Part shown: piece by piece, positions 1 to 64,000 of the stretch | Position numbering within the stretch: position 1 is the stretch's first letter | Layout: each line of letters begins with the position of its first letter | From: Virgibacillus doumboii | GTDB lineage: Bacteria > Bacillota > Bacilli > Bacillales > Amphibacillaceae | Direction: 5' to 3' | Length of the DNA stretch: 64,000 nucleotides | NCBI RefSeq assembly: GCF_902806455.1 | Contig: NZ_CADCWQ010000001.1 | Location: forward strand, 1,178,001 to 1,242,000 | Translations under genes and position numbers: made by a program | Notes under the pieces: model-generated | Told to the model about the DNA's origin: nothing | Databases searched by the model: none | The model's input: the letters and a program-made list of their open reading frames with translations, nothing else

Positions 1-1114
1 CAAGATGACCTGGATTGATATCCAAACGGGCGAACCAGTCCTCAATTGTTTCTGACGATTTTCTCCCCAGTCCCTTATCGTAAGCCTTCTGTTCGAATTT
101 AAGTACTTTTTTTCGAATGGGGTTATTGGACCTTGTGAAAAACGATGGCTTTCTGGAATTATTATATATTTCTGTTGAACCTTGAAGAGGAGTAACTGAA
201 ACAGTGCTGCCGCTGCTGTCGTGCTGCTCGGGTAAATTCACATCAGCAAATTTTTTCCGATAAAGAAATACTGCAATAAGTAAGACTGCTACTATAGCAA
301 AAGATATTGTCCACCAATTCATAACTTCAGTGCCGTCTGAAGTGTAGCTGTCTGCGGGAACCAGTTCACTTGCGTTTTCCATGTTTTCAAAATAGGTGTT
401 GGATACTTGTTCAAATGCATCCTCGTTAACCAATTCCATTAAAAAGCTCAAATCAATTCCCAACCAGTCGCCAATATCGACAATACCAAACACCATATTT
501 TTAAACAGCACGCCAACTCCTGCCATAGTAAATCCAACAAGTCCGGAGAGGAGTGGATAAATCCCATAAACAAGCCCTCCGACAGCTAAAGTCACTATAC
601 CAAACGTACCCAGAGTTATGTTTGTTCGCATCTGGTTATTGTTCATCCCATCATAAGTCAGCAGTTGGAACCAATAACCAACAACAATGGTAATAACTTG
701 AACGATAGCTATCCAAATCAGGTTTGGATGGTTGAAAAAAATAACGCCAAGAAACAGAAGTATAATAGTCAAAGTCAGTACCGTCATTTGGTTATCAGAT
801 GGACCGTATATATTCATATGAGCGTTTCGCCAGGTCATTAATGCAAGCCATAATACAATGCCGGGAACCGGAAAGTCAAAAATAAAATACATGAACGCTG
901 CCGTTACAGCAATAACAGGTATGTAAATGACGTAGTTCTTTGCTATAATTAAACTCACTTCAAATAAAATTATACTGAGCACGGTGAACAGTATATAATT
1001 CCAAAACGGGTAAGGGTACTGCGTTAGTGCAAAAACCGGAATGAGTATAAAGTAAAACAGAATCGATTCAGAAAATAATTGCGTGTACTTGCTGATACGA
1101 TTATTATTAACCAT
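1..1114 (-). CDS. DUF4129-type multispanning membrane protein, partial (3' end beyond window)
   Basis: The frame stays open from an ATG at 1114-1112 to the left edge of the window, about 371 codons, so the C-terminus is missing. The first ~220 residues are a run of hydrophobic segments (at least six likely membrane spans). A polar stretch follows, then another span (WWTISFAIVAVLLIAVFLY) and a soluble tail with EQKAYDKGLGRKSSETIEDW, which resembles the DUF4129 tail found on TgpA/YebA-like transglutaminase membrane proteins. A transglutaminase core is not visible between the spans, so I call it DUF4129-type rather than transglutaminase. Its start overlaps the end of the DUF58 gene by 8 nt, so translation is probably coupled. 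It is the third gene of a MoxR-DUF58 operon. Function is unknown; a role in envelope assembly or quality control is inference from such operons. Confidence 0.7.
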   Translation of the reverse strand, partial: MVNNNRISKYTQLFSESILFYFILIPVFALTQYPYPFWNYILFTVLSIILFEVSLIIAKNYVIYIPVIAVTAAFMYFIFDFPVPGIVLWLALMTWRNAHMNIYGPSDNQMTVLTLTIILLFLGVIFFNHPNLIWIAIVQVITIVVGYWFQLLTYDGMNNNQMRTNITLGTFGIVTLAVGGLVYGIYPLLSGLVGFTMAGVGVLFKNMVFGIVDIGDWLGIDLSFLMELVNEDAFEQVSNTYFENMENASELVPADSYTSDGTEVMNWWTISFAIVAVLLIAVFLYRKKFADVNLPEQHDSSGSTVSVTPLQGSTEIYNNSRKPSFFTRSNNPIRKKVLKFEQKAYDKGLGRKSSETIEDWFARLDINPGHL

Positions 1115-2294
1115 ACAGATCTTTTCCTTTTGCAATAGGATTTATATACGAATCATCGACATGAAAGATACGGTGACCCTGGCTGAGCAATTTTTCGATG
1201 TAGTAATTATGGTTTTCATCATGTTCACCAACAAATATCATCATGCGCGGCTGAAAATGTGATTGCTGAAGTTGGTAAAGCATATTTGTAAACGGATAGA
1301 CAACAAATCTGTTCTCAATTCGTGTTAATAAACTCAGTATTTTTTTCAGGTGATTGATGTTGCGGCCATCAGGCAAATGGACAGGACCGTTTTCATTCAC
1401 ATAAATTTCAACTTGATTGCCCATTTCTATAAGGCTGCGGCATATGTACGCTGTTTTGGATAAAAGCTCCTCCAGTTCCGGGTTGATGTATGTATTTCCC
1501 AACCGGCTTTTTTTCGAAATGTTAACAACGATCGACCAGGCAATATAACGGTTCCGTTCATACGTTTTTGTCTGCAGCGTTTGCATTTTTGCGCTTGCTT
1601 TCCAATGAATACGGCGAAATGGATCGGAAGTTACATAATCCCTTGTACCCAATGGCTGAAGCCTGTCCTCAAATGGAGAATTAATGGCAAAATCCTCACC
1701 GAAATTTAAGCTCGTAACTTCCTCTGCACTCTTCACCGCTTGAAGTATTGGATAAACGATCATTTCAACATTATGGTATACCGTATAATCGAGTGTAAAT
1801 TTCTCAAAGTTTAACAGGTTTGGAAAGCTAAAATGAATTTGTTTGATACGTCCGGCTCCTCGACTTAAAGCCTTAAATGGGATGGTGACAGCTATTTTAC
1901 TTTTTCCAGGAAGTGAAACAGGTATTCGGTATTCATTTTCTTCCCGCCCTGCAATGTACAAATAATCTTCATTAATTATGTGATTTTTTACTGACAATGA
2001 TAAATAACCATTTAAGTAAGGAATCAGTGAATTATTTTTAATCGTGAGTTTTAAATCCATTGATTCATCGGGAAATGCCCTGATGGATTGATTCGGCATT
2101 GTCAGGATTAAATTCCGGCCGACATGACGATTATACAAATACAGACCAAGCAGATAAACACTAATTATACCAATAAATAAAAATGCAAGTGCGCGGTCAA
2201 GATACAAAGATGCAACTGCCATCAAAATAATTAGTGCCAGGATAATTTCATGCTCAAGCTTTTTTTCTGAAGTTAATTCTTTTTTCCATTGCAT
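1107..2294 (-). CDS. DUF58 domain-containing protein
   Basis: This 395-residue protein has two adjacent hydrophobic segments near the N-terminus (about residues 15-50) that likely form a membrane hairpin. The DUF58 signature follows in the middle: GTRDYVTSDPFRRIHWKASA, with the conserved D-P-x-R-x-I-x-W-K core. The C-terminal part is predicted to be a von Willebrand A-like fold, as known for the family. The ATG overlaps the MoxR stop codon (TAATG), and its stop overlaps the start of the next membrane protein, so the three genes form a tightly coupled operon. DUF58 proteins are usually encoded beside MoxR AAA+ ATPases and are thought to act as their partners or clients. The exact job here cannot be read from sequence. 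Confidence 0.9.
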   Translation of the reverse strand: MQWKKELTSEKKLEHEIILALIILMAVASLYLDRALAFLFIGIISVYLLGLYLYNRHVGRNLILTMPNQSIRAFPDESMDLKLTIKNNSLIPYLNGYLSLSVKNHIINEDYLYIAGREENEYRIPVSLPGKSKIAVTIPFKALSRGAGRIKQIHFSFPNLLNFEKFTLDYTVYHNVEMIVYPILQAVKSAEEVTSLNFGEDFAINSPFEDRLQPLGTRDYVTSDPFRRIHWKASAKMQTLQTKTYERNRYIAWSIVVNISKKSRLGNTYINPELEELLSKTAYICRSLIEMGNQVEIYVNENGPVHLPDGRNINHLKKILSLLTRIENRFVVYPFTNMLYQLQQSHFQPRMMIFVGEHDENHNYYIEKLLSQGHRIFHVDDSYINPIAKGKDLYG

Positions 2295-3244
2295 TATCGA
2301 ACTGTCTCCGCTTCTACAGGTACATCGACAGATTCAATAACTTCCTGCACAACTTCGGATTTCTCATGCCGGATTGATCCTTCCATAGAAAGAATTACCC
2401 GGTGCGTGAACACGTACTGGGCAATTGGCTTGATATCCTGCGGTTTAACAAAGTCACGTCCGTTAATAAAAGCACGTGCCTGTGCAGCATGCATTAATGC
2501 TAACGCTGCCCGGGAACTGACCCCAAGTTCAATATCTTTGTGTTCACGTGTTTTACGGACTAGTTTCAGCAAATAATCCAAAACAACGTCTGATATATTT
2601 ACTTGCTGCACTTCCTGCTGTAAGGAAACAATATCATCCATTGTCAAAATCGAACTGACATCATCTAACGGATCACTGGTACGCTGATTCAATAAAATAT
2701 CTTTTTCCTGTTCAAAGGCAGGGTAATCCATTTTTATCTTCATTAGAAAACGATCAAGTTGTGCTTCCGGTAATGGAAAAGTTCCCTGGTTGGACTCGAT
2801 TGGATTTTGAGTGGCAATCACCAAAAAAGGTGATGGTATTTTTACTGTTGTTCCATCAATGGTTGTTTGCTGTTCTTCCATTACTTCAAGAAGACTTGAC
2901 TGTGTTCGTGGTGTTGCCCGGTTAATCTCATCAGCAAGTAAAATGTTTGTTTTGACAGGACCGACCATCATTTCAAATTCCTGTGTTTTCGGATTGAAAA
3001 AACGGATTCCGGTAACATCGCTGGGAAGAACGTCAGGTGTAAACTGAATACGGCTGAACTGTCCATCGATAACTTTGGCAAATGTCCTGGCCAGTTTTGT
3101 CTTTCCTGATCCAGGTACACTTTCGAGAATGACATGTCCTTTGCTGAGTAGTGCAGTGAACAGTAAGTCAATAACCTCGTTTTGACCTACGATTACCTGA
3201 TTTATTGTTTCTTTCGCTTGTTTGAGTTTTTGAAATGCATCCAT
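2294..3244 (-). CDS. MoxR family AAA+ ATPase
   Basis: This 316-residue AAA+ ATPase is of the MoxR class. Visible motifs are Walker A PGSGKTK (about residues 44-50), Walker B LLADEI (102-107), sensor-1-like VIATQNP (142-148) and the family segment LPEAQLDRFLMK just after it. A strong ribosome site (AAAGGGG) lies ahead of the ATG. It is the first gene of the operon with the DUF58 and DUF4129-type genes. MoxR ATPases are thought to act as chaperones that remodel or activate partner proteins, often with a von Willebrand A-containing partner, here probably the DUF58 protein. Membrane or cell-wall targets are likely but unproven. Confidence 0.92.
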   Translation of the reverse strand: MDAFQKLKQAKETINQVIVGQNEVIDLLFTALLSKGHVILESVPGSGKTKLARTFAKVIDGQFSRIQFTPDVLPSDVTGIRFFNPKTQEFEMMVGPVKTNILLADEINRATPRTQSSLLEVMEEQQTTIDGTTVKIPSPFLVIATQNPIESNQGTFPLPEAQLDRFLMKIKMDYPAFEQEKDILLNQRTSDPLDDVSSILTMDDIVSLQQEVQQVNISDVVLDYLLKLVRKTREHKDIELGVSSRAALALMHAAQARAFINGRDFVKPQDIKPIAQYVFTHRVILSMEGSIRHEKSEVVQEVIESVDVPVEAETVR

Positions 3245-3496
3245 TTATGTTCCCCTTTCTATCTCTAAAGCCATGTTATCAGTGTAATACAAATAACATA
3301 TGATTTCTATATAATTAAATAAAACATTCAGAAATTTTTGCTTATAAACTAAATTATTTTATTCTTAAAGTATATATAAAAAATAGTTGGTAACACTGTC
3401 CATGTAGGTAGTCATTTTTTAGATTAACAGTTAATCAAGGCAATCAATGCCTAACTGTTGCATAAAAATTAGGACTCTACCAGAAAGGTGTTATCA

Positions 3497-4195
3497 TTGA
3501 ATAAAATTAATGTAATGAAAAAAGCTGGGATGTCCATGCTGTTCCTTGGGGCATTATTTGCAGCATTGTTTTCATTTTCAAATGGATCGGTCACAGATGT
3601 CAAAGCGTGGGTGGCGGAAGGTCCGGAAATGTCGTCTGAACAAAATGGAAGTGATGTTGAAAATAGACAGTTAGCTTTAAAGGAAAAGAATCTTAACGTA
3701 GCCAAACAACAAAAAAGATATATCTCGAGTGAACAAATTAAAGGTCCCAAAACATTGAAAGAGTATAAGGAAACATTCATTGAAGAACAATATCCAAGTG
3801 TGACCGTTACGGCGACCGGTTATACGGCAGGAGTGGAATCAACTGGTAAAACTCCCGATCATCCACAGTATGGGATAACTTATTCCGGAGTCAAGGTAAA
3901 AAGGGATTTGTACTCCACGATTGCTGCTGATTTGGATATTTATCCGATTGGAACCGTTATGTTTATTCCAGGTTATGGCTATGGCGTCGTTGCTGATAAG
4001 GGCGGCGCAATTAATGGAAAGAAGATTGACTTGTACTTTGAGACAGTTGAAGACGTGTATTCCCAGTGGGGTAAGAAAACAGTTGATGTGTATATTATCA
4101 AACACGGTGATGGTAATTTGACCGAAAAAACATTAAACAAATTGAATGAGAATGATGCTATGCAGGTATTCCGCAATCAGATTACCAAAAGCTAA
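3497..4195 (+). CDS. yuiC: YuiC-like 3D-domain secreted muralytic protein
   Basis: The protein begins with a hydrophobic segment ([20 protein letters not shown]) that serves as a signal or anchor. A charged linker follows, then a C-terminal 3D domain running from VTATGYTAG to the end. The domain keeps the three aspartates typical of the fold, including ADKGG and KKIDLYF. In B. subtilis YuiC, this fold is a lytic transglycosylase related to resuscitation-promoting factors, acting on peptidoglycan. I chose the TTG at 3497 because AGAAAGGTG sits six bases upstream. A longer frame from GTG 3488 is possible but would place the start inside the ribosome site. It is followed by a strong terminator and a convergent yuiD, as in the B. 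subtilis yui region. Confidence 0.8.
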
Positions 4196-4196
4196 G

Positions 4197-4232
4197 AAAA
4201 GACGTTCCTTTGATTAAGAGGAACGTCTTTTT
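4197..4232. terminator. Bidirectional terminator between yuiC and yuiD
   Basis: GACGTTCCT (4201-4209) pairs perfectly with AGGAACGTC (4219-4227). The stem is flanked by A residues on the left and T residues on the right, so it can stop transcription from both convergent genes. Confidence 0.88.
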
Positions 4233-4704
4233 AGTATAGTTGATAAAGTAAAAATGCTATTGCTATTCCGGATAAACCTCCGAAAAAGACTTCAACCGGC
4301 TGATGTCCGAGAAGTTCTTTTAATTCCTTGCGCTTTTGATATTCTTCTTTTCTATTCCAATCTTTAGCGCCTTCCATAAAATATTGAAAGTCCTTCACTA
4401 ATTGGTTTACGACAATAGCCTGTTCACCAGCCTGCCTGCGCACACCTGAAGCATCAAACATGATGATCACACTGAAAACAGTCGATATGGCAAACATAAC
4501 GGAATCGACACCTTCAAGGATACCGACACCTGTAGTAAGTGCAGTAACCGCAGCTGAGTGGCTGCTCGGCATGCCACCAGTGCTGAAGGCCAACCCCGGT
4601 TTAAATTCTTTTGTAACAATAAGCTGGATGGGTATTTTAATAACTTGCGCAAAAACGATAGCTGATAATGCCGCCAATAATGGAAAATTTGTAAAAAGAT
4701 CCAT
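4231..4704 (-). CDS. yuiD: YuiD divergent PAP2-family membrane protein
   Basis: This 157-residue integral membrane protein carries the motif GGMPSSHSAAVTAL, a variant of the PSGH block of PAP2 phosphatases, and RRQAGEQA after the following membrane span. These mark the divergent PAP2/acid phosphatase-VanZ-like family (DUF212) to which B. subtilis YuiD belongs. Length matches the family. It sits convergent to yuiC with a shared terminator. A phosphatase or lipid-phosphate role is only suggested by the fold; activity has not been established for this branch as far as I know. Three or four further hydrophobic segments are visible. Confidence 0.8.
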   Translation of the reverse strand: MDLFTNFPLLAALSAIVFAQVIKIPIQLIVTKEFKPGLAFSTGGMPSSHSAAVTALTTGVGILEGVDSVMFAISTVFSVIIMFDASGVRRQAGEQAIVVNQLVKDFQYFMEGAKDWNRKEEYQKRKELKELLGHQPVEVFFGGLSGIAIAFLLYQLY

Positions 4705-4828
4705 GAAGGTATGAACATCCTCTCTTTAGCTGTACCATTATTTATAAATTCATGGATTTCGATAAAATTCAGAAGTTTACTTGGTATAGAATTTTATCAT
4801 ACAGCAAGAAGAATTTCACGCCTTAGCA

Positions 4829-5428
4829 TTATCCCTGAGTCTTAACAGTTGTCCATCGTGATGGAATGCGTTTTGCAAGACTGACCATAAATACTGCCGA
4901 CAAACATGCCAGGGCGGTATCTTTAACGAGAAAAGGAATCATACCTGCCCATGCAACCTGGTAGGAGATCTGAAGTTCCAGCCAAGTATTCATAGCAAGA
5001 TACATGTAAGTTACACCAATACCATAATTAAAAATAAGTCCGACAAGAGCTGCTGCGGTGTATACTATGATTGAAGGTTTTTTGCTCAGCTCGGCAATCA
5101 GCCCGACAAAAAAGGCAATAAATATAAATGAAATAATAAATCCTCCGGTTGGCGAGATGAGCGGCATAGGACCTCCCAACATTTTTGCAAATACGGGCAC
5201 CCCGGCAGTGCCAACCAAAATATATGTAATCATGGAAATGCTGCCAAGCTTTTTACCAAGCATTAATCCGGCCAAAGTGGCAAAAAAAGTCTGTAATGAT
5301 AATGGAACAGATGCACCGCCAATTGGTACTGCAAGCATTGGAAACCAAACGGTTATATTTGCTCCAACAGCCATCAGGCAAACAAATACCGCACCAAACG
5401 TTAAATCGACTGGACGTAAATCTTTCAT
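4829..5428 (-). CDS. bioY: BioY biotin transporter substrate-binding (S) component
   Basis: This 199-residue protein has about six hydrophobic spans and typical BioY blocks: VPIGGASVPLSLQTF, LGKKLGSISMITYILVG, SPTGGFIISF and NYGIGVTYMYL. BioY is the membrane S component that captures biotin, working alone or with the shared ECF energizing module (EcfA-EcfA'-EcfT), which is not in this window. I start it at the ATG at 5428, which has GGAAGGAGCG just upstream. An ATG six codons earlier would overlap that ribosome site. A consensus promoter overlapped by a BirA-type operator lies directly upstream, so expression should be repressed when biotin is plentiful. The gene appears monocistronic. Confidence 0.93.
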   Translation of the reverse strand: MKDLRPVDLTFGAVFVCLMAVGANITVWFPMLAVPIGGASVPLSLQTFFATLAGLMLGKKLGSISMITYILVGTAGVPVFAKMLGGPMPLISPTGGFIISFIFIAFFVGLIAELSKKPSIIVYTAAALVGLIFNYGIGVTYMYLAMNTWLELQISYQVAWAGMIPFLVKDTALACLSAVFMVSLAKRIPSRWTTVKTQG

Positions 5429-5451
5429 TGTAATCGCTCCTTCCATAGATG

Positions 5452-5504
5452 ATAGTATATGGAATGGAGTTTATTGTCAACCTGTTTTTAATTTGGTTAA
5501 CAAT
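5452..5504 (-). promoter_or_regulatory. bioY promoter with BirA operator
   Basis: Reading on the minus strand, TTGACA (5480-5475) and TACTAT (5457-5452) are separated by 17 nt. The -35 box is covered by an inverted repeat: ATTGTCAAC (5473-5481), a 14-nt spacer, then GTTAACAAT (5496-5504), with 8 of 9 arm positions complementary. This matches the known Gram-positive BirA operator plan (TTGTTAAC-spacer-GTTAACAA type). Confidence 0.85.
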
Positions 5505-5667
5505 AGGTGGAGGGCTTATTTATATGTTTCAATTGGATTATCATAACGCTGATGAAGATCTTTTTACTGGTATTTTAGATTTGATTAGAACTTCATAATC
5601 CGGATGAAAGACATTTCGCATGAATTCCGCTTGGTTAGGTATTTAATATAAAAAATCGTTAACATAT

Positions 5668-5707
5668 GAAAAACCCGCACCACTTTTAAACGTGATACGG
5701 ATTTTTT
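5668..5707 (-). terminator. deoD terminator
   Basis: Read on the minus strand, CCGTATCAC pairs with GTGGTGCGG using two G-U pairs and is followed by a T run. The G-U pairs exist only in the minus-strand RNA, which assigns the terminator to deoD. Confidence 0.82.
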
Positions 5708-5714
5708 AAAAAGC

Positions 5715-6422
5715 TTATTTTATTGCTGCATCAAGTGCGATTTCCATCATTTCATTAAATGTTGTCTGGCGTTCTTCAGCTGATGTTTCTTCGCCGGTAA
5801 GAATGTGATCGGAAACGGTCAGCACGGACAATGCCTGACGATCAAACTTGGCAGCCAGTGTGTATAATGCTGTCGTTTCCATTTCAACTGCAAGTACTTT
5901 ATATTTAGCCAGCAGTTCGTTAACTTCCTTAGCATTGTCACGATAAAACGTATCACTTGTAAAGACGTTACCGACCCTTAGATTCATGCCTTTTTCAATA
6001 CCAACATCATATGCGTTTTTCAGTAAATCAAAATCCGCTATTGGTGCATAATCAATTCCGTTGAAGATCATTCGGTTCATTTGTGAGTCGGTTGTTGCCC
6101 CCTGTGCCAGAATCACGTCACGAACTTTAACGTCTTTCTGAATGGCACCACAAGTACCGACGCGGATTAATTTTTGCACATCATAACTTTGGATCAATTC
6201 ATTAACATAAATCGAAATGGATGGCACACCCATACCGGTTCCCTGAACGGAAATGCGTTCTCCTTTATATGTACCAGTATATCCATACATGCCACGGACT
6301 TTATTGTATTGAGTAACGTCTTCCATAAACGTTTCAGCAATAAATTTTGCCCTCAGCGGATCACCCGGCAAAAGAATTTTATCAGCAATATCACCTTTAC
6401 TTGCTCCAATGTGTACACTCAT
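5715..6422 (-). CDS. deoD: Purine-nucleoside phosphorylase DeoD
   Basis: This 235-residue hexameric-type purine nucleoside phosphorylase cleaves purine (deoxy)nucleosides with phosphate to a base and (deoxy)ribose-1-phosphate. The opening [20 protein letters not shown] is the family's N-terminus; LPGDPLRAK is part of the phosphate-binding region. RVGTCGAIQ and [11 protein letters not shown] (nucleoside/ribose binding) and the catalytic-loop VSDHI follow. I start at the ATG at 6422, which has GGGAGGAAA upstream and gives the usual family length. Nine extra upstream codons in the open frame would include that ribosome site. It looks monocistronic, with its own terminator, for purine salvage in the cytoplasm. 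Confidence 0.95.
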
Positions 6423-6482
6423 GTGAAAGTTTCCTCCCATATCAATCATTATTCAAATAAACGTTATCATAACGGTGGGGTA

Positions 6483-6569
6483 ATGACAACTATCATAAAA
6501 TTAGTCGCAGGATTTCTTTGCTTTTTTGTTTTCATAACGATTATAATTGTATATAATAAACTGGTATAG
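6483..6569 (+). CDS. Possible 28-residue single-span membrane peptide
   Basis: A short frame encodes a peptide that is almost entirely one hydrophobic helix (MTTIIKLVAGFLCFFVFITI, then a short basic tail YNKLV). GGTGGGG lies just ahead of the ATG, though the spacing is short. It lies between divergent deoD and plus-strand ptsH and has no recognisable family. It could be a genuine small membrane protein or a chance frame in the ptsH upstream region. The ending next to a TATAAT-like A/T stretch leaves the call weak. Confidence 0.35.
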   Translation: MTTIIKLVAGFLCFFVFITIIIVYNKLV

Positions 6570-6626
6570 TATTTCTTGTATATGGGATACATACAAAGGA
6601 AATTATTGTTGGAAGGATGAGTCAGA

Positions 6627-6890
6627 ATGAAAGAGCAAACATTTACAATTACAGCAGATACAGGTGTACATGCACGCCCTGCAACATTGTTGGTAAATAA
6701 GGCTGGACAATTTGAATCAGAGGTTGAGATTGCATATAATGGAAAAAATGTTAACCTTAAATCGATTATGGGTGTTATGTCTTTGGGCATCCCTAAAGGT
6801 GCAGAAGTTACCATTACTGCAACCGGCGGTGATGAGGAAGAGGCAATCAAAGGTGTAACAGAGGTTATAAAAGAACATTTAGGTGAATAA
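6627..6890 (+). CDS. ptsH: Phosphocarrier protein HPr
   Basis: This is an 87-residue HPr. His15, in [12 protein letters not shown], is the site phosphorylated by enzyme I for transfer to sugar-specific EIIA. Ser46, in [13 protein letters not shown], is the HPr kinase site used in CcpA-dependent catabolite repression. His15 excludes the paralogue Crh, which has glutamine there. The ribosome site GGAAGGATGAG lies upstream. Unlike in B. subtilis, where ptsH precedes ptsI, this gene is followed at once by a terminator and then by khtTU, so enzyme I must be encoded elsewhere. Size and sequence are otherwise standard. Confidence 0.95.
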
Positions 6891-6899
6891 TAAACAATG

Positions 6900-6930
6900 G
6901 AGCTAGAGAAAAAATTCCTCTAGCTTTTTA
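6900..6930 (+). terminator. ptsH terminator
   Basis: AGCTAGAG (6901-6908) pairs with CTCTAGCT (6917-6924), followed by a T-rich run (TTTTTATTTT). Confidence 0.85.
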
Positions 6931-6955
6931 TTTTAATAAAAAAGAGGTGACAGGG

Positions 6956-7444
6956 ATGGATATTTCGGTATCCCAGCTTCCTGGGATTGGTCAGAAAATA
7001 TCATTAAAAACTGCAGATGAGGATATGCTGGTCGTGATTGTGCACCATACCGGTAAAAGGGAGTTATATTTCTTCGATAATGCTGACAGTGATGAGGCGG
7101 ATTTTGCGATGGATCTTACGCCGGATGAAACAAGAGAGATTGCTGCCCAGCTCTTGGGTGCAACCTATCAGCCGGTCGGTATCGATAAAATGCGCATGTT
7201 TAAGCGTCAGATTATTATTGACTATATCTCATTGGAAGAGAATTCCTCACTTGCAAATAAAACAATTGAGGAATCTGATGTCCGTAACAAAACCGGTGCC
7301 ACGATTATTGGTATTGTGCACGGTGATGATGTTACCGCAATACCTGAGACGGACACAACATTGAAACCTGGGGATATTTTAATGTGTGTTGGAAAAGAAG
7401 AACAAATTGCAACCCTGTCAAAAATTTGTAAGGGTGAGGAATGA
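6956..7444 (+). CDS. khtT: KhtT, regulatory subunit of K+/H+ antiporter
   Basis: This 162-residue cytoplasmic protein has an N-terminal domain of about 85 residues and a C-terminal RCK_C/TrkA_C domain (about 85-160: LANKTIEESDVRNKTG through DILMCVGKEEQIATL). It matches B. subtilis KhtT (YhaT), which gates the antiporter KhtU in response to nucleotide ligands and pH. The ATG at 6956 has GAGGTG upstream at good spacing; the GTG at 6947 lies inside that site. khtU begins 7 nt after its stop, so the two are co-expressed. KhtS, the third gene in B. subtilis, is absent here. Confidence 0.88.
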   Translation: MDISVSQLPGIGQKISLKTADEDMLVVIVHHTGKRELYFFDNADSDEADFAMDLTPDETREIAAQLLGATYQPVGIDKMRMFKRQIIIDYISLEENSSLANKTIEESDVRNKTGATIIGIVHGDDVTAIPETDTTLKPGDILMCVGKEEQIATLSKICKGEE

Positions 7445-7450
7445 TGCTCT

Positions 7451-8629
7451 TTGTTCAATGACATACCTGAATTACTTGGAGCAGGTTTCGTTTTATTAGG
7501 AATTTTTGCACTGGGATATATTGGATTTAAAACAAGGTTTCCAAACGTAATATTATATATTTTATTTGGCGTTTCTTTGGCTGGACTGCTGAGCCATAAT
7601 GAAATATTGCACTTCTCCAGTGAGGTAGCAATTGTATTGTTATTCTTTTTACTGGGAGTGGAATTCAATACAAAACGACTCGGAGGAATTGCCAAAAAAA
7701 TATGGAGTTCGGGTCTTTTGGATGTTGTACTCAGCCTTGGCGTATCAACAGTAGTTGCACTCGGTTTTGGCATGGACTGGTTTACTGCATTTTTAATTGG
7801 CGGTGTTACATACGCGACCAGTTCATCGATAACAGCGAAATTGCTGGATGACAAAGGCCGGATGGCGAACGCAGAGACAGAATATATACTGGGGATATTA
7901 ATATTTGAAGACCTGGTTGCGCCAATTGTCGTAGCGGTGCTAATTGCTTTAAGCTCGGGTGATGCCTTTACTGGCGTGGATTTCGCTATCCTGCTGGGTA
8001 AAATAATTGGAATGGCATTGCTGGCGATTATTCTAGGCCAAACATTATTTAAGCGCTTTGAAAAATTTCTCGTGCGGATTGAAGATGAGGACTTTAAGAT
8101 TGTTTTACTTGTTGGTATTGCCGTAGCATATGGAGGTCTTGCGCTGTTCTTAGGACTCTCCGAAGTACTCGGTGCATTCCTGGCAGGCGTAATGCTGGCG
8201 GAAATTGGTAAAATTGAACGGATTGAAAGTACGATAACGCCTGTCAGGGATTTATTGCTTCCAACATTTTTTGTCTATTTCGGGACAACCATAAGTTTGG
8301 GTGAAGGTATACCAATGCCGATATTGCTGGTGGTGCTGATTCTGTGGTCCGTTATCGCCAAATTATTGGTTGGGATTGTCGGCGGAAAATTATATGGATT
8401 AACCAAACGCGTATCATTACGGGCAGGCCTGTCGCTGTGTGCCCGGGGGGAGTTCTCGGTAGTAATTGCCGGTGTTGCAGCCGGATCGATCAAGATATTC
8501 AGTGGTGTCTATATTGTCATCGCTGCATTTGCCGGGATGGTTTTGTTCAATTACGCACCAAAAATAACAAGAAAAATATACGGTGTACCGGAGAAAAAGA
8601 AGAAAAACCTGAAGGTACCTTCTGTATAA
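7451..8629 (+). CDS. khtU: KhtU, CPA2-family K+/H+ antiporter
   Basis: This 392-residue transporter has 11-13 hydrophobic spans. CPA2 signatures are FFLLGVEFNTKRL, GGVTYATSSSITAKLLDD, EYILGILIFEDLVAPI (with the conserved acidic residues), SEVLGAFLAGVMLAE and LSLCARGEFSVVIAG. The protein ends without a TrkA-N domain, as in KhtU. It would export K+ in exchange for protons, guarding against alkaline or high-K+ stress, with KhtT as regulatory subunit. The start is TTG at 7451; GAGGA lies ten bases upstream, at the end of khtT. A strong hairpin terminator follows directly. Confidence 0.9.
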   Translation: MFNDIPELLGAGFVLLGIFALGYIGFKTRFPNVILYILFGVSLAGLLSHNEILHFSSEVAIVLLFFLLGVEFNTKRLGGIAKKIWSSGLLDVVLSLGVSTVVALGFGMDWFTAFLIGGVTYATSSSITAKLLDDKGRMANAETEYILGILIFEDLVAPIVVAVLIALSSGDAFTGVDFAILLGKIIGMALLAIILGQTLFKRFEKFLVRIEDEDFKIVLLVGIAVAYGGLALFLGLSEVLGAFLAGVMLAEIGKIERIESTITPVRDLLLPTFFVYFGTTISLGEGIPMPILLVVLILWSVIAKLLVGIVGGKLYGLTKRVSLRAGLSLCARGEFSVVIAGVAAGSIKIFSGVYIVIAAFAGMVLFNYAPKITRKIYGVPEKKKKNLKVPSV

Positions 8630-8630
8630 G

Positions 8631-8668
8631 AAAGACAGTCTCACTAGCTTACGTGAGACTGTCTTTTA
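8631..8668. terminator. Terminator between khtU and kapB
   Basis: A 14-bp perfect stem (8631-8644 with 8653-8666) has a TAGCTTAC-type loop and T residues on the plus side. It also abuts the kapB stop codon on the minus strand, so it may serve both genes. Confidence 0.9.
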
Positions 8669-9061
8669 GTTATAGTAGCTCTTTGTATAGTCATTTTCTT
8701 CAAGATGTTTAAGTCTTTCAAGTGATTTCCTGCTGTATTCATTATCTTTTTCGGAAAGCTTCTGCTTCAGGTTTCCCAACGCTTCCTGCAAAGATGCTCG
8801 GTAGTCCGGGACCTCTCCTTCGTGTGGTCTGACTGCAGACTTGGGTATATTCATTTTTTCATAATGGGCCAGTGCCTTACGATCATGAAAAAAGACTCCT
8901 TCTGTTTCACCCAAATTATGCAGGTCACCCTGCATCGGATGTTTTTCAACCGCCATTACTTTAACCAGGTAGCGATCACCCCTGTCTTCCAAAACCTCGC
9001 CTATATATTTGCCTGAATTATATTTAGCAAGAACGATTTCTCCAACAGAAACTGTTGCCAT
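8666..9061 (-). CDS. kapB: KapB, kinase-associated protein B
   Basis: This 131-residue soluble protein begins VSVGEIVLAKYNSGKYIGEV and has the conserved KHPMQGDLHN and HYEKMNIPKSAVRP blocks of the KapB family. In B. subtilis, KapB is encoded behind kinB and is needed for KinB-dependent input into the sporulation phosphorelay. Here kinB is not adjacent: the gene stands alone between khtU and a small divergent gene. I see no lipobox, so the historical name 'lipoprotein' would not apply to this copy. The N-terminal half looks like a small beta-barrel; the tail is charged and helical. Confidence 0.75.
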   Translation of the reverse strand: MATVSVGEIVLAKYNSGKYIGEVLEDRGDRYLVKVMAVEKHPMQGDLHNLGETEGVFFHDRKALAHYEKMNIPKSAVRPHEGEVPDYRASLQEALGNLKQKLSEKDNEYSRKSLERLKHLEENDYTKSYYN

Positions 9062-9169
9062 ATTATTACCTCCTCACCAATATTGTGCCAAAAAATCAAC
9101 AGTTTGGCTAACAATTATTTAGGTCAGGAGATAAAAGTGATATACTAAGTTGAAAGGACGTGAGCAATA

Positions 9170-9349
9170 ATGATGGAATTTCTATATTTCCCCGAGGATA
9201 AAACAGAATATATTCCCGCTGTCATTTCGCTAACTATCTTTATGATCGGCGCGGTATTGGCAATGTATTTTTTTATTAAGAAATCAAAAAAAGAAGAGAA
9301 AGAATTCAACGAACAGTTTCAGCAAAAGTCAAATAAAGATGAAGATTAA
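9170..9349 (+). CDS. Small single-span membrane protein (59 aa)
   Basis: The frame encodes a short N-terminal segment, one clear membrane helix (AVISLTIFMIGAVLAMYFFI) and a highly charged C-terminal tail rich in Lys, Glu and Gln. GAAAGGA lies upstream of the ATG, and a TATACT box precedes that. I do not recognise the family. The topology (short outside, long charged cytoplasmic tail) is common among Bacillaceae small envelope proteins. It lies between divergent kapB and sodC and has no evident partner. Confidence 0.6.
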   Translation: MMEFLYFPEDKTEYIPAVISLTIFMIGAVLAMYFFIKKSKKEEKEFNEQFQQKSNKDED

Positions 9350-9434
9350 CGAGCCTTTGTTTTTGAAATGGCTCGTTTAATTTTTGCTCTTTTGCAGATA
9401 CTTAAAATAAAGCATCTGTAAAGGAGTAACTTAG

Positions 9435-10007
9435 ATGAGGCTATTTATTGCAGTATTATTTCTTATACTGACAGTTGCGTGTCAATCGAATGAAGAGACT
9501 ACCCGAACAATTGATATGTTTAATTCCTCAGGGGATATGATCGGAACAGCAAAATTGTCTGAGAGTTCAGATGGTGTGAACGTAAAGTTGAAACTTGAAG
9601 GACTGGAGCCCGGGTATCATGGAATTCATGTTCATGAATATCCGAAATGTGAAGGACCGGACTTTAAAAGTGCGGGCAGCCATCTTAACCCGGAAGGAAA
9701 AGAACATGGGCTGATGCACCCAGAGGGTCCGCATTTGGGTGATTTACCTAATATTGAAGCGGATTCAGGCGGACTTGTTGATGCGGAATTAATGCTTGCC
9801 GGTGCAACGCTCATGGAAGGAAAAAAATCCCTGTTAAAGGGCCAGGGAACATCACTCGTTATTCATGAAGGTCAGGACGATGGGATAAGTCAGCCTGGTG
9901 GTAATTCCGGGGCCCGGACAGCATGTGGTAAAATAGCAAAAAATCCGGATGAGTCAAAAGAGTCACCGACTGATCCGACCAAGTATAATAAGGAACAGGA
10001 AAAATAA
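9435..10007 (+). CDS. sodC: Cu/Zn superoxide dismutase lipoprotein
   Basis: This 190-residue protein has a lipoprotein signal (LFLILTVAC, Cys16), so it should be anchored on the outer face of the membrane. The Cu/Zn SOD fold follows. Likely metal ligands are all present: HVH (65, 67), His83 in SAGSHLNP, His91/95, His100 and Asp103 in the zinc loop, and His144 in LVIHEG. The active-site Arg161 and the Cys72-Cys164 disulfide pair are also present. It would remove extracellular superoxide. B. subtilis YojM is known to lack some copper ligands; this copy does not. The 20-residue tail is polar. The gene is monocistronic, with a terminator right after it. Confidence 0.93.
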   Translation: MRLFIAVLFLILTVACQSNEETTRTIDMFNSSGDMIGTAKLSESSDGVNVKLKLEGLEPGYHGIHVHEYPKCEGPDFKSAGSHLNPEGKEHGLMHPEGPHLGDLPNIEADSGGLVDAELMLAGATLMEGKKSLLKGQGTSLVIHEGQDDGISQPGGNSGARTACGKIAKNPDESKESPTDPTKYNKEQEK

Positions 10008-10012
10008 TAATA

Positions 10013-10050
10013 GGGCTGTCCATGCTGGATGATATGGAACAGCCTTTTTA
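10013..10050 (+). terminator. sodC terminator
   Basis: GGCTGTCCAT pairs with ATGGAACAGCC (one bulged base) and is followed by TTTTTAA. Confidence 0.82.
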
Positions 10051-10074
10051 ACTGTGTTAGTAACATGTGTACAT

Positions 10075-10118
10075 AAAAAATGAGTTGTCCCAATTGTGAT
10101 CGGGACAACTCATTTTAC
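10075..10118. terminator. patB terminator (bidirectional)
   Basis: TGAGTTGTCCC (10081-10091) pairs with GGGACAACTCA (10102-10112). It has A residues on the left and TTTT on the right, so it can act on both strands; it overlaps the end of patB. Confidence 0.88.
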
Positions 10119-11284
10119 CTATTATTGACAGCTTTGATAATACGCCCGACGCCTTCCTCCAGCGTTTCCCTTGGACATGCGATGTTTATCCGCATGAAGG
10201 TTTCGCCTTCTTCGCCATAATCAACCCCGGCGTTAAGTCCAACTTTGGCATTTTCAATCATGAATTTTTTGAGTGCTTTGTTGTCCATATTCATAGCGCT
10301 GCAATCAATCCATAAAAGGTATGTTCCCTCTGACCGGGTAACTTTCAGGACATCCGTTTTTTCTTCGAGCATTGTTGTTACATACTCCTGGTTTTCTTTC
10401 AATACGTTTCTTAACGCTTCAAGCCATTCTTCACCTTTTGTGTAGGCAGCTTCCAGAGCAGTATTCCCCATTGTATTTAACATATGATGGCCTTGTCTGC
10501 CGAGATGTTCATTTAAAGCATCTCGTTTTTCTTTATTCGGTGTAATAATATAGGATGCCTGCAGTCCAGCCAGATTAAACGTTTTGGACGGTGACATAAA
10601 CGTTACCGTCTGTTCGGCTATTTTATCTGAAATAGATGCAAGCGGAATATGCTTCTGTCCCGGATATACGAGATCACCGTGAATCTCATCAGATAAAATA
10701 AGTACATCATGCTTTAAACACAGTTCTGCCATTTTCTCCAGTTCATCTTTAGTCCAGACCCTGCCAACAGGGTTGTGCGGTGAACATAAAATAAATGCCT
10801 TTACTCCCTGTTTCAGTTTCGCTTCAAAGTCGTCGAAATCAATGTGGTAATAATTATCTTTTTGAACAAGTGGATTTTTAACAATATTTCTGTCATGCTT
10901 TTCAATTACACTGTAAAATGGGGTATACACAGGCGTTTGAATCAAAACTTTATCGTTTGGTTCAGTGAATGCCTGGATTGCTATTTGCAGGCTTGCTACG
11001 ACACCTGGACTGAATGAAAGCCATTCCTGTTTGATACTCCAGTCATGGCGTTTCCCAACCCAATTTATAATGGCATTTTTTACATCGTCATCGATAATGG
11101 TGTACCCATAGATACCATGTTCGGCCCGTGCTTTTAATGCATCGTTAACAGCTTGTGGTGCCTGGAAATCCATGTCAGCTACCCACATTGGAAGCACATC
11201 ATCAGTCTGGAATACAGGTTTCAGCATATCCCATTTTACCGAGCGGGTATTCTTCCGATTGTGAACTTTCTCAAATATTCCCAT
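10115..11284 (-). CDS. patB: MalY/PatB family cystathionine beta-lyase
   Basis: This 389-residue PLP-dependent fold-type I enzyme has the family opening (LPMWVADMDFQAPQAV). Cofactor residues are visible: SPHNPVGRVW, ILSDEIHGDL and the Schiff-base lysine in SPSKTFNLAGLQ (Lys234). PatB of B. subtilis is a C-S lyase that cleaves cystathionine and related cysteine conjugates to thiol, pyruvate and ammonia. The ribosome site TAGGAGG sits ten bases before the ATG. A TATAAT box lies just upstream, and beyond that is a minus-strand hairpin with a T tract that could terminate an upstream transcript. Substrate in vivo is uncertain: PatB-type enzymes also release volatile thiols. Confidence 0.88.
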   Translation of the reverse strand: MGIFEKVHNRKNTRSVKWDMLKPVFQTDDVLPMWVADMDFQAPQAVNDALKARAEHGIYGYTIIDDDVKNAIINWVGKRHDWSIKQEWLSFSPGVVASLQIAIQAFTEPNDKVLIQTPVYTPFYSVIEKHDRNIVKNPLVQKDNYYHIDFDDFEAKLKQGVKAFILCSPHNPVGRVWTKDELEKMAELCLKHDVLILSDEIHGDLVYPGQKHIPLASISDKIAEQTVTFMSPSKTFNLAGLQASYIITPNKEKRDALNEHLGRQGHHMLNTMGNTALEAAYTKGEEWLEALRNVLKENQEYVTTMLEEKTDVLKVTRSEGTYLLWIDCSAMNMDNKALKKFMIENAKVGLNAGVDYGEEGETFMRINIACPRETLEEGVGRIIKAVNNR

Positions 11285-11331
11285 TGTATAACCTCCTACT
11301 AATCATGATTCAATTATATCGAAATTGACAT

Positions 11332-11364
11332 AAAAAAAAAGCAAAGCGTTTATACGCCTTGCTT
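11332..11364 (-). terminator. Terminator-like hairpin upstream of patB
   Basis: On the minus strand, AAGCAAGGCG (11364-11355) pairs with CGCTTTGCTT (11348-11339), with one G-U pair, and is followed by nine T residues. No minus-strand gene ends here: the region upstream is the 5' side of the plus-strand sigma gene. It may end an antisense transcript or be an attenuator in a long patB leader. Confidence 0.7.
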
Positions 11365-11464
11365 ACAGGGGGAATACGAGAAAGTCTTACAGTTATAGTA
11401 TTACCCCGTGTAAAAAGATATAAACATATTTTTACAAAATAATTTTAAATTTTTTTCCAGTCAG

Positions 11465-11491
11465 TGAAACAAACCAGCTAAAATCTTTCGT
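11465..11491 (+). promoter_or_regulatory. Possible ECF-type promoter of the sigma gene
   Basis: TGAAAC (11465-11470) and CGT (11489-11491) resemble Bacillus ECF sigma -35/-10 elements and would allow autoregulation. The 18-nt gap is a little longer than the usual 16-17, so the call is tentative. Confidence 0.3.
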
Positions 11492-11517
11492 TCTATAGGC
11501 AGAGGGGGAAGGCGCTA

Positions 11518-12063
11518 ATGGAAGAAGAGGACATCATCAGCCTTGCTAAAGCAAAAGATGAGCAGGCTTTTGAATGGATTGTTAAAAAATATAAACCAGT
11601 TATTGAAAAATTTGCATTCCAATTTGGAATAAAACAGGAATATATCAGTGATGTTGTTCAGGAAACGTTTATAAAAGTGTATCGGAAAATTCATCTCTAT
11701 CATCAAGGAAAATTTTCAACGTGGGTTTATCAGATAACGTTGAATGTGGCAAGAGACTTTCACCGTAGAAAAAAACGCAATCTTAATATTATGAAAAATT
11801 CTGTTCAGTTATATGATCATTCGATTGGTTATTTGTTCGAAAAAGAAGAACACTTGCTTCTTCATGATTACATCCAGAAGTTAGAACAAAAATATAAGCT
11901 TCCCATTATTCTCTATTATTTTCACGATAAGCCTTATGATGAAATTGCTATTATTTTAAACATAAAATTGTCAGTGGTGAAGACGAGGATTTATCGTGGA
12001 AAGAAACGTTTAAAGCAAATGTATGAGCCGGATTTGAATGAGGAGGTGAAGAAGCATGGATGA
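11518..12063 (+). CDS. ECF RNA polymerase sigma factor
   Basis: This 181-residue sigma-70 family protein contains only regions 2 and 4. Region 2 covers about residues 15-85 (AFEWIVKKYKPVIEKFAF, then ISDVVQETFIKVYRKI and FSTWVYQITLNVARDFHRRK). Region 4 (about 120-168) has PYDEIAIILNIKLSVVKTRIYR, read as a helix-turn-helix for the -35 element. The ribosome site AGAGGGGG precedes the ATG. It overlaps the next gene, a membrane protein with anti-sigma layout, by 8 nt, so the pair should form a sigma/anti-sigma switch. I cannot assign it to a named B. subtilis ECF factor. Low-complexity Lys/Tyr-rich composition is typical of this genome. Confidence 0.9.
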   Translation: MEEEDIISLAKAKDEQAFEWIVKKYKPVIEKFAFQFGIKQEYISDVVQETFIKVYRKIHLYHQGKFSTWVYQITLNVARDFHRRKKRNLNIMKNSVQLYDHSIGYLFEKEEHLLLHDYIQKLEQKYKLPIILYYFHDKPYDEIAIILNIKLSVVKTRIYRGKKRLKQMYEPDLNEEVKKHG

Positions 12064-13669
12064 TAAGAAACTTGATGAGTTGCTGCATGATATGAAAAAT
12101 GATTATGAAAATTTGCCTGAATCTGTTGATACTAAAACGGTTAAGCAAAGGGTATTTCGCAAGCGCCAATGGAACTGGAATAAATTTATCCCTACACTGG
12201 CTGCGATTGCGGGATTAATTATTTTCGTGATCATAACGGTTGGCACGATTGATTCGAAGCAGCAGGCAAATGAGGATTCCGAAAGTGATAGTCCGTTAAT
12301 GGAATATTTTTCGGAGAGAAAAGAAGCATTTCAAGAATCGCTTGGATTGGAGGACGTTGACAATCTGGAGCGTGTTCAGCAGGCCAGGGAGCTAGTTGAC
12401 TATTATGAGGAGAACGGTGAAATTGGAGATGGAAAACATAATATTTACAAATTACTTGAAACACCTAAAATGAAAATAAAAGATTTTAATGAAACGGTCT
12501 CTTCCAGTGGGATACCAGATTATTTCGCGGCACAGACAGTTATTTCGAAAATGAAAGACTTTCAGATGACTTTCCAGTTTCTTCTGGAAGATCGGATTAA
12601 TGCAAATAAAAGTAAATCTGAAAAGCGATCGATAAATAAATATCAGGATAATCCTAAGGCAAATAATCTGTCAACTGCTGTAGAAGAACTGTTAACCGCC
12701 TTTAATAAACATGGCTATTTTATTACGATGACTGATAGTGGAAAACTGACTGCAAAGGTTGACTATTTATATATTGTTGAAAGTCTGGATCTTGAGCAGA
12801 GTACAATTACGGCATACGCTGATTATCTTAAGTTACTGGGTACTAAGATTGATCCGGAAAACCCCGGAATTGGGAATAGTTATGGAATAGATTGGACTGA
12901 GTTTGATGATGTGTTACTATCCATCGAAGAATTGTACAACAACTATAAAGACATGGATGAGCAGTATCTGATGTTCAACGATCAATTATCTAATTACACT
13001 AGAATCTATTTATATGATTATTTATCAGCTAAGGTTGGTGTTGGTGAGCTCATACCAGAAGAAGCGCAAAAGGAACTGAACGCTTTTTTGAAAGAACATA
13101 AGAAATCAAAGTTTTGGAACCTTGTAAATGAGGCTGTCGAGCAGTATAAAAATAATGATTGGGTTAGAACTGATTTTGAGGTTTCTCGGGATCTAGTAAG
13201 AAAAATGATGGAATCTGACAAGGAATACGACTGGCAGAATTATGATGAGAAAATTGAAATTGCACTGTTGCCTCTAGATGATTCATTAATGAAAACATAC
13301 GAAAAATATAAGGAATCATTTGATTCGGAAATACTGAAAGATTTATCCGCATTTGAAGTAATGCAGTTATATATGCATGCTTCCGATAAAGGAGATTTTG
13401 ACGTGTATTATTCGTTATATGATAAGAATGGAGTTCTTGCAGACGTAAGTAAGGAAGAACTGCAGAAGGAATCAGCAATGACAGCAAATACGGAATTCCA
13501 GCAATTGGCTGAAAAGACTAATTATATTCTTGTTGAAGAACAACCGGAAGAAAAACGGAAAATCTTCTATTTTGTTACTTCTGCTGATACTGGCACGGAG
13601 GCGCACGCTTTCCGGGTAGTTCAAAATGATGATGGAGTCTGGAACGTTCCGTTCATGCCGATGCAATAG
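12056..13669 (+). CDS. Membrane-anchored anti-sigma candidate with large outer domain
   Basis: This 537-residue protein has a cytoplasmic stretch of about 50 residues (MDDKKLDELLHDMKNDYENL, then basic RKRQWNWNKF). One membrane span follows (IPTLAAIAGLIIFVIITVG), and then about 460 residues that would lie outside the cell. That plan, plus the 8-nt overlap with the ECF sigma gene, is typical of a transmembrane anti-sigma factor. The outer domain is acidic, largely helical and without a family I recognise. Its last ~110 residues (YMHASDKGDFDVYYSLYDKN through HAFRVVQNDDGVWNVPFMP) have the look of an NTF2-like fold, which is inference. Known Bacillus anti-sigma proteins are usually much shorter. 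There is no zinc-binding ZAS motif (HxxxCxxC). Confidence 0.72.
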   Translation: MDDKKLDELLHDMKNDYENLPESVDTKTVKQRVFRKRQWNWNKFIPTLAAIAGLIIFVIITVGTIDSKQQANEDSESDSPLMEYFSERKEAFQESLGLEDVDNLERVQQARELVDYYEENGEIGDGKHNIYKLLETPKMKIKDFNETVSSSGIPDYFAAQTVISKMKDFQMTFQFLLEDRINANKSKSEKRSINKYQDNPKANNLSTAVEELLTAFNKHGYFITMTDSGKLTAKVDYLYIVESLDLEQSTITAYADYLKLLGTKIDPENPGIGNSYGIDWTEFDDVLLSIEELYNNYKDMDEQYLMFNDQLSNYTRIYLYDYLSAKVGVGELIPEEAQKELNAFLKEHKKSKFWNLVNEAVEQYKNNDWVRTDFEVSRDLVRKMMESDKEYDWQNYDEKIEIALLPLDDSLMKTYEKYKESFDSEILKDLSAFEVMQLYMHASDKGDFDVYYSLYDKNGVLADVSKEELQKESAMTANTEFQQLAEKTNYILVEEQPEEKRKIFYFVTSADTGTEAHAFRVVQNDDGVWNVPFMPMQ

Positions 13670-13690
13670 CTACTCCATGAAGTACACGCA

Positions 13691-13790
13691 GATATTTATC
13701 AGGAGAAGAATGAATATAACAGGAGAATAACAATTTTAACTGGAGAAGAATTTATTTAACAGGAGAATTACGGTTATAACTGGAGAAAGA
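13691..13790. repeat. Five 20-nt tandem repeats (WGGAGAA core)
   Basis: Five consecutive 20-nt units, in exact register (starts 13691, 13711, 13731, 13751, 13771), share the plan five variable bases-TTWA-Y-WGGAGAA-about three A-rich bases. The first ten bases vary more than the AGGAGAA/TGGAGAA core. The period is not a multiple of three and all frames contain stops, so it is not coding. It lies between the convergent anti-sigma gene and pgi. Confidence 0.85.
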
Positions 13791-13826
13791 TAGATAACTA
13801 TGGATAAAAGCGAAAACAGGAAATTG

Positions 13827-13865
13827 AAAAAGCACACCCAACATGACGGGTGCGCTTTTTATTTA
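13827..13865 (-). terminator. pgi terminator
   Basis: On the minus strand AAAGCGCACCC pairs with GGGTGTGCTTT (one G-U) and is followed by a T-rich run; the loop is short. It abuts the pgi stop codon. Confidence 0.85.
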
Positions 13866-15212
13866 TTTCAACCGCTTCTCCAATTCTGCTTTTTCATCCT
13901 CAAAACCTGGTTTACCAAGCAGTGCGAACATATTCTTCTTATATGCTTCGACACCCGGTTGATCGAAAGGATTAACTCCAAGAAGATAACCGCTTACGGC
14001 GCATGCTTTTTCGAAAAAATAAACCATGTAACCGAACGTATACGCATCAAGTGCAGGCAGTTCGACGACCAGATTAGGAACGTCGCCATCGGTATGTGCA
14101 AGCAATGTACCCTGATAGGCTTTGTCATTAATATCATGAATGGTTTTTCTCGCCAAATAATTAAGACCGTCAGCATTTGCATCGTCAGATTCCAATGTTA
14201 TATCTTTTTTTGATTGATTAACATGCAACACGGTTTCGAACAGATCGCGTCGGCCGTCCTGAATATATTGGCCCATGGAATGTAAATCAGTTGTGAAGTT
14301 TGCTGATGCCGGGAATATTCCTTTCTGGTCTTTTCCTTCACTTTCACCAAACAATTGCTTCCACCACTCACTGAAATACTGCAGATGTGGTTCATAATTA
14401 ACGAGCATTTCAATTGTTTTACCTTTATTGTATAAAACATTGCGGACTGCTGCATATTGATATGCCGGATTCTTTTCAAGTGTTGGTTCGGCTAAATCAT
14501 TCATGGCAGTTTGAGCACCCTGCATCATATCGTCAATAGATACTCCGCTTACCGCAATTGGCAGTAGCCCAACAGCTGTCAAGACAGAATAGCGTCCGCC
14601 AACGTCATCCGGAATAACAAACGTCTCGAAGCCTTCTTTATCCGCAGCGGTTTTCAATGCACCTTTTTCTTTGTCGGTTGTCGCATAAATCCGCTTTTTA
14701 GCTTCTTCCTGGCCGTATTTATCTTCCAGGAACTTCCTGAAAAGCCGAAATGCGATTGCCGGTTCCGTAGTAGTACCACTTTTGGAGATGACATTGATCG
14801 ATACATCTTTATTTTCAAGTACATCATAAAGTTCGCTCATATACGTTGAACTCATATGGTGCCCGACAAAAATAACCTGTGGCGCATTTCTTTTTTCGTC
14901 TGAAAGAAGGTTTTGAAAGGAATGATTCAGCATTTCAATTGCTGCACGGGCACCCAAATAGGATCCGCCGATACCGATTACGAGCAATACATCTGAATCC
15001 TTTCTGATTTTTTCCGATGCTGCTTTTATCCGGGTAAATTCTGCTTTATCATAGTTTTCCGGCAAATCAATCCAGCCCAAAAAGTCATTTCCCGGCCCGG
15101 TTTTGTTATGTAAAGCGTTGTGAGCTGATTCAACATAGTCATTTAAATAATCGATTTCATTCTGGTTTAAAAAACGTAATGCTTTGTCATAGGAAAAATT
15201 AATGTGTGTCAT
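13863..15212 (-). CDS. pgi: Glucose-6-phosphate isomerase
   Basis: This 449-residue enzyme interconverts glucose-6-phosphate and fructose-6-phosphate in glycolysis and gluconeogenesis. Family signatures are [34 protein letters not shown] (phosphate-binding SGTT), [19 protein letters not shown] and the C-terminal Lys-containing [19 protein letters not shown] start at the ATG at 15212, with AAGGAGGACACT upstream and the family opening [12 protein letters not shown]. The 20 extra codons of the longer frame include that ribosome site. Gene order next to yugI, yugN and yugO follows B. subtilis. A TTGACA-type promoter lies about 110 bp upstream. Confidence 0.97.
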
Positions 15213-15324
15213 AGTGTCCTCCTTGGTTGAACATTTCCCTTTTACTTTACCGAAGTGATAATGGTAAATCAAGAATCACCTTTTTCGATCTTTATTTCAT
15301 CGGGACAGTGCTTCTCTCGATGGT

Positions 15325-15354
15325 TTATAGCCTAAATCGGACCAATTCTGTCAA
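15325..15354 (-). promoter_or_regulatory. Probable pgi promoter
   Basis: On the minus strand TTGACA (15354-15349) and CTATAA (15330-15325) are 18 nt apart, upstream of pgi. The 327-bp gap 15213-15539 holds only this and the yugI terminator. Confidence 0.45.
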
Positions 15355-15467
15355 GACAGCGTTCCTCACAGTGATTTCTACCCTGATTTCTGCAGAGGTA
15401 GACTAACAATCATATAAAGTTATGTCGCATTTTATAGTTTTTTTATCATAAGTAACAAAACATAAAC

Positions 15468-15535
15468 AAAAAGAGACCCTCTCAAATGATGGTAACTGCA
15501 ATAGTTAAGACATATTTGAGAAAGCCTCTATTTTA
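15468..15535 (-). terminator. yugI terminator
   Basis: A 16-bp stem (15472-15487 with 15514-15529) is fully paired in minus-strand RNA if G-U pairs are allowed, and is followed by T residues on that strand. The loop is about 26 nt, unusually large. Confidence 0.75.
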
Positions 15536-15539
15536 AAAA

Positions 15540-15920
15540 CTACTTTTTAAATGTTCCCTCACGTTCTTCTGATTGTTCAATCCATTCTTCCAGTTTATCC
15601 TTTAATGTGTTAAAACCGGAATTGGCTTCTTGCTTTGGTGCTTGATTTGTATGTGGCTTCGGACGATTTTTAGGTGGTTCTTCTGTGGCACGGATGGATA
15701 ATGATACTTTGCTATTTTCTTCATCAACGTTCAGGACTTTTACTTTTACCTCGTCGCCAACAGCTAAATGATCATTAATATCTTTTACATATCCATGTGT
15801 TACTTCAGAAATATGAACTAATCCCTGGATTTCTTCGTCTAATGCAACAAATGCACCATATGGTTGAATTCCCGTAATCTTTCCATTTAAAATTTGACCA
15901 GTCTCAAATTTGTTTGTCAT
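15540..15920 (-). CDS. yugI: YugI, S1-domain general stress protein 13
   Basis: This 126-residue protein is mostly one S1 RNA-binding domain (about residues 5-75: GQILNGKITGIQPYGAFVAL, HISEVTHGYVKDI, VGDEVKVKVLNVDEENSKVS). A Pro/Gln-rich linker and a charged helical tail follow. It matches B. subtilis YugI (GSP13), a ribosome-associated stress protein. The ATG at 15920 has TAGGAGTT upstream; a TTG three codons earlier is less likely. An RNA- or ribosome-binding role is well supported by the domain, but the precise function is not known. Its neighbours (pgi, yugN, yugO) match the B. subtilis order. Confidence 0.9.
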   Translation of the reverse strand: MTNKFETGQILNGKITGIQPYGAFVALDEEIQGLVHISEVTHGYVKDINDHLAVGDEVKVKVLNVDEENSKVSLSIRATEEPPKNRPKPHTNQAPKQEANSGFNTLKDKLEEWIEQSEEREGTFKK

Positions 15921-16024
15921 GCTGAACAACTCCTATACCTTATTCGATTCTTTTCGCACAATAAAACATTCTAGCATAAATTTTGATTCCAGGCAAAAAA
16001 TATAAGAAAGTACTTGAGGGAAGG

Positions 16025-16420
16025 ATGATACGCTTGATTCCAATAAATTCGGAAATGGAAGGTAAAATATTTTCGTTATATGTTCTGGCTGAATTGCTGA
16101 AGCCTCAGGGAATTGTTAGCGAATCAACCCTGGATTATGAAAATGGATTTTTTGATTTACAAGTTTTTACAGGTGGTGATTATTATAATTTGAGATTACC
16201 GTTTTATGCTGTTACAGAGTCACTGGACTATCCAGGTGTAACGGTTCGGGTGGAGCAGCCATTTATACTCACACAACAATACCAGAACGGTTATGATGAG
16301 GAGAAAATTGGGGGATACGTGGATCAGGCCCAGCTATCTGGTAATATAAATACTGAATATATGGACGTCGGCAAAATAATTGTAAAAAAAGTGGAGCGGC
16401 TCCTATTCCCAGGAAGATAG
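16025..16420 (+). CDS. yugN: YugN-like family protein
   Basis: This 131-residue soluble protein has the YugN-like layout: MEGKIFSLYVLAELLKPQGI, a central DYENGFFDLQVF beta region, YYNLRLPFYAVTESLDYPGV and the C-terminal DVGKIIVKKVERLLFPG. The ATG at 16025 follows GAGGGAAGG. The longer frame from 15983 starts with a poor TTG and includes the ribosome site. Its function is unknown in any organism I know of. Its 3' end overlaps the convergent yugO by 18 nt, as expected for the compact yugN-yugO pair of B. subtilis. Confidence 0.82.
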   Translation: MIRLIPINSEMEGKIFSLYVLAELLKPQGIVSESTLDYENGFFDLQVFTGGDYYNLRLPFYAVTESLDYPGVTVRVEQPFILTQQYQNGYDEEKIGGYVDQAQLSGNINTEYMDVGKIIVKKVERLLFPGR

Positions 16421-17404
16421 GATAATTAATGTATCGTTATTTTCCAGTACGAAGTCGTTTGAAGGATTTATTTTCCACTCACTTTCACGGATGAGACCAA
16501 TCAATATCTCATGATTTTCCATAAAAAAAACTGCAGCTTCCTTGAAGGATTTTTCATCCAGCTCATCCGGGACTTCAATATGAATGAACTGCTGGTTATT
16601 CAACAAGTTTAATACTGTTTCAAATGGTTTTGTTTGTTTTTTATGAAAAAGCTCATGATAAAACAGCGTACTCATAAAGTCATTTGAACTGATAACTGTG
16701 TCTGCACCTGCACGGATGGCATTCTCAACCTGGCTGATGGTAAGAATCTCTGCATTAATCGGTATATCCTGGTTATTTCCACGAACAGCGATGGTTGACA
16801 GGATTGTGTTTATATCAGCTTTTCGTTCCTCTACCGTAATGTCGGATGAAATAAGCACGGCAGCAGCAGCGTCAACATTTGCCTGCACCAGCACTGCATC
16901 CTCGCTTGGATCCCCATGAATGAAATGGACCGGGTAATGCCGATATGGCAGCTTATTAAGTGAACGGTCAATAAGTACAATTTCCTGTGTTGAATCCTTA
17001 TCGTCAATCTCTTCCACCAATTGTCTTGTCCGCTCATTCCAGCCTATGATAATAATATGGTTTGTACCGTTAAAAGAAACTTTTCCTTGCGACAGATCTT
17101 CTTCGTGATTAATAGCGGAAGTAGCTATTGTAGTAAGGTAAAATGTAAGCATCCCTCCACCTGAAAGGATAAGGAAAATAGCCACGATTCTTCCTGTTGT
17201 TGTCAACGGGACATAATCACCATAGCCGACAGTAGCCCCCGTGATAAAAGCCCACCATATTCCTTCGAATATCGTGGGGAATTGTCTTGGCTCAATTAAA
17301 TGGATAACTGTTCCAAAAACAACCATTAATGTAATTACTGAAAGCAGGAGCCTTACAATAATCGGAAGGCGGAAAAAGATATGTTTAAACGCTTCAAGAT
17401 TCAT
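16403..17404 (-). CDS. yugO: YugO potassium channel with RCK domain
   Basis: This 333-residue protein has two membrane spans around the pore sequence TGATVGYGDYVPLTTTGR. TVGYGD (residues 58-63) is the K+ selectivity filter. A cytoplasmic RCK/TrkA-N domain (about 115-245: HIIIIGWNERTRQLVEEI, VLIDRS, FIHGDPSEDAVLVQANV) and a TrkA-C-like tail follow. The usual GxGxxG of the Rossmann loop is altered to GWNERT, so nucleotide binding is uncertain. In B. subtilis, YugO is the channel that propagates electrical signals in biofilms. I start at the ATG at 17404 (AGGTGAAAAA upstream); the longer frame adds 59 implausible residues. B. subtilis mstX, which precedes yugO, is not visible here. Confidence 0.9.
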   Translation of the reverse strand: MNLEAFKHIFFRLPIIVRLLLSVITLMVVFGTVIHLIEPRQFPTIFEGIWWAFITGATVGYGDYVPLTTTGRIVAIFLILSGGGMLTFYLTTIATSAINHEEDLSQGKVSFNGTNHIIIIGWNERTRQLVEEIDDKDSTQEIVLIDRSLNKLPYRHYPVHFIHGDPSEDAVLVQANVDAAAAVLISSDITVEERKADINTILSTIAVRGNNQDIPINAEILTISQVENAIRAGADTVISSNDFMSTLFYHELFHKKQTKPFETVLNLLNNQQFIHIEVPDELDEKSFKEAAVFFMENHEILIGLIRESEWKINPSNDFVLENNDTLIILSSWE

Positions 17405-17482
17405 TTTTTCACCTGTGTTCCTATTTGATTTACGTATAGTATAGGCGAATACCTGAGCCACATATACATGACGAAAATAATA

Positions 17483-17511
17483 AAAACTCACCACTTTAAT
17501 TGGTGAGTTGA
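17483..17511 (-). terminator. Terminator of the thioredoxin-like gene
   Basis: AACTCACCA (17485-17493) pairs with TGGTGAGTT (17501-17509); on the minus strand a T run follows. Confidence 0.85.
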
Positions 17512-17516
17512 GTGAA

Positions 17517-18071
17517 TTACGCTTTTTCCAAAACCTTTTTAAGACTGTTGTATACTTCATTCCAAAAATCAGTATTGTCACGGAATGATTTGGTCATGAA
17601 AAGATACATTTCCTTGGATTTTTCTTCAAAGTTATCCGATTCCTTTGATGGGAGTTTATGGCGGGGCTCATCCACAAAATTCTGAATTGCTTTAGCTCTT
17701 TGCCCCCCTTTTTCAACTTCATTTCCGGTTTCTTCAATGAAAATAAAGATAGGAATGGAACGGGATTTTCCGTTTGTTAAGTATTGGTCCATTAATTCCA
17801 GATTCTGGTCCCGTAAAAGCATTTTTACCGGAATGTTTGCCTGTTCAGCCAGGCGAAGCAGAATCGGGATATTCAGCATTGCATCGCCACACCAATCCTC
17901 AGTCAAAACAATAACACGCAAGTTTTTCCGGGCCAGTTTTTTAAAGAACTTTGTGTCTTCAGGAACTGTAAAGTTATCATAAATATGTAGTAAATCTGCT
18001 TTATGTTTTTCCATTGATTCGATATATTCATCAGGTGTCAATGCTTTCTCATACCATTCATTAAGCTCCAT
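17517..18071 (-). CDS. Thioredoxin-fold protein with a single active-site cysteine
   Basis: This 184-residue soluble protein has the thioredoxin beta-alpha-beta core: LRVIVLTEDWCGDAMLNIPI, then VKMLLRDQNLELMDQY and SIPIFIFIEETGNEV with the cis-proline in RSIPIF. The active-site segment is WCGDA, so the second cysteine of CxxC is missing. That argues against an ordinary dithiol reductase, leaving a glutathione/bacillithiol-linked or non-redox role. The C-terminal ~70 residues are helical and charged. It resembles the 'thioredoxin family protein' found widely in Bacillaceae, without a known function. It appears monocistronic; upstream, a divergent gene encodes an M42 peptidase. Confidence 0.78.
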   Translation of the reverse strand: MELNEWYEKALTPDEYIESMEKHKADLLHIYDNFTVPEDTKFFKKLARKNLRVIVLTEDWCGDAMLNIPILLRLAEQANIPVKMLLRDQNLELMDQYLTNGKSRSIPIFIFIEETGNEVEKGGQRAKAIQNFVDEPRHKLPSKESDNFEEKSKEMYLFMTKSFRDNTDFWNEVYNSLKKVLEKA

Positions 18072-18204
18072 TCATCATTCACTCCTTTTAGTATTCCTTT
18101 CTAAAGTCTACCCAATATGTATACCAACGTAAACAAAAGTGCTCTTAATCAGAAATTTTGCTATGATTGTTGTGAATGATTTTAAAGGGGAGGTTTTTAA
18201 AAAA

Positions 18205-19263
18205 ATGGAACAGGCAAACAGAGATTTTCTGCTCGAATTGTTACATACTCCGTCACCGTCAAGCAATGAGATGGAAATTCAAAAAAAATGGATTAACTAT
18301 GTAATGGATTTTGCTGACGAAATCAGAACAGATAATGCCGGGAATGCTATTGGAATCCTGAATCCTGATGCACCTTTTAAAGTATTGCTTGCAGGTCACT
18401 GTGATGAAATAGCACTGGTCATTAACAGAATTGATGATAAAGGCTTTCTGCATTTTGATAAAATGGGCGGGATTAATCCAAAAGCAGCTGTTGGCATGAA
18501 GGTTACAGTGCTCGGCTATAACAATAGAGTCACAGGTGTTATCGGTGTGAATGCACAACACCATGGCGGTTTGAAAAATGATTTTGACCTGGGTGATCTG
18601 TTTATTGATTGTGGCTATAAAACAAAAGACGAAGCTGAAAAATATGTCCAAATTGGAGACTTGGCTGTTTATAAAACGGAACCTGAAATCCTGTCAGATC
18701 GTTACATTGCCGGCCGTGGGCTGGATAATCGTACTGGAGCTTTCATTGTTGCTGAAGTTCTGAAACGGTTGTCCAAAAAAGGATGCAATGTTGGTGTTTA
18801 TGCAGCAAGCACGGTAAATGAAGAAACAAATATGGGTGGTGCTTATTTTGCTGCAGCGGGAATTGAACCGACGATGGCGCTCGCCTGTGATGTTACATTT
18901 GCAACAGATTATCCCGGGGTAGACAAAAATAAGCATGGTGATGTCACGCTTGAAGGAGGCCCGGTTTTAGCAAAGGGAGCACCAATTAATATAAAAATCA
19001 ATAAGTTGCTGGAAAAAACTGCAAGGAACTTACAGATGGATGTACAATATGAGCTGACACCAAGGATGACGGGAACGGATGCAGATAAAATGCGGACGAC
19101 TGGACGTGGCGTTCCCGTATCGCTCGTATCATTACCACTCAGGTATATGCACTCACCGGTTGAAACATCCAGCCTGCAGGATATTGATGAAGAAATTGAA
19201 CTGCTTGTAACGATGATAGCCGAACTGACCGGTGAAGAAAGTTTAAATCCACTGGAAGATTAA
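18205..19263 (+). CDS. ytoP: M42 family metallo-aminopeptidase (YtoP/FrvX type)
   Basis: This 352-residue M42 peptidase removes N-terminal amino acids in large cytoplasmic assemblies. Metal and catalytic residues are visible: AGHCDEIALVI (His ligand and catalytic Asp), GRGLDNRTGAF (bridging Asp), NEETNMGGAYF (catalytic Glu and Glu ligand), CDVTFATDYPG (Asp ligand) and PLRYMHSPVE (final His ligand). I start at the ATG at 18205, with GGGGAGG upstream; the longer frame would include that site. Length fits the family. Substrate preference within M42 cannot be read from sequence. The gene is monocistronic, with a terminator right after. Confidence 0.92.
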   Translation: MEQANRDFLLELLHTPSPSSNEMEIQKKWINYVMDFADEIRTDNAGNAIGILNPDAPFKVLLAGHCDEIALVINRIDDKGFLHFDKMGGINPKAAVGMKVTVLGYNNRVTGVIGVNAQHHGGLKNDFDLGDLFIDCGYKTKDEAEKYVQIGDLAVYKTEPEILSDRYIAGRGLDNRTGAFIVAEVLKRLSKKGCNVGVYAASTVNEETNMGGAYFAAAGIEPTMALACDVTFATDYPGVDKNKHGDVTLEGGPVLAKGAPINIKINKLLEKTARNLQMDVQYELTPRMTGTDADKMRTTGRGVPVSLVSLPLRYMHSPVETSSLQDIDEEIELLVTMIAELTGEESLNPLED

Positions 19264-19277
19264 ATTGAATATGAAAA

Positions 19278-19314
19278 AAACGTAAGCTCCATTAATTTGG
19301 GGCTTATTTTTTTA
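19278..19314 (+). terminator. ytoP terminator
   Basis: AAGCTCC pairs with GGGGCTT (one G-U) and is followed by ATTTTTTTA. Confidence 0.8.
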
Positions 19315-19834
19315 GGTCTTTCGTACGGGGGTTAACTTAGATAGTTTTAAGCATTTTTACATACATTTTTTTACATGCCATCCAAAAATGAGTAATACGA
19401 AATGGTTATAATCAAATTTTACGGAAAACAATTAATTGATTCAGGTTTATGCTAGGACATTTACATCATCTTTTTTAACCAATTTATGAAAGCTGTTAGA
19501 TAAGCGGATGGATATAATTTTGGAAAATGCTGGTATGTACATGTTTTAAGCTACTTCATGAAGATTTGTATTGCAGTAAGTATAGTTCTTTTGTATGTTA
19601 CGAAATATTACAGAAGCAGTACTTATCTATCAATTGCAAAAATTCAGATTTAAATCGACAAAATGTGACACAAATTCTTTATAAATTCCTTTATAGTTAC
19701 ATTAACAGCAAAGATTTGCTAACAGCTCCACTTTCAGCTTAGAACCTGCACTAATGAAATTATTTAGTAAAGGAGGCGAGAGGAGCTTTTTTGTATTTCA
19801 GCATTTTTTTAAAAATCGGGAGGAGGAATGTAAA
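19315..19834. other. Intergenic region upstream of the protease gene
   Basis: About 520 bp, very A/T-rich. I see no convincing gene: a 71-codon frame at 19527-19742 has biased, Cys/Ser/Tyr-rich composition and no ribosome site. The protease promoter must lie here but no strong sigma-A box pair stands out. The last ~80 bases remain in frame with the protease. Confidence 0.5.
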
Positions 19835-22800
19835 TTGTTCTGGAAAAAGCGTCAAACAAGAGCTTTCAGTATTGCGGCATCACTATTGATGGTTTTTTCG
19901 TTGATAGTACCCAGTATCTCATTTGCCGAGTCGACCAGTAAAATACATGAATCGGCAAAAGATACCCAGGCAGTCGCAAAGGAAAAAGTCAGTAATCGTT
20001 TGATGGATCAGTTTAAGGGCAATGACAAAGTGACTTTTTTAATTAAGTTCAAAGAAAAAGCAGATTCGAAAAAAGTTGCTAAAGAAGCAAGAAAAAAAGC
20101 AGAATCTGCAAATATGACAGCGAAAAAAGCTGAATTTGTTCAACGTTCTGCTGTAATATCTGAACTGAAGTCAACCTCTCTTGAATCACAGCAAAATGTA
20201 AAACAATTTCTTCAGCAGCAAGCGGAAAAAGGGAATGCTGAAGCTATCAGATCGTATTATATTGTCAATGGCATGGCTGTAACGGCAACAAAAGAGGTTG
20301 CAGAAAAAGTGGCAAGCTTTGCTGAAGTTGACAAAATTTTACCAAATGAAACACGTAAATTAATTTCAGCTGTAACAAAAGATGCGGAAACTCCTCAATC
20401 TGAAATCGCCAACACTGAGTGGAATGTGGAGCGTGTTGGAGCACCTCAGGTATGGGAGATGGGTGTTGATGGTACTGGAACGGTTGTAGCAAGCATCGAT
20501 ACAGGTGTTCAATGGGATCATCCAGCCCTAAAAGAAAAATATCGTGGTTATGATTCAGCTACAGATGAAGTTAGTCATGATTACAACTGGTTTGATGCAA
20601 CAGAAGGCCAGTCAGAGCCATACGATGATTTAGGTCATGGTACACACACAATCGGAACAATGGTTGGCAGTGAATCGGATGGATCCAACCAGGTTGGGGT
20701 TGCTCCTGGCGCTGAATTTATTTCAGTAAAAGCCTTTACGGCAAGTGGAGGAACGGATGTTGACCTGTTGGCAGCTGCTGAATGGGTATTAGCTCCAACA
20801 GATTCAGAAGGAAATGCTCGTGTTGATATGGCACCTGATATTGTCAGTAACTCTTGGGGTGGCGGACCTGGTCTTGACGAATGGTATCGGGACGTAGTTA
20901 TCAACTGGAGAGCAGCAAATATTTTCCCAGTGTTTTCAGCAGGAAATACTGGTCTTTTCAACCCAGGCGGGCCGGGATCAATTGCAACACCAGCGAACTA
21001 TCCTGAGTCATTTGCGGTTGGAGCAACTGACAATAATGATAATTTAGCCGGTTTTTCACTGGAAGGACCTTCACCATATGATGAAATTAAACCGGATATT
21101 TCAGCACCGGGTGTAGGTATACGTTCATCTGTACCGGGAAGTGGATATGAAGGTGGATGGAACGGAACATCCATGTCAGCACCAGCGGTATCAGGTGTTG
21201 CTGCCATGCTGCGCCAAGTTGACAGCAGTATAACAGTTGATGAAATGGAACAGGTATTAATGAATACGGCAATTCCATTAACCGATGACGAATATCCCGA
21301 ATCTCCGAATAATGGTTATGGACATGGATTGGTAAATGCCTTTGATGCGGTTTCGGCATTACAAAACGGAATCGGAACTATTGAAGGTCAGGTGACTAAA
21401 CAGGGTGAAGATAGTGAAGCACCTGTTTTGGAGCACACTGCACCAGCAGAAACATATGAAGGAATGGATCTTGAACTGACAGCACAAGTCAGCGATAACA
21501 TCAGTGTGGCATCGGTTGAATTAAGCTATCTCGATACTAATGGCGAATGGCAGTCAATCGAAGCAGGACGTATTTCCGGAGATTACAAAGCCGGTGAATA
21601 TACTGCAACTATTCCAGGTGACCAAATCAGCGGAGATTCACTGACATATAAATGGAGTGTCAGTGACTTTGGTGAAAATGGTGTTACCAGTGAAGAATTT
21701 GTTGTCGAAGTAAAACCTGGCATTTCAACAGGTTATTCGGAAGACTTTGAATCTGACCCTATCGGCTGGACATCGTTTGGTGAAATGAACAGCTGGGAAT
21801 GGGGAGAGCCTGTTTCCGGACCAGAAAATGCCGCATCAGGTGAAAATGTTTATGCAACAAACCTTGCAGGTGAATATGAGAGTGACATGAATGCAACACT
21901 TGTCATGCCGCCAATCGATTTGCCTGAAGGAAATGCATATTTACAATTCAATCAATGGCACAACCTGGAAATGTATGACTCAGGAAACGCCTATGATTTC
22001 GCTCATATATTTGTTTCCACTGATCGTCAAGAATGGACGCAGCTGATGGAAATCAAGGGCGATTCAAATGGCTGGGTTCCTGCAGAGGTTGATTTGTCAG
22101 AATACAGCGGTCAGCGCGTCTATATCGGCTTTAACCTTACCTCTGACGGCAGTGTTACAGAACCAGGCTGGTACATTGACGATGTAGCATTATCTGATAC
22201 GTCGCAAAGCAGCAAGGCCTCTTTAGGCAAAAATAAAAATAATGGAAAAGCGAAAGGAAAGGCAAAAGGTAATAACGGAAACAATGGTCGTGTTGCCAAC
22301 GGACTTTTCAACGGAAATGGTTTGGGGCTCGGCTTAATTAGATCAAATGAAAAAGCCGGACTGAAAGAAAAGGTAAACCCGGATCAAATTAAACCGAGTC
22401 TACCTAAAAAAGATGATCCTCCTGCAGCAGAGGACAATATTAATCCTAACTTATTACCGATAAGTGCGCAAGTGAGTGTTCTGGAAAGCGGCAGATCTGT
22501 AGTAACTGATCCTGCTACAGGTGAATATTCGTTAAGTCATGCTGCTGGAACATACACATTGAAAGCAGAATCTTATGGGTTTGAGTCTAAGGAAAAAACA
22601 GTAACACTTGAAGCGGATGGAACGGCACAGGCAAATTTCACGCTTGACGAAATTCCGCAAGCAACTGTCAGTGGAACAATTACTGATGAAGCTACCGGAG
22701 AACCTATCGAAGGTGCGACAGTACTTCTTGTGGAAGACGCGAACGTTACACCGGTAGAATCCGATGAAAATGGTAATTACTCCATTACGGGATATGAAGG

Positions 22801-24247
22801 AACGTATACGTTGAAAGTGATGGCAAGAGATTACTATAGTAAGGAAGTGGAAGTCAGCCTTACTGAAGATATGGAGCAGGATATTGCGCTTGAACCATTC
22901 TACACCTATCCTGGCGGAGAAATCGGCTATGACGATGGTACAGCTGAAAATGCCCGTGCTTTCTATGATGCAGGCAATGGCTGGGCGGTCAAAATGTCCT
23001 TGCCAGAAGGAAAAGATTCAGCTGTCGTTACTGATGGTGTATTCCAATTCCATGGTACTGACTGGCCGCAGCCGGGTGGTACAGAATTTGCGGTAGAAGT
23101 ATGGGATGCATCTGGACCAGAGGGTACACCTGGTGAAAAAATTGCAGGTCCGGTTGATGCGGAAGCAATAAGAAATCTTGATGAATGGACTGTAGTTGAT
23201 CTTAGAGAACACAACATTATTGTTGAAGAAGATTTTTATATGGTCTATATTCAGAAAGATCCAAATCCAAACGCACCGGGCTTGGCAACAGATGAAAGCA
23301 GTACAAATGCTGAGCGCAGCTATCAGTATGTAGGCGGTACCTGGTCACAGTCTCCGGCTTCTGAAGGTAACTATATGATCCGTGCCCGTGTTAGTTATGA
23401 GGTTGAAGCACCGGTCATCACTTCACCGGCTGAGGAACTGATAACCAACGAATCAGAAATAACAGTTGAAGGAACTGCTTCTCCAACAACAACTGTTAAA
23501 TTGATGAATAATGGTGAGGAAGTCGGTACTGCCGAAGTTGGCGATAATGGACAATTCTCTATTCCAACTGAACTTACAGAAGGAGCTAATGAATTCAAGG
23601 CCGTATCCATGATGAATGGCGGCGTAACAGGTGAATCAGAAGCTGTAACTGTAACATTGGATACGATGAGTCCGGAATTAAACATTGACAGCCCTCAGGA
23701 CGGGGATAAAACAAACCGGGAAACAGTTACTGTTGAAGGGACTGTCTCGGATGCTAACCTTGACTGGGTTAAAGTGAACGGTCGTCAGGCAAATGTAGCG
23801 GACGACGGAACGTATTCACAACGAATTCTGCTGAATAATGGGGAAAATGAAATCGAAGTCGTTTCCCAGGATCTGGCAGGAAATGTTCAATCGAAGTCCA
23901 TCACAATTGATGTTGACTTTGTGGCACCAACAATTGAGAATCTGACGCCTACTGAGGATAAACACCTTGAAGCAGGCGAAAGTGTCCGAATCGAATTTGA
24001 TAGTGAGCCTGGACAAAGGGCGACATTCTTTATCCATATGCCACTAACAAATGCTCGTGCAGGACTATCCAATGCAACAGAGCTTCCAATGATGGAGATG
24101 CAAGATGGTCATTACGTCGGTTATTGGACAGCTACCAATAATGTTGTTGCAGAGGGTGCCGTTATCGAGGTCAAAGTGGTTGATGAATTCGGTAATGAAA
24201 CACGCAAGACGACAGAAGGAAAATTATTTATCAATACTGGTGAATAA
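19835..24247 (+). CDS. bpr: Bacillopeptidase F-like secreted subtilase, 1470 aa
   Basis: A secreted S8 serine protease. The signal peptide is RAFSIAASLLMVFSLIVPSISFA. An inhibitor-I9-like propeptide follows (VTFLIKFKEKADSKKVAKEA). The catalytic triad is Asp222 (ASIDTGVQWDHP), His268 (GHGTHTIGTMVG) and Ser446 (GTSMSAPAVSGVAAM), with oxyanion Asn371 (SAGNTG). After the protease come an Ig-like region, a MAM/immune-inhibitor-A-like region (YSEDFESDPIGWTSFGEMNS), a Lys/Gly/Asn linker (KNKNNGKAKGKAKGNNG), two carboxypeptidase-regulatory-like repeats (GEYSLSHAAGTYTLKAESYG; GNYSITGYEGTYTLKV) and two or more Ig-like repeats. No sortase or S-layer anchor is visible. I start at TTG 19835, which has GGGAGGAGG upstream and directly yields the signal peptide; the 27 extra codons upstream do not fit a signal peptide. 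Close in size and layout to B. subtilis Bpr. Confidence 0.88.
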   Translation: MFWKKRQTRAFSIAASLLMVFSLIVPSISFAESTSKIHESAKDTQAVAKEKVSNRLMDQFKGNDKVTFLIKFKEKADSKKVAKEARKKAESANMTAKKAEFVQRSAVISELKSTSLESQQNVKQFLQQQAEKGNAEAIRSYYIVNGMAVTATKEVAEKVASFAEVDKILPNETRKLISAVTKDAETPQSEIANTEWNVERVGAPQVWEMGVDGTGTVVASIDTGVQWDHPALKEKYRGYDSATDEVSHDYNWFDATEGQSEPYDDLGHGTHTIGTMVGSESDGSNQVGVAPGAEFISVKAFTASGGTDVDLLAAAEWVLAPTDSEGNARVDMAPDIVSNSWGGGPGLDEWYRDVVINWRAANIFPVFSAGNTGLFNPGGPGSIATPANYPESFAVGATDNNDNLAGFSLEGPSPYDEIKPDISAPGVGIRSSVPGSGYEGGWNGTSMSAPAVSGVAAMLRQVDSSITVDEMEQVLMNTAIPLTDDEYPESPNNGYGHGLVNAFDAVSALQNGIGTIEGQVTKQGEDSEAPVLEHTAPAETYEGMDLELTAQVSDNISVASVELSYLDTNGEWQSIEAGRISGDYKAGEYTATIPGDQISGDSLTYKWSVSDFGENGVTSEEFVVEVKPGISTGYSEDFESDPIGWTSFGEMNSWEWGEPVSGPENAASGENVYATNLAGEYESDMNATLVMPPIDLPEGNAYLQFNQWHNLEMYDSGNAYDFAHIFVSTDRQEWTQLMEIKGDSNGWVPAEVDLSEYSGQRVYIGFNLTSDGSVTEPGWYIDDVALSDTSQSSKASLGKNKNNGKAKGKAKGNNGNNGRVANGLFNGNGLGLGLIRSNEKAGLKEKVNPDQIKPSLPKKDDPPAAEDNINPNLLPISAQVSVLESGRSVVTDPATGEYSLSHAAGTYTLKAESYGFESKEKTVTLEADGTAQANFTLDEIPQATVSGTITDEATGEPIEGATVLLVEDANVTPVESDENGNYSITGYEGTYTLKVMARDYYSKEVEVSLTEDMEQDIALEPFYTYPGGEIGYDDGTAENARAFYDAGNGWAVKMSLPEGKDSAVVTDGVFQFHGTDWPQPGGTEFAVEVWDASGPEGTPGEKIAGPVDAEAIRNLDEWTVVDLREHNIIVEEDFYMVYIQKDPNPNAPGLATDESSTNAERSYQYVGGTWSQSPASEGNYMIRARVSYEVEAPVITSPAEELITNESEITVEGTASPTTTVKLMNNGEEVGTAEVGDNGQFSIPTELTEGANEFKAVSMMNGGVTGESEAVTVTLDTMSPELNIDSPQDGDKTNRETVTVEGTVSDANLDWVKVNGRQANVADDGTYSQRILLNNGENEIEVVSQDLAGNVQSKSITIDVDFVAPTIENLTPTEDKHLEAGESVRIEFDSEPGQRATFFIHMPLTNARAGLSNATELPMMEMQDGHYVGYWTATNNVVAEGAVIEVKVVDEFGNETRKTTEGKLFINTGE

Positions 24248-24267
24248 TTTGGAATCTGTATAAAATT

Positions 24268-24307
24268 TCCTCCGCGTTGCATAAAATTGCTGCGCGGGGG
24301 ATTTTTA
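24268..24307 (+). terminator. Protease gene terminator
   Basis: CCTCCGCG pairs with CGCGGGGG (one G-U) and is followed by ATTTTTAAA. Confidence 0.85.
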
Positions 24308-24330
24308 AATAGATTAATATAAATTTGTTG

Positions 24331-24550
24331 TTTTGCACCGAGTGGTAACGAAGGTGCAAAACATCCAAACGCGCGAGAAACCCCGCCAAACGCGCGAGAA
24401 ACCCCGCCAAACGCGCGAGAAACCCCGCCAAACGCGCGAGAAACCCCGCCAAACGCGCGAGAAACCCCGCCAAACGCGCGAGAAACCCCGCCAAACGCGC
24501 GAGAAACCCCGCCAAACGCGCGAGAAACCCCGCCAAACGCGCGAGAAACC
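24331..24550. repeat. Nine-copy 21-nt tandem repeat with a leading hairpin
   Basis: Eight perfect 21-nt units and a ninth, cut after 18 nt, run from 24365 to 24550, with core ACGCGCGAGAAACCCCG. The unit starts are spaced exactly 21 nt. A 9-bp stem-loop, TTTTGCACC (24331-24339) with GGTGCAAAA (24353-24361), sits just before the array. The array is G+C-rich in an A/T-rich spacer. The period is a multiple of three, so several frames stay open, but none has a ribosome site; I treat it as non-coding. Confidence 0.92.
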
Positions 24551-24738
24551 AGTTGAACGCACCATTCCAAATGTTGATTTTCGGCATTTGTCTAAAATCT
24601 TCAACTTTTAAATTTGCTGTATAAGAGCAACATTTCTAAAAAAACTTCGAGCATTAACATTTAATTTTTTTCAAAACAAATTCCTTTTCAACTGAATAAA
24701 ATGATAGTATACTAGTCAATGACAACTATATATCGATT

Positions 24739-24881
24739 CCATCTTCGGGGCAGGGTGAAAATCCCGACCGACGGTAAGGAGCAAATTTTGTTCTAAGTCC
24801 GTGACCCGCTAAGCATATTGCTGAGTGGTTGACCTGGTGTGAGTCCGGGACCGACAGTTACAGTCTGGATGGGAGAAGATG
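24739..24881 (+). promoter_or_regulatory. FMN riboswitch (RFN element)
   Basis: The conserved RFN blocks are present in order: ATCTTCGGGGCAGGGTGAAA at the 5' side, ATCCCGACCGACGGTAAGG, the variable arm near GTCCGTGACCCGC, then GACCTGGTGTGAGTCCGGGA and CCGACAGTTACAGTCTGGAT, closing GGGAGAAGAT. It precedes ribU on the same strand. Bound FMN should favour the downstream terminator and lower riboflavin uptake. Confidence 0.97.
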
Positions 24882-24931
24882 CTGAGCTGAAAGTTGGTGC
24901 ATTTTGCGCCTCCGTTTTCCTGTGAATATAT

Positions 24932-24966
24932 ACCCTAAAGCCCCGAGTAGGTTTTAGGGTTTTTAA
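24932..24966 (+). terminator. FMN riboswitch expression-platform terminator
   Basis: ACCCTAAA (24932-24939) pairs with TTTAGGGT (24953-24960) and is followed by TTTTTAATATTTT. It lies between the aptamer and ribU. Confidence 0.88.
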
Positions 24967-25052
24967 TATTTTAATAACTTTATTTTCACGGAAATAGGCT
25001 TGTCCTTCATCACAAGACAGATGTGAATCGATAAAGATGAGGGAGGAGAACA

Positions 25053-25643
25053 ATGATGCATTCAACAAATATGCAATCATCAAAACTATTAAAACTTATT
25101 ATTCTGGCACTTATGGGGACTATTTCACTGCTGCTATTTTTCCTGAATTTCCCATTACCGTTTTTACCGCCGTACCTGAAAATTGATTTCAGTGAAGTCC
25201 CGGCAATAATAGCTGCGCTGATTTTTTCGCCGATGGCTGGAGTCCTTGTAGAAGCAATAAAAAACATTTTATATTTAGTTGTTTCAGGTGCTGGTGATCC
25301 AATCGGTGTTACTGCAAACTTCCTTGCTGGTGTCATGTTTATTGTTCCGGTTGCTGTGCTTTATCATAAATATAAAGGTGTCAAAAGCATCATTTCCGGA
25401 TTGGTAACAGGAACAGTTATTATGGCGATTGGAATGAGTGTGCTGAATTATCTTATCATCCTGCCGGCATATGCATGGTTCATGGGCTGGGAAGATATGG
25501 GACCACAAGCAAAATGGGCTGCAGTTTCACTTGGTGTACTGCCATTTAATATAATAAAAGGAATCATTGTAGGAATGCTGTTTGTTCCGTTGTTTGTCAA
25601 AATGCGGACATGGATAGAGCAGAAACAAGCGAAATTAACTTAA
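25053..25643 (+). CDS. ribU: RibU riboflavin transporter S component
   Basis: This 196-residue integral membrane protein has about six spans. RibU family features are FPLPFLPPYLKIDFSEVPAI near the N-terminus, GVLVEAIKNILYL, GVTANFLAGV and SLGVLPFNIIKGIIVG. It captures riboflavin for the shared ECF module encoded elsewhere. The ATG follows GGGAGGAG; a second ATG directly after it is an equal alternative. The FMN riboswitch and its terminator lie immediately upstream, which independently supports the assignment. The B. subtilis orthologue is RibU/FmnP (YpaA). Confidence 0.95.
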   Translation: MMHSTNMQSSKLLKLIILALMGTISLLLFFLNFPLPFLPPYLKIDFSEVPAIIAALIFSPMAGVLVEAIKNILYLVVSGAGDPIGVTANFLAGVMFIVPVAVLYHKYKGVKSIISGLVTGTVIMAIGMSVLNYLIILPAYAWFMGWEDMGPQAKWAAVSLGVLPFNIIKGIIVGMLFVPLFVKMRTWIEQKQAKLT

Positions 25644-25720
25644 TTGAGTGAGGGCGTCTCGTTGGGAGCCGCTCTTTTTTTGTAAAAAAATTGTTAGAGG
25701 AATCCCGGTAGCTGTAGGTG

Positions 25721-25840
25721 AGCAGAATTATCAGTAAAAAAGCAAAATATCGGTAAAAGAAGCACAACATCAGCAGAAGGTGCACAACATCGGCAGAAGA
25801 AGGAAAACATCGGCAGAAGGTGTACAACATCGGCAGAAGA
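25721..25840. repeat. Six 20-nt tandem repeats (ACATCGGCAGAAG core)
   Basis: Six units in exact 20-nt register start at 25721 and run to 25840. The last three share AACATCGGCAGAAG; the first three are degraded versions (ATTATCAGTAAAA, ATATCGGTAAAAGA, ACATCAGCAGAAGG). A fragment of a further unit follows. The spacer 25644-25953 holds only this array, a weak imperfect hairpin at 25646-25685 after ribU and the terminator below. Confidence 0.85.
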
Positions 25841-25917
25841 GGAGCAACAACATCCCCACAGGAAAAATATCCGCTCCGCAAGGAATTTACAGCACAAACA
25901 TCACCCCCACAACAAAA

Positions 25918-25948
25918 ATGGCTGATCTGATAACACCCGGATCAGCCT
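25918..25948. terminator. Thioesterase gene terminator
   Basis: GGCTGATC pairs with GATCAGCC around a TGATAACACCCG loop. T residues lie on both strands, so it may be bidirectional. Confidence 0.8.
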
Positions 25949-25953
25949 CATTT

Positions 25954-26340
25954 TTATGATTTTTTCGGAACGACTCCAATGGTGCATCGTGAGATACAAA
26001 TCAGATTTTCTTCCTCGTCAACAATATTGATTTCCCAGACCATGGTTGTTCTGCCAACATGAATTGGTGTTGCTTTTGCTGTAACGGTACCTTCCCGCTT
26101 GCTTTTGACATGGTTGGCATTAATTTCAATTCCGAACACATTATATTGTTCAGGATCAACATGCAGGTATGCGCCAACACTTGCAGCGGTTTCAGCTAAG
26201 GCAACATTTGCACCTCCATGCAGGAAACCTGCTGGCTGATGTGTCCGATGATCAACTGGCATGGTCATGATAATCGAATTTTTCTCGAGGGATGACACTT
26301 CGATTCCAAGTGACTCCATTAGTGTGTTCTTCAGTTCCAT
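25954..26340 (-). CDS. menI: Hotdog-fold thioesterase, probable DHNA-CoA thioesterase (MenI/YuxO type)
   Basis: This 128-residue PaaI-type hotdog thioesterase has TMPVDHRTHQPAGFLHGGAN, followed by VALAETAASVGAYL, where the Glu in AETAA is the expected catalytic acid and HGG forms the substrate pocket. ANHVKSKREGTVTAKATPIH and CISRCTIGVVP complete the fold. It is co-directional with menA, 17 nt downstream of it, inside a menaquinone cluster. That context supports hydrolysis of 1,4-dihydroxy-2-naphthoyl-CoA, the step between MenB and MenA, as for B. subtilis YuxO. From sequence alone another acyl-CoA substrate is possible. Confidence 0.75.
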   Translation of the reverse strand: MELKNTLMESLGIEVSSLEKNSIIMTMPVDHRTHQPAGFLHGGANVALAETAASVGAYLHVDPEQYNVFGIEINANHVKSKREGTVTAKATPIHVGRTTMVWEINIVDEEENLICISRCTIGVVPKKS

Positions 26341-26357
26341 AATTCAGGCACCCTTTT

Positions 26358-27290
26358 CTAGAAAAAATTACCGATCAGTAATGAAATGCCGAGTAAAAAT
26401 CCATAAAATGTATTTGTTTTACCGGTAGCGACCATTGCCGGAAGCATTTCAATCGGCTTTGATTTTCCACGAAACTTTTTGATAACCTCAGCTGCTTTGA
26501 ATACACTTAAGAATGTAATGACAGACCAAATTGTAAGCATGCCGGCAATAATGAAAGATGCTGTTAATCCAAATGCAATAATAAATAAGAAAGCAAGCAA
26601 CCGGACGGCATTTTTTCTACCCAGAAGAATTGCGATGGTTTTACGCCCGTTTTCTTTATCCCCGTCCAAATCCCTTATATTATTAGACATCATGATTGCA
26701 CCGATAAAAATAGCTATGGGAATTGAAATCCAGATAACAGAGCTTGTAATACTTAATGTTTGGATATAATAACTGATACCGATGATTACCGTGCCCATTA
26801 AAAAACCTGAACAGATTTCACCCAAAGGTGTATATGCGATTGGGACGGGGCCGCCAGTATATAAGTAACCAAAAAGCATGCAGACTAACCCGATAACAGC
26901 AATCCACCAGCTTGATTCGATACAAATATAAACACCAAGCAAAATAGCAATGCCGAAAAATACCAATGCCAGTCGCAGCACGGTTTTTGGTGAAATACCG
27001 TCACGCACAATAGTTCCTCCGATACCAACCGATTCCTCATTATCCAATCCGCGTACAAAGTCATAATACTCATTAAACATATTTGTAGCGGCTTGAATTA
27101 ACATGGACGCGAGCAGCATTCCTAAAAACAGAAATATATTTATTCCACTATCATTGAGTGCCAGCATTGTTCCGACAAATACAGGAACAAAAGATGCTGT
27201 CAGGGTATGCGGCCGCAATAGACGCCACCATATATGAAAACCACTTTGCTCATTAAGGGTCTGTTTTATTGATTGATTTGTAGAAGGCAT
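26358..27290 (-). CDS. menA: 1,4-dihydroxy-2-naphthoate polyprenyltransferase MenA
   Basis: This 310-residue UbiA-superfamily membrane enzyme has eight or nine hydrophobic spans. The two Asp-rich motifs bind Mg-prenyl diphosphate: NMFNEYYDFVRGLDNEES and NNIRDLDGDKENGRKTIAI. GTIVRDGISPKTV is typical of MenA. It transfers the polyprenyl chain to DHNA, producing demethylmenaquinone. The gene lies divergent to menF, and the thioesterase follows it, so all the naphthoate late steps are clustered here. The B. subtilis menA is located apart from the men operon, so the linkage here differs in layout. The final UbiE/MenG methyltransferase is not in the window. Confidence 0.93.
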   Translation of the reverse strand: MPSTNQSIKQTLNEQSGFHIWWRLLRPHTLTASFVPVFVGTMLALNDSGINIFLFLGMLLASMLIQAATNMFNEYYDFVRGLDNEESVGIGGTIVRDGISPKTVLRLALVFFGIAILLGVYICIESSWWIAVIGLVCMLFGYLYTGGPVPIAYTPLGEICSGFLMGTVIIGISYYIQTLSITSSVIWISIPIAIFIGAIMMSNNIRDLDGDKENGRKTIAILLGRKNAVRLLAFLFIIAFGLTASFIIAGMLTIWSVITFLSVFKAAEVIKKFRGKSKPIEMLPAMVATGKTNTFYGFLLGISLLIGNFF

Positions 27291-27392
27291 TGACGTTCTC
27301 TCCCTATTTATATATCAATATAATTTTAGGCAATTCGACAGGGGGTGTCAATTGGTAAAATTCATTAAATCGACATAGTTAAAAGTGATTCC

Positions 27393-27421
27393 TTGAGAAA
27401 CCGGTCAAAAGAGAATAAAAT
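27393..27421 (+). promoter_or_regulatory. Probable menF operon promoter
   Basis: TTGAGA (27393-27398) and TAAAAT (27416-27421) are separated by 17 nt, 48 nt before the menF ATG. Confidence 0.55.
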
Positions 27422-27469
27422 AGATGTGGTACTTTGTGATTTGGTGTAAGTTACGGAGGTTTATTAAAG

Positions 27470-28861
27470 ATGATTGAAATCAAAGAAGAACTGCTTGAGT
27501 CGCTGCTTGATGATGCGATTAGCCAAGCAAAACTGACTAATAAAACGAAACTGATCAGTATAACAAAAAAGATAAAAAAATTAGAACCGCTTCATTTTTT
27601 TGAATCAGCAAAGGATCTGTCGATGGATCGCACTTTTTGGACAAACACATCCGAGACGTTTTATCTTGTCGGTGCAGGAAGTGCATGTCACATAAGTGCC
27701 GGCGATGATCGTTTTCAAGAGACAGAGAGGCAATGGAAAAAATTGCATGAAGCAGCAATTATTCACAACCCGTATAAGTTTCCTGGGACAGGCCTGCTGG
27801 CAATGGGCGGTATGTCATTTGATCCAAGCATTCGCAAATCAGATCTATGGAATAAATTTGAGCCTAGTTCGTTCACGATTCCGAAGTTTATGTTAACCAT
27901 TAATCGTGAAGGTTATTTTTTAACTACAAATGTACAGGTGAATCAGCATGACCATCCGGTTCAAATTGCTGATGGAATTAAAAAACATGAGGAAATACTG
28001 CTATCAAATTCAAACAATCCGTCAAAAGGAGCGCGAATCCATTCGCGTCAAGAGATTGCGCCGGAGCAATGGAAGGATACAGTTGTACGTGCCACTGAAG
28101 AGATAAAACAAAATGAAGCTGATAAAATAGTCCTTGCACGGGAAATGCGGCTTAAATTCACGGATGATGCAACAGTTTCCACCATATTAAATAAGCTTAT
28201 ATCCACACAGGCTAACAGTTATGTTTTTGCATTCGAAAGGGATGGTGATTGTTTTGTTGGCGCTTCGCCGGAACGATTGGTAAAACTGAAAAATAAACAG
28301 CTGCTCTCCACTTGTCTTGCTGGGACGGCACCAAGAGGGGTATCGATAGAGGAAGATAAACAAATTGCAGATACACTGCTTCATGATGAAAAAAACCGCA
28401 GTGAACATGAGTTTGTAGTCAAAATGATTAAGTCTGCAATGGAACGATATTGCAAAGATATTGAAATACCTGGTGAACCGATTATTTATCCGTTAAAAAA
28501 TTTACAGCATTTGTATACGCCGGTTACGGCCACTTTAAAATCAGGATACAGCATTTTTGATATTATCGAACAACTTCACCCAACCCCGGCACTGGGTGGT
28601 GTACCGCGTGAAAAATCACTTGCCTTTATTCGTGAACATGAACGATTGGACCGCGGCTGGTATGGTGCACCGATTGGCTGGCTGGACAGCAATCAACATG
28701 GTGAGTTTGCTGTTGCCATTCGCTCGGGTCTTATCCAGGGTGACGAAGCTTCATTATTTGCAGGATGTGGAGTTGTGAGAGATTCAGATCCGGAAGCTGA
28801 GTACGAAGAAACGAATATTAAATTTTTACCGATGCTGTCCGTGCTGGGAGGCTACCAATGA
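27470..28861 (+). CDS. menF: Isochorismate synthase MenF
   Basis: This 463-residue chorismate-utilising enzyme converts chorismate to isochorismate, the first committed step to menaquinone. C-terminal signatures are ADKIVLAREMRL, FVGASPERLVKL, CLAGTAPRG, EHEFVVKMIKSAM, PTPALGGVPRE and WYGAPIGWLD, ending in AGCGVVRDSDPEAEYEET. The N-terminal third is less conserved, as usual. ACGGAGG precedes the ATG. Its stop overlaps the menD start (ATGA), so the genes are translationally coupled. An isochorismate synthase for a siderophore (DhbC-like) is excluded by the menD linkage. Confidence 0.95.
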   Translation: MIEIKEELLESLLDDAISQAKLTNKTKLISITKKIKKLEPLHFFESAKDLSMDRTFWTNTSETFYLVGAGSACHISAGDDRFQETERQWKKLHEAAIIHNPYKFPGTGLLAMGGMSFDPSIRKSDLWNKFEPSSFTIPKFMLTINREGYFLTTNVQVNQHDHPVQIADGIKKHEEILLSNSNNPSKGARIHSRQEIAPEQWKDTVVRATEEIKQNEADKIVLAREMRLKFTDDATVSTILNKLISTQANSYVFAFERDGDCFVGASPERLVKLKNKQLLSTCLAGTAPRGVSIEEDKQIADTLLHDEKNRSEHEFVVKMIKSAMERYCKDIEIPGEPIIYPLKNLQHLYTPVTATLKSGYSIFDIIEQLHPTPALGGVPREKSLAFIREHERLDRGWYGAPIGWLDSNQHGEFAVAIRSGLIQGDEASLFAGCGVVRDSDPEAEYEETNIKFLPMLSVLGGYQ

Positions 28862-30597
28862 ATTATACAGAAACATTGACGAGGTATACGGCGAATTTTG
28901 TTGATGAGCTTTCCAAAAGTGGGATAACCAATGCAGTTATCTCACCCGGCTCCAGATCAACTCCACTTGCTATGACGTTGACCGAACATCCCGACATCAA
29001 TCAGTGGGTCGTTATTGATGAACGCTCTGCAGCATTCTTTGCTTTAGGGCTGGCCAAAAAAACAAAACGCCCCGTAGCTATCATTTGTACTTCAGGTACT
29101 GCTGCTGCTAATTATTTCCCAGCGATTGTGGAAGCTCATTACAGCAGGGTACCATTAATTGTTTTGACTGCCGATCGCCCCCATGAATTACGTGATGTTG
29201 GGGCACCACAGGCTATTGAGCAGATTAAACTCTATGGTGACTATGTAAAATGGTTTCAGGAGATGGCTTTGCCTGAGGCTGACTTCAGTATGCTTGAATA
29301 TGCCAGAAGCAAAGCATCCCGGGCAGTTAACACCGCTCAAGAAGGGAATGCAGGCCCGGTGCATTTAAACTTTCCGTTACGCGAGCCGTTAATTCCGGAT
29401 TTCACGCTCGAAAATTTGTGGAGTCAAAAGGATGTTCAAGCATATTACCCTGCCAATACCGGGAAACGCAGGCTGTCTAATGAACAGATCAACCAGCTCC
29501 GTGAAAAATTACAATCTTATCAAAAAGGTTTGATTGTCTGCGGGCCACATATGGAAAGTAATATCGCGGACTCCGTAGTAAAGCTTGCGGCAGAATGGGG
29601 ATTACCTGTTCTGGCAGATCCGTTATCCCAGGTCAGGTCCGGAAAGCATCAAAAAGACAATGTGATTGAAGGCTATGATGCGATTTTACGAAATGAAGCA
29701 ATACGAGAACAGCTGAAACCGGATTATATCATCCGGTTTGGGGCAATGCCGGTATCCAAACCGTATCTTTTTTACGTGAAAGAACACCGTGATACAAAAC
29801 AGTTTATCGTTGAAACGGAAGCGGGATATCGTGAACCTGCCGGAAACAGAACAGAATTTATTTATGCTGATCCAGTTGTGCTGTGTAATGATCTGGTCGA
29901 TTCCAGTGATGTTACTTCAAATGCTAATTGGTTGGAGACTTGGCAAACGATGAATCAAGTTGCAAAAAAACTTCTGTTGGAAAACGAAGATACACAGTTA
30001 CTTACAGAAGGAAATGCTGTTCGAAACTTGATGGAGGTTATTCCGGATAAGAGCAGCGTCTATGTTGGGAACAGTATGTCTGTCCGTGATCTGGATACGT
30101 TTTTCATGACTACACCCAAGACAGTTGAAATTTTGGCAAACCGTGGTGCAAACGGGATCGATGGAATGGTTTCAAGCGGAGCAGGTGCAGCGGCATCGGG
30201 TGACCCTGTTACATTGCTGCTTGGGGATTTGTCGTTTTTTCATGATTCAAACGGGATGCTCGCAGCAAAACATTACAACCTGAATCTGACAGTTCTTCTG
30301 ATTAATAATAATGGTGGCGGTATCTTCTCGTTTTTGCCTCATGTAAACCATGAAAAACATTTTGAGGCATTATTTGGAACACCGCTGGATATCGATTTTC
30401 AGCAAATGGTTGAAATGTATGGTGGCAGCTACATAAATGTTCATACCGAACCTGAATTAAAAGATGCACTTTATAGCAGTTATCAGAGTCAGGGATTAAC
30501 TGTTATTGAAGTCAAGACCGAACGGACAGCAAATATGGAATGGCATCGCAATAAATGGCAAAATATTGCAAATGAACTGCTGAACGATAAGGAATGA
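28858..30597 (+). CDS. menD: SEPHCHC synthase MenD
   Basis: This 579-residue thiamine-diphosphate enzyme joins 2-oxoglutarate-derived succinic semialdehyde to isochorismate. It opens with ISPGSRSTPLAMTL, typical of MenD, and has ThDP-domain motifs DERSAAFFALGLAK (with the cofactor Glu), ADRPHELRDVGAPQAIEQ, SSGAGAAASGDPVTLLLGDL (GDL of the ThDP/Mg site) and NNNGGGIFSFLP. GGAGG lies ahead of its ATG inside menF. menH starts 5 nt after its stop. Length and motifs are standard. Confidence 0.96.
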   Translation: MNYTETLTRYTANFVDELSKSGITNAVISPGSRSTPLAMTLTEHPDINQWVVIDERSAAFFALGLAKKTKRPVAIICTSGTAAANYFPAIVEAHYSRVPLIVLTADRPHELRDVGAPQAIEQIKLYGDYVKWFQEMALPEADFSMLEYARSKASRAVNTAQEGNAGPVHLNFPLREPLIPDFTLENLWSQKDVQAYYPANTGKRRLSNEQINQLREKLQSYQKGLIVCGPHMESNIADSVVKLAAEWGLPVLADPLSQVRSGKHQKDNVIEGYDAILRNEAIREQLKPDYIIRFGAMPVSKPYLFYVKEHRDTKQFIVETEAGYREPAGNRTEFIYADPVVLCNDLVDSSDVTSNANWLETWQTMNQVAKKLLLENEDTQLLTEGNAVRNLMEVIPDKSSVYVGNSMSVRDLDTFFMTTPKTVEILANRGANGIDGMVSSGAGAAASGDPVTLLLGDLSFFHDSNGMLAAKHYNLNLTVLLINNNGGGIFSFLPHVNHEKHFEALFGTPLDIDFQQMVEMYGGSYINVHTEPELKDALYSSYQSQGLTVIEVKTERTANMEWHRNKWQNIANELLNDKE

Positions 30598-30601
30598 TCC
30601 C

Positions 30602-31402
30602 ATGTATTTCACAATAAATGATTCAAAATACTGGTATGAAGTAAACGGGGAAGGTGAACCAGTCCTTCTTTTACATGGATTTACCGGTACGACGGCCACA
30701 TGGTCTTCTTTTGTTGAAGACTGGGCGAAAAAATATAAAGTTATCATGGTTGATCTTCCGGGACATGGAAAAACGGATGCATTTGCTCCTTGGTCTATGG
30801 ATGTCTTTTGCGCAGATTTGGTTTCGTTTTTGAATCATTTGCAACTGGAGAAAGTACATCTTGTCGGGTATTCGTTAGGTGGTAGGACGGCTCTATCTTT
30901 TACTGTATTTTACCCGGAGCGGGTTAAGTCACTAATACTGGAGAGTGCGTCACCAGGTTTAGAACTTGCAAGTGAACGGGAAAATCGTATTCATAACGAT
31001 GAACAGCTTGCACAGCGGATTGAACAGGATGGGATGGAGTCGTTCGTGGATTACTGGGAAATGATTCCCTTGTTCCGGACACAGGATAAACTATCATCCG
31101 AAATGAAAAGAAAGATTCGGGACGAACGGTTATCGCAATCGGCCAAAGGTCTCGCTCAGTCATTAAGGTTTATGGGAACAGGTTCACAGCCTTCCTGGTG
31201 GGATAGACTAAAGGATTTAACGGTACCTGTTTTACTGCTTGCAGGCGAACTCGATGACAAATTTATTGGTATTAATAAAAAGATGTTTTACCGCATGCCT
31301 TCAGCCGATTTGACAATAGTTGAGGATAGTGGACATGCAATTCATGTGGAACAGCCACGAATTTTTGGTAAAATAGTAAATGGGTTTTTTACGAACCATT
31401 AA
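30602..31402 (+). CDS. menH: SHCHC synthase MenH (alpha/beta hydrolase)
   Basis: This 266-residue alpha/beta-hydrolase has the nucleophile elbow VGYSLGGRTAL (Ser91), the oxyanion-region LLLHGFTGTT, an acidic residue in LLAGELDDKF and the catalytic His in DSGHAIHVEQP. MenH eliminates pyruvate from SEPHCHC to give SHCHC. Its position between menD and menB fixes the assignment, because the fold itself is generic. The start codon follows the menD stop by 5 nt; AAGGAATGA at the end of menD could serve as ribosome site. MenC, the next enzyme (o-succinylbenzoate synthase), is not in the cluster. Confidence 0.9.
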   Translation: MYFTINDSKYWYEVNGEGEPVLLLHGFTGTTATWSSFVEDWAKKYKVIMVDLPGHGKTDAFAPWSMDVFCADLVSFLNHLQLEKVHLVGYSLGGRTALSFTVFYPERVKSLILESASPGLELASERENRIHNDEQLAQRIEQDGMESFVDYWEMIPLFRTQDKLSSEMKRKIRDERLSQSAKGLAQSLRFMGTGSQPSWWDRLKDLTVPVLLLAGELDDKFIGINKKMFYRMPSADLTIVEDSGHAIHVEQPRIFGKIVNGFFTNH

Positions 31403-31437
31403 AAAAAGCTACATAATGAAATTAAAGGAGGATAACA

Positions 31438-32256
31438 ATGACTGTACAATGGGAAGAAGCTAAGAAGTATGAGGAGATTATATACGAAAAGTATGATGGG
31501 ATTGCAAAAGTAACGATGAACCGTCCACAGGTTCACAATGCGTTTACACCGCTGACCGTACAGGAAATGATTGATGCTTTCTCAGATGCACGTGATGATT
31601 CATCAATCGGTGTAATTATACTTGCAGGAGCTGGTGACAAAGCATTCTGTTCAGGTGGAGACCAGTCAGTAAGAGGACATGGTGGATATGTCGGGGATGA
31701 CCATGTGCCACGCTTAAATGTACTTGACCTGCAACGTTTGATTCGTACAATTCCTAAACCTGTTATCGCTATGGTATCCGGATATGCCATTGGCGGAGGA
31801 CATGTTTTACACGTTGTATGTGACCTGACAATTGCAGCAGACAATGCCATTTTTGGTCAGACAGGCCCGAAAGTGGGAAGCTTTGATGCCGGTTATGGTG
31901 CTGGCCTGCTTTCAAGAATGGTCGGTCATAAACGCGCCCGTGAAATTTGGTACCTGTGCCGTCAGTACAATGCTGATGAGGCATATGAGATGGGTATGGT
32001 TAACAAAGTGGTACCACTTGAGCAGTTGGAGGAAGAAACATTGCAATGGTCCAATGAAATGCTGGAAAAATCACCGACAGCACTCCGTTTCCTGAAAGCT
32101 TCCATTAATGCGGATGTTGACGGCTGGGCTGGTCTTCAGCAAATGGGCGGCGACGCAACACTTCTGTACTATACGACCGATGAGGCAAAAGAAGGCCGTG
32201 ACGCATTCAAAGAGAAAAGAAAACCGGACTTCAAGAAATTCCCGCGTTTTCCGTGA
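31438..32256 (+). CDS. menB: 1,4-dihydroxy-2-naphthoyl-CoA synthase MenB
   Basis: This 272-residue crotonase-fold enzyme closes the second ring of the naphthoate. Diagnostic segments are [54 protein letters not shown] and [19 protein letters not shown]. The C-terminus [12 protein letters not shown] is typical of MenB. AAAGGAGG lies before the ATG. A strong terminator stands between it and menE, so menE may be expressed at a lower level or from its own start. Length is that of the family. Confidence 0.97.
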
Positions 32257-32274
32257 TCAAATAATAATTTTTTA

Positions 32275-32311
32275 CGAAAAACCTTTGCTGCTGACAGGCA
32301 AAGGTTTTTCA
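32275..32311 (+). terminator. Terminator between menB and menE
   Basis: AAAAACCTTTGC (32277-32288) pairs perfectly with GCAAAGGTTTTT (32298-32309), followed by a T run. It sits inside the men cluster. Confidence 0.9.
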
Positions 32312-32336
32312 TTTAAATACGGAAGGAGACCTTACC

Positions 32337-33782
32337 ATGGCTGAGACCATACCCCATTGGCTGTCAAAACAAGCCGAACTGGCACCTGATAAAACTGCAA
32401 TAGAACTTGAAAATGAAACAACAATAACTTTTTTTGAATTGAAAAAGAAAAGTCAGCAATTTGCAAAAAAATTATCCCGATTGGACATCACGCAGGATTC
32501 ACGTGTTGGGATTCTATCTGCAAATCACGTTGATATGGTTATTGCAATTCATGCGCTAAGCTATCTTGGAGCCGTTGTGGTAATGCTTAATACACGTTTA
32601 ACGGATAAAGAACTGGATTATCAGATTAATGATGCCGGCGTTTCACTTGTCCTGGCGCAAAATACTGATCGAAATCTTGACGTTACGATACAACGCTTTT
32701 CAGAGGTATGGAAACTTGATGAGCAGCCAGCTGAACTGCGGACAGAAATTAATTTGGATAAGCTGTTTACGATTATCTATACTTCAGGAACTACCGGTTT
32801 CCCGAAAGGTGTTATGCACACATATGGTAATCATTGGTGGAGTGCAGTAGGATCAATGCTGAACCTGGGACTGAACAGTGATGATAAATGGATGGCGGCC
32901 TTGCCAATCTTCCATGTAGGGGGTCTGTCCATTTTTCTCCGTAGTATAATATACGGAATGCCGGTTTATTTAGTTGAAAAATATGACAAACAGATTATGC
33001 ATGAGGCAATTATGACGAAAAGCGTTACAATCGTATCTGTTGTTACAGTCATGTTAAATGACTTAATCAATCATCTGGGTAATAATCGTTACCCGGAATC
33101 GCTGAGGTGTATGTTACTTGGTGGTGGACCGGCACCAAAGTCAATGTTGGAAGATGCCAAAAAACGTAATATGCCTGTTTTTCAATCCTATGGCATGACG
33201 GAAACATCATCACAAATTGTAACACTGAGTCCTGATGATGCACTGAATAAAATTGGATCCTCGGGCAAACCATTATTTCCTGCACAATTCAAAATTGATG
33301 CCAATGAAGGTGAAATCGGTGAAATTTTTGTAAAAGGACCAATGGTTACAAAAGGTTATTTAAATAATGAAACTGCAACCAATAAAACGATTACGGATGG
33401 ATGGCTGGCAACCGGCGATTTGGGTTATCTTGACCATGAAGGATTTTTATACGTTGTGGATCGCCGGAAAGATTTAATCATATCAGGTGGCGAGAATATC
33501 TATCCAACTGAAATTGAAAGTGTTTTATCCGGTATGAAAGCAATTCATGAAGCAGGTGTTGTTGGGAAGAAAGATGCTAAATGGGGACATGTCCCTGTAG
33601 CTTTCATTGTTGCATCCGGGAAAATAACGGAAGAGGCTATATTCGAATATGCCGAAAAAAAACTTGCCCGTTATAAACTGCCAAAAGAAATTCACTTTGT
33701 TGAGAAGCTTCCTAGAAATGCATCGAACAAACTTGTAAGAAGTAAGCTGCAGCAGTATTTGAAAGACGATAATGTTAATTAA
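32337..33782 (+). CDS. menE: o-Succinylbenzoate-CoA ligase MenE
   Basis: This 481-residue ANL-family adenylating enzyme activates o-succinylbenzoate to its CoA ester, between MenC and MenB. Motifs are TIIYTSGTTGFPKGVMHTYG (phosphate loop), QSYGMTETSSQIVTLS, GWLATGDLGYLDHEGFLYVV and DRRKDLIISGGENIYPTEIE, ending with the catalytic lysine region PRNASNKLVRSKL. GGAAGGAG lies before the ATG. The men terminator lies 26 nt upstream of its start. After it comes an unrelated Fur-box-linked ATPase, not menC as in B. subtilis. Confidence 0.95.
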   Translation: MAETIPHWLSKQAELAPDKTAIELENETTITFFELKKKSQQFAKKLSRLDITQDSRVGILSANHVDMVIAIHALSYLGAVVVMLNTRLTDKELDYQINDAGVSLVLAQNTDRNLDVTIQRFSEVWKLDEQPAELRTEINLDKLFTIIYTSGTTGFPKGVMHTYGNHWWSAVGSMLNLGLNSDDKWMAALPIFHVGGLSIFLRSIIYGMPVYLVEKYDKQIMHEAIMTKSVTIVSVVTVMLNDLINHLGNNRYPESLRCMLLGGGPAPKSMLEDAKKRNMPVFQSYGMTETSSQIVTLSPDDALNKIGSSGKPLFPAQFKIDANEGEIGEIFVKGPMVTKGYLNNETATNKTITDGWLATGDLGYLDHEGFLYVVDRRKDLIISGGENIYPTEIESVLSGMKAIHEAGVVGKKDAKWGHVPVAFIVASGKITEEAIFEYAEKKLARYKLPKEIHFVEKLPRNASNKLVRSKLQQYLKDDNVN

Positions 33783-33855
33783 TTTTGCTTCTCATATATA
33801 TTATCGAATCTGAAAGCAAATAGGTGGCATGGAAAATAAATTTTTTGATTTTCAT

Positions 33856-33870
33856 TGAAAATGATTCTCA
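33856..33870. promoter_or_regulatory. Fur box
   Basis: TGAAAATGATTCTCA matches the 7-1-7 Fur consensus TGATAATNATTATCA at all but two positions. It lies 124 nt before the siderophore ATPase start, near a TTGACT (33877-33882) that could be its -35 box. Confidence 0.72.
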
Positions 33871-33993
33871 AAGTCATTGACTTCTATCCAAAAACCAAAT
33901 AAACTATAAATATAATGTTATTAGGATAAATGTGCATATACATAATGTATGTGTCGCTTAAGTGCAAGAATGTAAACGTAGGGAGAGATTCCG

Positions 33994-34824
33994 ATGCAAA
34001 CGTTAACAGCTAAGGATTTAACACTTGGCTACGGGGAAGATATAATCATTGATGATTTAAATATAACAATACCTAAAGGTGAAATCACTGTATTTATTGG
34101 TGGTAACGGATGCGGAAAATCCACATTGTTGCGTTCACTTGCACGTCTTTTGAAACCAAAAGGCGGTGACGTTGTACTGGATGGTGAGGATATTGCGAAA
34201 ATGGGCACGAAAGATGTAGCAAAAAAGCTTGCCATTTTACCGCAAAGTCCTGTAACACCGGAAGGATTGACAGTTAAGGAACTTGTTAAACAAGGCAGAC
34301 ATCCTTACCGCGGCTTTTTAAAACAATGGTCCAACGATGATGATAATGCTGTTAATAAAGCACTTGAAGCAACAAATATGATGGATCTTAAAGACCGATC
34401 AGTTGATTCATTATCCGGTGGCCAACGCCAGCGTGCATGGATTGCTATGACATTGGCACAGGAAACTGATACGATTTTATTGGATGAACCTACAACATAC
34501 TTAGATATGACCCATCAAATTGATGTGCTGGATTTACTGTTTGAACTAAATGAAAAAGACGGACGCACTGTTGTTATGGTCTTACATGATTTGAATCTTG
34601 CGTGCCGTTACGCCCACCATATTGTTGCAATAAGAGATAAAAAAGTCTTTGCTCAGGGTAAGCCTGAAGAGATTGTTACTTGTAATTTGGTTCATGAAGT
34701 TTTCCAAATGAAATGTGACGTAACGTTTGATCCGATGTTCGGGACTCCAATGTGCATACCACACGGCAGAGGGCGATGTATATTCGCCAGGGGAGCCGGT
34801 GCAGCACAATCGGCAGTGAATTAA
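33994..34824 (+). CDS. yusV: Iron-siderophore ABC transporter ATPase (FecE/FhuC type, YusV-like)
   Basis: This 276-residue ABC ATPase has Walker [10 protein letters not shown] (about 36-44), the signature LSGGQRQRA, Walker [13 protein letters not shown] and the H-loop [15 protein letters not shown]. It belongs to the FecE/FhuC group of iron-siderophore importers. No permease or binding-protein gene is adjacent; B. subtilis YusV is likewise an orphan ATPase serving several permeases. The upstream Fur box fits iron-controlled expression. The C-terminal Gly/Ala-rich tail ([17 protein letters not shown]) is unusual and may be a poorly conserved extension. Confidence 0.85.
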
Positions 34825-34836
34825 ATATTTCAATCC

Positions 34837-34873
34837 AAACCTCATCAGTAATAACAGCTGATGGGGTTTTAAA
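34837..34873 (+). terminator. ATPase gene terminator
   Basis: AAACCTCATCAG pairs with CTGATGGGGTTT (one G-U) and is followed by a T-rich run. Confidence 0.85.
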
Positions 34874-34926
34874 ATTTCATACATGCATTCTCTATATTTA
34901 GGCAAATTACTAATAGGAGGTGCATT

Positions 34927-35247
34927 ATGGAGAAAAAGAAATATTATATAAATACGGGCAGTCTGGAAATATCGCAAATTAAATATGATAATAATGAAGA
35001 ATTTATAATTCATGCAACAGATGATGAGGTCCGTATTTTACGTGAGAAAATGAATAATATGCATGATGCTGATCTCGGAACTTTTCTGCGTTCACATGTT
35101 CCAATTGTCCCGTATCATAACGATACAGCAAATGATAACTATGACGACAGTATAACTGAAGCATATCGGATGATTTACGAATTAGGTGACGAGGATACAA
35201 AAGAACATATCGATAGTATAGGTGTTTTGTCAGACAGGCATCTGTAA
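34927..35247 (+). CDS. Unrecognised 106-residue acidic protein
   Basis: This soluble protein begins MEKKKYYINTGSLEISQIKY and has a mixed alpha/beta pattern with ATDDEVRILREKMNNMHDAD in the middle and an acidic helical C-terminal half. AGGAGG precedes the ATG, so it is probably expressed. I do not recognise a named family and see no signal peptide, span or metal motif. It lies between the siderophore ATPase terminator and a putative secreted protein. Similar small proteins occur next to ytkD in related Bacillaceae, by recollection rather than by search. Confidence 0.65.
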   Translation: MEKKKYYINTGSLEISQIKYDNNEEFIIHATDDEVRILREKMNNMHDADLGTFLRSHVPIVPYHNDTANDNYDDSITEAYRMIYELGDEDTKEHIDSIGVLSDRHL

Positions 35248-35385
35248 ACCATTAACACGGAATAAGATTAATCTCTTATTCCTATTTTTTATGCTAATTT
35301 TTTCCTTATTAAGTTTATGGATAATGGTTTAAAGGAATATTATAAACAGGATAAGCTTATACATAAATACTGGGAGGGAACAGCC

Positions 35386-35955
35386 ATGAAGAAAAATAAG
35401 CAACGGATGTATTTAACAGGTTCTATTGGATTAGCTATTATTTTACTATTATCGTTTATAATTCAGACAGGCGGATTACTGCACTCAGCATCGGCAGTTA
35501 ATTACAGTGAAATCCATAAAACTTCCAAAACCAGTAAAGTACAGGTAAAAACAATGAATACTGCTGCCAAAAATCAAATCTCACATGAGCAGATTGTTTC
35601 CCTTACTGAAGAATTTATGGATATCCTTGTACAGGATACGAACAACCAATACAAGGTTATTCATTTTGATACGAAGGAAGCGTTATTGAAAGAATTTGAG
35701 AGAGTTACTATAAGAAACGTAGCAGCAAAATATGTTGATTATTATTTTCAGGAAAAAAAGAACGGATTATTTATTCGTCCAACCGAAACACCGCCATGGT
35801 TTAATGCGGGAAATGATTATGATATGATAAAAGTGGAAGACAATGTTGTCAAAGTAGTTCAAAAGAATAAAACCGATTTATACGGAGCCTATACCGTGAA
35901 ATTTGAATTCACCTATGATAACCAATGGAAAATAACGAATATTGCATATGAATAA
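35386..35955 (+). CDS. Putative secreted or anchored protein, 189 aa
   Basis: An N-terminal basic stretch and one hydrophobic helix (IGLAIILLLSFIIQTGGLLH) end in a possible signal-peptidase site (SASA-V). The rest is soluble and would be extracellular. The C-terminal ~120 residues (ISHEQIVSLTEEFMDILVQD through KFEFTYDNQWKITNIAYE) have a pattern like NTF2-like domains of secreted Bacillaceae proteins; that is inference. I chose the ATG at 35386, with TGGGAGGGAA upstream, instead of a longer frame. The next gene, ytkD, starts about 30 nt after it, so they may share a transcript. No family name is certain. Confidence 0.7.
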   Translation: MKKNKQRMYLTGSIGLAIILLLSFIIQTGGLLHSASAVNYSEIHKTSKTSKVQVKTMNTAAKNQISHEQIVSLTEEFMDILVQDTNNQYKVIHFDTKEALLKEFERVTIRNVAAKYVDYYFQEKKNGLFIRPTETPPWFNAGNDYDMIKVEDNVVKVVQKNKTDLYGAYTVKFEFTYDNQWKITNIAYE

Positions 35956-35985
35956 CTCGACTTATTTATGAAAGCAGTTGAAATA

Positions 35986-36453
35986 ATGTACACTTTCAAA
36001 GACTATTACCAAAATGAAGTAAAATTATCGTTTGAGGATCATCCTTTTTCAAAAAAACCAAAACATGTCTGGGTCATTTGCAAATATAAGGGGAATTGGC
36101 TGCTGACCAAACATAAAGACCGAGGACTTGAATTCCCCGGTGGAAAGGTCGAAAAAGGGGAAGCTGCGCTTGAAGCGGCAATTCGGGAAGTGATGGAAGA
36201 AACCGGAGGAACCATTGAACACATTAATTATGTCGGTCAATATATTGTTGCAGGTAAAGGCGGTACCATTATTAAAAATGTTTATTTTGCTGAGATAGCG
36301 GGCCTGATGGAACAAAGAACGTATTATGAAACAGAAGGACCGGTTGTATTGGAAGCAATTCCGGACGATGTGAGGGTTAATGAGCAGTACAGTTTTATTA
36401 TGAAAGATGGCGTTTTAACGCGTAGTATGGAGTATATTGATAAAAACTACTAA
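35986..36453 (+). CDS. ytkD: Nucleoside triphosphatase YtkD (Nudix)
   Basis: This 155-residue Nudix hydrolase has the full box G-x5-E-x7-REUxEExG at residues 53-75 (GKVEKGEAALEAAIREVMEE and onward). It closely matches B. subtilis YtkD, which removes oxidised nucleotides such as 8-oxo-dGTP and can also act on RNA 5' ends. I start at the ATG at 35986 by homology (MYTFKDYYQNEV); a longer frame adds six residues. The YtkD pocket segment HVWVICKYKGNWLLTKH and the ending FIMKDGVLTRSM are present. It shares a terminator region with the convergent ABC-transporter operon, as in the B. subtilis ytk-ytl order. Confidence 0.93.
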   Translation: MYTFKDYYQNEVKLSFEDHPFSKKPKHVWVICKYKGNWLLTKHKDRGLEFPGGKVEKGEAALEAAIREVMEETGGTIEHINYVGQYIVAGKGGTIIKNVYFAEIAGLMEQRTYYETEGPVVLEAIPDDVRVNEQYSFIMKDGVLTRSMEYIDKNY

Positions 36454-36488
36454 TTGATATGTTGGAATTAATAAAATAGGAAAACCAA

Positions 36489-36519
36489 TAAAAAATCGCC
36501 CTGATAAGGCGATTTTTTA
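36489..36519. terminator. Bidirectional terminator, ytkD and ABC operon
   Basis: AAAAAATCGCC (36490-36500) pairs with GGCGATTTTTT (36508-36518); A/T tracts on both sides. Confidence 0.9.
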
Positions 36520-37323
36520 TTGTGTATGCTTAATCAGCCATCCCTCGATCCGCTCGACAATTTTGTACATTATTGCGGCAAAGATAGCAATGATGATCAA
36601 ACTGGACATAACGAGAGTGAAGTCAAATACCTGGAATCCATAAACAATCAGATAGCCCAATCCTTCTTTTGATACAAGGAATTCTCCGACGATTACCCCG
36701 ACCCAGGAAAGGCCGACATTAACTTTAAGCGTGGAGATCATTGCGGGCAATGTTGCAGGAAAGACAGCCTCCTTAAAAATCTGTTTTCTGTTGGCTCCGA
36801 AACTTTTTAGCACTTTTTCATAATTGGGGTCGACTTCCCGGAAAGCGGAATAAACAACGAGTGTCGTAATAACTACTGAAATGATGGCTCCCATTGCGAT
36901 GATGGAAATATATCCCGGCCCCAGTGCCACAATTATTATCGGTCCAAGGGCAACTTTAGGCATCGCATTCATAACAACAAGGTAAGGGTCCATTATTTTG
37001 GAAAACCGTAATGATGACCACAACACAGTTGCGATGACAATTCCCATAATGGTTCCGATCAGAAAGCCCAAAATCGTTTCAAATAGCGTTACCTGCAAAT
37101 GCGTTAGAATGGATCCGTCTGAAAATTTTTCCATAAGCAGGTTAATAATTTCGGATGGTGAGCTGAATAATAATGGGTCAATCCAATACATGCTGCTGGC
37201 CAGTTCCCATAAGGCGAAAAAAGAAATCAGGATGACGAACTGCCACGTGAAGACGATTTTTTTCTCACGCTTCAGTTGTTTTTTGTATTGTTCAAACAGG
37301 TGGTAATCTGTTTTACGATTCAT
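36517..37323 (-). CDS. ytlD: ABC transporter permease (SsuC/ThiX type, YtlD-like)
   Basis: This 268-residue permease has about six spans and the BPD_transp_1 coupling segment [20 protein letters not shown], with [18 protein letters not shown] downstream. It belongs to the SsuC/TauC/ThiX group. It ends the three-gene operon, overlapping the ATPase gene by 11 nt. With the THI5-like binding protein it probably imports a pyrimidine (thiamine precursor) or a sulfonate; the two cannot be separated from the permease alone. The synteny (beside ytkD) follows B. subtilis ytlACD. Length is normal. Confidence 0.85.
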
Positions 37324-38122
37324 AATCGGGAATCACCACCTTTGCTCCTGATGAAATTTCTTCGTTTTTATTTAACTCTTTCCATATTTTATCAAACAGA
37401 ATTTGGTACTTTGGATGTCTCCGTACTAAAAATGGCATTTCGTTACGCAATTCCAACGGTACTTCAAACGTTTTTGCGATGCATCCCGGATTGGCATCCA
37501 TCAGGATAATACGATCACTCATCGCTATAGCCTCGCCGATATCATGCGTAACGAGCACAGCGGTTTTGTTGTATGTTTTAAGAAGCTGTGACACAAGATC
37601 CTCTAGTTTCAGTTTTGTTTGATAGTCCAATGCTGAGAAAGGTTCATCCAATAACAATATTTTCGGGTCGGTTATCAGTGTACGGACTAACGCAACGCGT
37701 TGTCGCATACCGCCGGAAAGGGAATTTGGATAATCCTGAGCCACACCGGACAGACCAACTTCTTCCAGAAGCGTTAAAGCTTTTTCCTTCGTTTCTTTTG
37801 TTTGATCATTGACGATTTTAGGGCCAATCAATACATTATTGATGATTGTTTTCCATGGAAATAAATAATCCTGCTGCAGCATATACCCAATGGCAAGGTC
37901 AGATTTACTCAAGGGCTGCTGATTCAGATGAACACTTCCGGCAGTTTGTTCAATAATCCCTGCAATGATTGAAAGGATTGTTGACTTTCCACAGCCACTG
38001 GGACCCAGTAACGCTACAAATTCCCCTTCATTAACGGAAAAAGAAATATTATCTAATGCTTTTGTATAGCTTTTTTTTGAAAAATAATGATGTGAAACAT
38101 TTTCTAAGGTAAGAAATGACAT
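37313..38122 (-). CDS. ytlC: ABC transporter ATPase (SsuB/ThiZ type, YtlC-like)
   Basis: This 269-residue ATPase has Walker [11 protein letters not shown]-loop [12 protein letters not shown], signature LSGGMRQRV, Walker [14 protein letters not shown] and H-loop [11 protein letters not shown]. It belongs to the nitrate/sulfonate/taurine/pyrimidine importer group. It sits between the binding protein and permease genes, overlapping the latter by 11 nt, so the three form one importer. The 12 nt before it belong to the binding-protein gene's end region. The substrate is set by the binding protein and is only inferred as a thiamine precursor or sulfonate. Confidence 0.9.
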
Positions 38123-38134
38123 AGTTTTCCCTCC

Positions 38135-39124
38135 TTAGTTTCCGATTACTTCCTCAGCATATTTAGTATTTACAAGCTCATCATATGGAACATCGGCAGG
38201 GAGTTCACCTGCTTCGTCCATAATATCTTTCAGGTTATTCCATTCCTCTTTACCAAGAATTGGATCAGTTGCAAATGAGCCTTGATTTTTATAGCGCTCA
38301 ATGGAGGATGCGAGCATATCAAGCTCAGTATCTTCAAAGTATGGTTGAATTACTTTTGCTATCTCTTCCGCACTATGTTCCTGGACCCATTTTTGCGCTT
38401 CGTATACCGCTTTTGTAAATTTCTTTGTAGTTTCTTCGTTTTCTTTTATAAAGCTTTGTTTAGCCATAAATACAGTGTATGGCACATGACCGGATTCTTC
38501 ACCGAATGAAGCGATGATATGACCTTTTCCTTCTTTTTCAAAAATGCTGGCAGTTGGTTCAAAGAGCTGAACATATTCAGCATCACCCGATACGAAAGCA
38601 CCCGGGATGTTTGCAAAGTCAACATTCTGCAGCAGATTTAGATCGGCGTGCGGATCGATATCATGCTTTTTCAAAACAAATTCGCCAACAATTTGTGGCA
38701 TTCCACCTACACGCTGACCAAGGAAGGTGCTGCCCTTTAAGTCATCCCACTTAAAATTTGGTTTTGGTTCTTTTGCAACCAGGAAAGTGCCATCTGTTTG
38801 TGTTAATTGTGCAAAATTGACTGCGTAGTCTTTTGAATCTTGAGCATACACGTAGATGGAAGTTTCTGATCCGACAAGTGCCACGTCTGCTCCGTCAGAC
38901 AATAGAGCGGTCATGGTTTTGTCACCGCCCCATGTTGTTTGCAGTTCAACGTCGAATCCCTGATCCTTAAAGAATCCCTTTTCAATTGCTACATATTGAG
39001 GGGCGTAGAACAATGATCTGGTAACTTCAGCTATTTTAATTGTTGTTTTTTCACCGGAACTGCAAGCTGTAACAAAAATAAGCAATATACATGAAAATAA
39101 AGCGATACAGAAACGTTTTTTCAT
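38135..39124 (-). CDS. ytlA: Substrate-binding lipoprotein (SsuA/THI5-like, YtlA-like)
   Basis: This 329-residue protein has a lipoprotein signal, ALFSCILLIFVTACSSGE, with lipobox TACSS. The mature part has the SsuA/THI5 fold: IKIAEVTRSLFYAPQYVAIE, KGFFKDQGFDVEL, VALVGSETSIYVYAQ and LKGSTFLGQRVGGMPQ. I start at the ATG at 39124 (GAAAGGATCG upstream); the longer frame adds 13 residues before the signal. It would deliver substrate to the YtlC/YtlD pair. THI5-like proteins bind pyrimidine precursors of thiamine and SsuA-like ones bind sulfonates; conserved residues alone do not decide. Upstream lies the repeat and insertion-sequence island. Confidence 0.87.
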   Translation of the reverse strand: MKKRFCIALFSCILLIFVTACSSGEKTTIKIAEVTRSLFYAPQYVAIEKGFFKDQGFDVELQTTWGGDKTMTALLSDGADVALVGSETSIYVYAQDSKDYAVNFAQLTQTDGTFLVAKEPKPNFKWDDLKGSTFLGQRVGGMPQIVGEFVLKKHDIDPHADLNLLQNVDFANIPGAFVSGDAEYVQLFEPTASIFEKEGKGHIIASFGEESGHVPYTVFMAKQSFIKENEETTKKFTKAVYEAQKWVQEHSAEEIAKVIQPYFEDTELDMLASSIERYKNQGSFATDPILGKEEWNNLKDIMDEAGELPADVPYDELVNTKYAEEVIGN

Positions 39125-39285
39125 ATTATTCGATCCTTTCACATTCATGTTATGGTATGCCATAGCCTATGACCAGGTAAAAAAATGTGTGAATGCCTAT
39201 TTATTGTTTTTTAAGGCTGATTTTAAAGACTCTTATTATTTACGTTATTTTGAAGAATGGAATCTATTTCTCAATTTCCATATAA

Positions 39286-39437
39286 TGCGAACTACGGTTG
39301 AGTGCTATGACACCGCTCCGGAAATATACTTCGCTTTCCGCGGGAAGCTGGTGAGCCTCCGAATCGCTATCGCGTTTCGTAGTCTCACCTAGGCTTTTCT
39401 TCCCGCAGGAGTCTACGTATATTTCCTACGCTGGTTT
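39286..39437. repeat. Dispersed palindromic repeat, copy A
   Basis: Begins TGCGAACTACGGTTGAGTGC and continues through CCGCTCCGGAAATATACTTC, a central GTCTCACCTAGGC, and CAGGAGTCTACGTATATTTC. The two halves are imperfect inverted repeats that would fold into a long hairpin. It matches copy C (47108-47269) in the same orientation and the split copy B in the opposite orientation. The ~560 bp between the transporter operon and the IS (39125-39684) holds copies A and half of B, and otherwise no gene I can support. Confidence 0.9.
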
Positions 39438-39684
39438 CGTGCGTTGTTCGTTTTTTCTGTTACACGTTTTCGTTATGTCCCAACCTTCTAGCTTGCTCTT
39501 CTAGTTGACAAGGAAAGCTGGACAGTGGCACATCGCATAAAAAAAGTGGTTTTACTTTTCGGGGAATTTCTCATATTCCAGCTGCTGGTTTGGTGAGTTT
39601 AAATATCTTACTCTAACCAGATGGTTAAAAGCAAAAACTTAGCGGAGGAAATACGCTGAGACTCCTGTGGGAGGAAAGGCCTAG

Positions 39685-41411
39685 GAGTCTGTCCGACGGA
39701 ATGAATAATTTGTCAAAACCAAGCAGGAATACCTTCTCTTATCTCGAACTCTACATGTAGAATCTAAATGTTCGTAAAAAAAGAAAGGGGTATCTCGGAT
39801 GGCCAAGTTTAAACCGTATTTAATGGAACAAGGGGAAATGATTCCGACGTACTTTGGAGATCTGATTTCGGGGGACCATTTGGCTCGTTCCATTAGTGAC
39901 ATTGTCGAACAGTTGGATCTTTCGGAAATCATGAATCAATATACGCATCAAGGAGAAGAAGCTTACCATCCGAAGTTGCTAATCAAGATATTATTTTATG
40001 GCTATGCGGAAGGGTTTTTTTCTTCCCGTAAATTAGGGATTGCCGTTCGTGAAAATATTCCTTTTCGATGGTTGGCTGCTGGTCAGAAGCCTGATCACCG
40101 TACGATCAGTGATTTTCGCAAGAACAATTTGAAAACTTTGGCTGGCTTATTTAGCCAAATCGTGCAAATTGCACAGGAACTTGGCCATATTTCCCTTGGG
40201 CATGTAAGTATTGACGGTTCCAAGATCAAAGCCCATGCTTCCAAACATAAAGCAATGTCCCGAGGCCGCATGAAAAAAGAACTTGAGCGCCTGGAAAGGG
40301 AAATCACCGAAACATTGGAAAAAGCACAGGAACAAGATGAACTTGAAATGGAAGATGAACCGGAAGACCCCCGACACCAAGGTATACAAGACCGTCAACA
40401 ACGATTGGAAACCATTAAGGGTGCACTGCAACAACTGAAAGAACGTAAACCGGAAGCTTCTTCCGCGACGCCCGAAAAAGACCAGGTTAATTTCACAGAT
40501 GAAGATTCACGGATTATGAACACGAAAACCCAGGGTGTTATACAAGGCTACAATCCCCAAATTGCGGTTGATTCCGACAATGGGTTGATTGTTGGTTATA
40601 AAATGAGTCAAAATTCCAGCGATCAAGGACAGTTTGAAGATGTCTTATCTTCCATTCAAGAGAATACAGGAACGGTGCCGGAAAAGGTCACAGCGGACGC
40701 TGGTTATTTTAGTGCTGACAATATCCAACAAGCGGAAGCATATGGAACGGACGCTTATATTGCAGCGACCAAAGAAAGCAAACAAACCGGGAACCCATAT
40801 GACAAATCAAATTTCACCTATGATCCAGACCAAGAAACGTATATCTGCCCTATAGGCAAGAAAATGGATCTCAAAAAAATTAAATACAAGAACAATGAGA
40901 AGAAACCCACCCAATGGATTTATGAATGCCAAGCATGCCCGGAATGTCCTTTTCAACGTGAATGCGTAAAGGCTAAATCTAAATCCGGAAAGCGAACCAT
41001 GACACGTACGGAAGCCGATCCTGTTCGTGAATCTATGAGAACAAAGGTCCAAAGTGACGAAGGAAAAGCTATTTACAAGCAACGCAAAGCGATTGTAGAG
41101 CCGGTATTTGGTCAAATCAAGGAATGCCAGGGATTCCGACAATTTCACCTCCGTGGAAAAGATAAAGTGGAAGGTGAGTTCGAGCTGCTCGCACTGAGCC
41201 ATAACCTAAGAAAACTTCATACCCTCAAACATTCCAAAAAACCTAAAGTGGATGAACGGAAGAAGTATGTCCAAAATCAGAAAAAAGCAGCATAATGGAC
41301 TACAACAGGGGTGTGTTTAGGCCCTATTTCCTTCAAAAACAGCTTTTAGATAAAAGTTTTACAAGAAATCGGTTCGATAAAACAATTTAAGTTACTTCGT
41401 CGGACAGACTC
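39685..41411 (+). mobile_element. IS1182-family insertion sequence, 1.73 kb
   Basis: Terminal inverted repeats GAGTCTGTCCGACG (39685-) and CGTCGGACAGACTC (-41411) bound one intact transposase gene. CTAG occurs directly outside both ends (39681-39684 and 41412-41415). The uninterrupted repeat copies have a single CTAG at the same place, so this is a 4-bp target duplication. Confidence 0.93.
39799..41295 (+). CDS. IS1182-family transposase, intact
   Basis: This 498-residue DDE transposase opens with MAKFKPYLMEQGEMIPTYFG and has an N-terminal DUF772-type region (HPKLLIKILFYGYAEGFFSS). A charged coiled-coil insertion (about residues 150-220) and the DDE core follow: SIDGSKIKAHASKHKAMSRG, then VTADAGYFSADNIQQAEAYG and EPVFGQIKECQGFRQFHLRG. 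A Cys cluster (ICPIG, CQACPECPFQREC) lies before the last catalytic Glu. Length and motifs fit IS1182. GAAAGGGG precedes the ATG. The frame is complete, so the element may be active. Confidence 0.95.
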   Translation: MAKFKPYLMEQGEMIPTYFGDLISGDHLARSISDIVEQLDLSEIMNQYTHQGEEAYHPKLLIKILFYGYAEGFFSSRKLGIAVRENIPFRWLAAGQKPDHRTISDFRKNNLKTLAGLFSQIVQIAQELGHISLGHVSIDGSKIKAHASKHKAMSRGRMKKELERLEREITETLEKAQEQDELEMEDEPEDPRHQGIQDRQQRLETIKGALQQLKERKPEASSATPEKDQVNFTDEDSRIMNTKTQGVIQGYNPQIAVDSDNGLIVGYKMSQNSSDQGQFEDVLSSIQENTGTVPEKVTADAGYFSADNIQQAEAYGTDAYIAATKESKQTGNPYDKSNFTYDPDQETYICPIGKKMDLKKIKYKNNEKKPTQWIYECQACPECPFQRECVKAKSKSGKRTMTRTEADPVRESMRTKVQSDEGKAIYKQRKAIVEPVFGQIKECQGFRQFHLRGKDKVEGEFELLALSHNLRKLHTLKHSKKPKVDERKKYVQNQKKAA

Positions 41412-41596
41412 CTAGATGAGACATCTGAGTGCGTAAGCACGAAGAGGGCTCAACAGCCGCCCATGGAAAGCGAAGTGTATTTCCGCAGCGGTGTTTTTAC
41501 TCTCAACTGTTTTTAAAGTAGTTCGCATTTTATGTCAATTGCGTTCTCAGGCAGCAACAATTTACGCGAAAACAGACCTATTAAAAATCAATATAT

Positions 41597-41632
41597 AAAA
41601 AAACCGGCCTCGAAAAACGAGACCGGTTGTCA
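41597..41632 (-). terminator. pckA terminator
   Basis: On the minus strand AACCGGTCTCG pairs with CGAGGCCGGTT (one mismatch) around a T-rich loop and is followed by TTTTTTT. Confidence 0.87.
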
Positions 41633-41693
41633 GGATCAACTGACGACTTTTTCCTTCATATTTTAAAATCCTTTTGGGATGAGGAAACGGTTG

Positions 41694-43286
41694 TTATTCA
41701 GGTTTCCAAATTGGACCTGCTTGCTTGATTTCATCACTTGCAAGTTTGAACTTTTTAAAGTTCTCATGAAATTTCTTTGCGAGTGATTTTGCTTCTTCTT
41801 CATAAGCAGCTTTATCTGCCCATGTGTTTATTGGTACTAAAACTTCATCAGGTACACCAGGTACATGCATTGGGATTTCCAACCCAAAGATGTCATCCTT
41901 GGTTGTTTCAGCTGAATTAAGTTCACCTTCGAGTGCGGAGTGTACCATTGCCCTGGTATAAGAAAGTTTCATGCGTTTACCAACGCCATATGAACCACCA
42001 GTCCATCCTGTATTTACCAGGAATACATTTGAATTGTACTGGTCAATTTTCTCACCAAGCATGTTCGCATATGTTGATGGCGCAAGTGGCAGGAATGGTG
42101 AACCAAAACAGGCTGAGAATGTTGCCTGTGGCTCTGTTACACCACGTTCTGTACCAGCAAGTTTACTCGTGTATCCACTCAGAAAATGGTACATTGCCTG
42201 TTCTTTTGTCAGCTTGCTGATTGGCGGCAGTGTTCCGGATGCATCAGCAGTTAAAAAAATGATTGTGTTTGGATGCCCGGCTACACTTGGTGAAACAATA
42301 TTATCAATGTTTTCCAGCGGATAGGCTGCACGAGTGTTTTCTGTCAAGGATGTATCATCATAATCAGGTTCACGTGATTCGTCATCAAGGACTACGTTTT
42401 CAAGCACGGAACCGAATCGGATTGCATTATAAATTTGCGGTTCTTTTTCCTGTGATAGATTAATACATTTGGCGTAACAGCCGCCTTCAATGTTAAAAAT
42501 ACCATTCGGACTCCAGCCGTGCTCGTCATCACCAATAAGGCGTCGGTACGGATCTGCTGATAATGTCGTTTTGCCCGTTCCTGAAAGCCCGAAGAACAAA
42601 GCTACGTCACCTTCCTGTCCGACATTGGCTGAACAGTGCATTGATAATATGTCCTGTCGGGGAAGTAAGTAATTCATGACAGAAAAAATGGATTTTTTGA
42701 TTTCACCAGCATACTCGGTACCGCCAATTAAGATGACTCGTTTTTTAAATGAAACGAGAATAAATGTTTCGGAATTTGTACCGTCCACTTCCGGATCTGC
42801 TTTAAATGTAGGAGCAGACACAATAGTAAACTCTGATTGATGGTCTTTTAATTCTTCATCAGTTGGTGTAATAAATAATTGACGGGCAAATAGGTTATGC
42901 CATGCATATTCATTAATTACCTGAATTGGCAGGCGGTATTTTGCATCTGCCCCTGCAAATCCATTGAACAGGAATATTTCATTTTTATCTTTTAAGTAAG
43001 CAACAACTTTTTCATGTAATTTATCAAATGACTCTTCATCAATTGCCTGGTTTACAAGTCCCCAATCTATAAATTCTTCACATTCTTCGTCACGTACGAT
43101 AAATTTATCCTTTGGGGAACGACCTGTATATTTTCCTGTAGTAGCCCTGACTGCTCCTGTTGCAGTTAATACTCCCTCACCTCTTGAACGTATTTTTTCT
43201 ACTAAGCGAGGCACAGCCAGGTTCCTTTGTAAATTGTTATGCGAAAGTAAATCTTTCAATAAAAGCGATTGTTCCACCGTTTTCAT
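41694..43286 (-). CDS. pckA: Phosphoenolpyruvate carboxykinase (ATP)
   Basis: This 530-residue enzyme converts oxaloacetate and ATP to PEP, CO2 and ADP in gluconeogenesis. Motifs are [28 protein letters not shown], the kinase-1 loop [18 protein letters not shown] (P-loop), [20 protein letters not shown] and the kinase-2/metal region. [18 protein letters not shown] contains a catalytic lysine. Length is the family norm. It lies divergent to metK, as in B. subtilis. Regulation by CcpN or carbon source is known in B. subtilis but I could not verify an operator here. Confidence 0.97.
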
Positions 43287-43455
43287 TTTTGATACCTGCC
43301 TTTTTCAGATGGATTTGTATGGAAGTCATTAGCATTCCAAGTCAGATTATTTAAATATGCTATTAGTATAACACATTAATTACATTAGTCCATACTATTA
43401 ATAAGATTATTTATATGAAACTTTGATGACATTAGTGTTGGGAATCGATAAATAG

Positions 43456-43484
43456 TTGACATGATAGTGTTAATTCGTTACGAT
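43456..43484 (+). promoter_or_regulatory. metK promoter
   Basis: TTGACA (43456-43461) and TACGAT (43479-43484) are 17 nt apart, directly upstream of the S-box leader. Confidence 0.72.
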
Positions 43485-43501
43485 AATTTTCGAACGGATA
43501 C

Positions 43502-43608
43502 TCTCTTATTCAGAGTTGGTGGAGGGACAGACCCAATGAAGCCCGGCAACCGTCACTAAGGTGAAAAGGTGCTAATCTGGTGCAAGGATTTTCCTTGAAC
43601 AATAAGAG
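43502..43608 (+). promoter_or_regulatory. SAM riboswitch (S-box)
   Basis: S-box hallmarks in order: closing stem TCTTATT/AATAAGAG, GGTGGAGGGACAGACCC, AATGAAGCCCGGCAACC, and AAGGTGCTAATCTGGTGCAA. It precedes metK; bound SAM would favour the following terminator and lower SAM synthesis. Confidence 0.97.
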
Positions 43609-43619
43609 CGAAAGGCCAC

Positions 43620-43660
43620 AATTCCTTTCCTCATGATTGCAGGAAAGGATTTTTGTTTTT
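43620..43660 (+). terminator. S-box expression-platform terminator
   Basis: TCCTTTCCT pairs with AGGAAAGGA (43623-43649), followed by TTTTTGTTTTT. Confidence 0.88.
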
Positions 43661-43736
43661 ATATAGAAAAGTTTAACAAAACATATACTGAAAAGATAGA
43701 GTTCCGTACCACAATTCAAAGGGAGGATTTAGCCAC

Positions 43737-44936
43737 ATGGCTGTAAATCGTCGTTTATTTACATCTGAATCTGTAACGGAAGGACATCCGGATAAAATAT
43801 GTGATCAGATTTCAGATGCGATACTGGATGAAATTTTATCAAAAGACCCAAATGCAAGGGTAGCCTGCGAGACAACAGTAACAACAGGCTTAGTATTAGT
43901 CTCAGGGGAAATTACTACTACTACTTATGTGGATATTCCTGCAATCGTTCGTCAAACAATTAAGGATATCGGCTATACTCGGGCAAAATACGGCTTTGAC
44001 GCTGAAACATGCGCAGTGCTGACAGCCATTGATGAACAATCTGCTGATATTGCAGGCGGGGTTGATACTGCATTGGAAGCTCGTCAAGGGAAAATGAGTG
44101 ATGAAGAGATAGCATCAATCGGTGCTGGTGACCAGGGATTGATGTTTGGATTCGCCTGTGATGAGACAAATGAATTAATGCCGTTGCCTATTTCACTTGC
44201 CCATAAACTGGCAAAAAGGCTTGCAGATATGCGTAAAGAAAAAGTATTGGATTATTTGCGCCCTGATGGTAAAACACAAGTCACGATTGAGTATGATGAA
44301 AACGATAACCCGGTTAAAGTGGATACGATCGTCATTTCAACTCAGCACCATCAGGATATTAAGAGGGAACAGATTGAATCGGATCTGATTGAACATGTAA
44401 TTCGTCCAGTTGTGCCAGCAGGTCTGCTGGATGATACGACAAAGTATATTATTAACCCGACAGGCCGCTTCGTCATTGGCGGGCCGCAGGGAGATGCGGG
44501 TTTGACCGGCCGAAAAATAATTGTTGATACGTACGGTGGATATGCACGCCATGGCGGGGGAGCTTTCAGTGGCAAGGATTCCACTAAGGTGGACCGTTCA
44601 GCAGCATATGCAGCACGTTATGTTGCTAAAAATATTGTTGCTGCCGATCTGGCAAAAACATGTGAAGTTCAGCTCGCGTATGCAATTGGAGTTGCCGAAC
44701 CTGTTTCGATTTCCATTAATACATTTGGAACGGGTGTTGTCAGTGAAGAAGAATTGGTTGCAGCAGTGCGTAAATTATTTGATCTACGCCCGGCGGGAAT
44801 CATCCGAATGCTCGATTTGCAGCGTCCAATATTCAGAAATACTGCAGCATATGGTCATTTTGGCAGAACAGATATCCTGTTCCCATGGGAAAAAACAGAT
44901 AAGACAGAAGAATTGCAGGCATTAGTAAAACAATAA
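43737..44936 (+). CDS. metK: S-adenosylmethionine synthetase
   Basis: This 399-residue enzyme forms SAM from methionine and ATP. Motifs are [20 protein letters not shown], the loop [35 protein letters not shown] and [16 protein letters not shown] (P-loop-like), with VGVAEPVSI near the C-terminus. AAAGGGAGG lies before the ATG. The S-box leader upstream confirms its place in methionine/SAM control. It lies divergent to pckA and upstream of asnB, as in B. subtilis. It is followed by its own terminator. Confidence 0.98.
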
Positions 44937-44954
44937 TTTCAGTGGAAACCGGTT

Positions 44955-44996
44955 GGTAGCATACCAAATCTCATAATGATTGGTATGCTATTTTAT
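44955..44996 (+). terminator. metK terminator
   Basis: TAGCATACCAA (44957-44967) pairs perfectly with TTGGTATGCTA (44980-44990), followed by TTTTATT. Confidence 0.88.
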
Positions 44997-45143
44997 TGAG
45001 CGAATTATTTTCGTATACTATTTATGTATGTGTTTACCGCACTGAGCAATAGCGGAAAACTGTATACCAAAGTAATGTATATATTTTTTCCAGTCATTTA
45101 TGATATAATTTGAAGGATTCAACACGAAAGCGAGGCAGAAGCA

Positions 45144-47054
45144 ATGTGTGGTTTTATCGGTATGATTCGGAGTAACCCAAGTACCCCGAACGATGAAAGT
45201 AAAAATTTATTTAAAAAGCAAAACAATATCATTAGCCATAGAGGACCTGATGATGAAGGATATTATCATGATGAATACATATCATTCGGTTTTAGAAGGC
45301 TAAGTATTATAGATCTGGAATGCGGACACCAGCCATTGAGTTACGATGATGATAAAATATGGCTTATTTTTAATGGTGAGATTTATAATTATGTGGAGTT
45401 ACGCAAGGAGTTACTGGAGGAAGGCTATGAATTCGCAACAGAGTCTGATACAGAAGTTATTGCCGCATTGTTTGCAAAACATAAAGAAAATGCCTTTCAA
45501 TATTTAAGAGGCATGTTTTCCATTCTTGTTTGGGACAAGGAGCAGGAGACACTTTATGGAGCCCGGGATCCGTTCGGCATTAAGCCGTTGTTTTACCATG
45601 AAACGGATGAAGGCACGGTTTTTGCTTCGGAAAAGAAAAGCATTGCATTGTTCATGGAAAACGAAGAAGTCGATAATGATGCATTACAGCACTATTTAAG
45701 TTTTCAGTTCGTTCCGGAACCAATGACGATGACGAAAGGAGTTAACAAGGTTGAACCGGGACATTATTTTATCAAAAAACCAGACAAGCCGATGAAATTT
45801 GAACGTTATTGGCATGCAACGTTTACACCGGTTTTAATGGACAAGCAGGACTGGATCAGGCGGATTCAGGATGTTATGTATGATTCGGTCAATGTGCATA
45901 TGCGCAGTGACGTTCCGGTTGGATCATTTTTATCCGGTGGGATTGATTCGACAATTATTGTTGCAATGGCAAAAAAATTTAACCCGAATATTAAGACGTT
46001 CTCGGTGGGATTTGAGCGGGAAGGCTATTCGGAAGTTGACGTTGCAAAAGAAACTGCTGAAAGATTAGGTGTCGAAAATATTTCATATATTATTCCACCC
46101 GAAGAATACATCGAAAAGCTGCCGAAAATTATGTGGCATATGGATGATCCGTTAGCTGATCCATCATGTGTACCACTGTACTTCCTTGCCCGTGAAGCAC
46201 GGAAACACGTTACTGTTGTGTTGTCAGGTGAAGGGTCCGATGAATTGTTTGGAGGATATAACATTTACCGTGAGCCGGAATCACTGAAAATGTTTAATTC
46301 TGTACCGACGCCGGCAAAACATCTTCTGGCCCGGGTAGCAGATGTAATGCCTGAAGGAGTGCGCGGAAAGAGCTTTCTGGAGCGGGGAACAACCCCATTG
46401 CGTGAGCGTTATATCGGGAATGCAAAAATGTTTGAAGACGAGGAAAAACGTCAACTAATGAAGCATTTCAATGAAAATTTATCGTATCAGAATATTACTG
46501 GGAAACTGTTTGATCATGTGCAGGATTACCCGCTTGTTAACCAGATGCAATACGTTGATATTCATACATGGATGCGCGGTGATATTTTACTGAAGGCCGA
46601 TAAGATGACGATGGCAAACTCACTTGAGCTGCGTGTTCCTTTTCTAGATAAAGAAGTGTTTAGTGTTGCCCGTGAAATTCCTGTCGATATGAAAATTGCG
46701 AACGGCACGACGAAAAGTATTCTGCGTGAGGCGTCGCGTGGAATTATTCCGGACCACGTGCTTGACCGCAAAAAACTTGGATTCCCGGTTCCAATCCGTC
46801 ATTGGCTAAAAAATGAGCTTAACAGCTGGGCAAAACAACTGATTCAGGAAAGCCAGACCGATTATTTGCTGTACAAGTCATATGTCCTTGATTTGCTTGA
46901 TGCGCATTGTCAGGGCAAAGGTGATTACAGCCGAAAAATCTGGACCGTTCTGATGTTCATGCTGTGGCATCAAATCTTTGTTGAAAATAAGTTTGATATT
47001 GATGAGTTAAGTAAACCAGATAGTCATATTAAAGAAATAACCGCTTCACTTTAA
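45144..47054 (+). CDS. asnB: Asparagine synthetase (glutamine-hydrolysing)
   Basis: This 636-residue class-II glutamine amidotransferase has the catalytic Cys immediately after Met (MCGFIGMIR) and the glutaminase pieces IISHRGPDDEGYYH, RRLSIIDLE and NGEIYNYVELR. The C-terminal synthetase PP-loop is SGGIDS (264-269), with VLSGEGSDELFGGY downstream. It makes asparagine from aspartate, glutamine and ATP; B. subtilis AsnB is also linked to amidation of meso-diaminopimelate in cell-wall precursors. A TATAAT box (45104-45109) lies about 35 nt before the ATG with no clear -35. The neighbour metK matches the B. subtilis order. The exact amide acceptor is not decided by sequence. Confidence 0.95.
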   Translation: MCGFIGMIRSNPSTPNDESKNLFKKQNNIISHRGPDDEGYYHDEYISFGFRRLSIIDLECGHQPLSYDDDKIWLIFNGEIYNYVELRKELLEEGYEFATESDTEVIAALFAKHKENAFQYLRGMFSILVWDKEQETLYGARDPFGIKPLFYHETDEGTVFASEKKSIALFMENEEVDNDALQHYLSFQFVPEPMTMTKGVNKVEPGHYFIKKPDKPMKFERYWHATFTPVLMDKQDWIRRIQDVMYDSVNVHMRSDVPVGSFLSGGIDSTIIVAMAKKFNPNIKTFSVGFEREGYSEVDVAKETAERLGVENISYIIPPEEYIEKLPKIMWHMDDPLADPSCVPLYFLAREARKHVTVVLSGEGSDELFGGYNIYREPESLKMFNSVPTPAKHLLARVADVMPEGVRGKSFLERGTTPLRERYIGNAKMFEDEEKRQLMKHFNENLSYQNITGKLFDHVQDYPLVNQMQYVDIHTWMRGDILLKADKMTMANSLELRVPFLDKEVFSVAREIPVDMKIANGTTKSILREASRGIIPDHVLDRKKLGFPVPIRHWLKNELNSWAKQLIQESQTDYLLYKSYVLDLLDAHCQGKGDYSRKIWTVLMFMLWHQIFVENKFDIDELSKPDSHIKEITASL

Positions 47055-47107
47055 ATTAGCCTTTTCTCGTAAGTTTGTTGCATTCCAACCTCGTTGTAGA
47101 TATATAC

Positions 47108-47269
47108 TGCGAACTACTTTGAATAGAGTTGAGTGCTACAACACCGCTGCGGAAATACACTTCGCTTTCCGTGGGCGGCTGATGAGCCTCCTTGTTCCTT
47201 CGTCACTGCGGAGTCTCATCTAGGCCTCTGCTCCCACAGGAGTCTCAGCGTATTTCCTCCGCTGGTTTT
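47108..47269. repeat. Dispersed palindromic repeat, copy C
   Basis: Uninterrupted copy: TGCGAACTACTTTGAATAGA, CCGCTGCGGAAATACACTTC, central GTCTCATCTAGGCC, CAGGAGTCTCAGCGTATTTC and CCGCTGGTTTT. Imperfectly palindromic overall. Its CTAG is the site at which copy B holds the IS. The spacer 47055-47383 contains nothing else but the following terminator and a short module shared with the right flank of copy B (47339-47368). Confidence 0.9.
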
Positions 47270-47365
47270 ACGTTATGAATCCATTGGCTGGACTAGAAAT
47301 CGTTATAGAAAAACGCATGATGCCACATCACTAGTCGGCAACAATCTATACGAAAACAGTCTTAA

Positions 47366-47410
47366 AAAAACAGGCGATACGGTTTAGAAGACCGTTATCG
47401 CCTGTTTTCC
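47366..47410 (-). terminator. C39-like gene terminator overlapping the stop codon
   Basis: CAGGCGATACGGT pairs with ACCGTTATCGCCTG (one bulge); the stop codon of the minus-strand gene (47386-47384) lies in the loop. A/T tracts on both sides. Confidence 0.82.
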
Positions 47411-48229
47411 CATTTGAATCCATGCAGCTTTAAATTCGTTGATTGGCGCCTTTTCTTCCCGGTTTAACGGATCATTAAAATAAATATATTCTTGATCATA
47501 ACCAGTAATTAAAACGGAATGTTCTTTCATGGTTATATCAATTGGACCATCTTCTGTTTGCCATGTTGTAAAAAACGTTTCAGGCAGTTTATTATATTCC
47601 GCATTTATAATTACCCAAACAGGACGATTTTGATTGAGCTGATTAATTATTTCTGAAAAGTTCCTTCCGGTAAAATCGTACACACGCTCAATGCCGACAT
47701 ACTGAGCAGCGAGGTCCGCAATTGGTCCATGGTAGACCCCAAGTCCGGGATTATCAAATGAATACATATCACCAACAAACCCGTTATTTGGATTACCGAA
47801 GTAGACGCCGTTTTTAGTCGTTTGGTATGGTGTTTTATCCTTTTTGACTCGTTCAGCAAGTTCCATTTTATCCACATCGACCCCACTATACTTTAGCAGC
47901 ATGCCAAGACTTGTTACCTCGCAGCCACGTGGCAGCTCCGGTAATTGCTTAATGTGTGGTGCGTCAAGGTGAACGGAACCTTTAATTTCATATTGTGAAA
48001 TATATTTCTCAGTTGGCTTAACAATGTGCGTATCAGCTTTCACTGTATCACGGGCGAAAGCCGCTTTATTTTCATTCACATAAACAACACCTATTAGAAA
48101 TGCTGTTACCATGAATGCAGTCCCATATAGTTGAAATGACTTTTTCACCCAATTTAAGGTGATTTTACTGCTCAGCAAAATAAAAATAAGTGCAATTAAA
48201 CAGGACAGCAGGAATAAATGTATAAACAT
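47384..48229 (-). CDS. C39-like cysteine peptidase, membrane-anchored
   Basis: This 281-residue protein has two N-terminal hydrophobic segments (MFIHLFLLSCLIALIFILLS; SFQLYGTAFMVTAFLIGVVY). An extracellular peptidase_C39_2 domain follows. The likely catalytic Cys is in LPELPRGCEVTSLGMLLKYS, the His in KEHSVLITGYD and an Asn/Asp in IYFNDP. I start at the ATG at 48229, with GGAG nine bases upstream; the open frame extends 58 more codons but runs into ytoA. Related Bacillaceae proteins carry this domain without a known substrate. No ABC transporter or bacteriocin precursor is nearby, so a leader-peptidase role is unlikely. Confidence 0.78.
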   Translation of the reverse strand: MFIHLFLLSCLIALIFILLSSKITLNWVKKSFQLYGTAFMVTAFLIGVVYVNENKAAFARDTVKADTHIVKPTEKYISQYEIKGSVHLDAPHIKQLPELPRGCEVTSLGMLLKYSGVDVDKMELAERVKKDKTPYQTTKNGVYFGNPNNGFVGDMYSFDNPGLGVYHGPIADLAAQYVGIERVYDFTGRNFSEIINQLNQNRPVWVIINAEYNKLPETFFTTWQTEDGPIDITMKEHSVLITGYDQEYIYFNDPLNREEKAPINEFKAAWIQMGKQAITVF

Positions 48230-48290
48230 ATTTGAACACTCCATGGTAATTATACTCTTTATTTCGGTTGAGGGTATTAAAATGTAAAGT

Positions 48291-48818
48291 TTATAATTCC
48301 AATCCGAGGCTGGTGTTATGCTTATAGTAATGCCCTTTTTCCACGTATGAATTTCGTACGCGTTCCATTTCATCATAATCTTTTTGTGCAAGTTTACGGA
48401 CAACCTTCACAGGTCTGCCGAATGCCAATGAGTGAGGTGGGATTTTTTTACCCGGAGGTACTAAACTTCCTGCACCGATAAAAGCATGTTCGCCGATTTC
48501 AGCCCCATCAAGAATGACAGATCCCATTCCAACAAGTGCGTTGTTGCGAATGGTGCATGCATGTAGTGTTACCTGATGGCCAACAGTGACACCATCTTCA
48601 ACAGTAACCGGCAAGTTGGGACTTTGGTAAATTAAAGAAAGGTCCTGAATGTTGACGCGTTTGCCAATTCGTGTTGGTGCAACATCTCCTCGAATAACGG
48701 TTTTGAACCATATACTTGACTGTTCATCGATTTTCACATCACCAACAACTGTGGCGTCGTTTGCAATAAAAACGGATTTATCAATTTGAGGTTCTGTATT
48801 TTTATAAGGCTGTATCAT
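48291..48818 (-). CDS. ytoA: YtoA, gamma-carbonic-anhydrase-like hexapeptide protein
   Basis: This 175-residue left-handed beta-helix protein has repeated hexapeptides. Likely zinc-binding histidines occur in VGHQVTLHACTI; VIRGDVAPTRIGKRVNIQD is the family's conserved block with the catalytic-type Arg and Gln/Asp. It matches B. subtilis YtoA and PaaY-like proteins. Carbonic anhydrase activity is proven for few members, so the function stays provisional. I start at the ATG at 48818 with GGGGGATT upstream. Neighbour ytpB is divergent, as in B. subtilis. Confidence 0.85.
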   Translation of the reverse strand: MIQPYKNTEPQIDKSVFIANDATVVGDVKIDEQSSIWFKTVIRGDVAPTRIGKRVNIQDLSLIYQSPNLPVTVEDGVTVGHQVTLHACTIRNNALVGMGSVILDGAEIGEHAFIGAGSLVPPGKKIPPHSLAFGRPVKVVRKLAQKDYDEMERVRNSYVEKGHYYKHNTSLGLEL

Positions 48819-48909
48819 TTGAATCCCCCTAAAAATTATGGTGATATATGTAGTATAACAAATATTTCCTGAACCTATCATGAATGCATCTGAATTGGAG
48901 GAGTGGGTG

Positions 48910-49983
48910 TTGGGCTACAACATACCGAAAACATCAGTAACATTAATGGCAGCAGTTTACCGAAAAATTTTCCCGGCAGTTAACCAGGAATTAGCCTTTT
49001 GGGAAAAACGGGCCAAACAGATTCCGGATGATGAATTACGGACACAGGCACTTGCAAGTATTGAATCGAAACGGTTTCATTGTCTGGGCGGAGCAGTTTT
49101 TGCATTGCTGGCCGGATTCAGGTGGAGAGATGCCATCCGTTTTATAGTTGCTTATCAAACAATAAGTGACTATCTGGACAACCTATGTGATCGGAGTACT
49201 TCTATGGACCCGAATGATTTTCGCCTATTGCATGAAGCGATGGTCGATGCATTGAACCCTGGAAATCCGATGAAAAATTATTATGCATTACGGGAAGAAA
49301 CATCAGATGGTGAATATTTATCGGATCTTATTCGTACTTGTCAAAAGACGGTACGGAACCTGGAAAAACAAGAACTTATTCAAGATTATCTTCTAAACCT
49401 GGAAGGATTATACGGAGATCTTCAAGTATATAAACATGTCAAAGTGGACGAACGAATCCCCCGGTTAACGGAATGGTTTGAAGCAAATAAAGGGGATTTA
49501 TCACAGTTGGCGTGGTATGAATTTTCTGCCGCAGCCGGTTCAACGTTGGGTATATTTTGCCTTGTGTCCTATACATTAGGTGGCAAAATGAGCAAGGGAT
49601 TGGCCGAGAACATATTTCATAGCTATTTTCCTTTTATGCAGGGGTTACATATTTTACTGGATTATTATATTGATCAGGAAGAAGACAGAGAAGAGAAGGA
49701 CCTGAATTTCTGCTGTTTTTATAAAAATCAGGAAGCAATGAAGGAACGGTTTATTTATTTTATCGAACAGGCAGGTAAAGAAATCCAGTCATTGCCTGAT
49801 AAAAATTTTCACGACATGGTTTGCCAGGGGCTTGTTGGGTTATATTTAGGCGACCCGAAAGTCAACAGGCTTGAGAACGGGATCGCAATGAAAGAAAAGT
49901 TACTACGTGTCAGCGGAAGCAGTGCAAGGTTTTTTCACTGGAACACAAAACTTTATCATAAGGTCAAGAAAACCCGGGGATAA
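48910..49983 (+). CDS. ytpB: YtpB, tetraprenyl-beta-curcumene synthase
   Basis: This ~357-residue enzyme is a large terpene cyclase that turns tetraprenyl diphosphate into tetraprenyl-beta-curcumene, precursor of the sesquarterpenes (baciterpenols). The Asp-rich metal motif is in TISDYLDNLCDRSTS; LLDYYIDQEEDREEKDLNF supplies the second acidic cluster. I chose TTG 48910 because GGAGGAG lies upstream and the protein then opens GYNIPKTSVTLMAAVYRKI, as in homologues. An ATG at 48880 gives ten more residues but no ribosome site. It lies divergent to ytoA and convergent with mnmM. Confidence 0.9.
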   Translation: MGYNIPKTSVTLMAAVYRKIFPAVNQELAFWEKRAKQIPDDELRTQALASIESKRFHCLGGAVFALLAGFRWRDAIRFIVAYQTISDYLDNLCDRSTSMDPNDFRLLHEAMVDALNPGNPMKNYYALREETSDGEYLSDLIRTCQKTVRNLEKQELIQDYLLNLEGLYGDLQVYKHVKVDERIPRLTEWFEANKGDLSQLAWYEFSAAAGSTLGIFCLVSYTLGGKMSKGLAENIFHSYFPFMQGLHILLDYYIDQEEDREEKDLNFCCFYKNQEAMKERFIYFIEQAGKEIQSLPDKNFHDMVCQGLVGLYLGDPKVNRLENGIAMKEKLLRVSGSSARFFHWNTKLYHKVKKTRG

Positions 49984-49995
49984 ACCGGGTTTAGT
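49970..49995. terminator. Terminator at the end of ytpB
   Basis: AACCCGG pairs with CCGGGTT; the ytpB stop codon lies in or at the loop side of the hairpin. The T tract is weak on either strand. Confidence 0.6.
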
Positions 49996-50007
49996 TGATG
50001 GCAACGT

Positions 50008-50577
50008 TCAATTACGCTTTTGAATTGCCAATATAAATGGCGGGTCATTTTTTTGGTTAATGAATCCATAACACAGTACATGAAATTGTTTCTGGTCCAG
50101 CAGGCGAGTGTATCTTAACAGTTGCTCCTTTTCTTTTTCTCCACCTTGGTGACCGTGGTAGACAACCAGTACAACAATACCGTTTTGCTTCATATGTGAC
50201 AGGATTCCTTCAATTGCCAGGATGGTTGACTCACTTCTGGTGATGATTGATTTGTCACTGCCGGGCAGATAGCCAAGATTAAATATCGCTCCACCCAGCC
50301 TTGTCAGTTTATCAACTGAAATATGGTGAATGAAATTGCTATGACTGTCTTTGATGATTGTTGTATTGGTCAGTTGATTTTCAGATAAACGTTCTTTTGT
50401 ATTGTTAACAGCCTTGTCCTGGATATCAAATCCGAAGACATGACCGGTTTCACCAACCAGTTTACTTAGAAAAACAGTGTCATGTCCATTTCCGCATGTT
50501 GCATCAATAACGGTATCTCCTTTATGGATAGCCTCCCCAAGCAGGTAGTGGGAGTAATTGATAATTCCTCTGATCAT
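50008..50577 (-). CDS. mnmM: MnmM (YtqB), tRNA mnm5U34 methyltransferase
   Basis: This 189-residue class-I SAM methyltransferase has the SAM-binding motif VIDATCGNGHDTVFLSKLVG and FGFDIQDKAV; GAIFNLGYLPGSDKSIITRS is the family's post-motif-IV segment (NLGYLPG). YtqB was assigned as MnmM, the methyltransferase completing mnm5(s2)U34 at the tRNA wobble position in Gram-positive bacteria. Length agrees. It is convergent with ytpB. Upstream is the leuS T-box leader on the opposite strand. Ribosome site AGGAGCCC precedes the ATG. Confidence 0.87.
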   Translation of the reverse strand: MIRGIINYSHYLLGEAIHKGDTVIDATCGNGHDTVFLSKLVGETGHVFGFDIQDKAVNNTKERLSENQLTNTTIIKDSHSNFIHHISVDKLTRLGGAIFNLGYLPGSDKSIITRSESTILAIEGILSHMKQNGIVVLVVYHGHQGGEKEKEQLLRYTRLLDQKQFHVLCYGFINQKNDPPFILAIQKRN

Positions 50578-50656
50578 AATAGGGCTCCTTTTATGTACAT
50601 TACTAATATAATTTTATCACGTTCATTTCCTTAAAAGAAACATTGCGTCTTGATGC

Positions 50657-50685
50657 TTGACAAGGCTTCACACATTGATTAGAAT
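50657..50685 (+). promoter_or_regulatory. leuS promoter
   Basis: TTGACA (50657-50662), 17 nt, TAGAAT (50680-50685), just before the T-box leader. Confidence 0.8.
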
Positions 50686-50692
50686 TCAATAT

Positions 50693-50938
50693 ACATATAC
50701 TATCGACTATGCGAAGGACTAGTAGTAAATTTGTTCAGGTAAAGCGAGGCAGTGGCAGGTGAAAACTGTTCCTGACGATTTATGAACTCACCTTCAAGTT
50801 GCAGGAGTGAACGTTAGTAGTTTCTGCCGTGAATCTGCGTTAAGGATAAACAAGTGAACGCATGCTAGCGTTAATTTGGGTGGTACCGCGGGAAAAACAG
50901 CTTCTCGTCCCTTTATTGGGATGAGTGGCTTTTTTTAT
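50693..50938 (+). promoter_or_regulatory. T-box riboswitch, leucine (CUC specifier) with terminator
   Basis: The T-box core GGGTGGTACCGCGG is at 50878-50891 and is followed by the terminator/antiterminator pair (CTCGTCCC... with ...GGGATGAG and GGCTTTTTTT). The likely specifier codon is CTC at 50787-50789 (GAACTCACC), a leucine codon. Uncharged tRNA-Leu should allow leuS transcription. Confidence 0.95.
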
Positions 50939-50969
50939 TTTATAGAAAGTGAACAAGGAGGCAACTAAA

Positions 50970-53384
50970 TTGAGTTTCAACCATCAGGAAATAGAAAAGA
51001 AATGGCAGGATTATTGGCTGGAAAATAAAACATTTAAAACAGACACGTTTTCGGAGAAAGAAAAGGTATATGCATTGGATATGTTTCCATATCCGTCCGG
51101 TGCAGGACTGCATGTCGGACACCCGGAAGGCTATACCGCTACAGATATTTTTTCACGAATGAAGCGGATGCAGGGGTATGAAGTGCTTCATCCGATGGGC
51201 TGGGATGCATTCGGTCTTCCTGCTGAGCAATATGCACTTGATACAGGTAACAGTCCCGCAGCATTTACAGAAAAAAACATAGAAACATTTAAGCGGCAAA
51301 TTCATGAACTTGGATTTTCGTATGATTGGGATCGTGAAATAAATACCACCGATCCGAACTACTATAAATGGACACAATGGATTTTCACCAAACTGTATGA
51401 AAACGGGCTGGCCTATTTGGATGAAGTAGCAGTAAACTGGTGCCCGGCGCTCGGGACAGTCCTTGCGAATGAAGAAGTTATTGACGGAAAAAGTGAGCGA
51501 GGAGGTCATCCGGTTATCCGGAAACCGATGAAACAATGGATGCTTAAAATTACTGCATACGCTGACCGGCTTCTGGAAGACCTGGATGAGGTAGAATGGC
51601 CAGAAAGCATTAAAGATATGCAACGTAATTGGATCGGCCGTTCAGAAGGTGCTGAAGTGACATTCGAGATTGATGGATTTGATAAGGAGTTCACTGCTTT
51701 CACGACTAGACCGGATACTCTGTTTGGAGCAACTTACGCTGTACTGGCACCAGAACATCCACTGGTTGATCTGATTGTTTCTTCTGAGCAGAAAGATGCG
51801 GTGGGTACTTATTTAAACGAAATCCAGACTAAGTCTGATTTGGAGCGTACTGACTTAGCCAAAGAAAAGACTGGTGTGTTTACAGGTGCATACGCAATTA
51901 ACCCGGCAAATAATGAAAAAATGCCAATCTGGGTTGCGGATTATGTCCTGATGAGCTATGGAAGCGGGGCAATAATGGCAGTACCTGCGCATGATGAACG
52001 TGACTATGAGTTTGCAACAAAATTTGAACTGTCGATTGTCGAGGTTGTGGCAGGTGGAGATATTACTCGGGAAGCCTATACAGGAGATGGTGAACATGTC
52101 AACTCAGACTTCCTGAATGGCTTGGGTAAAGATGAAGCTATTTCCAAAATGATTGAGTGGCTTGAAGCGGAAGGTAAGGGCGAGAAGAAGGTTACTTACC
52201 GTTTGCGTGACTGGCTTTTTGCAAGACAGCGTTATTGGGGAGAACCGATACCTGTCATTCATTGGGAAGATGGATCTATGACTACTGTTCCAGAAGATGA
52301 GCTTCCATTGGAATTGCCCGAAATGGACAATATTAAGCCTTCCGGGACAGGAGAATCCCCCCTGGCAAACAGTGACTGGGTCAATGTAACAGATCCGAAG
52401 ACCGGAATGAAAGGGCGCCGGGAAACAAGTACAATGCCACAATGGGCAGGAAGCTGCTGGTATTTTCTCCGGTTTATTGATCCAAAAAACTCTGAACAGC
52501 TTGCCGACCCTAAAGCATTAAAAGAGTGGCTGCCAATTGATATTTATATTGGCGGTGCAGAGCATGCGGTACTTCACTTGTTATACGCAAGGTTTTGGCA
52601 TAAGTTTCTGTATGATATCGGCGTTGTACCGACAAAAGAGCCATTTATGAAGTTGTTTAACCAGGGTATGATCCTTGGGGAAGGCAATGAAAAAATGAGT
52701 AAGTCCAAAGGTAATGTAGTAAATCCGGACGATATTGTTTCCACACATGGAGCCGACACACTTCGATTATATGAAATGTTTATGGGACCGCTTGATGCAG
52801 CAGTTGCCTGGTCAACAAACGGTCTTGACGGAGCACGAAGATTTCTGGATCGTGTATGGCGGTTAATTATTGATGAAGATGGAAAGCCTTCTGAAAAAAT
52901 AGTGGAAAATGTTGAGAATTCTTCGATGGAAAAGGTATTTCACGAAACAGTTAAAAAGGTAACGGAAGACTTTGAAAACCTTCACTTTAATACAGGAATA
53001 TCACAAATGATGGTATTTATTAATGAAGGGTATAAAGCTGATCAGATTCCGAAGTATTATGTTGAAGGATTTGTGAAAATGCTTTCGACTGTCGCACCAC
53101 ATATTGCAGAAGAATTATGGAACCTCCTTGGACATTCCGAAACTATCAGCTATAGGGCGTGGCCTGTTTATGACCAAACGAAACTGGTTGAAGATGAGGT
53201 TGAAATTGTACTTCAGGTAATGGGAAAAGTCCGGGCCAAAATGAATGTGGCAAAAGACATATCAAAAGAAGAACTGGAAAAGCAAGCTCTGGAGAATGAG
53301 AAAATACAGGAGTTTCTGGAAGGTAAAACAGTCAGGAAAGTAATTGTTGTACCGGGTAAATTAGTTAATATAGTTGCAAATTAA
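50970..53384 (+). CDS. leuS: Leucyl-tRNA synthetase
   Basis: This 804-residue class-I synthetase has the HIGH variant in [16 protein letters not shown], the editing domain ([25 protein letters not shown]) and the KMSKS loop [16 protein letters not shown]. The C-terminal region covers the anticodon-side domains. I start at TTG 50970, which has AAGGAGG eight bases upstream and yields [18 protein letters not shown], the usual N-terminus and length. The T-box leader with a leucine specifier independently confirms identity. A terminator follows. The longer frame from 50949 would include the ribosome site. Confidence 0.98.
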
Positions 53385-53390
53385 AAATTG

Positions 53391-53432
53391 GCAAAGGATC
53401 TCTTCGTTTTATGTAAAGAAGAGATCCTTTTA
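53391..53432. terminator. leuS terminator
   Basis: AAAGGATCTCTT pairs perfectly with AAGAGATCCTTT (53393-53430) around a T/A-rich loop; a short T run follows on the plus strand. Confidence 0.82.
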
Positions 53433-54188
53433 TTACTTGGAAGGGACCCATTTCGTTTTTAAGATTATCCATTTATCTTTTTCGTAATACCAAAGTGTTT
53501 CGACTGTGCCCAACTGATCTGCGTGGTATGCTCCGCTTATTTGCTGATAGCTTTTCAAACCATATCCTTTTCGCTCGCTGATTAGAACTGGTTCATAGTA
53601 AGCTATGGGGTCGATCATTGCTGAAGTTTTTTTCAGTAATTTTCCCTGCTTGTTATAAATGCCAAGTTGAATATATTCAGATGCCTGATCTTCGACATCA
53701 ACAATATTAGGTTCTTTCTCAGGGGAGAGTTGAACTTCAACTTTATAATTGTCCTTGAATTCGGCTTTCACATAATATTGCTCCGCCAGTTTTATTTCTT
53801 TTAACTGTTTGTTTTTTAACGTGTGAAGTTTGTAATAATATAAACCACCGCTGCCACCGGTTGCACTTTGATAAAAGATGTCTTTGACATTATCGTGATT
53901 TAAATCGATAAATTGTAACTTTGGATCATAACCGCCTTCATAAGGTATTTTCCATTTCCGGTCGTTTGTGGATGTAACGGTAGCCCAAGTATCCATGAAG
54001 TAGTCTGTGTCCCGGGAAAATAATATTCCTTTCAGTACTATCGTTTCTTTTTGTGAATCCCCGGTCACATCATCCGTATTTTTGGAGATTTGCTGCGGAG
54101 AAGGAGCATTGTTTTTTTCCTCTGCTGCAGTGATTGTTATTGGTATAAATAAAATGAGCAAAGCAATAATATTGATGAAATATTTCAT
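53433..54188 (-). CDS. Secreted protein of unknown function
   Basis: This 251-residue protein has a signal peptide (YFINIIALLILFIPITITAA) and then a soluble region. KLQFIDLNHDNVKDIFYQSA resembles an FG-GAP/VCBS calcium-binding repeat, with D-N-D spacing. YYKLHTLKNKQLKEIKLAEQ and DQASEYIQLGIYNKQGKLLK follow. I start at the ATG at 54188, with GAGGTGAT upstream. It resembles uncharacterised secreted proteins of Bacillaceae. No enzyme motif is visible, and its role is unknown. It is convergent with leuS. Confidence 0.75.
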   Translation of the reverse strand: MKYFINIIALLILFIPITITAAEEKNNAPSPQQISKNTDDVTGDSQKETIVLKGILFSRDTDYFMDTWATVTSTNDRKWKIPYEGGYDPKLQFIDLNHDNVKDIFYQSATGGSGGLYYYKLHTLKNKQLKEIKLAEQYYVKAEFKDNYKVEVQLSPEKEPNIVDVEDQASEYIQLGIYNKQGKLLKKTSAMIDPIAYYEPVLISERKGYGLKSYQQISGAYHADQLGTVETLWYYEKDKWIILKTKWVPSK

Positions 54189-54298
54189 ATATATCACCTC
54201 ATTGATGTTTAGTTCATATATTTTGTGTTAGATAGTTGCAGGCTATTCACATATGACGTTATGATGAAAACATAAAACAGCAAAAAAGGATGGTATAA

Positions 54299-54607
54299 GT
54301 GGAGCATATAAATACAGTAACACCAGAAGAGGTAGAACAATTAATAGAAGAGGATAAGGATATTGTAATCGTGGATGTAAGGGAAGATGAGGAAGTTGCC
54401 CAAGGGATGATAGAAGATGCAAAGCATATTCCTCTTGATAAGATTCCACATTCAACAAATGAAATGGATAAAGATAAACACTATATTTTTGTATGCCGCT
54501 CGGGAAGAAGAAGTATGATGGCAGCATCATTTATGGATGAACGTGGCTTTAAAGTGTCCAGTATGGAAGGCGGAATGCAGGATTGGGATGGAGAAGTAAT
54601 TGTATAA
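54299..54607 (+). CDS. ytwF: Rhodanese-like domain protein (YtwF type)
   Basis: This 102-residue single rhodanese domain has IVIVDVREDEEVAQGMI, HIPLDKIP and the catalytic loop FVCRSGRRSMMAA with the active Cys in CRSGRRS. It ends with EGGMQDWDGEVI, typical of the fold. It is likely a cytoplasmic sulfur carrier; the acceptor is unknown. The start is GTG with AAAAAAGGATGG upstream. It is the last gene before the rRNA operon promoters. Confidence 0.88.
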   Translation: MEHINTVTPEEVEQLIEEDKDIVIVDVREDEEVAQGMIEDAKHIPLDKIPHSTNEMDKDKHYIFVCRSGRRSMMAASFMDERGFKVSSMEGGMQDWDGEVIV

Positions 54608-54664
54608 ACCAGCCTCTGGATAATACTTCCTTTATGAAATGCAATATTTTATTATAAAATTCCG

Positions 54665-54693
54665 TTGACATTTAAAGTATTCGGTAGTATTAT
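54665..54693 (+). promoter_or_regulatory. rRNA promoter P1
   Basis: TTGACA (54665-54670), 17 nt, TATTAT (54688-54693), upstream of the rrn operon. Confidence 0.8.
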
Positions 54694-54768
54694 GAATCTT
54701 GCTGTTGAAAAACAGCGACGCAAAACAATGTTGAAAAACAACGAGCAAAAAATGATGATTTTACTGTA

Positions 54769-54797
54769 TTGACATCAATCATCATTGGTGATATAAT
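54769..54797 (+). promoter_or_regulatory. rRNA promoter P2
   Basis: TTGACA (54769-54774), 17 nt, TATAAT (54792-54797): a perfect sigma-A consensus promoter. Confidence 0.9.
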
Positions 54798-54826
54798 ATT
54801 TACGCTGTCGACATGAACAGCAGAAA

Positions 54827-54858
54827 TTGCTCCTTGAAAACTGAACAAAACAACCAAA
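54827..54858 (+). promoter_or_regulatory. rrn boxA and 16S 5' processing stem
   Basis: TTGCTCCTTGAAAACT (54827-54842) is a Bacillus-type antitermination boxA. The segment GAAAACTGAACAAAACAACC pairs with GGTTGTTTGGTTCAGTTTT after 16S (56613-56631), forming the RNase III processing stem of the 16S precursor. Confidence 0.8.
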
Positions 54859-54920
54859 CAGATGTCAGAGGTAAGAAGTCGGAAGTCAGATTACAGTAAT
54901 CTGAATGAAGGCTTCGACCC
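54859..54920 (+). repeat. IVS-end-like sequence and hairpin in the 16S leader
   Basis: CAGATGTCAGAGGT (54859-54872) and CGGAAGTCAGA (54880-54890) match the left end of the 23S intervening sequence at 24 of 25 positions, with a 7-nt insert between them. CAGATTAC and GTAATCTG (54886-54902) then form a tight palindrome, and GAAGTC/GGCTTC extend the stem. It lies inside the 16S processing stem, between boxA and the 16S start. Confidence 0.75.
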
Positions 54921-54981
54921 TCGAATCAATTTTTAAAGCTAAGACAATGATATGGTTGACGGTGTCAATCATATACAAACT

Positions 54982-56738
<1,757 letters not shown>

Positions 56739-56921
56739 AGTTAAGTGAAGAAGGGCGCACGGTGAATGCCTTGGCACTAGGAGCCGAAGAAGGACGGGAC
56801 TAACACCGATATGCCCCGGGGAGTCGTAAGTAGACTTCGATCCGGGGATTTCCGAATGGGGGAACCCGCTGTTCGTAATGGAGCAGTACTTGTGTCTGAA
56901 TACATAGGGCACAAGAGGCAT

Positions 56922-56956
<35 letters not shown>

Positions 56957-57836
56957 AGAGAAAGCAAACGCGATTTCCCAAGTAGCGGCGAGCGAAACGG
57001 AAACAGCCCAAACCAGAAAGCTTGCTTTCTGGGGTTGTAGGACACTCCATTGGAGTTACCAAGAAATACGTTAGATGAATCGACCTGGAATGGTCAGCCG
57101 AAGAAGGTAAGAGCCCTGTAGTTGAAAGCGTGTTTCCTCCGGAGTGGATCCTGAGTACGGCGGAACACGAGGAATTCCGTCGGAATCCGGGAGGACCATC
57201 TCCCAAGGCTAAATACTCCCTAGTGACCGATAGTGAACCAGTACCGTGAGGGAAAGGTGAAAAGCACCCCGGGAGGGGAGTGAAAGAGAACCTGAAACCG
57301 TGTGCCTACAAGTAGTCGAAGCCCGTTAATGGGTGACGGCGTACCTTTTGTAGAATGGACCGGCGAGTTACGATCGTATGCAAGGTTAAGTGGCAGACAC
57401 GGAGCCGCAGCGAAAGCGAGTCTGAACAGGGCGAAATAGTATACGGTCGCAGACCCGAAACCGTGTGATCTACCCATGTCCAGGGTGAAGGTCAGGTAAC
57501 ACTGACTGGAGGCCCGAACCCACGTATGTTGAAAAATGCGGGGATGAGGTGTGGGTAGGGGTGAAATGCCAATCGAACACGGAGATAGCTGGTTCTCTCC
57601 GAAATAGCTTTAGGGCTAGCCTCAAGGTAGGCGTACTGGAGGTAGAGCACTGATTGGATGAGGGGCCCTCACCGGGTTACCAAATTCAGTCAAACTCCGA
57701 ATGCCAGCTACGTATCCTTGGGAGTCAGACTATGGGTGATAAGGTTCATAGTCGAAAGGGAAACAGCCCAGACCGCCAGCTAAGGTCCCAAAGTATACGT
57801 TAAGTGGAAAAGGATGTGGAGTTGCCCAGACAACCA

Positions 57837-57898
<62 letters not shown>

Positions 57899-57945
57899 TC
57901 TGCGCCGAAAATGTACCGGGGCTAAACGTATCACCGAAGCTGCGG

Positions 57946-58387
57946 AAGCAGAGGTCAGATGCCAGAGGTCGGAAGTCAGAAGTGAGGGAAGACTGTGATC
58001 AAACACTATAAAGATCTAAGGATTTATCAACAATCTTATGAGCTTGCTTTAAAAGTTCATCAAATCAGCTTAGAATTCCCCAACTTTGAAACGTATGAAC
58101 TTGGTGCACAAATAAGAAGAGCTGCTCTTTCTATTCCTGCAAATATTGCGGAGGGATATGGAAAGAAGGATTCAGTGAATAATTTCAAGCGGTTCCTTAA
58201 AATATCACTTGGTTCTAATAATGAAGTCAAGGTAATGATAGACTTCGCTAAAGACCTAAAGTATCTGGATGAACAGAAATATACGTATCTCTTTCAGCAA
58301 TATGAAGAGTTAGGCAAACAGATTTATTCCTTAATACAAAAGTGGAAATGAATCTGACTTCTAATTTCTGGCATCTGACTTCTGTTT
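57946..58387 (+). mobile_element. 23S rRNA intervening sequence (IVS) in helix 45
   Basis: The segment replaces the short helix-45 tip of ordinary Bacillus 23S. It is bounded by inverted repeats (57946-57980 and 58353-58387) that pair over 35 positions with only one true mismatch (a C-A) once G-U is allowed. The arms contain CAGATGCCAGA and GAAGTCAGA. The loop carries an S23-family ORF. RNase III would be expected to excise it, leaving 23S in two pieces. Confidence 0.93.
57995..58351 (+). CDS. Four-helix-bundle S23 protein encoded in the 23S IVS
   Basis: This 118-residue protein has four amphipathic helices. The family hallmark is IRRAALSIPANIAEGYGK at about residues 40-57, followed by NNFKRFLKISLGSNNEVK and LDEQKYTYLFQQYEELGKQI. 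It matches the 23S-IVS 'four helix bundle' family (S23, PF05635/TIGR02436), known from IVSs in Leptospira and Coxiella and related to the Avd protein of diversity-generating retroelements. The start is GTG with GAGGG six bases upstream, and the stop lies just inside the right inverted repeat, so the ORF fills the loop. The frame is intact, which suggests selection. Its molecular function is unknown; nucleic-acid binding is inferred from the relatives. Confidence 0.92.
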   Translation: MIKHYKDLRIYQQSYELALKVHQISLEFPNFETYELGAQIRRAALSIPANIAEGYGKKDSVNNFKRFLKISLGSNNEVKVMIDFAKDLKYLDEQKYTYLFQQYEELGKQIYSLIQKWK

Positions 58388-59076
58388 GGTAGGAGAGCGT
58401 TCCAGTTGCTGCGAAGTCAGACCGTGAGGACTGGTGGAGCGCCTGGAAGTGAGAATGCCGGTATGAGTAGCGAAAAAAGAGTGAGAATCTCTTTCACCGA
58501 AAGCCTAAGGTTTCCTGAGGAAGGCTCGTCCTCTCAGGGTTAGTCGGGACCTAAGCCGAGGCCGAAAGGCGTAGGCGATGGACAACAGGCAGATATTCCT
58601 GTACCACCTCATGAGCGTTTGAACGATGGGGGGACGCAGTAGGATAAGGAAAGCGCACCGATGGATGTGTGCGCCCAAGCAGTGAGGGAGTTGGATAGGC
58701 AAATCCGTCCAACAATTCCAAGCTGTGATGGGGAGGGAAATATAGTACCGAAGTTCCGGATTTCACACTGCCAAGAAAAGCCTCTAGTGAGTTCATAGGT
58801 GCCCGTACCGCAAACCGACACAGGTAGGCGAGGAGAGAATCCTAAGGTGAGCGGGAGAACTCTCGTTAAGGAACTCGGCAAAATGACCCCGTAACTTCGG
58901 GAGAAGGGGTGCTCCTTTAAGGAGGAGCCGCAGTGAATAGGCCCAAGCGACTGTTTAGCAAAAACACAGGTCTCTGCGAAGCCGAAAGGCGAAGTATAGG
59001 GGCTGACACCTGCCCGGTGCTGGAAGGTTAAGGGGAAGCGTTAGGCCTTCGGCCGAAGCGTAGAACCGAAGCCCCA

Positions 59077-59153
<77 letters not shown>

Positions 59154-59408
59154 TGCAACGACTTGGGCACTGTCTCAACGAGAGACCCGGTGAAATTATA
59201 CGATGTGTGAAGATGCACATTACCCGCGACAGGACGGAAAGACCCCGTGGAGCTTTACTGTAGCCTGATATTGAATGTTGGTACAGCTTGTACAGGATAG
59301 GTGGGAGCCATCGAAACCGGAGCGCCAGCTTCGGTGGAGGCACCCGTGGGATACCACCCTGGCTGTACGGACATTCTAACCCAGGGCCGTGATCCGGTCC
59401 GGAGACAG

Positions 59409-59444
<36 letters not shown>

Positions 59445-59600
59445 CAAAAGGTAACGGAGGCGCCCAAAGGTTCCCTCAGAATGGTTGGAAATCATTCGCA
59501 GAGTGTAAAGGCAGAAGGGAGCTTGACTGCGAGACCTACAAGTCGAGCAGGGACGAAAGTCGGGCTTAGTGATCCGGTGGTTCCGCATGGAAGGGCCATC

Positions 59601-59709
<109 letters not shown>

Positions 59710-59714
59710 TAGTC

Positions 59715-59798
<84 letters not shown>

Positions 59799-59822
59799 TC
59801 GTGGGCGCTGGAAGTTTGAGAG

Positions 59823-59856
<34 letters not shown>

Positions 59857-60147
59857 ACACCGCTGGTGTACCAGTTGTTCCGCCAGGAGCATTGCTGGGT
59901 AGCTACGTGTGGCAAGGATAAGTGCTGAAAGCATCTAAGCATGAAGCCCCCCTCAAGATGAGACTTCCCATCACTTCGAGTGAGTAAGATCCCTCAGAGA
60001 CGATGAGGTAGATAGGTCCGAGGTGGAAGCGTGGTGACACGTGGAGCTGACGGATACTAATCGATCGAGGACTTAACTAAAAATGATTGATGACGTTGAT
60101 ATAATGCTCTTATTTAGTTTTCAGGGTATAATTCCCTATATGTTTTA

Positions 60148-60264
60148 GTCTGGTAGCAATAGCGGAGAGGACACACCTGTTTCCATGCCGAACACAGCAG
60201 TTAAGCTCTCCAGCGCCGATGGTAGTTGGGGCTTTGCCCCTGCAAGAGTAGGACGCCGCCAGGC
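60148..60264 (+). rRNA. rrf: 5S ribosomal RNA
   Basis: A 117-nt 5S gene with TCTGGTAGCAATAGCGGAGA at the start, CATGCCGAACACAGCAGTTA in the middle and AGTAGGACGCCGCCAGGC at the end. The 5' and 3' ends pair (TCTGGTAGC region with GCCGCCAGGC). It follows 23S by about 70 nt, normal for Bacillus rrn operons. Confidence 0.96.
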
Positions 60265-60267
60265 AAA

Positions 60268-60306
60268 TTAAAACCAGGATACATAATGATGTATCCTGGT
60301 TTTTGT
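60268..60306 (+). terminator. rrn operon terminator
   Basis: AAACCAGGATAC pairs perfectly with GTATCCTGGTTT (60271-60302), followed by TTTTTG. Confidence 0.92.
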
Positions 60307-60334
60307 ATTGTCTGATTAAATAAAGGGAAAATCA

Positions 60335-61075
60335 TCATTCAAAAAAGGCATTAACTTCATTTTCAGATAAGTAATGTCCAATATAAAACGACCCGAAAAT
60401 AGCATATTTTGCACTAACTTCATCAAAACGTGTATCATAAATCAATTTTTTGAATCTTAGTGGATCATCACAGAATAAGGATACACCCCATTCATATTCA
60501 TCAAATCCGATTGAACCTGTAATAATACGTTTAATATCCTCTGTATATGGTTTACTTGTCGCAATGTGTTCAAACATCATTCGGCCGCGTTCTTCCTTTG
60601 ATAAAGTAAACCAATTGTTAATTTCACCTCGCTGCTTACTCATTGGGTAAAAACAAATGTATTCCGTTTTTGGTATCGTTGGATACAGTTTTGCAAGCAT
60701 TGAAGGGTCTTTGTAAGGATCAGTTTGCCGTTTGGTATACGTGCTTTTTTCAATGATTGAAACATAGGAATAGACAGGTTTTGTAAAATGCGCAAGCGCC
60801 GTTTTATTCAGCTGATTTTCAAGCTGATTCAAATTTTTCATGGAAGGACGAAGGTTCATGAACATAATGTCTGCTTTTTGTCCAACTATCGAGTAAAGTG
60901 CGGTGCTTCCTTTTTTATTATCCTCTATTTTTTGCCAATCCTTTAATAATGTATGAAATTCTTCCAATGCAGCCTGTCTCTCTTTGTCAGATGCTTGTTG
61001 CCATTTCTCCCAGTCGATTGTTCTGAAGTCATGGAGGGCGTACCAGCCATCAAATGTTTCTACAGATTCTACCAT
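60335..61075 (-). CDS. hemQ: HemQ, coproheme decarboxylase
   Basis: This 246-residue chlorite-dismutase-fold enzyme converts coproheme III to heme b in the Gram-positive heme pathway. Family segments include TFDGWYALHDFRTIDWEKW, EYICFYPMSKQRGEINNWFT (containing the catalytic-type Tyr) and RGRMMFEHIATSKPYTEDIK, where His in FEHIA is the proximal heme ligand. The chlorite-dismutase distal Arg is not evident, as expected for HemQ. A weak ribosome site (AATAGGAGTGATTT) precedes the ATG. It is monocistronic between the rrn operon and the small gene. Confidence 0.94.
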   Translation of the reverse strand: MVESVETFDGWYALHDFRTIDWEKWQQASDKERQAALEEFHTLLKDWQKIEDNKKGSTALYSIVGQKADIMFMNLRPSMKNLNQLENQLNKTALAHFTKPVYSYVSIIEKSTYTKRQTDPYKDPSMLAKLYPTIPKTEYICFYPMSKQRGEINNWFTLSKEERGRMMFEHIATSKPYTEDIKRIITGSIGFDEYEWGVSLFCDDPLRFKKLIYDTRFDEVSAKYAIFGSFYIGHYLSENEVNAFFE

Positions 61076-61189
61076 TTAAATCACTCCTATTTTCATTATA
61101 TTTAAATGGTACAATACTACTCCAATATAAATGTGATTAATGTCACGACTTATGATTAGAATGTGAATAAATTGTGATGTTGCATCAAT

Positions 61190-61222
61190 ACAAAAAGCGC
61201 ACCACTGTGAGTGCGCTTTTTA
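61190..61222. terminator. Terminator of the 59-residue gene
   Basis: AAAAGCGCAC (61193-61202) pairs with GTGCGCTTTT around CACTGTGA; T runs on both strands. Confidence 0.9.
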
Positions 61223-61228
61223 TTCTGG

Positions 61229-61408
61229 CTAGCTCATTCCACCTGTTCCCATGTTTTGTTGCTTTCCACCACTCATTTGTGAAACAAACGGAATCATACT
61301 CTGCATTGTCTGACCAAGGTTTTGGTTATTTTTGGTCATTGAATAATAAGTTGCTGCTCCAACTCCAATAGAAGCGATTATTGGTAACCACATTCCATTT
61401 CGTTGCAT
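61229..61408 (-). CDS. Small membrane-associated protein (59 aa)
   Basis: The frame has one hydrophobic helix (GMWLPIIASIGVGAATYYSM) and a Gln/Met/Gly-rich tail (GQTMQSMIPFVSQMSGGKQQ). I start at the ATG at 61408, with GAAAGGATTGG upstream, rather than the longer frame at 61486, which would run into ytfP. It is next to a good terminator and so is probably real. I do not recognise the family by name. Similar YtxH-like or DUF-type small proteins occur in Bacillaceae; no function is proposed. Confidence 0.65.
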   Translation of the reverse strand: MQRNGMWLPIIASIGVGAATYYSMTKNNQNLGQTMQSMIPFVSQMSGGKQQNMGTGGMS

Positions 61409-61482
61409 ATTATACCAATCCTTTCTATAATGTCCCCTGTCATTATTAGGATGGCACAAAAGCTTTATAAAAATGTTAGGTA

Positions 61483-62757
61483 TCAAATACCAGTGTAGAG
61501 TGCTGCCTCATTTGCGGCATTCATCCCGGCAAGTCGTCCGGTTACAAGTGCTGATGTAATATTATAGCCGCCTGTATAACCGTGTATGTCCAGTATTTCC
61601 CCGCAAAAATAAAGCCGATCCATTATTTTTGATTGCATGGTGTTTGGAACAATTTCTTTGATGGAAACACCGCCACCTGTAACAAATGCTTTATCAAGTG
61701 GAAGTGACCCATGAACATTAAATGTAAAGTGTTTCATTTGATGTACAATTGTACGTACCATTTCCGTGGAAATATTAGCTGCTTTCTGTTCTTCGTTTAC
61801 ACTGTTTTCTTGCAGTATAAATGCCAAAAATCGTTCAGGAACTAGGCCTTTTAGAATATTTTTAATTGATTTTTTAGGGTTATCCTTCATTGATGTTAAT
61901 ATGGATTGTACGAGTTCTTCTTCCTGTTCGTTTGGCAATATATCAAGATGCATTGGTACCTTTTCCCGTCCCTTCATCAGTTCTTTAACAACAAACTGGG
62001 AACAGCGGAGGACAGCTGGACCAGATATGCCAAAATGGGTAAAAATCATATCCATTTGATGGGTAATGATCGGTTTGTTCTTTTTATTTAAAACAGATAA
62101 GGTGACATCCCTTAATGATAATCCCTGCAAGCTTTTATTTTGAATGAACTTTTCATTTGAAGTAAGAGCCACTTCGGTAGGATAAAGCTCTGTAACGGAA
62201 TGACCGGCTTTTTTTGCCCAGGCGTATCCATCTCCTGTTGAACCTGTGTGGGGAACAGCTTTGCCGCCTACAGCAATTACAATGGATTTTGTATCTATTT
62301 TTGTGCGATCAGCTAAAATTACCGTATGCAATGACTCGTCGTAATGTATAGCTTCAACAGTAGTGTTCATCCGAACATCGACTAGAAGCTCACTCAATTT
62401 ATTGATAAGTGCATTTACAACCGTTTTTGCCGAGTTGGATACTGGAAACATGCGTCCGTGATCTTCTTCTTTCAAACCTACACCCATTCCTTCAAAAAAA
62501 TCGATAATATCATAATTGTTAAATACGGAAAATGGGCTATATAAAAATTTGCCGTTTCCCGGTATATGTTTGATCACTTCATCTTCCGGAAGCCGGTTCG
62601 TGACATTACAGCGGCCACCACCGGATATAGCAAGTTTCTTTCCTAATTTTTTTCCTTTTTCAAGCAGCATTGTTTTTGAGCCGTTTTCTGCTGCCGCAAT
62701 TGCGGCCATTAATCCTGACGGGCCGCCTCCAATAACAATCACATCATATGACAACAT
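61483..62757 (-). CDS. ytfP: YtfP, HI0933-family FAD-dependent oxidoreductase
   Basis: This 424-residue flavoprotein has the dinucleotide-binding fold at the N-terminus ([20 protein letters not shown]), the family signature [13 protein letters not shown] and a second [24 protein letters not shown] region. [20 protein letters not shown] and [20 protein letters not shown] are at the C-terminus. It matches B. subtilis YtfP (BaiN/HI0933 type), whose substrate is unknown. The divergent neighbour ytgP matches the B. subtilis ytgP-ytfP order. Length is normal. Confidence 0.88.
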
Positions 62758-62850
62758 TCTTCATTCCTTTCGATAGTAGCATACCACGTTTTCGCATATC
62801 CAAAAAACAAAATTATTTTTCGAATGTTATTTAGGTGACAACTATAACGT

Positions 62851-62866
62851 ACAGATCGTTATCTGT
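62851..62866. promoter_or_regulatory. Inverted repeat upstream of ytgP
   Basis: ACAGAT-CGTT-ATCTGT is a perfect 6-bp-arm inverted repeat. ATAACG occurs on either side (62844-62849, 62873-62878). It lies 44 nt before ytgP and about 95 nt before ytfP; it may be an operator or a promoter-proximal hairpin. Confidence 0.4.
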
Positions 62867-62912
62867 GATAGAATAACGATAAGCGTAATTTATAATAGAT
62901 GCAGGTGAAATG

Positions 62913-64000
62913 ATGTCGAATATTGTTAGAGGCACCATGATGTTGACTGGTGCCACATTCTTATCTAAATTTTTAGGGATGATTTATGTTATCCCGTTTT
63001 ATGAGCTTGTTGGTTCAACGGGGGCTACGTTGTTCGCTTTTGCATACACGCCTTATAATATTCTTATTAGTGTTTCTACAGTTGGAGTTCCTTTAGCTGT
63101 TTCAAAATTTGTTTCAAAATATAATTCGTTAGGCGATTATCAAACCGGGATGCGTATGTTCAAAGCTGGTATATCGTTAATGGCTGTCACAGGTATCCTT
63201 GCTTTTCTGGTATTATTTTTCAGTGCTGAATTTTTTGCACAATATATGATTACAAATGAAGATGTCGGAAATATTGCTGTGGAAGATGTTACGATGGTCA
63301 TCAAGATGGTAAGTTTCGCTTTATTGATTATTCCCGTTATGAGTATTGTTCGTGGTTTTTTTCAGGGATACGAGTCAATGGGGCCGACCGCAGTTTCTCA
63401 AGTAGTTGAACAGATCGTACGGATTGGTTTTATTTTGGTGTCGGCATTTATTTTAGTAACAATAATGGGTAGAAGCAAAGTGACAGCTGTAGGATTTGCC
63501 ACTTTTGCTGCATTTATTGGAGGATTGGCTTCCTGTTTGGTGTTATTAATTTATTGGCGTAAAAGGAAACAAAGAATTTTTACACAAATTTCACAACAAA
63601 GACTCACACATGACATTTCAACGAAAGATTTATTTACTGAACTATTCAGCTATGCGGGACCTTTTGTACTGGTCGGTGTAGCTACACCACTTTATCAACT
63701 GGTTGATCAGTTTACATTCGAACGGGCCATGACAGCGATTGGCAAAAAAGAAATATTTGACCTTGCATATTCTACGATAAATTTTACCGGACATAAGTTG
63801 ATCATTATCCCCGTTACTATAGCAACAGGGTTGTCCCTGGCGATTATACCGGCATTGACAAAAACCTTTACTCAGAAGAATCAGCAATTGCTGAATCAGC
63901 AAATCAATCAGGCACTGCAAATCGTACTGGTTCTCGTTATTCCAGCAGCAGTCGGTCTGTTGATGTTGTCCGATGCAGCTTATGGGGCGCTGTATGGGAT
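62913..64000 (+). CDS. ytgP: YtgP, MurJ-like polysaccharide/lipid flippase, partial (runs off right edge)
   Basis: About 362 codons are visible, with no stop before the edge. The protein has repeated hydrophobic spans (MMLTGATFLSKFLGMIYVIP; NILISVSTVGVPLAVSKFV; IVRGFFQGYESMGPTAVSQV) and the MATE/MOP motifs VEQIVRIGFI and PLYQLVDQFTFERAM. It matches B. subtilis YtgP/SpoVB-type flippases; YtgP can substitute for MurJ in lipid II export. GCAGGTGAA precedes two adjacent ATGs; I use the second (62913) because spacing is better, with 62910 as alternative. About 180 residues at the C-terminus are outside the window. Confidence 0.9.
   Translation, partial: MSNIVRGTMMLTGATFLSKFLGMIYVIPFYELVGSTGATLFAFAYTPYNILISVSTVGVPLAVSKFVSKYNSLGDYQTGMRMFKAGISLMAVTGILAFLVLFFSAEFFAQYMITNEDVGNIAVEDVTMVIKMVSFALLIIPVMSIVRGFFQGYESMGPTAVSQVVEQIVRIGFILVSAFILVTIMGRSKVTAVGFATFAAFIGGLASCLVLLIYWRKRKQRIFTQISQQRLTHDISTKDLFTELFSYAGPFVLVGVATPLYQLVDQFTFERAMTAIGKKEIFDLAYSTINFTGHKLIIIPVTIATGLSLAIIPALTKTFTQKNQQLLNQQINQALQIVLVLVIPAAVGLLMLSDAAYGALYG

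Follow-up and report, generated by a model that had tools for sequence, protein, structure and literature searches.

The 23S rRNA gene in the window (the whole stretch of 64,000 nucleotides of Virgibacillus doumboii DNA analysed here) carries, in the tip of helix 45, an insert which is almost certainly an S23 intervening sequence (IVS). S23 IVSs at helix 45 are an already known type, present in other Bacillota too. The arms of this insert are arrays of tandem heptamers, and we consider the insert likely to be one member of a wider class, the array-armed S23 elements.

The insert in helix 45 and its rRNA operon

The rRNA operon of the window and the parts of the insert are as follows:

54860..54890, + strand: pre-16S leader heptamer array (AGATGTC AGAGGTA AGAAGTC GGAAGTC AGA), resembling the insert's left arm
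54982..56546, + strand: 16S rRNA (Rfam)
56739..57945, + strand: 5' part of the 23S rRNA, to helix 45 (Rfam, copy alignment)
57946..57980, + strand: the insert's left arm, AAGC followed by heptamers in tandem (AGAGGTC AGATGCC AGAGGTC GGAAGTC AGA; sequence, folding)
57984..57989, + strand: Shine-Dalgarno-like GAGGGA, 5 nt 5' of the GTG (read directly)
57995..58351, + strand: ORF of the S23 / four-helix-bundle protein, 118 aa, GTG start (ORF list, profiles)
58353..58387, + strand: right arm of the insert, an inverted heptamer array (sequence, folding)
58388..60080, + strand: 3' part of the 23S rRNA (Rfam, copy alignment)
60149..60264, + strand: 5S rRNA (Rfam)

The insert (57946-58387, 442 nt) stands in place of the 17-nt helix 45 tip: this genome's two empty paralogues read GCGG-ATTGTTCTTCGAACAAT-GG and the window copy reads GCGG-[442 nt]-GG. 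The placement in the tip of helix 45, proposed earlier from the letters alone, was confirmed. The 23S gene (56739-60080) matches the Rfam bacterial LSU model over its whole length despite the insert (1-2925, 2933.6 bits). The ends of the insert (57946-57980 and 58353-58387) form an inverted repeat of 35 nt; the repeat is real, its description as near-perfect being slightly generous at 83% complementarity. When G-U pairs and the helix base are counted, duplex folding predicts a stem of 38 pairs, 24 of them uninterrupted, at -61.6 kcal/mol, which upholds the earlier view that the stem is of sufficient length for RNase III, and the predicted fold of the 541-nt insert region beats 100 of 100 shuffles (z -5.2). 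At the Rfam gathering threshold no intron family was found in the window, and on this ground a self-splicing group I or II intron was rejected. Riboregulators matched by Rfam in the window are an FMN riboswitch (24737-24884), a SAM riboswitch before metK (43503-43608) and a T-box leader (50700-50915). The nearest named metK proteins are from Virgibacillus and Lentibacillus (closest 94%), in agreement with the Bacillaceae host that had been proposed.

The sequence-only reading had also described an intact 118-residue S23 ORF in the loop, and this was upheld by matches to PF05635 (23S_rRNA_IVP; 6.7e-35, 120 bits, cut-off 33.8) and TIGR02436 (2.4e-33). The GAGGGA motif is identical in two copies (L025, L026) of G010, a congener that also carries the insert. 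Scores for the Avd family (31.6 bits vs a curated cut-off of 80) and PF22296 (26.1, cut-off 40) stayed below threshold. The S23 protein shares the fold of Avd, the protein of diversity-generating retroelements (structures 4dwl and 8ub7), with remote sequence similarity (identity about 10%), a likeness already published in the portion of PMC10053308 available to us; the same function would not follow from a match at this identity.

The nearest described counterpart is the 23S IVS of Coxiella burnetii, which, in the available part of PMC4990558, is a 428-nt insert in helix 45 with a 28-bp stem and an S23 ORF, excised by RNase III. The two are alike in site, size, inverted repeats and S23 ORF, whereas the window insert differs in its plainly heptameric arms and in having empty paralogues. 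The same excerpt reports results suggesting that Coxiella S23 is not produced in vivo, places its ORF under reductive evolution, and describes the role and origin of rRNA IVSs as still unclear. Going by partial text of PMC4990558 and PMC2672173, the IVSs of Leptospira and Salmonella, respectively, are likewise hairpin inserts at helix 45 or 25, in other phyla.

Occupied and empty copies, and constraint on the ORF

Five 23S genes were assembled in this genome, three with the insert and two with the plain 17-nt tip. The occupied copies sit at three separate places, the inserts of the two outside the window being identical and that of the window differing by one base in the ORF. A sixth 16S leader meets the end of contig C2 (G000:C2:619127-619231), so a sixth, unassembled rrn operon is probable; contig C4 (1543 bases) was considered as the missing piece and rejected, having no match. 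Just 3' of the insert (58388-58467), the three occupied copies have in common one base that differs from the two empty copies; in the window copy three more bases differ.

The survey of occupied and empty sites proposed with the original observation was extended to the genus, where 12 genomes were searched and 23S matches were obtained in six, the other six being genomes that cannot be judged. The congener G010 carries the insert in four of six 23S copies, and 20 of 20 copies are empty in G001 (6), G002 (7), G004 (5) and G009 (2). The window operon is syntenic with an occupied G010 operon, with gene matches on both sides and the insert in L027. Three separate occupied places, the one-base difference and the occupied syntenic operon in G010 together make an assembly artefact, the principal alternative named at the outset, unlikely. 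Scattered single-base indels occur in the G010 inserts and the adjacent rRNA (L025-L028) and are probably assembly errors. As conserved rRNA next to the insert also shows indels in this assembly (completeness 94), the broken S23 frames of G010 are not read as decay, and were set aside as evidence. The idea that the two carriers are sister species was rejected, since a single-gene tree (585 columns) forces two changes. PF05635 was found in 11 of 159 genomes of the taxonomic family, ten of them above the cut-off, and none of 16 S23 loci fetched from the family outside the genus falls in rRNA.

Selection on the ORF, originally suggested by its preserved start, ribosome site and frame, could be measured. 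Compared with two congener copies, the window ORF has a dS of about 1.3 and a dN of 0.065 and 0.072, giving omega of 0.049 and 0.055 over gap-free codons only (117 and 116); against the other two copies of G010, whose assembly has indels in the rRNA too, omega is 0.089 and 0.092. The S23 protein is therefore clearly under strong purifying selection between the two carriers (omega about 0.05). Genes round the operon are near saturation relative to G010 (pS 0.74, dN 0.12 over 4,360 pooled codons, which contain one 38-codon frame inside the 23S), and the S23 protein is more conserved than the average neighbouring gene. Given this near saturation, the insert does not resemble a recent transfer between the two carriers. 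In the arms and the spacer up to the start codon, only four of 81 nt differ between them. By comparison, the Coxiella ORF is said to decay and is probably untranslated (PMC4990558, partial text), whereas the ORF of the window insert is constrained and all three copies keep it intact. A phage origin of S23 was rejected, as relatives were absent from 50,697 phage records at E 1e-5.

Inverted 7-8-nt arrays at S23 loci and elsewhere

We sampled S23 loci as the best 80 of 575 relatives in titled genome records, ranked by protein similarity alone, and most of these 80 sit outside rRNA. Among the same best 80, BLAST found 23S interrupted at or next to helix 45 in L057, L058, L059 and L063, and near position 590 in L061. 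Azospirillum lipoferum has a plasmid-borne 23S with an S23 element at helix 45. A translated S23 insert in a low-G+C Gram-positive had been thought rarely described, which may hold for publications (no Bacillus case was found in the literature searched). In sequence, such inserts extend beyond spirochaetes and Proteobacteria: four Bacillota assemblies, one of them Sporomusa ovata, carry S23 inserts at helix 45 or beside it. The Rfam scan covered 76 of the 80 loci, the four omitted being known rRNA cases. In a Patescibacteria MAG, one of the best 80, an S23 element splits the 16S rRNA gene near position 68 (L107:4882-5518), with an additional 910-nt insert downstream, and in a Clostridia MAG an S23 element whose arms are heptamer arrays lies in the RNase P RNA gene (L056:4826-5598). 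This RNase P RNA is otherwise complete (1-367, 280.8 bits), and the element occupies the loop of a stem that we take to be P12.

The sequence-only reading had mentioned neither the heptamers of the arms nor S23 elements outside rRNA. Inverted 7-8-nt arrays flank S23 genes in many phyla, the sequence of the unit varying between genomes. The mean inverted-repeat score in 150-nt flanks was 17.7 at the 79 S23 loci with enough flank vs 9.5 in 301 control ORFs drawn from the same loci; 54 of the 79 lie above the 95th percentile of the controls and 25 above the 99th, and the 25 at or below the 95th count against a class defined by such arms. Self-similarity of the S23 flanks rises at lags 7 and 8 and a second time at lags 14-17, with 7 or 8 the best lag at 61/79 S23 loci vs 79/301 controls. 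Of 40 plasmid records with S23 matches, 15 formed a second set; the best lag was 7 or 8 in 13 of these, and nine scored above 14 (95th percentile of the controls), the inverted pair not exceeding it in the other six. On three cyanobacterial plasmids (L323, L325, L334), S23 genes lie between cas6 and cas4 or type III-B cas genes, and the arrays of L323 are direct, not inverted. No published link of S23 to 7-8-nt arrays was found in the literature searched, which lay mostly outside subscription journals.

An octamer array pattern was searched in 21 of the best-80 S23 genomes, ten with octamer arms and 11 with other arms, groups picked by eye and match counts that take in the S23 locus's own arms. 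All ten octamer-arm genomes had matches (120, 47, 193, 52, 17, 86, 94, 315, 43 and 9), the reversed pattern giving none in eight of them, 14 in a ninth and 1 in the tenth. Seven of the 11 other-arm genomes had no match and the remaining four had 28, 250, 16 and 9 (Fisher p 0.0039, Mann-Whitney p 0.0013 for arm type vs dispersed arrays); these four, above all the one with 250, count against the class reading. In one octamer-arm genome (G164), the 86 matches form 49 arrays, 26 of which combine, within 500 nt of each other, into 13 inverted pairs. All 13 have the same order, with gaps of 19-101 nt in 12 pairs and 370 nt in one. By its coordinates the latter is the S23 locus L092, and the other 12 are too short for the S23 ORF. 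Loci fetched from octamer genomes gave gaps of 17-27 and 363-416 nt in nine distinct pairs; the 12 of 30 loci found paired, three of which repeat another, are an undercount because the middle of each locus was taken as the place of the array, which is wrong near contig ends. The miniature elements seen measure 81-96 nt. The two gap sizes are those of a full element and of an ORF-less miniature that shares its arm type.

For the genus of the window, the heptamer pattern matched 122 times in G010, 39 times in this genome and 2-19 times in ten S23-less congeners (reversed control, 0-5). Array places were listed for these ten except G011 and for G010 in part, some leaders being recognised by sequence only. 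Twelve of the 39 matches lie in 16S leaders, nine in inserts and 18 elsewhere; two of the 18 belong to a site common to eight of 11 congeners, which leaves nine sites. With two mismatches allowed, these nine are no more than the nine of S23-less G001, and with at most one mismatch there are five matches here vs 0 or 1 in each of nine S23-less congeners listed. Array dispersal in the window's own genome is thus weak. Inverted pairs round a hairpin core were found at two of ten dispersed sites fetched here (L218, L219) and at two of 18 in G010 (L233, L237), seven of these 18 being near-identical copies of one repeat. At the L218 site 10 of 11 congeners lack any array at up to three mismatches, and a different array is present in G010. 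Just 3' of the glmS ribozyme, inverted heptamer arrays occur in two non-sister species (L219:374-672, L237:457-742).

Explanations for the arrays and the S23 protein

We propose that the insert is transcribed inside the pre-23S rRNA, where its two heptamer-array arms would pair into a long stem on helix 45. RNase III would be expected to cut this stem, the loop with the S23 message would leave, and the 23S would work in two pieces. The rRNA insert would be the resident form of a more general type of element, in which inverted 7-8-nt arrays bracket an S23 gene. Such elements also occur in 16S, RNase P RNA and intergenic places, and some share their genome with ORF-less miniatures of the same arm type. 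The S23 ORF is presumably translated, and its product, an Avd-like helical-bundle protein, would most likely act on the array hairpin by binding the array; we somewhat favour this combination of the class with an S23 that acts on the hairpin in some way. Our boldest step, that S23 moves miniatures in trans, is put forward tentatively. Equally speculative is its fullest form, that S23 is the trans partner of a widespread mobile hairpin class built from 7-8-nt arrays, with a full form carrying the gene, miniatures of ~80-170 nt, and IVSs and RNase P/16S inserts as copies surviving in the hairpin tips of essential RNAs. These readings and the rivals below overlap in part, and their likelihoods need not sum to one. 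In length, the ORF-less IVSs of Salmonella typhimurium (83 and 99 nt in the portion of PMC2672173 available) are close to the miniatures seen, a lead drawn from length and not from arm make-up.

The insert could instead be an ordinary IVS, an inert selfish occupant of helix 45 removed by RNase III, with S23 as a passenger and heptamers that arose by slippage. The Coxiella IVS agrees with this in site, size and anatomy (PMC4990558, in part), as does the patchy distribution, the two carriers being far apart on the one-gene tree of the genus. We nevertheless consider it unlikely, as both protein and arms are strongly constrained, and slippage leaves unexplained the inverted arrays at both ends of S23 in many phyla, as well as the matching arrays elsewhere in the same genome. 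Purifying selection on the protein speaks for a further alternative, in which S23 is a host-serving RNA-binding protein, acting in processing, ribosome assembly or stability, with the arrays as its regulatory or processing sites, spread by selection and not by transposition. The array is indeed present in 16 of 18 pre-16S leaders read in the genus (both lacking leaders being from G009), partly within the predicted 16S processing stem that pairs with the 16S-23S spacer, and arrays adjoin hairpins, the glmS riboswitch or tRNA. However, three of the four S23-less congeners read have the leader array and no PF05635 match, and the gene is patchy (3/5 and 4/6 copies) and at unrelated sites in other genomes, so that we regard this explanation as improbable, more so than the ordinary IVS.

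In REPIN / RAYT systems, short hairpin repeats are dispersed and few of their relatives encode protein, and the dispersed arrays might be repeats of this type, spread by a RAYT (Y1) transposase and merely resembling S23 arms. Y1_Tnp occurs in 10 of the 12 genus genomes, and most often in G010, which is also richest in arrays; yet no heptamer array (at most three mismatches) was found at 14 Y1 loci from 26 matches listed, whereas S23 loci have it. RAYT was accordingly rejected as the mover of the arrays, and we hold this origin to be very improbable. The class of array-armed S23 elements that we prefer is like REPIN / RAYT in its dispersed hairpins and unlike it in that the protein partner would be S23, not a Y1 transposase. 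Heptamer arrays are shared with the GGGAATC-type heptameric repeats of Xanthomonas and Nostoc, which in two Xanthomonas genomes form 70 and 75 convergent inverted pairs (PMC4692102, partial text); S23, four-helix, intervening and XCC0516 do not occur in the available portion of that text.

Occupied and empty copies in one cell, a constrained ORF, and arms tied to dispersed repeats make this genome a natural system for such elements. With S23 elements in 16S and RNase P RNA, 'RNA in pieces' would reach past 23S. If the class reading is true, many unexplained bacterial heptamer and octamer repeats would gain a candidate protein partner, and if S23 is their trans partner, two old puzzles, the role of the IVS protein and the abundance of heptamer repeats, would be joined.
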